Virus record (IMG/VR): IMGVR_UViG_3300010158_000204
Location: 1 to 33,219 of that record
DNA: 33,219 nt
Source of the DNA: a virus
Reading direction: 5' to 3' (one strand)
Shown: positions 1 through 33,219 of the stretch, one piece after another
How the letters are laid out: every line of letters begins with the position of its first letter
Position numbering within the stretch: the stretch's first letter is position 1
Translations under genes and position numbers: made by a program
Notes under the pieces: generated by a model
Databases searched by the model: none
What the model was told of the DNA's origin: nothing
What the model saw: only the letters and a program-made list of their open reading frames with translations

Positions 1-2
1 AT

Positions 3-1544
3 GTTAAAATTTCAGGCGGCAGTAACGGGAATTACCTACAGACCGACGGTGCAGGTAATTTAACTTGGACAACAGGGACAGGCGGCGGCGGCGGGGGTAC
101 CGTTGCAGGATCTAACACACAAGTTCAATTCAATGATGCAGGAAGTTTTGCAGGCGATTATGGATTAACTTATAATAAAGGATCTAAATCTCTTACAGTA
201 GGCGGTCAAGTATTTGGTTATATGACAGGACCAATTGGCGCTAACACTGCTAATACCGGCGCATTTACTACAATAACAGTTTCAGGTACTGCTGCATTTA
301 ATACTACAACTGCATCTAGTTTATATGCTCTAACCATTGGTAATAGTGGTACAGACTTCAATGGTGCAACAGCAGAATTAACAGGCGCTGTTAGCGTTGG
401 ATCTCTTGTCACTATCAATGGCGGAAAAATAACTGGTTATATGACAGGCCCAATTGGCGCTAATATTGCTAATTCTGGTGTGTTCACAACTGTCACTACT
501 AGCAGCGGGGGACAGATCACCGGATATCTAACTGGTGCGATTGGCGCCAATACAGCAAATACCGGTTCATTTACAAGTATTACTACAACAGGCGATGTTA
601 CCATTGCAGGTAATTTAACAGTTAATGGTCCAAGCACTGTAATTAATGCAAATACTATTTCAATAAACGATACATTACTTTATATTGCTAATAATAATCC
701 ATCCAATAATTACGATATAGGTATTGTTGGACACTTTACTGCTGGGATATATCAACATACAGGATTAGTAAGAGATCATAGTAGTAATACATGGACTTTC
801 TTCAGTAATGTTGTAAATGAACCTACTGGTAATGTTGTTACTTTTGATAATACTACAACATATGATGCGGTTAAAGCTGGAAGTATAACTGCTGTTAGCG
901 GACAAGTAACTGGCTATCTAACTGGAGCAATTGGTGCAAATACAGCAAATACAGGTGTATTCACCAGTGTTACAACTACAAGCGGTGGACAAATAAAAGG
1001 TTATATTAACGGTCCGATTGGCGCCAATACAGCAAATACTGGTGCATTTACAACAGTATCAGTTAATAGTTCTACTACTGCTATTTCTAATGCAGGAACA
1101 AATGGTGTTGGAAATATCGGTGCTCTTGGAGCAGGATTTAATACACTGTTTGCATTGGCTGCTAATGCCGCTAATGCCGACTTAGCAGAACTGTATGAAT
1201 CTGATTTAATGTATTTGCCAGGGACAGTAGTAGAATTTGGCGGAGATTTTGAAATCACTGAGGCCGGTGCAAATAGCAATCGTATAGCAGGTGTTATTTC
1301 AACTAAACCTGGATATTTAATGAATAGCGAAGCAAAAGGGCAATTCATGTTACCTGTTGCATTACAAGGTCGTGTACCATGTAAAGTCATTGGTCCAATA
1401 CGTAAAGGCGATATGTTGGTAAGCGCCGGAGATGGATATGCTATTGCAAGCGAATATCCAAAGATTGGAACGGTAATAGGTAAAGCAGTTCAAAACTTAC
1501 TGGGCGGTAGTGGAGTCATCGAAGTAGTTGTTGGCAGAATTTAA
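3..1544 (+). CDS. Tail fibre-like repeat protein, 5' end outside window
   Basis: The reading frame is open to the left edge (codons start at position 3), so the N-terminus is missing. The visible part starts with a motif common in phage fibres (NYLQTDGAGNLTW, then a Gly run and QVQFNDAGSF). It then carries five copies of a repeat of the form GY-L/M-TG-P/A-IGAN-TANTG-x-FT, rich in Gly, Thr and Asn, as in beta-helical fibre shafts of marine phages. The last ~120 residues, from NADLAELYESD to the end (IEVVVGRI), form a distinct non-repetitive C-terminal domain. It resembles head domains seen at the ends of other phage fibre proteins, possibly a G2-like autoproteolytic domain; I see no S74 chaperone signature. 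The role in host recognition is inferred. It is followed by a late-type promoter and a second structural gene. Confidence 0.75.
   Translation, partial: VKISGGSNGNYLQTDGAGNLTWTTGTGGGGGGTVAGSNTQVQFNDAGSFAGDYGLTYNKGSKSLTVGGQVFGYMTGPIGANTANTGAFTTITVSGTAAFNTTTASSLYALTIGNSGTDFNGATAELTGAVSVGSLVTINGGKITGYMTGPIGANIANSGVFTTVTTSSGGQITGYLTGAIGANTANTGSFTSITTTGDVTIAGNLTVNGPSTVINANTISINDTLLYIANNNPSNNYDIGIVGHFTAGIYQHTGLVRDHSSNTWTFFSNVVNEPTGNVVTFDNTTTYDAVKAGSITAVSGQVTGYLTGAIGANTANTGVFTSVTTTSGGQIKGYINGPIGANTANTGAFTTVSVNSSTTAISNAGTNGVGNIGALGAGFNTLFALAANAANADLAELYESDLMYLPGTVVEFGGDFEITEAGANSNRIAGVISTKPGYLMNSEAKGQFMLPVALQGRVPCKVIGPIRKGDMLVSAGDGYAIASEYPKIGTVIGKAVQNLLGGSGVIEVVVGRI
216..1064 (+). repeat. Five-copy coding repeat in the fibre gene
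   Basis: Five imperfect copies of a ~60-base unit begin at 216, 435, 522, 912 and 999, all in the same codon phase. They encode GY(M/L/I)(T/N)G(P/A)IGAN(T/I)AN(T/S)G(A/V/S)FT. Copies 2-3 and copies 4-5 are each 87 bases (29 codons) apart, so they form two tandem pairs. Third-codon positions differ between copies, which points to old duplication under protein-level selection rather than recent slippage. Confidence 0.8.
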
Positions 1545-1555
1545 ACTGTTGTGCC

Positions 1556-1563
1556 TATAAATA
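1556..1563 (+). promoter_or_regulatory. T4-type late promoter element TATAAATA
   Basis: This is an exact match to the T4 late -10 consensus TATAAATA. It lies in the 33-base gap between two structural genes, followed by AAGGAG and an ATG at 1578. No -35 element is expected for gp55-type late promoters. The initiation point would fall at or next to the Shine-Dalgarno, giving a very short leader. Confidence 0.55.
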
Positions 1564-1577
1564 ATTAAGGAGACACA

Positions 1578-4500
1578 ATGGGAAATCCAATTTGGATCAC
1601 TGATCAAGGCGATTTTGGAAAGATCGCAGCACAACAATATTTTGATCTTGCACTGCAAGCAATAGATCCTATTGGCGGGGGAACGGTTACCTATTCACTG
1701 ACAGCGGGACAACTTCCAAGAGGCGTTCAGATTGATCCCACTGGTTATATAAGCGGAAATCCGGATAGAACATATACAGTAACCGGTGTACCTTTTAGTG
1801 TTAACAAAGATGTAACTAGTACATTCACTATACGAGCAACTTCTACTTACAATGGGGAAGTCACTGGCATCACTGACAGAACCTTTTATATAACCATTAC
1901 AGGAAATTATCCGCCAGTCATTACTTCGTTGAATGTACCACTGGGAACATATGTTGATGGTACTGCAATCAACTTGCAATTAACTGCTACCGATCTCAAT
2001 AACGATCCACTGACATGGAAATTTCTGACAGGGCGATTACCCAAGGGAGTGACTTTCAGTGAAACTGGAAAAATTACTGGAGTCATCGAACCTATCTATG
2101 GAGAGATATCAGATCTAGTAGGATATAATGATTCATATTGGAACACTGATGGTTTTGAAAGAATCACTGTTAGTAATTTTATAGATTACAATTTTACAGC
2201 AAGCGTAACTGATGGTAAGGCAACAGTAGTTAAGAATTTTAAAATTTCTGTTTACAATTTTGCAGGATTAAGAGCAGACTCGATTTCTATCTCAGACGAT
2301 ACTGTCTTCTTAACAGCAGACTTAAACGCCGTTCGACCTCCTATCTTATTAACAACATCACTTGGTAGTAGTTCGGTAACAAATAGCGGAGGATACTACG
2401 CATTTAAGTTCGAAGGTATCGATTATTCTAACACCGGTATCACTTATATTTTAACTAGTAGCACAGATTATGGGTTTGACTCGAATACCTCAGGATGGGA
2501 TTCATATTTTTGGGATCGTGGTGATTTAGGATTACCGGATGGATTAACATTAGATAGTAGCACTGGTTGGTTAACTGGATATATTCCCGCTCAGGTCGAA
2601 ACAACTAAAGATTATTCATTTGGTGTTGCAGTTTTAAGCAATGACGGTGCCAGTAGCAGTATCTCAACATTTACTTTAACTATATTAGGAAATCTAGATC
2701 TTGCTGTTACTTGGGATAGTCCAACTAATGTTGGTTCGATTCGCAACGGTGATATAAGCACATTATATGTCAAGGCATCTGCAATGAGTGGCAGAGAATT
2801 ATATTATACCTTAAAGATTGGAAGTAGATTACCCCAGGGATTGATACTACTCGAAGATGGCACGATAAGCGGCCGTGTTAGTTTCCAAACGATGGGGTTT
2901 GATAAAGGTACGACAACCTTTGATAAAGATTTAACATCAAAGTTTGTTTATCTGAAGAATACTAACTTTGACAATCTTTATAAATTTACCGTCATCGCAA
3001 GCGATTACTATAATCAGTTATCGAGCGAACAGACTTTTACAGTGAGTGTAATACCATCGACTTATGAACCCTACGAAGATTTATATATTAAATGTTTACC
3101 GTCGATTGAACAACGACAAAAAATATACACCATCATTCATAACACTGATATCTTTGATTCAAATGACATCTATAGACCAAATGATCCATACTATGGATTA
3201 CAGCAAGACATTAAATTTATAGTAAGTTACGGAATCAAAGCAAGTAAACTCAGTGATTACATTGCTGCAATGCAGACTAGACATTTCAATAAAAAATTCT
3301 ATTTTGGTGATTATAAGTTAGCACAAGGCAAAGATGAAAATGGCAACATACTATATGATGTCATTTATGTTGATTTGATAGAAAATACTAAGACTTATCG
3401 GCAGGATAATAATGTTACTATAATTAAAAGCCCCAATGCGTTTACTAATCTAAATGCTGTAAAATCAAATTGGCGAAATCCCAGAGCTAGCGGAAGCAAT
3501 GTGATAGCACCAAATGATTTGACACTGATGCAGAAAGATTTGGCTAGTTCATTGCAGAACAGTTATTTGAATAGTTTACCTGAGTGGATGGTATCTACAC
3601 AGAGTAATAATAGAATAATTGGATATACCACTGGCGCTGTGTTAGCATATTTAAAACCAGGAACGGGCGCAAAAGCCCTTTATAATATTAAAAAACTTGC
3701 ACCATATGATATTAAAACTGTTGCGTTTGTCACCGATAGATATGTGTTGAATAATAGTTATAGTCAAAACTTTGATATTGTCAAAAGAAAATTCAATGAT
3801 CAAAAGTATACATCATTTGATAATTCTGCTGTAGGCGAAACAGCAATCATAGTTCCTGTTGCAAGAGTTGATTTTGCCGTCGATAGACCATTTGATTCAA
3901 TACATGGAAGAACTCTGGACTATATCATTGACAGTGGTGGATTAGATGGCAAAGGATATAATCTACAAAACAAACTCATAATCTTTGCAACACAAGAAAG
4001 ATATCCTGGCTGGAATCCATATGCAAATGATGGTTGGAATAAGTCTGATATCATAGTCAATAACTATGGGTGGGATGAACTTTATACATGGGATGTTCAA
4101 ACATGGGATCGAAACGAAGTTGCTAATGCTACTGTTGTCCCGGGATATCACGAAAGAACACTTATTCCATCGTTAACTAATCAGCGAGGTGGAATTTGGA
4201 AGATAGATGTGAATCAAGATAATAGAGTAAGTCTAGAATTTGTAAGATCAATCAGTCAAGGTGAGATACTTAATATTAAATCTTGGTCTAGAACTGATGG
4301 TGTTAGTAGGATAGAAACTACAACGGTGCATAGTTTAAGTATCGGGGACACTGTTCAAGTTAAATTTGGCGGAGGATCTCCTTCGACATTTGTTGTATTA
4401 TCAGTTGATAATTCACTTTCATTCACATACTCAGATCTCGGAGTTAATTCAACATCTCAATTTATTTCCGGAACTGTAATCATACCACCCGAGTATGTTT

Positions 4501-4745
4501 TTGTCAACGAAGGTGACACGCATGGAAATACATTCCAACTCTATGATAGTTCAGTTATTGGAATTTCCTACAGTGTTCCTAGATATACACAAACAACCAG
4601 TGCAGTTCTTAAAGAGAGACTGCCGACAAAATTTGATGGAAATGGAACGAAATTTGTCAGCAACATCGATTCTTACACTATACCATTGCAAGGCGATAAA
4701 TATCTAGCGTTCCCAAAGTTTGGAGTTTTCACTAATGGCCAGTAA
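1578..4745 (+). CDS. Large tail protein with putative Ig (He_PIG-like) repeats
   Basis: This 1055-aa protein has a good Shine-Dalgarno (AAGGAG, 5-base spacing). At least four copies of the He_PIG-type signature L-P-x-G-(L/V)-x(n)-G-x-I-(S/T)-G are visible, with LPRG near residue 46, LPKG near 154, LPDG near 318 and LPQG near 416. Each lies in a beta-rich Ig/cadherin-like stretch. The C-terminal half, from about residue 500, has no such repeats and begins with PYEDLYIKCLPS. It is probably a separate attachment or tip region. Such proteins are usually virion tail or baseplate adhesins that bind surface glycans; this function is inferred from the fold and from its place between the fibre gene and another virion gene. 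The last 11 bases overlap the next gene. Confidence 0.7.
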   Translation: MGNPIWITDQGDFGKIAAQQYFDLALQAIDPIGGGTVTYSLTAGQLPRGVQIDPTGYISGNPDRTYTVTGVPFSVNKDVTSTFTIRATSTYNGEVTGITDRTFYITITGNYPPVITSLNVPLGTYVDGTAINLQLTATDLNNDPLTWKFLTGRLPKGVTFSETGKITGVIEPIYGEISDLVGYNDSYWNTDGFERITVSNFIDYNFTASVTDGKATVVKNFKISVYNFAGLRADSISISDDTVFLTADLNAVRPPILLTTSLGSSSVTNSGGYYAFKFEGIDYSNTGITYILTSSTDYGFDSNTSGWDSYFWDRGDLGLPDGLTLDSSTGWLTGYIPAQVETTKDYSFGVAVLSNDGASSSISTFTLTILGNLDLAVTWDSPTNVGSIRNGDISTLYVKASAMSGRELYYTLKIGSRLPQGLILLEDGTISGRVSFQTMGFDKGTTTFDKDLTSKFVYLKNTNFDNLYKFTVIASDYYNQLSSEQTFTVSVIPSTYEPYEDLYIKCLPSIEQRQKIYTIIHNTDIFDSNDIYRPNDPYYGLQQDIKFIVSYGIKASKLSDYIAAMQTRHFNKKFYFGDYKLAQGKDENGNILYDVIYVDLIENTKTYRQDNNVTIIKSPNAFTNLNAVKSNWRNPRASGSNVIAPNDLTLMQKDLASSLQNSYLNSLPEWMVSTQSNNRIIGYTTGAVLAYLKPGTGAKALYNIKKLAPYDIKTVAFVTDRYVLNNSYSQNFDIVKRKFNDQKYTSFDNSAVGETAIIVPVARVDFAVDRPFDSIHGRTLDYIIDSGGLDGKGYNLQNKLIIFATQERYPGWNPYANDGWNKSDIIVNNYGWDELYTWDVQTWDRNEVANATVVPGYHERTLIPSLTNQRGGIWKIDVNQDNRVSLEFVRSISQGEILNIKSWSRTDGVSRIETTTVHSLSIGDTVQVKFGGGSPSTFVVLSVDNSLSFTYSDLGVNSTSQFISGTVIIPPEYVFVNEGDTHGNTFQLYDSSVIGISYSVPRYTQTTSAVLKERLPTKFDGNGTKFVSNIDSYTIPLQGDKYLAFPKFGVFTNGQ

Positions 4746-5655
4746 TATTAATGCCAATAACATAGACGGTACATACCCAATAGCTGGCGTCGACAACGAT
4801 AGTCAGGGTTTCCGTACTAATTTCACAAATATCAAAAACAATTTTGCCTATGCTAAAGGTGAGATTGAAGACTTACAAGGAAAAGTTATCCTTAAAGGTG
4901 CATTGTCAGGTGGTACTGTTGTTAATAATGACCTGTCAGGTACTATATTAGCAGGTGCCGAAATACATAATTTTAGAGAAACACAAGTTGACTTCGGATC
5001 AACATCCGGTACACTAGTTTTAAATCATGCTACTGCGCCTTACTATACCGTAACTACAAATGGTTCGATTATTCTTTCTTTTAGCAACTTGCCCATCAGC
5101 GGTAAGTTAGGAAGAATTCGTTTTAAAGCCGTTATCACTAGTGCGGCACATACCATGACATTACCCACTGCTGTTAATATCGGAACTGATACACTGGAAG
5201 GTTTTAATTCTAGTACTCATGTTTTGGCCTTTAATGCTGCGGGAACATACATGTTTGAATTTACTACAGATGATCAAGGTGCAACGATTGCTGTCAATGA
5301 CATGAGTCGACCTCGTTATCCAACAGCAGATTCTAGCGATTGGTCTAGCACTGTTCCAAATTTTTCTAGATATTCTTATGCCAACGTAGGTAATAATTTT
5401 AGTACCACAGTGACAAATACACTTTATATCGATAGTGTAAAGATATTAAACTATGGAAATATCTATCTACCTTCTGCGCCGGGCGATGGACAACTAGTAA
5501 CTATTAGCAGCAATAATGCTATTCAAACAATGAGAATTATTTCTAATACAGGTGTTCTTGTACTGGGAAATGTCTCAACATTGAGTGCTAATGCAAACAT
5601 CAAATTACAATACGTTGCTGGAGCAACACCTGCTCCTCGTTGGTTTAAACTTTAA
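4735..5655 (+). CDS. Putative virion/tail protein (NINANNIDGTYP family)
   Basis: The 306-aa protein starts at ATG 4735, behind GGAG at 4722-4725; a TTG five codons upstream sits on the Shine-Dalgarno and is unlikely. The N-terminus (INANNIDGTYPIAGVDND, then GFRTNFTNIKNNFAYAKGEI) matches a pattern I know from structural proteins of T4-like marine phages: a short binding segment, a helix, then beta-rich Gly/Thr sequence. No enzymatic motif is visible. It overlaps the Ig-repeat gene by 11 bases, so the two are probably translationally coupled and part of one tail operon. The gene is followed by a strong hairpin. A virion role is inferred from composition and context. Confidence 0.6.
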   Translation: MASNINANNIDGTYPIAGVDNDSQGFRTNFTNIKNNFAYAKGEIEDLQGKVILKGALSGGTVVNNDLSGTILAGAEIHNFRETQVDFGSTSGTLVLNHATAPYYTVTTNGSIILSFSNLPISGKLGRIRFKAVITSAAHTMTLPTAVNIGTDTLEGFNSSTHVLAFNAAGTYMFEFTTDDQGATIAVNDMSRPRYPTADSSDWSSTVPNFSRYSYANVGNNFSTTVTNTLYIDSVKILNYGNIYLPSAPGDGQLVTISSNNAIQTMRIISNTGVLVLGNVSTLSANANIKLQYVAGATPAPRWFKL

Positions 5656-5663
5656 TTTTATTG

Positions 5664-5708
5664 ACTCCTACTTTGTATTACTTTAATATACATAGTAGGA
5701 GTATTTTT
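5664..5708 (+). terminator. Hairpin plus T-run after tail operon, overlapping mazG ribosome site
   Basis: Nine bases at 5664-5672 (ACTCCTACT) pair perfectly with 5694-5702 (AGTAGGAGT). After a single T/T mismatch, 5674-5678 (TGTAT) pair with 5688-5692 (ATACA), leaving a 9-base loop. The stem is followed by A and five T (5703-5708), the form of an intrinsic terminator. The 3' arm contains the AGGAG that serves as the Shine-Dalgarno of the next gene (ATG at 5709). The same structure could therefore end tail transcripts and mask mazG translation. A weak promoter-like pair (TTGACT at 5661, TAATAT at 5684, 17-base spacer) lies in the same stretch. Confidence 0.6.
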
Positions 5709-6155
5709 ATGACTATTGACCTTAACCGTTATACAGAATTCGTTGCCGCAGTTACAAGCGAAGAATCAAGCGATTTAACAGCGTTTATGAATCGTCTAGA
5801 TAGACTAGATGCAAATTACGAAGTTAATGCACCAACTGGTATTTCGATGCATGGACCTCAGATCAATGTCCCATTGCTAATCACAAGTGGCATTGGACTT
5901 AGCAGCGAATGTGGCGAATACAACGAAATTATTAAGAAGATGTTATTTCAGGGTAAGCCACTCACTGATGAGAATGTATTTCATATGAAACGTGAGCTTG
6001 GGGATATCATGTGGTATTGGGCTAATGCCTGTCGTGCATTAGGATTTAATCCAAACGATGTAATCGAAGAGAATGTGCGTAAGTTGGAAGCACGTTACCC
6101 TGGTGGTAAGTTCGATGCACATTATAGCGAAAACAGGGAAGCAGGAGATCTCTAA
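5709..6155 (+). CDS. mazG: MazG-like nucleotide pyrophosphohydrolase
   Basis: The 148-aa all-alpha protein has the MazG-family metal-binding pattern: SECGEYNE (E-x-x-E) followed about 25 residues later by KRELGDIMWYW (E-x-x-D). MazG-like enzymes hydrolyse NTPs, dNTPs or related nucleotides to monophosphates and pyrophosphate. Phage versions have been linked to (p)ppGpp or dNTP-pool control, but substrate cannot be read from sequence. I place the start at ATG 5709, seven bases behind AGGAG, and not at the upstream in-frame TTG at 5661, because the intervening 16 codons lie in a hairpin and encode no recognisable domain. The stop overlaps the next start (TAATG). Confidence 0.8.
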   Translation: MTIDLNRYTEFVAAVTSEESSDLTAFMNRLDRLDANYEVNAPTGISMHGPQINVPLLITSGIGLSSECGEYNEIIKKMLFQGKPLTDENVFHMKRELGDIMWYWANACRALGFNPNDVIEENVRKLEARYPGGKFDAHYSENREAGDL

Positions 6156-6355
6156 TGTTTCATCCATTGCTTGGTAGTTTAAAAGATGTTGATCTAGATG
6201 AATTAATTACAAAATCATCTGAACTTAGCGAAAAATATCACCAAGCAATGAGATTAGGCAATGCAGGTTTAGGTAATCAAATAAGAATGGTACTAAATGG
6301 TTACCAAGAAGAATATAAGAAAAGAATGGCTGAGTTAGCCGAAAAAGCTAAATGA
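6155..6355 (+). CDS. Small helical protein, unknown
   Basis: This 66-aa charged protein starts one base before the end of mazG, in a TAATG overlap, so it is probably translated by coupling. The sequence is almost entirely predicted helix (DELITKSSELSEKYHQAM, then EEYKKRMAELAEKAK), with Lys/Glu-rich ends. It has no cysteines, signal peptide or known motif. Small helical partners next to mazG are common in T4-like phages, but I cannot assign a function. Confidence 0.6.
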   Translation: MFHPLLGSLKDVDLDELITKSSELSEKYHQAMRLGNAGLGNQIRMVLNGYQEEYKKRMAELAEKAK

Positions 6356-6387
6356 CAAAATGTTAAAGGATAAGGTTAAAATTAAAA

Positions 6388-7029
6388 ATGACAGATCTTA
6401 GTTATGATTGCGAATGGAACTGTGTAATTGCTCTAGACGATTGGTTGGCCCCAAACTCCTATGCATGTAAAGTTTATTTTGATATCGAAACAGATGATGG
6501 AGAACAACAAAATATTGCTTTCGAAAGATGTAAGATTATGCTACATTCGATATTCGATCAGGCATTATTCATTAATATAAACAATCCACTGATACAAACT
6601 CTAGAAAAGAAAACAAAACAAAAGATTATTACTTTGCCCAATGAACCAATCGATGTTATCATGGCTGCTATGATCTATACTAAACTCAATGCAATATCCG
6701 AAGGAAGACTTTTCATCAGAAAAGTTAAACTTCGTAGTACACAAGGTGATAATATATGGATTCATTTTGATGATGAATTTGCTGAAGATTTTGGTAGTCT
6801 AGAGTGTGAAATGTATAAGACTGTTAAAGAAGAACAGCCATGGTGGGGGAATCCTGACCCAAGTACATGCGATTGGTTTGAAATTGGCAAGAAAGAAATA
6901 AAGTTTCACAAACATAAATCAGTCTGGGAAAAATCATTGCTGTGGGAACAAAGTAATGACAATAAAGAAAAGACTGGTCCAAAATGGAAACCAAAGGTAA
7001 TCGACGGTGGCAAAGAAACTAAACACTGA
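6388..7029 (+). CDS. Conserved hypothetical phage protein
   Basis: The 213-aa soluble protein starts at ATG 6388, about 14 bases after AAAGGATAAGG, so the ribosome site is poorly spaced. It is acidic in the middle, Trp-rich near the C-terminus (EEQPWWGNPDPSTCDWFEIG) and ends in a Lys-rich tail. No catalytic motif, signal peptide or membrane segment is visible. The last 23 bases overlap the next gene. I do not recognise a family with a known role. Confidence 0.6.
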   Translation: MTDLSYDCEWNCVIALDDWLAPNSYACKVYFDIETDDGEQQNIAFERCKIMLHSIFDQALFININNPLIQTLEKKTKQKIITLPNEPIDVIMAAMIYTKLNAISEGRLFIRKVKLRSTQGDNIWIHFDDEFAEDFGSLECEMYKTVKEEQPWWGNPDPSTCDWFEIGKKEIKFHKHKSVWEKSLLWEQSNDNKEKTGPKWKPKVIDGGKETKH

Positions 7030-7531
7030 CATTTATGATCGCATCATTTTAAGTGAACGTGATGTTTGCGATCATCTATACATCAATCCTAAATTGAATT
7101 ATAATTCAATCGAGTTAAAGTCAGCAGCAAGATACAATTTAGCCATTGACAGTTTATATTTAGATTGGCCAAAATTAAAACAACTAGAAGAGATTGCTGT
7201 TGATCCATCTGAATGGCATGAGGCAAATCAGAATACTTGGTTCATGCCCGACGAATATAAGAACATGGACATTGCGAAGTGGCTCTTGGATCTGTGTAGA
7301 AATGAAACTGAACTCCAGCGCACTGGCGCAGAATTGCTAATGTATGCCGAACGTGACTTGCTAGACTTGTTGCGTTACTTAAAATACTTTGTTGATACTC
7401 TTAGAGCAAACAACATTGTATGGGGTGTGGGCAGAGGCAGTAGTGTAGCCAGTTTCGTTCTTTATCTGATCGGTGTTCACAAGATCAACAGCATAACCTA
7501 TAATTTAGACATCGAAGAATTCATACGTTAA
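7007..7531 (+). CDS. DnaE-like (DNA polymerase III alpha) fragment protein
   Basis: The 174-aa protein must start at GTG 7007, because an in-frame stop lies at 6998 and the first internal Met is near residue 79. Its last ~65 residues align by eye with the segment of bacterial PolIIIalpha (DnaE) just before the palm aspartates: a helix (RDLLDLLRYLKYFVDTL), then WGVGRGSSVASFVLYLIG, then an I-T-Y-N-L-D-I-E-E-F ending. E. coli DnaE has VGPGRGSGAGSLVAYAL followed by a D-P-L-E-F-D-L-L-F-E-R-F stretch at this place. The protein stops exactly where DnaE continues into the catalytic P-D-x-D-x-D motif. It therefore lacks polymerase active-site residues and is probably not a polymerase; DNA or nucleotide binding is possible. 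Confidence 0.6.
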   Translation: MAKKLNTDIYDRIILSERDVCDHLYINPKLNYNSIELKSAARYNLAIDSLYLDWPKLKQLEEIAVDPSEWHEANQNTWFMPDEYKNMDIAKWLLDLCRNETELQRTGAELLMYAERDLLDLLRYLKYFVDTLRANNIVWGVGRGSSVASFVLYLIGVHKINSITYNLDIEEFIR

Positions 7532-7554
7532 ATAGAATAAAAGGAATCAATGAT

Positions 7555-7977
7555 ATGGTAGCTCACAGAACATCCAGAGGAACTTTAATAGATATCGATA
7601 AGTTAAAATTGATGAATGAAACACTTATTACTGTTGGAAATACGCGAACTAATGTTCGCGGTGATGTTGTTCAAGGCGGCAAGATTATTAAGACACGTGA
7701 ACAGATAACTAGAGAGACTTATAACCTAAGTGGGAATAATTTCCCTACTAATGTTTCCCCTAAGAAAGCATCTATAGAGCCAGATGTCATTGCTCCACCC
7801 GAAGATGTTGTGATGGATACCATCAATCCTTTCGAAGATTTGCAAAATCCTGAAGGTACAACTGTTATCGAACAAAACCCATTAGAAAACAAACCTCGGG
7901 GCGGACTTGCAGATGCAGTCTCACGTAGCAAAGAGTTAAATGAAAAACTATCAGTACAAGAAAGAAAGAAGATATAA
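7555..7977 (+). CDS. Conserved hypothetical phage protein
   Basis: The 140-aa protein starts at ATG 7555 behind AAAGGA. It opens with MVAHRTSRGTLIDIDKL, followed by TVGNTRTNVRGD and GGKIIKTREQI. I recall this arrangement from hypothetical proteins of T4-like marine phages with no known role. The second half is Pro/Asn-rich and probably disordered, and the C-terminus is charged. The stop overlaps the ATG of the GroES-like gene (TAATGG), so the two are likely co-translated. Confidence 0.6.
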   Translation: MVAHRTSRGTLIDIDKLKLMNETLITVGNTRTNVRGDVVQGGKIIKTREQITRETYNLSGNNFPTNVSPKKASIEPDVIAPPEDVVMDTINPFEDLQNPEGTTVIEQNPLENKPRGGLADAVSRSKELNEKLSVQERKKI

Positions 7978-8357
7978 TGGCTTATACAGCAAGAATTCAC
8001 ATCAAAGCAGATTGGAAGAAGATTACGCCCACTCACAGTAATATTCTCGTCACTGATATGGAATTTGGAGAACGTGTTACTACAGGTGGCATTATTCTTC
8101 CAGGTGATGATAAAGAAGAGCGTGGTATTCGTCCACGTTGGTGTCATGTTCTTGCAGTTGGACCTAAGAATAAGGATGTTAACAAGGGCGAATACATACT
8201 TGTAGCACACGGGCGTTGGACTCGAGGTTTGGATCTAACAGATGACGATGGACAATCTATCACTGTTAGAATGGTTGATCCAAAGGATGTTCTTCTAACA
8301 TCTGATGAGTTACCAGCAGACGATTATGTTGCACCGACATATCATCTACGAGATTGA
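7977..8357 (+). CDS. groES: GroES-like cochaperonin (T4 gp31 functional analogue)
   Basis: The 126-aa protein keeps the GroES-fold landmarks: an early strand with P-T-H-S-N-I-L-V near residues 18-25, a mobile-loop-like ERVTTGGIILPGDD at 32-45 with the hydrophobic I-I-L tripeptide that binds GroEL, and a VLAVGP strand. The rest is less typical and about 30 residues longer than bacterial GroES. In T4, gp31 replaces GroES so that host GroEL can fold the major capsid protein. The same role, as a ring cap on host chaperonin, is inferred here. It overlaps the preceding gene by one base and lies just upstream of gene 44. Confidence 0.75.
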   Translation: MAYTARIHIKADWKKITPTHSNILVTDMEFGERVTTGGIILPGDDKEERGIRPRWCHVLAVGPKNKDVNKGEYILVAHGRWTRGLDLTDDDGQSITVRMVDPKDVLLTSDELPADDYVAPTYHLRD

Positions 8358-8382
8358 CAATCAATAGACAAAAATGTAAACT
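8354..8382 (+). promoter_or_regulatory. Candidate sigma70-type promoter before gene 44
   Basis: TTGACA (8354-8359), a perfect -35, is followed after exactly 17 bases by TAAACT (8377-8382), which matches 4 of 6 bases of the -10 consensus. It lies over the end of the GroES-like gene and in the 42-base gap before gene 44, which has its own AGAGGTGA ribosome site. This suggests host-polymerase-driven expression of the clamp loader. It is a sequence match only. Confidence 0.35.
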
Positions 8383-8399
8383 AACTCAAGAGGTGAAAA

Positions 8400-9323
8400 A
8401 TGTCTATTAATAAACTATGGGTAGAATCCTACAGGCCTAAAACTGTGTCAGACTATGTTTGGCGAGACAATTCTCAGAAGCAGCAAGTCATGCAGTGGAT
8501 TAAAGATGGAGCCATCCCACATATTCTTCTTAGTGGCAGTCCGGGCACTGGAAAAACAACACTGGCTAAAGTTTTAATCAATGAACTTGGTGTTGATGAT
8601 TTTGATTTCTTACAGATCAATGCCAGTAGAGACAACGGCGTTGATTTCCTAAGAGTCAAAATTGAAGGTTTTGTGCAAACAATGCCATTCGGCGAGTTTA
8701 AAGTTGTACTAATGGATGAGGCCGATTACTTGTCCTTGTCTGCACAAGCAGTTATGCGTGGTCTTATGGAAACATATTCCAATACTGCAAGATTTATTTT
8801 AACCTGTAACTATCCACATAAAATATTAGATGCAATGAAATCAAGATGTCAAAGCATTCATATTGATAAATTAGATAAGATTGAATTTACAACACGAGTT
8901 GCAACAGTACTCGTCGACGAAAATATTGATTTCGATCTCGATGTACTTGATAGTTATGTAACAGCAACTTACCCAGACCTGCGTAAGTGCATCAATAGTT
9001 TGCAAATGGCATCTATAGACGGCGTGTTACAACAGCCAACTGCTTCATCAGTGATGCTAGATGATTATAAAATCAAAGCAGTCGATCTTTTTAAGCAGGG
9101 TCGTGTTAGAGATGCAAGGAAGATAATCTGTAGTCAAGTACGTCCAGATGAAATGGAAGATGTTTTTCGTTGGATGTATGATAATCTAGAACTTTGGGGT
9201 ACAACACCCGAAGCACAGGATAAAGCAATTGTAATTATTAGAAATGGATTGATTAATCATAGCATGGTGGCAGATGCTGAGATCAATCTTTCAGCCACAC
9301 TTGTAGAATTAACGGATATTTAA
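8400..9323 (+). CDS. 44: Sliding-clamp loader large subunit (gp44)
   Basis: This 307-aa AAA+ ATPase of the RFC/gp44 type carries, in order, the N-terminal W-V-E-S-Y-R-P-K box, Walker A GSPGTGKT (46-53), Walker B with DEAD (106-109), sensor 1 (ILTCNYPHKI) and the arginine-finger S-R-C motif (148-150). The length is close to that of T4 gp44 (319 aa). In T4 the 4:1 gp44/gp62 complex uses ATP to open and place the gp45 clamp on primer-template DNA for gp43. Downstream genes are coupled (1-base gap, then 20-base overlap), but neither looks like gp62. Confidence 0.9.
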   Translation: MSINKLWVESYRPKTVSDYVWRDNSQKQQVMQWIKDGAIPHILLSGSPGTGKTTLAKVLINELGVDDFDFLQINASRDNGVDFLRVKIEGFVQTMPFGEFKVVLMDEADYLSLSAQAVMRGLMETYSNTARFILTCNYPHKILDAMKSRCQSIHIDKLDKIEFTTRVATVLVDENIDFDLDVLDSYVTATYPDLRKCINSLQMASIDGVLQQPTASSVMLDDYKIKAVDLFKQGRVRDARKIICSQVRPDEMEDVFRWMYDNLELWGTTPEAQDKAIVIIRNGLINHSMVADAEINLSATLVELTDI

Positions 9324-9324
9324 A

Positions 9325-9600
9325 ATGTCAAACAGAATGTTTTTATTGGCTAAACATGTACAGTCTAATCGTAATCCAAATCGTCCTGCGGATGGACTTA
9401 AAACAGATGAGATTTTTGGAGTTTGTAAAAACTTAAAGCATAGAGATTACTCCGAAGCAAGCATCATCATTGATGTTGCTAAGAAGAAAGTTATAAAGAA
9501 TAGATATTCAGAAAAGACATATGATGAGTTGTATGCGTACTTTATGACACACTACAAAGATCACATTAATAAGTGGTTAAATGCCCAAATCTCCACGTAA
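9325..9600 (+). CDS. Small basic protein after gene 44, unknown
   Basis: The 91-aa protein starts one base after the gene 44 stop. It contains a Lys-rich middle (DVAKKKVIKNRYSEKTYDEL) and an aromatic helix near the C-terminus. In T4 the gene after 44 is 62, the small clamp-loader subunit, but I see none of the conserved gp62 features I know, and it is half the length of T4 gp62. I therefore leave it unassigned. It overlaps the next gene by 20 bases. Confidence 0.6.
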   Translation: MSNRMFLLAKHVQSNRNPNRPADGLKTDEIFGVCKNLKHRDYSEASIIIDVAKKKVIKNRYSEKTYDELYAYFMTHYKDHINKWLNAQIST

Positions 9601-9958
9601 GGTTATTAAGAAACCTACGCCAATCAGTTTAGGCGAATACTTTAGTTCAAATTTTCCTGCGACTCGGAAGAAAAACTTTACCGAACAAGAAAAAAATATT
9701 CTTCGCCCTATTGCAGAAGTATTATGTTTATTAGATGGCAATGCTTTTTTTGGAATTAGTGTAGACGAATGGGGAGAAGATGTATGGTATGAAAGTTACT
9801 TACCCGAAGCATATGTGATTTATAAAGCCAATGGTGGTGATAAAGGGTGGGCTAGTGAACTTAGCTGGATTAAAGAAGCTAATCACGAGAATGAAAGTGT
9901 AAAAGATGCCTATCAAGAATGGCAACTAATCAAAATGTTGGCAAGAAAAAAACAGTAG
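9581..9958 (+). CDS. Conserved hypothetical protein
   Basis: The 125-aa soluble protein starts at ATG 9581 inside the end of the previous gene. It has a basic N-terminus (PKSPRKVIKKPTP) and then a globular part with AEVLCLLDGNAFFGI, an acidic-aromatic W-G-E-D-V-W-Y-E-S-Y stretch and W-A-S-E-L-S-W. No catalytic motif is clear. Its TAG stop lies inside the 20-base palindrome that also serves as the phoH terminator, so it ends the + strand block that faces phoH. Confidence 0.6.
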   Translation: MPKSPRKVIKKPTPISLGEYFSSNFPATRKKNFTEQEKNILRPIAEVLCLLDGNAFFGISVDEWGEDVWYESYLPEAYVIYKANGGDKGWASELSWIKEANHENESVKDAYQEWQLIKMLARKKQ

Positions 9959-9970
9959 GGCCCTACTGTT
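9945..9970 (-). terminator. Palindromic terminator for phoH (between convergent genes)
   Basis: Positions 9951-9970 are a perfect 20-base palindrome (AACAGTAGGG joined to CCCTACTGTT). Read on the minus strand, it is followed at once by a T-rich run, the complement of the A-run at 9945-9950, so it fits an intrinsic terminator for phoH. On the + strand the following bases are AAGTTTA, a poorer U-tract, so termination there would be weaker. It separates two convergent genes. Confidence 0.6.
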
Positions 9971-9974
9971 AAGT

Positions 9975-10700
9975 TTATTCGCCGTAAATATTCAAGATTT
10001 CTTCTACAGCAGGATGACGTTCAATATCTTTATTTTCAAATTTCACTGAACTTACATACTTGCTGCCTTCGAAACCTGCTAATAATCTATTAAAATCTAA
10101 TAGCCCGTTTTCGCCTTCCTTTCTATCTGTTTGACGAATGTCACCTGTTACTAGTATGCGGCTCTCCTCGCCTATTCTAGTAAGCAGCATTTTCATTTGA
10201 TTAGGTGTTGCGTTCTGCATTTCATCTGCGATAACATAGCAGTTTTTGAATGTTCGACCACGCATGAATGCCAATGGGCATATCTCAATCGTTCCTACTT
10301 CTAGCATTGATTGGGTATCACGAGTAGTGTAGTATTCGTGCAACACATCGAAGAGCGGTTTAGTCCAGGGTTCCATCTTCTGTTGAAGTGTTCCTGGAAG
10401 GAAACCATGCTTCTCATCCTCTACTCCCACTGCTGGACGAGTAAGTATTATCTTTGTTATCTGGCGCTCTTTAAGTGCTTTAATAGCTGCCATCATGGCC
10501 AGCAAGGTTTTGCCTGTTCCGGCGGGACCAGTTGCAACGACAATACTTTTTCGGGAATCTAGTAGTAGGCTTAGATAATGTTCTTGATTTAAGTTTCGGG
10601 GGATGATCTCGACCCGATTCTTCTTTGCAGGTTCTTTTAGGTAGTTTTCAATTTGAGTGACGTTGTTAATGAACTTTTCCTTGTGCTTTCGCTTCTGCAT
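9975..10700 (-). CDS. phoH: PhoH-family ATPase
   Basis: The 241-aa P-loop protein is the only minus-strand gene in the window. It has Walker A ATGPAGTGKTLLAM (GPAGTGKT at 58-65), an ILTRPAVGVEDEKHGFLPG segment typical of PhoH, Walker B VIADEMQN (from 156) and an ILVTGDIRQTDR sensor region. It corresponds to the single-domain C-terminal part of bacterial PhoH, as in most phage PhoH proteins. PhoH is an ATPase linked to phosphate starvation and RNA metabolism; the phage role is not established. The start has AGGAG 11 bases upstream. Its own promoter region is shared with the divergent gene at 10839. Confidence 0.9.
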   Translation of the reverse strand: MQKRKHKEKFINNVTQIENYLKEPAKKNRVEIIPRNLNQEHYLSLLLDSRKSIVVATGPAGTGKTLLAMMAAIKALKERQITKIILTRPAVGVEDEKHGFLPGTLQQKMEPWTKPLFDVLHEYYTTRDTQSMLEVGTIEICPLAFMRGRTFKNCYVIADEMQNATPNQMKMLLTRIGEESRILVTGDIRQTDRKEGENGLLDFNRLLAGFEGSKYVSSVKFENKDIERHPAVEEILNIYGE

Positions 10701-10740
10701 GAACTTTAATTCTCCTGGAGCATTGTTGATCTTGCTCGAA

Positions 10741-10750
10741 AATATTTAAG
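10741..10750 (-). promoter_or_regulatory. Candidate phoH promoter element (CTTAAATATT)
   Basis: Read on the minus strand, CTTAAATATT lies about 40 bases upstream of the phoH ATG, leaving room for a leader with AGGAG. It resembles the ATAAATATT elements ahead of 10839, 19344 and 20511. A TTGTTA about 18 bases further upstream could act as a weak -35. The evidence is pattern similarity only. Confidence 0.3.
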
Positions 10751-10754
10751 TTCA

Positions 10755-10792
10755 GATTCAAAAGAGTTAACAATACACACATCTTTTGAATC
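10755..10792. promoter_or_regulatory. Inverted repeat in the phoH divergent promoter region
   Basis: An 11-base arm, GATTCAAAAGA (10755-10765), is perfectly complementary to TCTTTTGAATC (10782-10792). The 16-base spacer contains GTTAAC. The right arm ends four bases before the TGGTATAAT box of the rightward gene. Neither arm has a terminator-like T-run. It could be an operator for a dimeric regulator of both divergent genes, or an RNA hairpin. Confidence 0.45.
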
Positions 10793-10795
10793 AAA

Positions 10796-10804
10796 TGGTA
10801 TAAT
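10796..10804 (+). promoter_or_regulatory. Extended -10 promoter TGGTATAAT
   Basis: TGGTATAAT is a perfect extended -10 (TG-N-TATAAT), which can work without a good -35; none is seen at the right spacing. Initiation near 10811 would give a leader of about 28 bases to ATG 10839. A second element, GATAAATA at 10824-10831, lies closer to the same ATG. Confidence 0.45.
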
Positions 10805-10823
10805 TATGTTATTGTCTGACACG

Positions 10824-10831
10824 GATAAATA
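10824..10831 (+). promoter_or_regulatory. Late-type element GATAAATA, 7 bases before ATG
   Basis: GATAAATA fits the NATAAATA pattern of T4-like late promoters. It ends exactly seven bases before ATG 10839, so a transcript from it would be leaderless. The 17-base block ATAAATATTATACCATG is nearly identical (15 of 17) to the block ahead of the gene at 19344. Confidence 0.4.
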
Positions 10832-10838
10832 TTATACC

Positions 10839-11432
10839 ATGGTAAGCATCATTGATAACGTAAAAAATATTAAGCAAATTTACATGAGCGACTCCAGTCT
10901 CGGAATGCTCATGGATTTTGAACGTGTACTAGACAGCATGGATATCTATGCTTTTCCAAATTGGAAATATGGAGAACTTGTTGAAGGTCCAACTATTAGC
11001 AAATATTGGGTCAAATGTAAATTTATGTGGCCTGAGAATCTAATGCCAGATCCAAGCGGAGCAAAAAGATTGTTGCCATATGGTGCTAAGATCACTTATC
11101 AAAAAGAAACAGTTAAGATCCCAATAAAGATAAAATCTCCTGGAGACTTTCGTGATGGGAGTAAGAAAGGCAAGTTAGTAGATATTAAAGTTTGGTACAT
11201 TGATATAATGTTACCAAAACATCTGCTTGCAGAAATTAAACAAGGTTCTGTTGAAATTGCAGGCGAAGATATCGATCTCAGTGATCTGCAAAGCGCATAC
11301 GAAAAAGATTTGGATCAAAAGTCAATGACATCAGGCGATAGCACTGCGGCAGTGAATGCAGCAAATGCACAAACAACAGTCGAACCGCAAGCAGCCGCAG
11401 GAGTAGCACCCAATGCACCGCCAGCTATCTGA
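10839..11432 (+). CDS. Conserved T4-like phage protein, unknown
   Basis: The protein is 197 aa from ATG 10839; an in-frame ATG at 10806 would add 11 residues but overlaps the promoter elements. The core (DFERVLDSMDIYAFPNWKYG, ELVEGP, KYWVKCKFMWPENLMPDPSG, ARL-like LPYG and DIMLPKHLLAEI) has the look of a family I have seen in T4-like marine phages without known function. After residue ~165 the sequence is Ala/Thr-rich and probably disordered. There is no Shine-Dalgarno ahead of any candidate start. The last 20 bases overlap the next gene. Confidence 0.6.
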   Translation: MVSIIDNVKNIKQIYMSDSSLGMLMDFERVLDSMDIYAFPNWKYGELVEGPTISKYWVKCKFMWPENLMPDPSGAKRLLPYGAKITYQKETVKIPIKIKSPGDFRDGSKKGKLVDIKVWYIDIMLPKHLLAEIKQGSVEIAGEDIDLSDLQSAYEKDLDQKSMTSGDSTAAVNAANAQTTVEPQAAAGVAPNAPPAI

Positions 11433-11934
11433 AGGTCTTAGCAAGGAAGATTTAATCTATCTCGTTGGAAATAAAATTCATTTTGACGAATATGATAGCA
11501 AAATGGGTGAGAACGAAGACGTTATCACAGCCAGTTTTAAAATTAAGCAGCGCATGCCAAGCCAAGATCTAGTTAGTTTCATCGAGAACGGTTACGATTG
11601 GGTATTAGATGCTGACGTAAGTTCTGGAGAAGTTGATGATGGTGAATTCTTAGTATTCGTCGAAATGCCAAGACAACCTAGCATTTTTGAAAACATGATG
11701 GAACTGCTGGGTGATCTTCAACATCTGACTGATATCAAATTAAATGAATGGAAATTTAAATGGTATAAGCAAAAAGAATACTATCCACTGGATGAAGAAA
11801 CAATAACAGAATTAGTACCGACAACTCCAGGAAAATATAAAGAATTTACCGAACAATTTGCATCAGTCGACAAAGAACAAAAAAACTTAAGCGATGAGAT
11901 AGCACAAATCAAAAGGTTAAGTGGGATAGGATAA
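11413..11934 (+). CDS. Conserved hypothetical protein, partner of previous gene
   Basis: The 173-aa acidic protein starts inside the end of the previous gene. It shows an alternating beta/alpha pattern in the first 100 residues (DVITASFKIKQRMP, FLVFVEMPRQPSIFENMMELL) and a helical, coiled-coil-like C-terminus (FASVDKEQKNLSDEIAQIKRL). No enzymatic or membrane motif is seen. The 20-base overlap suggests that it and the preceding protein are made in fixed ratio and may interact. Confidence 0.6.
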   Translation: MHRQLSEGLSKEDLIYLVGNKIHFDEYDSKMGENEDVITASFKIKQRMPSQDLVSFIENGYDWVLDADVSSGEVDDGEFLVFVEMPRQPSIFENMMELLGDLQHLTDIKLNEWKFKWYKQKEYYPLDEETITELVPTTPGKYKEFTEQFASVDKEQKNLSDEIAQIKRLSGIG

Positions 11935-11938
11935 TCAA

Positions 11939-12337
11939 ATGTTTGGAGGAACTATGTGGAAAATTATAGCATTGGTACTCGTAATCGCTGCTGCTGTCGG
12001 TTACTTCAAATACACACAGGATAAGATGGCAGAACTTAATCAACAGATTGCCACTAAAGAATTTGCATTACAATCTGCTAATGCAACTATATTAAAACAA
12101 CAAGAAGATCTAAAAAAACAACAAGAAGTATTATTACAAACTAGTAAAGATTTTGAAGAAGCTCGTGCTTCAGTCACTGAACTCGAAGATAAGTTCCGTA
12201 AGAACGGCAGAGATTTAGATAAATTCGCAACAGCTAAACCTAAAGAAGTTCAAACTAGGGCAAATGCAGCAACAAAGAAGACATTCCGCTGCATCGAACA
12301 GCAAGTCAATAAAGGAAAGCAGGATGATGGTTGCTAA
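11939..12337 (+). CDS. Putative inner-membrane spanin (Rz-like)
   Basis: The 132-aa protein has one N-terminal transmembrane helix (residues ~6-24, IIALVLVIAAAVGYF). A long, charged, Gln-rich coiled coil follows (about 28-100), and then a short C-terminal tail with two Cys. This is the layout of an i-spanin: anchored in the inner membrane, with the coiled coil spanning the periplasm to meet an outer-membrane lipoprotein. The next gene is such a lipoprotein and overlaps it, and a holin follows. Two starts are possible, ATG 11939 (AGGA seven bases upstream) or ATG 11954 (GGAGG but only four bases away). The assignment rests on topology and context, since spanins are not conserved in sequence. 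Confidence 0.6.
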   Translation: MFGGTMWKIIALVLVIAAAVGYFKYTQDKMAELNQQIATKEFALQSANATILKQQEDLKKQQEVLLQTSKDFEEARASVTELEDKFRKNGRDLDKFATAKPKEVQTRANAATKKTFRCIEQQVNKGKQDDGC

Positions 12338-12713
12338 ATTAATTAATGTTTTTTTTATAACAGCAATTTTGGCAGGATGTGCAGGAACTCCAACTCCAAC
12401 TACCGCGATAGTACAAGTTGATAAACCTGCAATGATGTTGCCAAATGTAGATCAAGTACGACTTAGAGATGTCGACTGGTACGTTATAACAAGAGATGCA
12501 AAGCCTAACACACCAGGACATATCGATGCAGTTTGGAAGAAAACATCTAAAGACAGTTTGTTTGCTGTAACTAGCGATGACTACGAAGATTTAAGTTTGA
12601 ATGTATCTGAACTTACAAAGATAATTAAGCAACTACAATCACAGGTGCAGGCATATAAAGAATATTATCAACCAGAAAAACCCAAGGAAAATCAAAATGG
12701 CCAAAAAAAGTAA
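12324..12713 (+). CDS. Putative outer-membrane lipoprotein spanin (Rz1-like)
   Basis: From ATG 12324 (AAAGGA upstream) the 129-aa product begins with a short hydrophobic signal, MMVAKLINVFFITAILAGC. The lipobox is L-A-G-C, so the cysteine at residue 19 should be lipidated after signal peptidase II cleavage. The mature part starts with a Pro/Thr stretch, has a globular middle (VDWYVITRD) and ends in a helix and a Lys/Gln tail. It is longer than lambda Rz1 (60 aa). It overlaps the i-spanin-like gene by 14 bases and the holin by 17, forming a lysis cassette. In this model the two spanins fuse inner and outer membranes at lysis, which implies a Gram-negative host. Confidence 0.65.
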   Translation: MMVAKLINVFFITAILAGCAGTPTPTTAIVQVDKPAMMLPNVDQVRLRDVDWYVITRDAKPNTPGHIDAVWKKTSKDSLFAVTSDDYEDLSLNVSELTKIIKQLQSQVQAYKEYYQPEKPKENQNGQKK

Positions 12714-13296
12714 ACCTGACCTCACTGACGATCCAGATTTGATGGCGCCGAGATTATCACACGATGAGATCGAAGAAATTAACAATCCAGATGTACAACC
12801 TACACCGCCCCCTCCTCCTCCACCACCACCCCCACCTCCGCCACCACCCCCTCCTTCACCACCCTCGACTACTGCCCCTAGTGTTACTGTAGTTGATATT
12901 AACAATAACAATGGCATGGGACAAGCAGCATTTATGCAGACTCAAGCAACTGCTCAAGCACAAGCAACTGCCAGCGTGGGGATTGCTCAAACTTCCATAG
13001 ACGATGAAGTTGTTAAAGAACAAATGAGCAAGGAACAGGAGCATTGGGTCAAGGCTTATTGGCGTCCAGCCATGGGTTGGTTGTATATGCTTATTTGTCT
13101 CTGCGACTTCGTAATCTTCCCAGCAGTTGCAATGTTCCTCCCAGTACTGTTTAAGGGCTTAGGTGTACAGATGGCTTATACTGCATGGGTGAGTTTGACA
13201 CTCAGTAACGGCGGACTTATTCATATGGCATTCGGTGCGATATTAGGTGTTGCTGCATATGGAAGAACTCAAGAAAAGGTTGCTGCTCGTAACTAA
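12697..13296 (+). CDS. Putative holin with 17-proline tract
   Basis: The 199-aa protein has a charged N-terminus and a run of 17 prolines (residues 37-53) encoded by mixed CCN codons. A Gln/Ala/Thr-rich linker (75-100) follows, then a C-terminal domain with W-R-P-A-M-G-W, a hydrophobic helix at ~126-152 and another at ~163-188. The WRP-type lead followed by closely spaced membrane helices resembles the 3TM holin family seen in phages and gene-transfer agents. The position right after the two spanin genes supports a role in timing lysis. No endolysin is visible in the window. Seventeen consecutive prolines should make translation depend on EF-P. Confidence 0.6.
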   Translation: MAKKSKPDLTDDPDLMAPRLSHDEIEEINNPDVQPTPPPPPPPPPPPPPPPPPSPPSTTAPSVTVVDINNNNGMGQAAFMQTQATAQAQATASVGIAQTSIDDEVVKEQMSKEQEHWVKAYWRPAMGWLYMLICLCDFVIFPAVAMFLPVLFKGLGVQMAYTAWVSLTLSNGGLIHMAFGAILGVAAYGRTQEKVAARN

Positions 13297-13311
13297 GTCA
13301 TAAATTAAAGT

Positions 13312-14157
13312 ATGACCCATTATGCTACATTAGGGGTAGCAGTATCTGCTACCCCCGAAGAGATCAAATCATCATATCGAAAATTAGCAAAACAACACCA
13401 TCCGGATCTCGGCGGAGATGTTGCAAAATTTCAACAAATTAGTGAAGCTTATGAGACATTAGCAGATGCTGATAAAAGGGCACACTATGATCATACGTTG
13501 AGGAACCCACAACCACAATTTCATCGAGGAATGAATCCTAATTTTAATGATCCAAACGATACTTTTTCTCATATCAATGAGCACTTTAGCCAGATGTTTG
13601 GTTTTAATTTCACTCATCCGCAGACGCCTAGAAACAGAAACATCAGAGTTCAATTATCAATTAATTTCTTAGAGACGTTAGATATCTGTCAGAAAACCAT
13701 TGAATTTAATTTGTCAAAAGGTAGTGAACGCATAACCATTGATTTACCTCCAGGTGTGGCAGATAATACTGTATTACAAATGGCAGGCAGAGGTGATAAT
13801 GCAGTAATTACAGTACCGCGCGGAACACTGGAAATCTTAATTAGAGTTATGCCACATCCTAAATTTATCAGAGTCGAAGATCATGTGTTAACTGAAATTA
13901 CAATCGATTGCTTTCAAGCAATGATGGGAACTGAAGTAGACTTAGATACTCCACGCGGTAAAAAGATTAAATTAAATATTTCACCTGGCACACAGAATGG
14001 GACACAACTGGGAATCACTGACGAAGGGTTTACAAGAGCCAATAAAACAATGGGCAAGTTTATTGTCAGAGTAAATGTTATGATACCCACAGCATTGACT
14101 GAAGAGCAACTTAATTTAGTAAAGAAGATAGTTGATCTCAAGCCTATAAATACTTGA
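13312..14157 (+). CDS. DnaJ/CbpA-like Hsp40 cochaperone
   Basis: This 281-aa type II J-protein has a J domain at residues 1-65 (Y-A-T-L-G-V opening, H-P-D at 30-32, then a helix ending DKRAHYD) and a short linker with only a few Gly/Phe. Two C-terminal substrate-binding beta domains follow from about 105 (GSERITIDLPPGV; LDTPRGKKIKLNISPGTQNG). There is no Cys-rich zinc domain, so it is CbpA-like rather than DnaJ proper. J-proteins bring substrates to Hsp70 (DnaK) and stimulate its ATPase; here the partner would be host DnaK, since no phage Hsp70 is seen. It precedes a ClpA-type unfoldase. The last codons contain a TATAAATA promoter element. Confidence 0.85.
   Translation: MTHYATLGVAVSATPEEIKSSYRKLAKQHHPDLGGDVAKFQQISEAYETLADADKRAHYDHTLRNPQPQFHRGMNPNFNDPNDTFSHINEHFSQMFGFNFTHPQTPRNRNIRVQLSINFLETLDICQKTIEFNLSKGSERITIDLPPGVADNTVLQMAGRGDNAVITVPRGTLEILIRVMPHPKFIRVEDHVLTEITIDCFQAMMGTEVDLDTPRGKKIKLNISPGTQNGTQLGITDEGFTRANKTMGKFIVRVNVMIPTALTEEQLNLVKKIVDLKPINT
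14145..14152 (+). promoter_or_regulatory. T4-type late promoter TATAAATA before clpA
   Basis: An exact TATAAATA followed by CT, matching the longer T4 late consensus TATAAATACT, lies in the last codons of the DnaJ-like gene. Initiation would fall about 30 bases before the clpA ATG. It partly abuts a separate sigma70-like promoter (14154-14182), so clpA may be read by both early and late transcription. Confidence 0.5.
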
Positions 14158-14182
14158 CATGACAACTACTAGTTGCTATATT
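14154..14182 (+). promoter_or_regulatory. Strong sigma70-like promoter with palindrome in spacer
   Basis: TTGACA (14154-14159), a perfect -35, is followed after 17 bases by TATATT (14177-14182), 5 of 6 for the -10. The -10 ends seven bases before ATG 14190, so transcription would start at or next to the start codon. The spacer contains the 13-base palindrome CAACTA-C-TAGTTG (14163-14175), the form and place of a repressor operator. Confidence 0.55.
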
Positions 14183-14189
14183 TGTATTA

Positions 14190-16430
14190 ATGAAACAGAT
14201 TTATAGTTCAAACGGCGACATAGATAAAATCGTATCGGCTGCTCGAGGGTATGCTAAAGAATGGAACCATGAATATCTCATGGTTGAGCATTTGCTACTC
14301 AGCCTATTACACGAACGCTATTTTAATAGTTTATTAGACGAACTCGGTGTTCAAACAGAATTACTGATCAATGAAGTTGACGCATACTTGCAAAGCATCA
14401 CTGTTTTTGCAAATGAAGAAACACAGGATGATCTTAAGAAAACCGCAAGTCTAGAACGTGTGTTCAACCGTGCTTTTACTCAAGTAATCTTTAGCGGTCG
14501 TAAACAAATAAGTCTAATAGATTTATTTTTAAGTATCACAAATGAGACGCATAGCCAGTCTGCATTCCTATTACAGAAGTATGGCGTCGACAAGGAAACT
14601 GTTGTAAAATCTTGGTCTAAGCAGCGTAAGACTAAATCAAATAAAGGATATGCAGAAAAGATTCTCGAACAATATTGTTCAAATATGATGACTCTTGCTG
14701 GCGAAGGTAAGATTGACCCTGTCATTGGGCGTGAAAAAGAATTACACGAGTTAGTTCAAATTCTAGCAAGGAAAAATAAGAGCAATGTCCTATTGGTTGG
14801 TGACGCTGGCGTTGGTAAGACTGCTGTTGCAGAAGGCCTCGTTTTAAATATTATCGAAGATCGTGTTCCGGAGTTTCTTAAAGACTGGAAAGTCTACAGT
14901 CTTAATATTGGTCAGCTTCTTGCTGGTACAAAGTATCGAGGAGAATTTGAAGAACGACTACAAGAAATTCTCACTGCTGCTCAAGAGATAAAGAATGTTA
15001 TTCTCTTTATTGATGAAGCACATCAGATGAAGGGAGCAGGCGGGGGAAATAATAGTGCAGTTGATCTAGCAAATATGATTAAACCTGCACTTGCTCGTGG
15101 CGAGCTTAAGGTAATTGCCAGCACAACATGGGAAGAATATACACAACATTTCGAAAAAGATCGTGCGCTGATGCGTCGATTTAATAGACTTACGGTCGAC
15201 GAGCCCACTCCTGCTATTGCCATTCAAATTCTCGAGGGTCTGCGTGATAGTTACGAAGGATTCCATGATGTCAAAATTACAGATGAGGCAATCAAAGAAG
15301 CCGTTGATTTAAGTGTACGTTTTCAAAATGATAAGAAGTTGCCGGATAAAGCGATTGATCTCATTGACAGTGCAGCAGCATTGAAACGCAGCACTGATGC
15401 TGAAGATCGAACCATTGATGTAATTCAAATTCAACGCGAACTTAGTCGTATGACTGGCATACCAATGCATCAGTTCGAAGAAGAAAAAAGCACTGCTGAC
15501 ATCTCAACAGTTGAAAACGATATTAAGATGCGTGTATTTGGGCAAGACACTGCTGTTGATCAAATTCTCGATCGTGTTTGGGTTAACCGTGCAGGACTTA
15601 AGAGTAACAATCGTCCAGTTGGTGCCTTCCTGCTGCTTGGTCCAACAGGAACTGGTAAGACAGAACTTTCTAAGACATTAAGCGACAGGCTTGCAATGAA
15701 GTTTATTCGTTTTGATATGAGTGAATACGGCGAGCGACATAGTGTTAGCCGTTTGATTGGTGCACCTCCTGGCTATGTTGGCTACGAGGATGCTAACTTG
15801 GCAGGCGGTCTGCTTATAAGTGAGGTTTCAAAAAATCCTCACGCTGTTATCCTTTTCGATGAAATAGAAAAAGCACATCCCGAAGTAGTTCAGATTCTTC
15901 TACAGATCATGGACGAGGGCTTCGTCACAGGTAGTAATGGCAAGAAAGCAGACTGTCGCCAAGCGATCATTCTACTCACAAGTAATCTTGGTGCTGCTGA
16001 TAGCGAACGCAATAATATCGGGTTTGGATCTCTTATTAAGACAGGCGAAGATGATAAGGCCGTCAAGGAATTTTTCCGTCCTGAATTCAGAAATAGGCTC
16101 GATGCTGTTATTAAGTTTAATAAACTTAGTAAAGAAACCATCAAGAAGGTTGCAGTTAAGTTCATTGCTGAAATGCAGACTCAACTCATTGATCGTGGTA
16201 TCATGATTGAAATAGATGATACTGCATGGGATTATCTTATTAAGAATGGATATGACACTGCAATGGGTGCAAGACCAATGGCGCGACTGATACACGAGAA
16301 AATTAAAGTACCTCTTTCAAAGAAAATACTGTTTGACAAGTTGTTAGATGGTGTTACAATAAGAGTTAGCGCCGTAGACGACGTGGAGATATCAGTTGAA
16401 CGACAAGAATTACTACATACAGGCATTTAA
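14190..16430 (+). CDS. clpA: ClpA-type AAA+ unfoldase
   Basis: The 746-aa Hsp100 protein, close to E. coli ClpA (758 aa), has a helical N-domain (1-145) and two AAA+ modules. D1 has Walker A GDAGVGKT (204-211), pore loop KYRGEFEER (from 248) and DEAH (275-278). D2 has GPTGTGKT (484-491), pore loop GYVGYE (528-533), DEIE (557-560) and a C-terminal GARPM sensor-2. There is no ClpB-type coiled-coil middle domain. The loop S-E-R-N-N-I-G-F (605-612) sits where ClpA has its I-G-L/F tripeptide that docks into ClpP, so the protein should be able to pair with host ClpP. No phage ClpP or ClpS is seen. Likely roles are redirecting host proteolysis or unfolding during takeover. No Shine-Dalgarno precedes the ATG. 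Confidence 0.9.
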   Translation: MKQIYSSNGDIDKIVSAARGYAKEWNHEYLMVEHLLLSLLHERYFNSLLDELGVQTELLINEVDAYLQSITVFANEETQDDLKKTASLERVFNRAFTQVIFSGRKQISLIDLFLSITNETHSQSAFLLQKYGVDKETVVKSWSKQRKTKSNKGYAEKILEQYCSNMMTLAGEGKIDPVIGREKELHELVQILARKNKSNVLLVGDAGVGKTAVAEGLVLNIIEDRVPEFLKDWKVYSLNIGQLLAGTKYRGEFEERLQEILTAAQEIKNVILFIDEAHQMKGAGGGNNSAVDLANMIKPALARGELKVIASTTWEEYTQHFEKDRALMRRFNRLTVDEPTPAIAIQILEGLRDSYEGFHDVKITDEAIKEAVDLSVRFQNDKKLPDKAIDLIDSAAALKRSTDAEDRTIDVIQIQRELSRMTGIPMHQFEEEKSTADISTVENDIKMRVFGQDTAVDQILDRVWVNRAGLKSNNRPVGAFLLLGPTGTGKTELSKTLSDRLAMKFIRFDMSEYGERHSVSRLIGAPPGYVGYEDANLAGGLLISEVSKNPHAVILFDEIEKAHPEVVQILLQIMDEGFVTGSNGKKADCRQAIILLTSNLGAADSERNNIGFGSLIKTGEDDKAVKEFFRPEFRNRLDAVIKFNKLSKETIKKVAVKFIAEMQTQLIDRGIMIEIDDTAWDYLIKNGYDTAMGARPMARLIHEKIKVPLSKKILFDKLLDGVTIRVSAVDDVEISVERQELLHTGI

Positions 16431-17088
16431 GAGTTTGCTAAAACCGTATCAATTTACAAAAGTTGATAAGGTTTGGTATAAGCCAAAATTTGAATGGCGA
16501 ATTGAATTTAATTTTAGTCGACAAGATAGCATTGGAAGGCATAGTATTGACAATCGCTGGCAAACTCTTTTACGGGAATGCGAACTTAATCTTTGGGAAT
16601 TCCGTCGTCGTCGAGAAGCTTGGTGTAATATCTATACTAGCGAGATAGATCTGCTGGAGCATCTGTTGACCAATGAGAAATACAGAACTGCGATTGTCAG
16701 TGTTGAATACACTAATGAACAGTATATGAATGAATTAGATAATCAGATCAATTTAGATTCTATTACTGATATTAAATTTGTTAAGCATGTTCCTGAGTAT
16801 CGATACCAAGTATTTCTTGGAGGATTTGAATGGGGCAATGATTCTGTTAAACGACCATTAACAGAATACCTTGTCACAAATAGAGATGAATTTCTGTTTA
16901 AAGGTTACTATCAAGAAATTATTCATCGTTGTAAAAACAATAATCTAGTAGATAACTTTGGACGTTATTCTGGAGTATATGATGGGTTTAACTTCTATGC
17001 TAAAAGCACAGATGATATATTGATGTTGCATATGATCGCACCAAGTAAGATTAAAAAAATCGTAAAACTTATGGAGAGAGTAAAGTGA
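16396..17088 (+). CDS. Conserved hypothetical protein with TTG start
   Basis: The 230-aa product begins at TTG 16396, inside clpA (35-base overlap), with GGAG seven bases upstream. That ribosome site decides the start, because no in-frame ATG occurs for about 110 codons. The protein is rich in aromatic and charged residues (VDKVWYKPKFEWRIEFNFSR; GGFEWGN) and ends in an all-helical Lys/Met-rich segment. No membrane segment or catalytic motif is clear. I do not recognise its function. It overlaps the next gene in a GTGA arrangement, so the three genes from clpA on are probably coupled. Confidence 0.6.
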   Translation: MNDKNYYIQAFKSLLKPYQFTKVDKVWYKPKFEWRIEFNFSRQDSIGRHSIDNRWQTLLRECELNLWEFRRRREAWCNIYTSEIDLLEHLLTNEKYRTAIVSVEYTNEQYMNELDNQINLDSITDIKFVKHVPEYRYQVFLGGFEWGNDSVKRPLTEYLVTNRDEFLFKGYYQEIIHRCKNNNLVDNFGRYSGVYDGFNFYAKSTDDILMLHMIAPSKIKKIVKLMERVK

Positions 17089-17426
17089 AACTAACACTAG
17101 CACAAGCATTGATCGAACGTGGTATTCTTGCTAATAACAGCAGGATTTGGGCTACTTGTCCCATTATTGCAATGGGAAATGCTCCAGCAGAAGCATATAT
17201 TCCATTAACAGTTGATCGTATCGTCTGTGAGGAAGGAACTATTAAGTTCCGTGCAGTTCATTCATCCGGTCGTCGATATAGCATCCCCTGCGAGGAAGTC
17301 AATAAGATTGATGGAATGGCTCCAGAACGACTAGCAGCAGCATATGATATTCGTCCAGATGGACTCAAGAGAGCACCTGGAAAAAAGCGTGGCAGGAAGA
17401 GCAGAGAGGATCTTGCAAACGCATAA
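17085..17426 (+). CDS. Small basic-tailed protein, unknown
   Basis: The 113-aa protein starts at GTG 17085 in a 4-base overlap (GTGA) with the previous stop, with GGAGAG at 17074-17079. The N-terminal 80 residues look like a compact alpha/beta domain. The C-terminus is a basic tail (KRAPGKKRGRKSREDL) of AT-hook-like composition (RGRK), suggesting nucleic-acid binding, although there is no other support. A late-type element lies at its end. Confidence 0.6.
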   Translation: MKLTLAQALIERGILANNSRIWATCPIIAMGNAPAEAYIPLTVDRIVCEEGTIKFRAVHSSGRRYSIPCEEVNKIDGMAPERLAAAYDIRPDGLKRAPGKKRGRKSREDLANA

Positions 17427-17429
17427 ATA
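17422..17429 (+). promoter_or_regulatory. Late-type element CATAAATA
   Basis: CATAAATA fits NATAAATA. It lies at the stop codon of the previous gene and 16 bases before the ATG at 17445, with GAGGAG between. The geometry is almost the same as at 1556-1578 (15 bases), which supports it as a functional late promoter with a very short leader. Confidence 0.45.
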
Positions 17430-17444
17430 ATAGAGGAGCTAAAA

Positions 17445-17609
17445 ATGGCTAAACTCAATGAAGACATTATCGAAATCAAAGTCAGTGAACTTGTAAAAGA
17501 TGACGCACCGACCGCTGTGATTTTAGATGCAGATCTACTTACACAGTTGTTAGAAGTTATTGAACAATTAGTTGGCGAAAAAAGACTTGTGGAAATTAAC
17601 ATAAAATGA
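17445..17609 (+). CDS. 54-aa acidic protein, unknown
   Basis: This short gene has an excellent ribosome site (GAGGAG, six-base spacing) and fills the gap between two clear genes. The product runs MAKLNEDIIEIKVSELVKDD, then APTAVILDADLLTQLLEVIE, then a short tail ending in EINIK. It looks like a strand followed by an amphipathic helix. Its TGA overlaps the next ATG (ATGA), so the pair are coupled. Small proteins of this kind occur in T4-like phages without known function. The good start, tight packing and absence of internal stops make it likely to be real. Confidence 0.65.
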   Translation: MAKLNEDIIEIKVSELVKDDAPTAVILDADLLTQLLEVIEQLVGEKRLVEINIK

Positions 17610-17974
17610 GCATTGTCCCAACTGTAGTAATCAGTAATACCGCACACGGTGCCGCAAATGGTGCTTATAATGGCACAGATCTAAATTGGTATAGTACCCA
17701 ATATAAGGCTGATGGTTATTACGGATATACAGACGGACTACAAACAGTCAGTTATAAACTAACTGGATTTGTTGGGGTTATCGGTATGCAAGCAAGTCTA
17801 GCCACTACTCCAACTGCAACAGATTGGTTTGATATTACAGAAAGCCAAATTGGCAACGGAGTTACACCAACATCTATTTCAACTTATGCTAATTTCAGTG
17901 GAAATTTTGTTTGGGTAAGAGTTGCTATTACCAATTTCACAGCAGGCACAATCAATCGTGTGCTATATAATTAA
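17606..17974 (+). CDS. Small beta-rich protein, probably virion-associated
   Basis: The 122-aa protein is poor in charged residues and rich in Thr, Gly, Asn, Tyr and Phe. Alternating hydrophobic patterns (VSYKLTGFVGVIGMQASL; GNFVWVRVAI) suggest a beta-sandwich of the type found in phage decoration or fibre-attachment proteins. It has no signal peptide or membrane segment. It starts in a 4-base overlap with the 54-aa gene and precedes a glycosyltransferase. A structural role is inferred from composition alone. Confidence 0.55.
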   Translation: MSIVPTVVISNTAHGAANGAYNGTDLNWYSTQYKADGYYGYTDGLQTVSYKLTGFVGVIGMQASLATTPTATDWFDITESQIGNGVTPTSISTYANFSGNFVWVRVAITNFTAGTINRVLYN

Positions 17975-18000
17975 AATCAACTAGCAAAGAGATTCAATTA

Positions 18001-18861
18001 ATGTCAGAACAATCAAACGAAAACACAACAAACGATCACGGACTACCCCCAGAAGTCTTAGCATATCTAAGAACAACACACGTTCATTTCTGCTTGCCAA
18101 TGTACAATGGCGTTTGCAATGAAGCAACATTCATCAGTATGATTAAGTTCAGTATCATTGCTGCTAAGTTAGGTGTTAACTACAGCATCGATACTATGGT
18201 CAATGAATCACTGATTACTCGTGGGCGAAATAACTTGGTTGCTAAATTCTTATTCAATCAAGCAGCAACACATTTAATGTTTATCGACGTTGATCTTGGA
18301 TTTGATGCTGAGTCAATCTTGCGATTGCTGTGTGCAAATCAAGATGTAGTTGGCGGGGTATATCCAATGAAACGTATACCCATTAGATATGTTATTAATA
18401 CTGTACCGAATCCTGTAGTATTAGGTGATTTAGTTGAAGTATCAACATTGGGCACAGGCTTTATGTTGGTTAAAAGAGATGTGATTTTAAAGATGATTGC
18501 TGCTCATCCTGAACTAAAATATCGCGATAACATCGGCATCGGTGCTCAGTATGAGCCGTTGATGTATGGATTGTTTGACACAATGATCGATCCCGATGGC
18601 AACTACCTATCAGAAGATTGGACATTCTGCTATCTATGGCGCTTGATGGGCGGTAAGGTATTTGCTGATACTGGTATTAAGTTAGATCATACTGGATATC
18701 ACAAGTATGCTGGCGATCTCGAAGAACTTAAGAAAGTACTAACTAATCAAATTGGCAATGGTGTTGGCGTTGGTGCAGATAATAATGTTCCAAAGATTGA
18801 ACTTAATCTAACCGACACAAGTGCTATGGAGATTGTAAGTAAAGAAAAGGAAGGGTCATGA
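18001..18861 (+). CDS. Glycosyltransferase, GT-A-like
   Basis: The 286-aa protein has a Rossmann-like start (VHFCLPMYNGV), an NESLITRGRNNLV segment, and then a strand ending in FIDVDLGF. That last segment holds the D-x-D that binds metal and sugar nucleotide in GT-A enzymes. Further on come GTGFMLVKRDV, the acidic SEDWTFC (probable catalytic-base region) and a DHTGYHKY histidine motif. This order fits family 2-like or related phage and giant-virus glycosyltransferases. Acceptor and sugar cannot be told; phage virion proteins, DNA or host glycan are options. It overlaps the next gene by 4 bases (ATGA), so that protein may share its pathway. Confidence 0.75.
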   Translation: MSEQSNENTTNDHGLPPEVLAYLRTTHVHFCLPMYNGVCNEATFISMIKFSIIAAKLGVNYSIDTMVNESLITRGRNNLVAKFLFNQAATHLMFIDVDLGFDAESILRLLCANQDVVGGVYPMKRIPIRYVINTVPNPVVLGDLVEVSTLGTGFMLVKRDVILKMIAAHPELKYRDNIGIGAQYEPLMYGLFDTMIDPDGNYLSEDWTFCYLWRLMGGKVFADTGIKLDHTGYHKYAGDLEELKKVLTNQIGNGVGVGADNNVPKIELNLTDTSAMEIVSKEKEGS

Positions 18862-19325
18862 TTGAGTCAGTTGCTTTTACAGTATCTCTATCTGGTATTT
18901 GGTGGAGAGATCCACCTTTGGTTAACATTTATCTCAATGATGAAATGATTGAAGCAAATGTTTCTGTAGATGCAAGAGATGATTTAGATGAACCTAAGGT
19001 CATTAGTTTTACAAGAGATCTTGAAGAAGGTGAGCAAACTCTTAAGATAGAGTATCTTAATAAGAGAGACGATGATACTAAGGTTGACGATAGAGGCAAC
19101 ATCATCAAAGATCAAGTATTACTGATCAAAGATGTTAGCATCGACGAAATTAATCTAGGTAATATACTAAGAAAAACGTCAGTATTTTATCCGCGACCCG
19201 ATCGTGTTGCAGCATTGGATTGGTTAGAACCAGAAATTAAAGGAATGTGTTCAACTGGACACAATGGAATTTGGGAGATGAAGTTTAGTCTTCCAACTTA
19301 CTTGTGGTTATTAGAAAATCTGTAA
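18858..19325 (+). CDS. Beta-sandwich phage protein, possible carbohydrate-binding module
   Basis: The 155-aa protein starts in a 4-base overlap with the glycosyltransferase. The first ~100 residues show a jelly-roll-like pattern (SGIWWRDPPLVNIYLND, EEGEQTLKIEYLNK, LLIKDVSIDEINLGNIL). The end, TGHNGIWEMKFSLPTYLWLL, contains the N-G-x-W-x-x-x-F-x-x-P motif I know from a widespread phage family of unknown role. The fold resembles CBM-type modules. The gene at 24118 appears to encode a shorter relative (shared D-V-S-I-x-x-x-x-x-x-N-I pattern). Sugar binding is inferred from the fold and from the adjacent glycosyltransferase. Confidence 0.6.
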   Translation: MIESVAFTVSLSGIWWRDPPLVNIYLNDEMIEANVSVDARDDLDEPKVISFTRDLEEGEQTLKIEYLNKRDDDTKVDDRGNIIKDQVLLIKDVSIDEINLGNILRKTSVFYPRPDRVAALDWLEPEIKGMCSTGHNGIWEMKFSLPTYLWLLENL

Positions 19326-19328
19326 TCT

Positions 19329-19336
19329 CATAAATA
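19329..19336 (+). promoter_or_regulatory. Late-type element CATAAATA, 7 bases before ATG
   Basis: CATAAATA ends exactly seven bases before ATG 19344, which has no Shine-Dalgarno. The 17-base block ATAAATATTAGACTATG matches the block at 10825-10841 at 15 of 17 positions. Initiation would produce a leaderless or nearly leaderless mRNA for the ligase-like gene. Confidence 0.45.
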
Positions 19337-19343
19337 TTAGACT

Positions 19344-20480
19344 ATGAGAGCAACTGAGTTTTTAACAGAAGAATATGACCCCACTAAGGCTAGAGTACCT
19401 CATCCCGAAGATCGTGTATTCGATGAAGGATCTGCTGGTGCTCTAAAAGGCATTGCAACACTACAACAAATGGCAACTAATCCAGAAACTATTAGTGTTA
19501 AGCCTGATGGCAAGCCTGCTATAGTATGGGGCAGAGACGAACGTGGTTTTACTATGTGTGACAAGCATATGTTTGCCAAAGGTATATTGCCACGTAGTCC
19601 TCAAGAAATTGCAGAGATTTATTCGCAGCGCAAAGGCGGTGGCAGAGAAGAACTTGCTGATATGATAGCACAACTTTGGCCACAGTTTGAAGCAAGTTTG
19701 CCAAATGGCTTTAAAGGTTATCTATTTGGTGATTTGATGTATAGTCAAACTCCACCTGTAGAAAACAATAACTTTGTGTTTAAGCCAAATACTGTTGTTT
19801 ATACTGTTCCTGTTACAAGCGAACTTGGACAGAGAATGGCAAAAAGTAACTCGGGTATCGTTGCTCATACATTCTTTAATACAGCACCTTCCCCGGGACC
19901 AGACGGAAAGATTGTTGCTCCTCCAGGCAGACATATATCAACACCACGCGGTGTGAATCCCAATGGACCATTATTAGTAATAACCGATCAATTTACCACT
20001 CCGCCTAGAGTTAAAATTCCGCCTGAATTAGCATCAATGACTAACTTTATTAAAAGTAATGCAGCAGTTATGGATAAAGTAGTCGATCCAAATGCATTAA
20101 CAGCATTGAAAATTAAAGATCTACCGCAGTTGTTAACCAAATATACTAACAATAGAGTTCGCCAGCGTAATTTTGATGGATTTGGCAGTGACTTTCTACA
20201 GTGGTTGGATGGCGAAGGCAGAGTTAGTGATGGTAAGAAAAAAAATATTGCTACACATTTGCAAGCAAACGCTTCTGGATTCAAAGTCATGTGCCAAACA
20301 TTTATTGGTATTATGAGAGTTAAAGATATAGTTGTTAACGTATTAGATTCGCACCCTGCGCAGATGCAGGCGCATATCAATGGTCAAGCAGGTCAGGAAG
20401 GATACATGGTACATGGAAAAGAAAATCCCACTAAGATTGTGGACCGTGCTAAATTTTCTGCTGCTAACTTCGAACACTAA
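19344..20480 (+). CDS. Putative ligase/nucleotidyltransferase-fold protein with head-targeting-like leader
   Basis: The 378-aa protein carries motifs arranged like those of covalent nucleotidyltransferases (DNA/RNA ligases, capping enzymes): SVKPDGKPAIVWG with K53-x-D-G (motif I), GYLFGDLMYS at 125-134 (motif III-like), EGYMVHG from 352 (motif IV, E-G-x-x-V) and TKIVDRAKFS from 363 (motif V lysines). In such enzymes the motif I lysine is adenylated by ATP. It resembles large uncharacterised phage families such as DUF6267, so activity is unproven. The N-terminus MRATEFLTEE is like T4 internal-protein leaders (MKTYQEFIAE), with L-T-E as a possible prohead-protease site. No Shine-Dalgarno precedes the start. 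It is followed by the 1109-aa multidomain gene. Confidence 0.55.
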   Translation: MRATEFLTEEYDPTKARVPHPEDRVFDEGSAGALKGIATLQQMATNPETISVKPDGKPAIVWGRDERGFTMCDKHMFAKGILPRSPQEIAEIYSQRKGGGREELADMIAQLWPQFEASLPNGFKGYLFGDLMYSQTPPVENNNFVFKPNTVVYTVPVTSELGQRMAKSNSGIVAHTFFNTAPSPGPDGKIVAPPGRHISTPRGVNPNGPLLVITDQFTTPPRVKIPPELASMTNFIKSNAAVMDKVVDPNALTALKIKDLPQLLTKYTNNRVRQRNFDGFGSDFLQWLDGEGRVSDGKKKNIATHLQANASGFKVMCQTFIGIMRVKDIVVNVLDSHPAQMQAHINGQAGQEGYMVHGKENPTKIVDRAKFSAANFEH

Positions 20481-20481
20481 T

Positions 20482-20489
20482 AATAAATA
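20482..20489 (+). promoter_or_regulatory. Late-type element AATAAATA
   Basis: AATAAATA lies in the 30-base gap after the ligase-like gene, 21 bases before ATG 20511. It is followed by TTTTATTAATCGAG. It shares the ATAAATATT core with the elements at 10825 and 19330. No clear Shine-Dalgarno follows; GAG at 20501 is the best candidate. Confidence 0.4.
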
Positions 20490-20510
20490 TTTTATTAATC
20501 GAGCCAAATA

Positions 20511-23500
20511 ATGCGTTTAGATGAACTAGATAACGAACCAGTTAAAAAAGTTGTGTTTACTTTTGGTCGATTAAATCCTCCACACTATGGCCATATGGCT
20601 TTGATTCAAACACTTCAAAAAGTTGCCAAAGAGCAGGGTGCAGATTGGTATTTGTTTGTCAGTAGTAAAACAGGTGATGAAAAGAATCCACTAACTTACG
20701 AACAGAAAGTATGGTGGATCAAGGCTTTATTTCCAGAAGTTTCAGGTCACCTAGTAGAAGATTCCAGTATCAAAACTCCATTGGTTGCTGCAACTTGGTT
20801 GTATAAACAAGGATATCGTGCTGCTACTTTTGTTGCAGGTGAAGATGATATGGAATCATATTCACAAATGATTAAAAGTGGAAATGCACACGGTCAAAAG
20901 AATACAGATGCTGTTAAAATGGGTAAGGGATTTATTTTCAATCCTTTAGAATTTGCAATAAGTCCACGTTTAGCCAGTGCTACAAATTCTCGTAAGAGTG
21001 TCACTGACGGCGATCCAGAAACATTCACTCGTAATGTGCTAGGACCAAAAGCGGGGGATGCAAGACTTGCATCTCTTGTTCAAAATCAACTATATCCAAC
21101 ATTGCGTAAGTCCATGGGATTAGGAGAAAGTGTCAGTGAAAGTACAGAACTTAACAAACATACTCCTAATGTAAGAGATCTTGCTAAGAAGTATACAACC
21201 GATCCTGCTACTATACATCATCAGATCAACAGAGGTGTTAAGGTAGAGTTCGAACATACTAAGGATATCGAAACTGCCACTGAGATAGCAATGGATCATC
21301 TAGGTGAGAGATTAGACTACTATGATCTATTAGACAAATTAGAGAAGATGCCGATTAAAAAAATTGGTGAGAATTTTTCTGATGGTAAAGGACCGGGTCG
21401 TCCTGGTGATAGCCAAAGACATGGTATCCCAAAGAAAGCCACAATGCCAGAGTTAGAAAAGGCAAGCCACGCTAAAGGTCGTAAAGGACAATTGGCACGT
21501 TGGCAACTCAACATGCGCAGAGGCAAGAAGAAAGCAAATGAAGATGGGTTCGCTGTTGGGGGTGGACCTGGTGGTAACGCAGATGGCAGTAATCTATTAG
21601 ACAGACAAGTTGCTATTATGCCATGGGATGTTGAAACGCCAGTAACAGAAGTTGCCGATCAGCCATATCGTTTCATCAGTCCAGTAAGTACTGCAACTGC
21701 TCAGAAGTCAATGTTTCAAACTGATAGTGGCACAAAGATGCAGGTCAACATTATCGTCGATCAAGCCAATGGTGTTGCTGATGTTGGATTTTATGACTCA
21801 ACGGATAAAGACAATCCTACGATTGCTATGACTGGCAAGGGCGATGCCTTCCGTATCTTTGCTACAGTGGGTGCTATTGTAAAGCAGTTTGTTGCTAAAC
21901 GTAAGCCACCATTCTTAAGTTTTGCTGGCAAGACTTCAGACCCTGGTCGTATTAAGTTATATGATATGATTGCCAAGAATATTGGACGCTATCTGCCAGA
22001 GTATAAGTTGATTGATTCTGGCTTTGTCAATGGGGACAAAGGGTATACATTCAAGAGAGTAGCAGAGGAAAGTGTCACCGAAGCGCCAAAGATGAGACCA
22101 TTTCAAATTGTCGGCGGATATGGATTTGAAACACAAATCCATAAATTTGAAGCACCTTCTCAAGCAGATGCAGAAAGATATGCAGAGAAATGGGCTGTTC
22201 AAAATGTTGATTTAATTCCCGGTAAAGCAAAGCGTTATTTTGTAAGACCTATTACTAAATTTGTTCAGCAACCATCATATTGGACTACATTAGGTGACAG
22301 CATTGAAGAAGAAAAGAAACCTAAGAAGCCAAAGACTATCATTGACGGTGCGTTAAAGACATTGATTGCCAAAGGTCGCAGCGAAGATGAAGCCATTGCT
22401 GATCTTAAGAAAGAAATTGATGGTAAGTTTTACGATCTAACTGAGACAAGAGAAGGTGCTTTAAGTTGGCTTAAGAGTTATTTGCCATCGTGGCCAGAGT
22501 ATGTACTGCGTGATTGGCTTTACAGGGGGCTAACCAAACACGATCCAGGTGAGAATCCTAAGGAAGTAGTTGATAGAAGCCTTGCCGGCGAAGGCATGTC
22601 AGCACAAACACAATGGAAACTTATTCCCAATTTTGAATTTAAGATAGAAAAACTACATCCTGATACTCAGCGTCGCATTAACATTAGAGCAGGCGGCAGT
22701 GCTAATCCAATGAAGGTTCCCAAGGATGCTGAACGCCATGCTACACAGGCAGCACTTGCTCAACAGCAAGGCGGTGTTCGCAAAGAGCCAGTAATTGGTA
22801 AGATGACTCCTCAGGGTTTTGAATTGATCGAAGGTTGGCATCGTACCATACAGCATTTTAAAATGTATCCCAATGGTTATACTGGGCCTGCGTATGTAGC
22901 AATGAATGCCCAAACAACAGAAGATTTAGGGGAAGCAACTGATTACAGCAGAGGTGAAGAATTAGAAGGCATTGACATCATGGGTGCGCCAGTCTTCATC
23001 TCACATCATGCTATTGAACGTCTAGATAGAAAAGGCGAGCGCAGTGTTGATGTTGAAGAAATTTATGAAATCATCGAAAAAGCAGTAAGACAAAATGGCA
23101 AAGATATTGCTAAACTACATAACACAGATTTTATACTCAAAGGCGAGAATGGTCCTCCAAGAGAACCAAAAAATGGCTTAGGTCTTGCAATAGCAAAGAT
23201 TGAAGACTCTGCAGGAAATCCAGTATATCTTATTAAGACTGTACATCCAAGATTACTTGTTGATAAATCAAAACCTGGATTTAGAGTTCAGGGATTAAAA
23301 CGACGTTATTCAATGTATGAAGAAGTTGAAGATAATCACAAGCCTCGTGTCTATTTAGATATGGATGGTGTGCTTGCTGACTTCTTTGGTGAATGGTCAA
23401 AGTTGGCCGGCGTTGAACATTATAAAGATATAGTTAATGCTGAAGAAAAATTACAATTAGTACGAGATCATCCTACATTTTGGATTGATCTTCCCATGTT

Positions 23501-23840
23501 ACCTCATGCAAGGGATTTAGTTAAAACAGTAGTTGAAAAATATGGCGAATATAGAGTTTGTTCAACTCCATTAAATGGAGACGAACGTAGTAAACCTGGC
23601 AAAATTGCATGGCTTAACAAGCATTTTGCTGATATGCCTCCTGCAGAAATAGTGTTGACCCATAATAAAGCGGAACATGCTCAACACGATGGCGTGGCTA
23701 GTATACTTGTTGATGATTTTGGTAGTAACATTAACAAGTGGCGAGCAGCAGGCGGTATTGGTATCAAATACGATGACTCAGCATTTCCTCAAGTAGCAAA
23801 AGTACTCTCGAGTATTGCTAAGTCAGGAGTTGTAAAATGA
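20511..23840 (+). CDS. 1109-aa multidomain protein: HxGH nucleotidyltransferase, DUF5661-like, ParB-like, HAD nucleotidase
   Basis: Several unrelated modules are joined in one frame. (1) Residues 12-200 form a cytidylyltransferase-type domain: TFGRLNPPHYGH, with H25-x-x-H28, and ASATNSR (155-161), the S-x-T-x-x-R motif. (2) About 215-290 resembles DUF5661 (VEFEHTKDIETATEIAMDHL). (3) About 383-516 is an unknown alpha/beta domain. (4) About 528-585 is a small unknown domain. (5) About 715-797 has a ParB/sulfiredoxin-like ELIEGWHRT (771-779). (6) About 828-925 starts SHHAIERLDRKGERS, like toxin-type DUF4258 proteins. (7) About 944-1105 is a HAD 5'(3')-nucleotidase-like domain (DMDGVLADF from 950; LVDDFGSN from 1067). 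Linkers between modules hold V/L/I-x-E sites (LGE-S 204-207, VTE-V 378-381, VTE-A 522-525, LGE-A 806-809) that could be cut by a prohead protease. The start MRLDELDNE resembles neighbouring leaders. Confidence 0.7.
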   Translation: MRLDELDNEPVKKVVFTFGRLNPPHYGHMALIQTLQKVAKEQGADWYLFVSSKTGDEKNPLTYEQKVWWIKALFPEVSGHLVEDSSIKTPLVAATWLYKQGYRAATFVAGEDDMESYSQMIKSGNAHGQKNTDAVKMGKGFIFNPLEFAISPRLASATNSRKSVTDGDPETFTRNVLGPKAGDARLASLVQNQLYPTLRKSMGLGESVSESTELNKHTPNVRDLAKKYTTDPATIHHQINRGVKVEFEHTKDIETATEIAMDHLGERLDYYDLLDKLEKMPIKKIGENFSDGKGPGRPGDSQRHGIPKKATMPELEKASHAKGRKGQLARWQLNMRRGKKKANEDGFAVGGGPGGNADGSNLLDRQVAIMPWDVETPVTEVADQPYRFISPVSTATAQKSMFQTDSGTKMQVNIIVDQANGVADVGFYDSTDKDNPTIAMTGKGDAFRIFATVGAIVKQFVAKRKPPFLSFAGKTSDPGRIKLYDMIAKNIGRYLPEYKLIDSGFVNGDKGYTFKRVAEESVTEAPKMRPFQIVGGYGFETQIHKFEAPSQADAERYAEKWAVQNVDLIPGKAKRYFVRPITKFVQQPSYWTTLGDSIEEEKKPKKPKTIIDGALKTLIAKGRSEDEAIADLKKEIDGKFYDLTETREGALSWLKSYLPSWPEYVLRDWLYRGLTKHDPGENPKEVVDRSLAGEGMSAQTQWKLIPNFEFKIEKLHPDTQRRINIRAGGSANPMKVPKDAERHATQAALAQQQGGVRKEPVIGKMTPQGFELIEGWHRTIQHFKMYPNGYTGPAYVAMNAQTTEDLGEATDYSRGEELEGIDIMGAPVFISHHAIERLDRKGERSVDVEEIYEIIEKAVRQNGKDIAKLHNTDFILKGENGPPREPKNGLGLAIAKIEDSAGNPVYLIKTVHPRLLVDKSKPGFRVQGLKRRYSMYEEVEDNHKPRVYLDMDGVLADFFGEWSKLAGVEHYKDIVNAEEKLQLVRDHPTFWIDLPMLPHARDLVKTVVEKYGEYRVCSTPLNGDERSKPGKIAWLNKHFADMPPAEIVLTHNKAEHAQHDGVASILVDDFGSNINKWRAAGGIGIKYDDSAFPQVAKVLSSIAKSGVVK

Positions 23841-23850
23841 GGAGTCTATT

Positions 23851-24114
23851 ATGTACGATGACACACATGATTGGGAACAAATTCAAACAATATCCGAAAA
23901 CTTTTATCCAACACAGACTCCAATAAAAACAATAGAAATAAAACGACAAGTAATAGAATATCTAGGAATAGAAAACAAACATTTAAACAAAAACGACCTG
24001 CGCTTAGTAACTGCAAAAGCACACAAGATAAAGACAAGTTGTAAAAAAGAAGAACGTCTCCACGTTCTAGAACTGGAGAAACAAGTACAGCGAGCCTTTA
24101 ATATCCATAAGTAA
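23851..24114 (+). CDS. Small charged protein, unknown
   Basis: The 87-aa protein starts at ATG 23851 behind GAGGAG, ten bases after the preceding stop. It is hydrophilic and mostly helical, with a Lys-rich second half (KNDLRLVTAKAHKIKTSCKK, then EERLHVLELEKQVQRAF). A nucleic-acid or scaffold-binding role would fit the charge, but there is no recognisable motif. It lies between the multidomain gene and a small beta-sandwich gene. Confidence 0.6.
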   Translation: MYDDTHDWEQIQTISENFYPTQTPIKTIEIKRQVIEYLGIENKHLNKNDLRLVTAKAHKIKTSCKKEERLHVLELEKQVQRAFNIHK

Positions 24115-24117
24115 TAT

Positions 24118-24405
24118 GTGGAACCTTTATTAAAAGTTAGATTAAAGATAGAGGATACAGCCGAATCAGATGGAAGATATCGGCTGTATCTCAATGACTA
24201 TCTGTTAGTTGAAAGATTTTATCCTGTTAGTATAGGTAAAGATCTTCAACTCGAAGAAAATGTATTTTTAAAAGTAAATGCAGATGAATATACTTTAAAG
24301 TTAGAAAATCTAACAAGAAATACTGTGTATATGAGCGATGTTTCCATAAATCACATGTTATTTCGAAATATTAACAGTTTTAATCATTCTTTTGTATTAC
24401 GCTAA
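24118..24405 (+). CDS. Small beta-sandwich protein related to the 18858 product
   Basis: The 95-aa product starts at GTG 24118, three bases after the preceding stop, with only a weak ribosome site. Its pattern (YRLYLNDYLLVE, EYTLKLENLTRNTVYMSDVSI, N-H-M-L-F-R-N-I) follows the core of the 155-aa protein at 18858: a strand with Y-L-N-D, a strand with T-L-K-x-E, then D-V-S-I and N-I. It lacks the larger protein's C-terminal N-G-I-W segment. They are probably distant paralogues of a jelly-roll module. Function unknown. Confidence 0.55.
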   Translation: MEPLLKVRLKIEDTAESDGRYRLYLNDYLLVERFYPVSIGKDLQLEENVFLKVNADEYTLKLENLTRNTVYMSDVSINHMLFRNINSFNHSFVLR

Positions 24406-24428
24406 ATATTTAAAACAGGATACTTCTG

Positions 24429-25649
24429 ATGACGAATCATTCTATCATTAACTTGCATAAAACAAGAATTGCTCTCGAACAGCGCATTAGAGCACTAAAA
24501 GATCCCACATTGACTGAAGGCAAGGACGTAAGCAAACTTCTATACAAGATGGAGACAATGCTTGAAGACATTACACAACAGTTACAGACTGTTGAAGAAA
24601 TGCCTGCTGAAATAAGTTTTGGTGGCGGTAATGAACCAGATCATGAAGTAGAAATGGCACGTAGCGAATTATATCGTGCAGGTAAAGCAGCAGTTGCTTT
24701 AGAAAAGATGCTGCATCATATTAGTGAACAACAGGGACTTGAAGGTTGGGTACAGGCTAAGATTACTAAGGCTGCTGATTATCTAGAAAGTGTTTATCAT
24801 TATCTCGATTACGAAATGAAGGGATCAGGCATGCACGAAGGTATTGCTGCTTATGCACCCGGACAGGATCCTAACGATCCAAATAACTCACAGTCACAGA
24901 ATCCACAGGCACCAGGCGCTCCACAACAAAATCCAAATAGTTCGCCAACCGGTCAACAAAGTGCAACACCTGACTCGGGCGGTTCTACACCAGCAGTAAC
25001 TAGTCCTGGCATGGTTAAGATGGCTAAACTAGATCAAAACAAGAAACCAAGTGGTACTCCAATTATGGTTAAGAGTGCAGATATATCATCCAAGCAGAAG
25101 CAGGGTTTCTTTGTGATTGGCGAAAGCAAGGAAGAAAAGAAAGTTGTACATTGTAGTCAATGCGGCAAGGGATTTAGTGCTGCTGGGTTAAAGCCGCCGC
25201 ATCATACTGGATTCAGTCATTGCAAAGATCATAAAGGCATGAAAGTAATTGCGGAAGATGCAAGTGCTGGTGCAAGCAGTGCAGGCGCAATGGGCGGTGG
25301 TTTTGGTAATGGTTTTGCAAATGGCGGCCCAGGAACTATTTCACGTACTAAGAAGAAAAAGAAAGTCTCAGAAAGTGGAGATTATGGTCCACATGCTCGA
25401 GGTGTAGCAGATGGATATTATGGTCGTCCATCAAATCCACATAAAATAGTTAAAGATGCACAGGGCAAAGGCACTAAAGTAAAACTAACTGACCCTGAAG
25501 AGATTAAACAATACATGGCCGGTTATAAAGACGATTCTTTTGGTCGTAAAGATTATGGGGAAAGTAAAGAAACTGGTCCGAAGTTTACAGGTTACTGGAA
25601 GGGTAAAGATAAAGACAAGCCTGGCAAGAAAATGGTTGGGAGCAACTGA
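24429..25649 (+). CDS. Modular phage protein with Cys/His zinc-ribbon-like segment
   Basis: The 406-aa protein has an N-terminal helical part (~1-140) including WVQAKITKAADYLESVYHYL, a pattern I know from uncharacterised T4-like phage proteins. A disordered Pro/Gln/Asn/Ser linker (~145-195) follows. Next comes a segment with H-C-S-Q-C-G (Cys 242 and 245), then His-His and H-C-K-D-H, which could bind zinc. A Gly/Ala-rich stretch and a Lys-rich C-terminal domain (GYKDDSFGRKDYGES) complete it. It contains several L/I-x-E sites (LTE-G at 28-31, IGE-S and IAE-D around the Cys segment), so it may be a head-interior protein processed like its neighbours. The stop overlaps the next ATG (TGATG). Confidence 0.55.
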   Translation: MTNHSIINLHKTRIALEQRIRALKDPTLTEGKDVSKLLYKMETMLEDITQQLQTVEEMPAEISFGGGNEPDHEVEMARSELYRAGKAAVALEKMLHHISEQQGLEGWVQAKITKAADYLESVYHYLDYEMKGSGMHEGIAAYAPGQDPNDPNNSQSQNPQAPGAPQQNPNSSPTGQQSATPDSGGSTPAVTSPGMVKMAKLDQNKKPSGTPIMVKSADISSKQKQGFFVIGESKEEKKVVHCSQCGKGFSAAGLKPPHHTGFSHCKDHKGMKVIAEDASAGASSAGAMGGGFGNGFANGGPGTISRTKKKKKVSESGDYGPHARGVADGYYGRPSNPHKIVKDAQGKGTKVKLTDPEEIKQYMAGYKDDSFGRKDYGESKETGPKFTGYWKGKDKDKPGKKMVGSN

Positions 25650-26782
25650 TGAGAATCGACGAAGTAGCAACTTATTCATATATTGAAGAAACAAGCCAAC
25701 TATTTCAGGCTCTAGCACTACGCCATACTATGCTAGTAGAAGGTCGTTTAGACGAAGCCGGAGTTTGGGATATTGTTAAAGGAACTGTAGGCGGCGTAAT
25801 GAAAGGCATTAAGTCTGCCGATGATGCCGTTAACAAACTTGGTCGATTGGCAGGAAATACAAAGCCTGTAGAAAATTTTGATGCTAAAGCAGATCAAATT
25901 GTAGCCAGTATTAAAAGCAAACTAAATCCAAAAGTTGCATCAACCATGGAAAAATATGTTGCATGGGCTAAGAAAAACCCTATTAAGCAAGGGTTGATCA
26001 TTGGTGCAATAACTGCTATTGCTGCATTAGTAACTGGTGGTTTTGGTGCAGCAGGTGTTGGCTTTATCTTGCAGACAACCAACAAGTATATGAAGGGTGA
26101 AAAACTTTCATCTGCAATGGCATCAAGTGCTAAGACAATGGCAGTAGGTGCAGGATTAGGTGCGTTAGCAAACATGGGACTCGATCAAATTGGTTCTGAA
26201 TTGCGTCATGCTATACCAAGTGGTCCAAGGCCATATGACGTAAAAGGGCTTTTAACATTAACTGTTGATAGTACTGTTTTTGGGCACTTTAAACTTACAG
26301 GTCCAGAAGATATGATTTCTAAGTTTAATGAATTGCAAACTCAGGCATTTAATCTACTTGATGATGATCCAAAAAAAGCAGCAGGTCTAATTCAACAGAT
26401 GCAAACTCTAGCAGATCAAATGCCAAAAGCGGCAGAGAAACTCATTGCTGCAAATACTGCTGGTAAAGCAGCCGCAAAAGCAGCGTGGGATTCATATATG
26501 GAACAAGCAAAAGGCATTGCTGCTTTCAATGATGCATTAAGCGCAACAGTTGATCAAATTAAAAAAATTGCCGGTGCTGGCGTTGCTGGCGCTGCTGCTA
26601 GTGGATTAGCAGGAAAAGCAGCAGGAGCAGTTAAAGGTGCTGCTGGTGCAGTTGCTGATAAGTTTAGAGACTTTGTACCAAGCAAAACATACAATACTGT
26701 ATCACAACAGATTAAAAGTTTGAAACCTGCAGACAAGCAGAAGTTAGTAGCACTACTACAACAAGAACTCGCAACAGCATAA
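25649..26782 (+). CDS. Ala/Gly-rich helical protein with head-targeting-like leader
   Basis: The 377-aa protein starts MRIDEVATYSYIEE. It has possible protease sites at IEE-T (12-15), LVE-G (29-32) and LDE-A (34-37), after which the main body (AGVWDIVKGTVGG) begins. Two or three hydrophobic Ala/Gly-rich helices lie at about 114-140 (LIIGAITAIAALVTGGFGAA), 160-180 and 305-330. The remainder is amphipathic helix rich in Ala, Lys and Gln. It could be an internal virion protein that inserts in the host membrane during DNA entry. That is inference from composition, leader and context. It begins one base before the end of the preceding gene. Confidence 0.55.
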   Translation: MRIDEVATYSYIEETSQLFQALALRHTMLVEGRLDEAGVWDIVKGTVGGVMKGIKSADDAVNKLGRLAGNTKPVENFDAKADQIVASIKSKLNPKVASTMEKYVAWAKKNPIKQGLIIGAITAIAALVTGGFGAAGVGFILQTTNKYMKGEKLSSAMASSAKTMAVGAGLGALANMGLDQIGSELRHAIPSGPRPYDVKGLLTLTVDSTVFGHFKLTGPEDMISKFNELQTQAFNLLDDDPKKAAGLIQQMQTLADQMPKAAEKLIAANTAGKAAAKAAWDSYMEQAKGIAAFNDALSATVDQIKKIAGAGVAGAAASGLAGKAAGAVKGAAGAVADKFRDFVPSKTYNTVSQQIKSLKPADKQKLVALLQQELATA

Positions 26783-26795
26783 AGGAGTATCAATC

Positions 26796-26945
26796 ATGGC
26801 AAGTAAAGCAATCAAAGAAACAAAATTAGAGCGTGTTAAGAATAATAAAGGCACAAGCCAAGGTATTGGTAACCTTAAGATGAGTTCAATGAATAAACAT
26901 ACTAAACGTAGTTTTAAGAAATATAGAGGACAGGGAAAACCGTGA
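26796..26945 (+). CDS. 49-aa strongly basic protein
   Basis: This short gene has a very good ribosome site (AAGGAG, eight-base spacing). It fills the whole gap between its neighbours and overlaps the next start by 4 bases (GTGA). The product, MASKAIKETKLERVKNNKG followed by TSQGIGNLKMSSMNK and a tail with KRSFKKYRG, has about 14 Lys/Arg and 2 Glu, with no Trp or Cys. It should bind DNA or RNA. Packed with predicted head-interior proteins, it may help condense DNA in the capsid, but this is not shown. Confidence 0.65.
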   Translation: MASKAIKETKLERVKNNKGTSQGIGNLKMSSMNKHTKRSFKKYRGQGKP

Positions 26946-27628
26946 GAATTAAGGAAATCATCTCTGAAGCAGCGAATGCAGCACAGCAAGCAGCTATTGC
27001 TATTAATATGAAAAAGCAGGGCAAGAAGCCAAAAGAAGAAACAGATGAAGCCGACGAAAATCTTAACGAAATTCAAAAAGGGCAAAAAGACAGTAACGGT
27101 TACACCAAGTGCTGGCCCGGACATCATGCAGCAGGTACTAAGAAAGGCAAGAATGGCGGCCAAGTACGTAACTGTGTTAAAGATGAAAGCATTGATCTAT
27201 CAACCGCAAATCAGATAGATGAAGATCTAGAACTAGAATCTGATTTTGATATGATTGAAGAAATGGTCGAACACTGGGCTGAACTGCATGGAGTCGATCC
27301 TGACGTAATCTGGGAAGATCTAGAATCAGTAGATGATCTGGATCTATTAGAAGAAGCAGAAGCATGGCAGAAGAAATCAGGCAAGAATAAGAACGGCGGT
27401 CTTAACAAGAAGGGCGTGGCAAGTTATCGCAAAAGTCATCCTGGAAGCAAACTACAGACTGCTGTCACTACTAAGCCCAGCAAACTAAAGAAGGGCAGTA
27501 AGGCTTCTAAGCGTCGCAAGAGTTTCTGTGCCCGCATGAAGGGTATGAAGAAGCATCGTACTGGTGCTAAGACTAAGAGAGATCCAAATAGTCGTATTAA
27601 CAAGTCATTGCGTAAGTGGCATTGCTGA
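26942..27628 (+). CDS. DUF6321-like basic protein with head-targeting-like leader
   Basis: The 228-aa product starts at GTG 26942. The leader MRIKEIISEA has I-S-E-A at 7-10, a near-perfect prohead-protease-type site. A middle segment, NGYTKCWPGHHAAGTKKGK, is a motif I know from several T4-like phage proteins. A strongly acidic helix (~75-140) follows. The last ~85 residues (KKSGKNKNGGLNKKGVASY through KRRKSFCARMKGMKKHRTG and SLRKWHC) fit the phage DUF6321 family and are very basic. An acid-base bipolar protein of this kind could be a DNA-condensing core or internal head protein. The TGA overlaps the next ATG. Confidence 0.65.
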   Translation: MRIKEIISEAANAAQQAAIAINMKKQGKKPKEETDEADENLNEIQKGQKDSNGYTKCWPGHHAAGTKKGKNGGQVRNCVKDESIDLSTANQIDEDLELESDFDMIEEMVEHWAELHGVDPDVIWEDLESVDDLDLLEEAEAWQKKSGKNKNGGLNKKGVASYRKSHPGSKLQTAVTTKPSKLKKGSKASKRRKSFCARMKGMKKHRTGAKTKRDPNSRINKSLRKWHC

Positions 27629-28173
27629 TGCGAATAAAGGAGATCATTGAAGCCAGCGGTCATATACCTGATAATGAGAAAGAAGCACACGATCCTCGCT
27701 GGTCCAATGCACTAACTGTTGATATTGGACCAGGCGAGGATAAGAAGCAAGCCGCTAAGTTTGGTTTTAAGATAAGTAAAGATGGTAAAGTTCCAAAATT
27801 AAACCCAAGTGGTAAAGTAATGCGTGTGAAAGATGTTACTGAAGCAGTTATGAGCGTGGGTGTTCAGAGTAAGCACCCTATTAGCGCGGGTGCTCGTGGA
27901 CTAATGGGTGCCAGATTCCGTTATGATAAAGCAGTCGAAACTAATTCACATGACAGCGACAAAAATGCAGTTGATCAACTTGAGTTTAATCTAAGACATG
28001 TTCCTGAAACTACATACGATTATATCAACATGCTGATGCAACATATATGTGAAAAATTTAGAGTTGAACCAAAGAAACTACATAATATGTTTGTTCAAAA
28101 ATTTTCTTGCACTCCTGACTCATATGCTATAAAATATAAGAAGTCAAGAGAAGGTCAACCACGAGAGATCTAA
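27628..28173 (+). CDS. Conserved phage protein with head-targeting-like leader
   Basis: The 181-aa protein starts at ATG 27628 (TGATG overlap); a GTG 12 bases upstream lies inside the previous gene and is less likely. The leader MRIKEIIEAS is nearly identical to that of the previous gene, with I-I-E-A as candidate cleavage site. The next segment (IPDNEKEAHDPRWSNALTVD, then IGPGEDKKQAAKFGFK) is a motif I recognise from internal parts of cyanophage and pelagiphage proteins of unknown function. A second site, DVTE-A, separates it from a C-terminal helical domain. Role unknown; an internal head protein is my inference. Confidence 0.6.
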   Translation: MRIKEIIEASGHIPDNEKEAHDPRWSNALTVDIGPGEDKKQAAKFGFKISKDGKVPKLNPSGKVMRVKDVTEAVMSVGVQSKHPISAGARGLMGARFRYDKAVETNSHDSDKNAVDQLEFNLRHVPETTYDYINMLMQHICEKFRVEPKKLHNMFVQKFSCTPDSYAIKYKKSREGQPREI

Positions 28174-28191
28174 CCCTTGACATAAAGGGTT
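28172..28191 (+). promoter_or_regulatory. Small hairpin enclosing a ribosome site
   Basis: AACCCTT (28172-28178) pairs with AAGGGTT (28185-28191) around the loop GACATA. The AAGGG in the 3' arm is the ribosome site for ATG 28195, and the 5' arm overlaps the upstream TAA. A ribosome finishing the upstream gene would open it, so it may couple translation of the two genes. Confidence 0.4.
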
Positions 28192-28194
28192 TAT

Positions 28195-28710
28195 ATGTTT
28201 TGGTCTACTAAAAATTCAACAACAACTTACACTTACCCATCTGGAAATGCCGCTCCTAATACCACAGTTATTTCAGTAACTGGTGGAGGTAGCGGTTCTT
28301 CTTCTGGCACAATTACTTTACCCGCTACCAATGCTAGTTCTGGACAGTATTTTGGTTCAAGTGGTTGGACTTCAGTGCTATCAACTAATCCTACTATTTC
28401 GCAAGGCACTATCACGATGACCGGAAATCTTACTTTAGATTCTGATAATCCGCACATCAATACTAAGAAGAATAAGATTGATATTGATAAGCTATGTCGA
28501 AATTTAGAAATAGTTAACGAGATGTTTCATATCATCGTGCCAGACTTTGACAAAATTGAAAAACATCCTACACTTATGGATGCTTTTAGACAATATGATA
28601 GTGCAAAACATATTGAACCACGCTATAATAGCGAACAGTACATAGCAGCTTACGAACAATTCAAACTGCTAGAAGCATTACTAATAGAGGAAAAAAATGA
28701 CAACTCGTAA
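28195..28710 (+). CDS. Small two-part protein, possibly virion-associated
   Basis: The 171-aa protein has two unlike halves. Residues 1-85 are rich in Thr, Ser, Gly and Asn (NTTVISVTGGGSGSSSGTIT), like phage fibre or tail sequences. Residues ~95-165 are helical and charged (RNLEIVNEMFHIIVPDFDKI), resembling small conserved phage proteins encoded near the tail or neck genes. The join may be an old fusion. Its ribosome site lies in a small hairpin. It overlaps the next gene by 14 bases. Function unknown. Confidence 0.55.
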   Translation: MFWSTKNSTTTYTYPSGNAAPNTTVISVTGGGSGSSSGTITLPATNASSGQYFGSSGWTSVLSTNPTISQGTITMTGNLTLDSDNPHINTKKNKIDIDKLCRNLEIVNEMFHIIVPDFDKIEKHPTLMDAFRQYDSAKHIEPRYNSEQYIAAYEQFKLLEALLIEEKNDNS

Positions 28711-28969
28711 TTTTAACGCAGAAGAAAAGGCCAAGTTGAAGAATCTCATCAGCGAGAGCTCAACAGTAATGACTGAAGTTGAAACATTGACTGAAGGTCT
28801 CAATGATACCATTAAGCATATTGCTGAAGAGATGGAGATCAAGCCAAGTTTGCTCAAGCGAGCAATTAAGATGGCACAGAAGCGTGACTATGATCGTGTC
28901 CGTGATGATCTCGACATGATTGAAAGCATCTTAAACAGCACAGATAATCTACGACACGAAGACGAATAA
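28697..28969 (+). CDS. Small helical protein, possibly DsbA-like DNA-binding regulator
   Basis: The 90-aa acidic, all-helical protein contains EEKAKLKNLISESSTVM, TLTEGLNDTIKHIAEEMEI and SLLKRAIKMAQKRDY, then an acidic C-terminus. Length and layout (helix, E-x-L-I-K/T-I segment, then a K-x-x-x-R-A helix) recall T4 DsbA, an 89-aa double-strand DNA-binding protein that aids late transcription. Identity is low and I cannot verify it. It is encoded just upstream of the DNA polymerase, separated by about 70 bases with no other gene. Confidence 0.5.
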   Translation: MTTRNFNAEEKAKLKNLISESSTVMTEVETLTEGLNDTIKHIAEEMEIKPSLLKRAIKMAQKRDYDRVRDDLDMIESILNSTDNLRHEDE

Positions 28970-28982
28970 GTACACACAGGTC

Positions 28983-28998
28983 GCCGACCTTATTCGGC
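28983..28998 (+). promoter_or_regulatory. Small hairpin in gene 43 leader
   Basis: GCCGA (28983-28987) pairs with TCGGC (28994-28998) around a 6-base loop, in the 70-base leader of the polymerase gene. There is no T-run, so it is not a typical terminator. In T4, gp43 represses its own translation at a leader hairpin next to the ribosome site. This one is about 30 bases from the AAGGA, so equivalence is speculative. Confidence 0.25.
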
Positions 28999-29039
28999 AT
29001 GTAGTGGCAATGCTGGCCCTAAGCAGCGAAGGAATGTAA

Positions 29040-31688
29040 ATGTACGTAGATGCTATCATCGATAGAGAGAAAGAACGTATCCATGTTGTGGAACGTCGAG
29101 ATGGTAAAAGAGTTTACCATGAGTATCCCCCAAACTATGTGTTCTATTACCCTGATGAGCGCGGCAAGTTCCGCACTCTTTGGGGCGAACCATGTCAACG
29201 TGTAAGCACTCGTAGCAATAAAGAATTTCGTAAGGAAATGGCTGCGTTTAAGGGCAAGCAAATATACGAAAGCGATATCAATCCAATCTTTCGTTGTTTG
29301 GCGGACAATTACTTAGGTCAGGATGCGCCAGAACTTAATGTGGCGTTTTTCGATATTGAGACGGACTTTGATAAGGTTCGTGGATACAGTAGTCCAGAAG
29401 ATCCATTCACTAAGGTAACAGCAGTAACAGTGTTTCTCAATTGGTTAGATCAATTGATTACACTGTGTATTGCTCCGCCTAATATGTCACAAGCAGATGC
29501 ACAAGCAATCTGTGATAGTATTCCCAACTGTTACTTGTTTGAGGAAGAAGCAGAACTGCTAAAGACATTTATGGATCTCATCGAAGATGCAGATATTTTA
29601 AGTGGTTGGAACAGTGAAGGATTTGATATTCCCTACATGATCAATCGTACTGCTCGTGTACTCAGTAAGGATGATACACGTCGCTATTGTCTTTGGGGGC
29701 AGATGCCACGTGATCGTACATATGAGAAATATGGATTAGAGCGTCAAACTTTTGATCTTGTTGGCAGAGTTCATATGGATTATATGAATCTCTATCGTAA
29801 GTATACCTACGAAGAGCGACATAGTTATGCACTGGATGCAATTGGCGAATACGAACTTAACGAACGTAAGATACCATACGAAGGATCACTCGATCAATTG
29901 TATAACGATGACTTTAAGAAGTTTCTAGAGTACAACAGACAGGATACTGCACTGCTAGATAAGTTGGATAAAAAGTTAAAGTTTATCGAACTTGCTAACG
30001 AACTTGCTCATGCTAATACTGTGTTGCTACAGACAACGATGGGTGCAGTTGCTGTGACTGAACAAGCAATTATTAACGCTGCTCATGCACGTGGCATGGT
30101 CGTACCAACACGCAAAGGCTATAGCGATGACAACCAAGCAGCAGGTGCTTATGTTGCTTATCCCAAGAAAGGAATACATGAATGGATCGGTGCAATTGAC
30201 ATCAATTCACTGTATCCTTCAGCAATTCGTGCGCTGAATATGAGCGTTGAAACCATCATTGGGCAGTTACGTCCTATCATGACTGACAAATACATTGCTG
30301 ATAAAATGAGCAATAAAAGTACATTCGCAGATGCATGGGAAGGTATGTTTGGTACATTTGAATATACCGCAGTTATGAATCAAGAAATTGGCACTGAGAT
30401 TACAGTTGACTGGGAGGATGGCAACAGTGAAACGTATAGTGCAGCGCAGATATACAGGATGGTCTTTGATTCCAACCAAACATGGAGTCTTAGCGCCAAC
30501 GGGACGCTCTTCACGCTGGACAGACAGGGTGTTGTACCAGGATTATTGGAACAATGGTACAAAGAACGTCAGGAACTACAGGCCAAAAAGAAAGAAGCAA
30601 AAGACGCTAAAGAAGCAGCCTTTTGGGACAAGAGACAGTTGGTTAAGAAAATTAATCTAAATAGTCTTTACGGAGCAATTTTGAATCCAGGCTGTAGATT
30701 TTTCGATCGACGTATTGGTCAATCAACCACACTGAGTGGTCGTGTAATTGCACGTCATATGGATGCCACTGTTAATGAATGCCTAACAGGCGAATACGAT
30801 TATGTTGGTAAAACTGTAATCTACGGTGATACCGATTCTGTTTACTTTAGTGCATGGCCTGTTGTTAAAGATGATGTTGCTGCTGGACGTATGGAATGGA
30901 ACAGTAACATCTGTATACAACTATATGATCAGATTGCCGAACAGGTTAATATCAGTTTTCCTCCATTCATGGAACGTGCATTTCATGTTCCTCACGAAAA
31001 TGGTAAGATCATCAAAGGTGGAAGAGAACTTGTTGCCAGCAAGAGTCTATTCATCACGAAGAAGCGTTATGCCGCATTGATCATCGATCTCGAAGGTAAG
31101 CGTTTAGATGTTGATGGCAAAAGCGGCAAGATCAAAGCAATGGGACTTGATCTCAAGCGTAGCGACACTCCAAAAGTTGTACAAGAATTTCTCAGTGATA
31201 TTCTACAGCAAGTGCTAGAAGGTAAAACAAGAGAAGATGTTATCGAGAAGATTAAAGAATTTAAAAAAGAGTTTAAGGCAAGACCAGCATGGGAAAAAGG
31301 TACTCCCAAGCGTGTTAATAAACTAACATATTATGCTGATCTTGAAAACAAGAATGGCAAAACTAATATGCCTGGACACGTTCGTGCCGGTATCAATTGG
31401 AACAATATGCTTCGTATGTACAGTGATAATCGTAGTATGAAGATTACCGACGGTATGAAAGCGATTGTTTGCAAACTAAAATCCAATCCATTGGGCATGA
31501 CCAGTATTGCATATCCAACTGATGAGCAGCGTTTACCGCAGTGGTTTAAAGAAATGCCATTTGATGCTGATGCAATGCAGGAAACTATCATTACTCAAAA
31601 AGTAGAAAATCTACTGGGAGTACTAGAATGGGATCTTGCCAGTGCAACAGATAATCGTAATACCTTTGAATCGCTGTTTAGTTTTTGA
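29040..31688 (+). CDS. 43: Family B replicative DNA polymerase (gp43)
   Basis: At 882 aa it is close to T4 gp43 (898) and has AAGGA eight bases before the ATG. All expected motifs are intact: Exo I FFDIETDF (D105, E107), Exo II GWNSEGFDIPYM (~189-200), Exo III YNRQDTALLD (~298), polymerase motif A DINSLYPSA (~387), motif B KINLNSLYG (~536) and motif C YGDTDSVY (~597). It should therefore be an active 5'-3' polymerase with 3'-5' proofreading. It copies the phage genome with the clamp (gene at 32556) and the loader gp44 (gene at 8400). No intein, intron or homing endonuclease interrupts it. Confidence 0.95.
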   Translation: MYVDAIIDREKERIHVVERRDGKRVYHEYPPNYVFYYPDERGKFRTLWGEPCQRVSTRSNKEFRKEMAAFKGKQIYESDINPIFRCLADNYLGQDAPELNVAFFDIETDFDKVRGYSSPEDPFTKVTAVTVFLNWLDQLITLCIAPPNMSQADAQAICDSIPNCYLFEEEAELLKTFMDLIEDADILSGWNSEGFDIPYMINRTARVLSKDDTRRYCLWGQMPRDRTYEKYGLERQTFDLVGRVHMDYMNLYRKYTYEERHSYALDAIGEYELNERKIPYEGSLDQLYNDDFKKFLEYNRQDTALLDKLDKKLKFIELANELAHANTVLLQTTMGAVAVTEQAIINAAHARGMVVPTRKGYSDDNQAAGAYVAYPKKGIHEWIGAIDINSLYPSAIRALNMSVETIIGQLRPIMTDKYIADKMSNKSTFADAWEGMFGTFEYTAVMNQEIGTEITVDWEDGNSETYSAAQIYRMVFDSNQTWSLSANGTLFTLDRQGVVPGLLEQWYKERQELQAKKKEAKDAKEAAFWDKRQLVKKINLNSLYGAILNPGCRFFDRRIGQSTTLSGRVIARHMDATVNECLTGEYDYVGKTVIYGDTDSVYFSAWPVVKDDVAAGRMEWNSNICIQLYDQIAEQVNISFPPFMERAFHVPHENGKIIKGGRELVASKSLFITKKRYAALIIDLEGKRLDVDGKSGKIKAMGLDLKRSDTPKVVQEFLSDILQQVLEGKTREDVIEKIKEFKKEFKARPAWEKGTPKRVNKLTYYADLENKNGKTNMPGHVRAGINWNNMLRMYSDNRSMKITDGMKAIVCKLKSNPLGMTSIAYPTDEQRLPQWFKEMPFDADAMQETIITQKVENLLGVLEWDLASATDNRNTFESLFSF

Positions 31689-31694
31689 GGGCAA

Positions 31695-32531
31695 ATGGAT
31701 ATAGTATCTTTAACCAAAGTTAGAAACTATCTCGAACATTCGATTGATATATGTCAAGAAGATCAAATAAAAATATCACAGGATTTGATTCCTGTGTTAA
31801 ATCAAGTTAAGCAAGCAATTAGACCAAGTTTAAACGACTTGAATAATGCTGCTGAAGGATTAAGACAACGTCGCATTGGTATGAGTTCGACTAATTGGTT
31901 GAAATTCTTTCAAAGCCACGATTACAATCCTGCAGAAGTAGAATTCTATAAGGACATATTATCAGCATTTGTCAGTTGGCATTATCCTGCATTAGTTCTG
32001 TTTCCGGGGGTAGGAAAGATTTTACCTGGCTTGTTGGGTGCAGAACCTCTTTATATTGCAGATTGGTCCGATGAAGTATTAAATCACTGTGCTGCTCAGT
32101 TCAATGATTTCTATGCCAATAAAAGATTGATGCAGTATAAGATTTCTAAATACGATCTGTCGCCGTTACCACAACAGTCTTTTGGACTTGTGACCAGCGT
32201 TAACTGGACAGTGTTTGAAGGGTTGGATGGTTTGACTGAAATAGCAAATAGTGTTCATAATGTATTGTTGCCAGGCGGCATTTATATGTTTAACTATAAT
32301 CCGTTGGATCGTTATTGGGGAGTGCAACAAAACATTGACCAATTTGGCTACGGTACATTGACTGAAGACTTAGTGTCTAAATTAGAAAGAATTGGATTTC
32401 AAATTCTTAAAATCAATCAACAGCCTAGTAAGATGGCCTATATAATATGCAGGAAATATGGAGAGTTAGACTCCCCTAAACTCAGCAGTATACTTGCGAA
32501 AATTATTGCAACTACTGATGAATTACTATAA
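31695..32531 (+). CDS. Degenerate SAM-methyltransferase-like protein
   Basis: The 278-aa protein starts six bases after the polymerase stop, with GAGGG upstream. The first ~95 residues are helical. The middle shows a class I methyltransferase-like order: a strand and glycine loop (LVLFPGVGKILPGLLG), an acidic strand end (PLYIADWSDEVL), a SFGLVTSVNWTVFE strand, a helix and VLLPGGIYMFNYN, the usual motif VI-like turn. The glycine loop is not the canonical E/D-x-G-x-G-x-G, so activity is uncertain. The position between polymerase and clamp is unusual. A target cannot be named. Confidence 0.5.
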   Translation: MDIVSLTKVRNYLEHSIDICQEDQIKISQDLIPVLNQVKQAIRPSLNDLNNAAEGLRQRRIGMSSTNWLKFFQSHDYNPAEVEFYKDILSAFVSWHYPALVLFPGVGKILPGLLGAEPLYIADWSDEVLNHCAAQFNDFYANKRLMQYKISKYDLSPLPQQSFGLVTSVNWTVFEGLDGLTEIANSVHNVLLPGGIYMFNYNPLDRYWGVQQNIDQFGYGTLTEDLVSKLERIGFQILKINQQPSKMAYIICRKYGELDSPKLSSILAKIIATTDELL

Positions 32532-32555
32532 AATAAGGAAAGTAAAGGATAAATT

Positions 32556-33219
32556 ATGAAAGATTTTCTAACCGATATTGTAACGCATACACTACCATTG
32601 GGTATTTCTTTGGTTAAGATCACAGGCGATGATACAAGTACTATTGTTGAAGCAGTTGCTGATGATAAGAGTGCGGTAGTTAAGGGTACATTCAATACTC
32701 CAAACGCAGAATTTAAAGGCGTTTTTGGAATGCCAAATCTCCAGAGACTTAATACTATTATTAATATTCCAGAATACAAGGAGAATGCCAAGATAGAACT
32801 TGAGACTTCAAATCGCAATGGTGTAGATGTTCCAGATGGAATTTCGTTTGAAAATGCAAATGGCGATTTTAAGAATGATTATCGTTTCATGGCAACTGAA
32901 GTCATCAATGAAAAGTTGAAGAGCGTTAAGTTCAAAGGTGTTAATTGGAACGTGACCTTTGAACCAACGATTGCCAACATTCAGAGATTTAAGTTTCAAG
33001 CAAGCGCACACAGTGAAGAGACTGTGTTCATTGCTAAGACAGATGGAACTGATCTGAAGTTCTATTTCGGTGATCGCAGCACACATGCTGGAAACTTTGT
33101 ATTCCAAGCAGGAGTCACTGGAGTAATTAAGGAAGGTTGGAACTGGCCGATTATACAGTTTTTGAATATTTTAAATCTGTCAGGCGATAAGATCGTACGG
33201 TTTAGCGATGACGGTGCTG
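32556..33219 (+). CDS. 45: Probable sliding clamp (gp45), 3' end outside window
   Basis: The frame is open from ATG 32556 (AAAGGA upstream) to the right edge, giving 221 complete codons. T4 gp45 is 228 aa, so most of the protein may be present. The sequence shows two alpha/beta halves without catalytic motifs. FGMPNLQRLNTIINIPEYK and GDFKNDYRFMATEVI lie in the first half; NIQRFKFQASAHSEETVF, LKFYFGD and GDKIVRFSDDGA lie in the second. I recognise this pattern from clamps annotated in marine T4-like phages. The clamp encircles DNA and tethers gp43 to the template. Placement next to gene 43 supports this. Identity to T4 gp45 itself is low. Confidence 0.65.
   Translation, partial: MKDFLTDIVTHTLPLGISLVKITGDDTSTIVEAVADDKSAVVKGTFNTPNAEFKGVFGMPNLQRLNTIINIPEYKENAKIELETSNRNGVDVPDGISFENANGDFKNDYRFMATEVINEKLKSVKFKGVNWNVTFEPTIANIQRFKFQASAHSEETVFIAKTDGTDLKFYFGDRSTHAGNFVFQAGVTGVIKEGWNWPIIQFLNILNLSGDKIVRFSDDGA

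Follow-up and report, generated by a model that had tools for sequence, protein, structure and literature searches.

Leaderless genes are known in both bacteria and archaea, in phage lambda the leaderless gene is cI, and the late transcription of phage T4 is a textbook system. The T4 late promoters possess an ATAAATA box without a -35 element and are associated with gp55, gp33, and gp45 (review PMC2988020), the box TATAAATA occupying positions -13 to -6 as counted from the start site (PMC1524935). The lambda leaderless mRNA is cited as the first case (PMC3160421), and for phiKZ a late promoter motif TATG is cited, in which the G is the start (PMC5312081). Leaderless transcripts are known to suffer less inhibition by kasugamycin (PMC5230787). 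Late promoters were sought in pelagimyophages in one published study, without success (PMC7029224). A limited search of the open-access literature turned up no description of leaderlessness among T4-type late genes.

The whole stretch of DNA analysed here (the window; 33,219 nucleotides) is a 33.2-kb virus fragment within which no tRNA genes were found. Since its family-B DNA polymerase is nearest to those of Sinorhizobium phage Phosso (50%), Agrobacterium phage Atu_ph07 (47%), and the RaK2/GAP32 group, the window is assigned to a T4-like giant phage. The search for a host in bacterial genomes via relatives of S21 or ClpA gave nothing useful. The match of a short ORF at 7007-7531 is confined to part of the DNA polymerase III alpha NTPase domain (PF07733), and the predicted protein encoded at 12697-13296 has a proline run close to its N-terminus.

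The sequence-only reading had pointed to three genes lacking a Shine-Dalgarno (SD) sequence, each with a -10-like box ending seven bases before the ATG. This observation was confirmed: the boxes GATAAATA (10824-10831), TATATT (14177-14182), and CATAAATA (19329-19336), all on the plus strand, lie 7 nt before the ATGs at 10839, 14190, and 19344, respectively, and no SD of at least 4 nt precedes any of them; comparison with relatives strengthens the case, and this comparative evidence is decisive. The accompanying view that other genes of the window have good SD sequences needs correction, as the genes at 13312, 17606, 18001, and 20511 also lack a good one.

The gene at 10839..11432 (plus strand; gene A) encodes a 197-aa member of a virion structural protein family (PHROG 12928) and is predicted to be leaderless. 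Its T4-type late promoter box ends 7 nt before the ATG, with a predicted +1 at 10837-10839, and is retained in relatives G001-G006 although most of the upstream DNA diverges; in the relatives the gap between the box and the ATG is 5-7 nt and the letters after the box are conserved. The relatives align from the ATG at 10839, and the in-frame upstream ATG at 10806 was rejected as the true start, being not conserved in them. The close arrangement is found in G001-G006 and G012-G014, while in G007-G011 AAAGGTG and a leader come after the same box, so leaderless initiation would not be obligatory for this gene. Further upstream, at 10797-10804, lies GGTATAAT (GGCATAAT in relatives), a conserved GG(C/T)ATAAT about 35 nt from the gene, possibly an additional promoter, from which the transcript would carry a leader of about 28 nt. 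An inverted repeat ATTCAAAAGA...TCTTTTGAAT at 10756-10791, partly conserved in relatives, separates gene A from a divergent phoH-like gene.

The gene at 19344..20480 (plus strand; gene B) belongs by family match to the DUF6267 family (PF19782, PHROG 455) and is likewise predicted to be leaderless. Its T4-type late promoter box stands 7 nt before the ATG in the window and 4 nt before it in most relatives, and every relative that retains the box has it in the close position. The distance of exactly seven bases is thus true of all three window genes but is not conserved, varying from 4 to 8 (mostly 4 for gene B relatives, 5-7 for gene A relatives). A 17-base block had been described as shared at 15 of 17 positions between 10825 and 19330, and both sites do match ATAAATATTANACNATG exactly, but the resemblance is partly coincidence. 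The letters after the box are kept for gene A and not for gene B, whose relatives retain the box only; for gene B the whole block is therefore ruled out as the signal.

The third gene, a ClpA/ClpB-like AAA+ ATPase gene (14190..16430, plus strand; PHROG 4871 by family match), which has no SD and is also predicted to be leaderless, is preceded by another kind of promoter. The sequence at 14154-14182 has the form of a sigma-70 promoter (TTGACA, a spacer of 16-18 nt, and a TATAAT-like hexamer): TTGACA at 14154..14159 is the -35 and TATATT at 14177..14182, after a 17-nt spacer, is the -10, both on the plus strand and conserved in relatives. The gap of 7 nt to the ATG becomes 6-8 in relatives with a readable start (L248 not counted), while the starts in G013, G014, and L243 look leadered. 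One promoter class for all three genes is ruled out by these elements at 14190. Just 5' of the TTGACA there is a copy of TATAAATA (14145..14152, plus strand), of which many relatives retain only (T/G)AAATACTTGACA or similar, so this copy may belong to the sigma-70 promoter instead of being a late one. In L243 (1147-1222) the clpA-like gene apparently retains the sigma-70 promoter with a longer leader containing AAAAGGA, a possible switch from leaderless to leadered expression.

ATAAATA is scarcer in the window than expected (7 copies vs 12.9), and all 7 copies are on the plus (coding) strand upstream of gene starts, with 0 on the other strand. Only two of them stand 7 nt before an ATG without SD, the remaining five being more distant. 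The copies at 1557, 4696, and 17423 have an SD downstream: the late promoter box TATAAATA (1556..1563, plus strand) is followed by AAGGAG and the ATG at 1578, the late-promoter-like box GATAAATA (4695..4702, plus strand) lies 32 nt before the ATG at 4735 with GGAG present, and the late promoter box CATAAATA (17422..17429, plus strand) is followed by AGGAG and the ATG at 17445, a leadered form with box and SD kept in the relatives read. The late-promoter-like box AATAAATA (20482..20489, plus strand) is found 21 nt before the ATG at 20511, where the SD is weak. When the window alone was compared with shuffled sequence, its two cases of ATAAATA-N7-ATG were reached in 3.6% of 500 dinucleotide shuffles (fraction 0.036), but ATAAATA at any gap of 4-9 nt was not significant. 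The significance is weak, and the window by itself would not prove the leaderless reading.

The excess of the motif at gene starts, which the sequence-only reading had proposed as its check, was found across related contigs. The set comprised 19 contigs, namely, the window and 18 contigs retrieved via gene A or gene B, with whole phage genomes for comparison; a case was counted as close when the box was 4-9 nt before an ATG opening an ORF of at least 60 codons, and 20 other letter arrangements of ATAAATA served as controls. In the 19 contigs ATAAATA was close to an ATG in 62 of 268 boxes (23%) vs a permuted-motif rate of 2.3%, the controls giving a mean of 13.9 close cases (max 21) though they were on average twice as frequent as ATAAATA itself. 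The spacing is bimodal, with 0 boxes at a gap of 10-12 nt and 87 at 13-30 nt, usually with an SD; newly added contigs behaved similarly, having 8 of 25 boxes at a gap of 4-8 and 0 at 9-14. The gaps peak at 4, 5, and 7 in the jumbo clades, and of 17 close cases in pelagiphages 14 have a gap of 5. The close class, which spans about 45 protein families, is poor in SD (at least 4 nt in 7/63 close vs 61/82 distant cases; Fisher 5e-15) and starts mostly at ATG (57 cases vs 2 GTG and 5 TTG).

Taken by clade, the three giant-phage groups gave a binomial p of 3e-11, 7e-14, and 7e-23. In the Pelagibacter phages HTVC008M and Mosig it was 5e-10 and 0.001, respectively, the enrichment was weak or borderline in Melnitz (p 0.08) and P-SSM4 (p 0.04), and in the fragments G017 and G018 it was not significant. 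All these p-values count orthologues within a clade as independent, which they are not. All 12 close ATGs of HTVC008M are annotated CDS starts, including those of baseplate, head-tail adaptor, DNA end protector, and tape measure proteins. The class is restricted to certain clades: close late boxes are absent in T4, RaK2, S-PM2, Syn9, and 400 kb of Atu_ph07, which rules out the close box as a trait of all T4-like phages.

A second class of close promoters was revealed in the three giant-phage (jumbo) clades by a scan for TTGAC, 16-20 nt, and (T/C/G)ATANT, controlled with the reversed pattern. It gave 34 close cases, 27 of them exactly 6 nt before the ATG, vs 1 for the control. The genes of this class encode primase, DnaB-like helicase, endonuclease, exonucleases, clpA-like, and dnaJ-like products, while close late-box genes include those of structural proteins, a cytidyltransferase, and a glycosyltransferase; with such gene content leaderless initiation, if real, would serve both early-type and late-type genes. 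The proposal of a group of phage mRNAs that begin with the AUG is supported by the excess of the box at the start codons of related genomes, but the group would be divided between two promoter systems.

The late boxes have the form (N)ATAAATA without a conserved -35, as in T4-type late promoters. A gp55-type factor (PHROG 12791, E=3e-70, with an SbcD-like gene nearby) is encoded in G013, and G014 and G018 also match the gp55 of HTVC008M, while no gp55 gene was seen in the 33-kb window. The co-activator gp33 is annotated in HTVC008M, the G013 match being insignificant. In the leadered boxes of pelagiphage-type genomes the frequency of A is 0.72 at the position 6 nt past the box end, where the T4 numbering would place the start site. 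Ribosomal protein S21 (PF01165) is encoded in G009 (77813), G013 (183631), G018 (110259), HTVC008M (91237), Mosig (9983), Melnitz (35461), and Atu_ph07 (489120) and was not found in T4, RaK2, S-PM2, P-SSM4, and Syn9; its presence appears partly to track the putative leaderless class, with exceptions and with shared ancestry as a confounder.

According to these data genes A and B very probably rely on T4-type late promoters, their 8-bp box being recognised by a gp55-type late sigma, and an ordinary sigma-70 promoter very probably drives the clpA-like gene. In each case RNA synthesis would begin on the A of the start codon or no more than about 2 nt from it, and the resulting leaderless mRNAs would be initiated via direct recognition of the 5'-terminal AUG without an SD. 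Both the start at the AUG and this mode of translation we infer from the sequence. Given the T4 numbering of the late box (-13 to -6), +1 would coincide with the A of the ATG at a gap of 5; for a sigma-70 hexamer, which occupies -12 to -7, the corresponding gap is 6. With their gap of 7, genes A and B would have +1 either on the ATG or 2 nt upstream of it.

Since the late-box spacing is variable (4-8), some transcripts may carry 1-3 leader bases. That the late boxes are real promoters with a start 1-3 nt before the AUG is a lesser possibility for gap-7 genes like A and B, which under the T4 geometry would have a 2-nt leader, and it overlaps with the leaderless reading; gaps of 7-8 recur, but the commonest late gaps are 4 and 5 and the sigma-70 gap is sharply 6, so the start codon itself is apparently targeted. 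Transcripts beginning further upstream, with the boxes being A+T-rich sequence near starts or minor promoters, would agree with the conserved GG(C/T)ATAAT element 5' of gene A and with a motif barely beyond chance in the window alone. This is improbable, however, in view of the permuted motifs of the same composition, which have no such excess, of the empty interval at 10-12 nt, of the gene A box outlasting its diverging surroundings, and of the close genes lacking an SD.

A+U-rich leaders are able to aid initiation in the absence of an SD, and the box might, instead of being a promoter, enhance translation initiation within a longer mRNA, for example as an S1 site. Such a role is very improbable, since the same box also precedes genes with a good SD at a distance of 13-30 nt and fits the gp55 consensus, and since in the sigma-70 class a -35 stands at the proper distance and the close cases have a gap of 6.

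Leaderless initiation from close promoters may be proposed, quite tentatively, as a standard mode for many genes in one T4-like giant-phage lineage and at least two pelagiphages, from early-type sigma-70 promoters (in the giant clades) and gp55 late promoters, possibly with a phage-encoded S21 shifting the ribosomes towards these mRNAs.

Compared with the known systems, the bacterial "TA-led" leaderless genes (PMC3160421) and the S. meliloti leaderless transcription starts (PMC3616915) also combine an AUG start and the lack of an SD with a -10 box some 12 nt upstream of the start codon; however, they belong to the host and depend on its sigma factors, whereas here a phage late sigma would take part too and the genes are of both temporal kinds. 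The lambda mRNA shares the phage origin and the beginning at AUG but concerns one gene, in contrast to the dozens of gene families predicted here from sequence. The phiKZ giant phage has an ATG inside the late start motif (PMC5312081), but it uses its own multisubunit RNA polymerase, while here a gp55-type sigma presumably acts with the host polymerase. If the reading is true, gene calling in such phages is affected, and boxes fused to the start codon may explain the failed pelagimyophage search (PMC7029224). The T4 late promoters share with the present ones N-ATAAATA, the missing -35, structural genes among those preceded, and a gp55 homologue in the relatives; they differ in that T4 has 0 boxes 4-9 nt before an ORF ATG and its distant cases carry SD leaders. 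A late promoter fused to the start codon would show how promoter placement can replace a ribosome-binding site.
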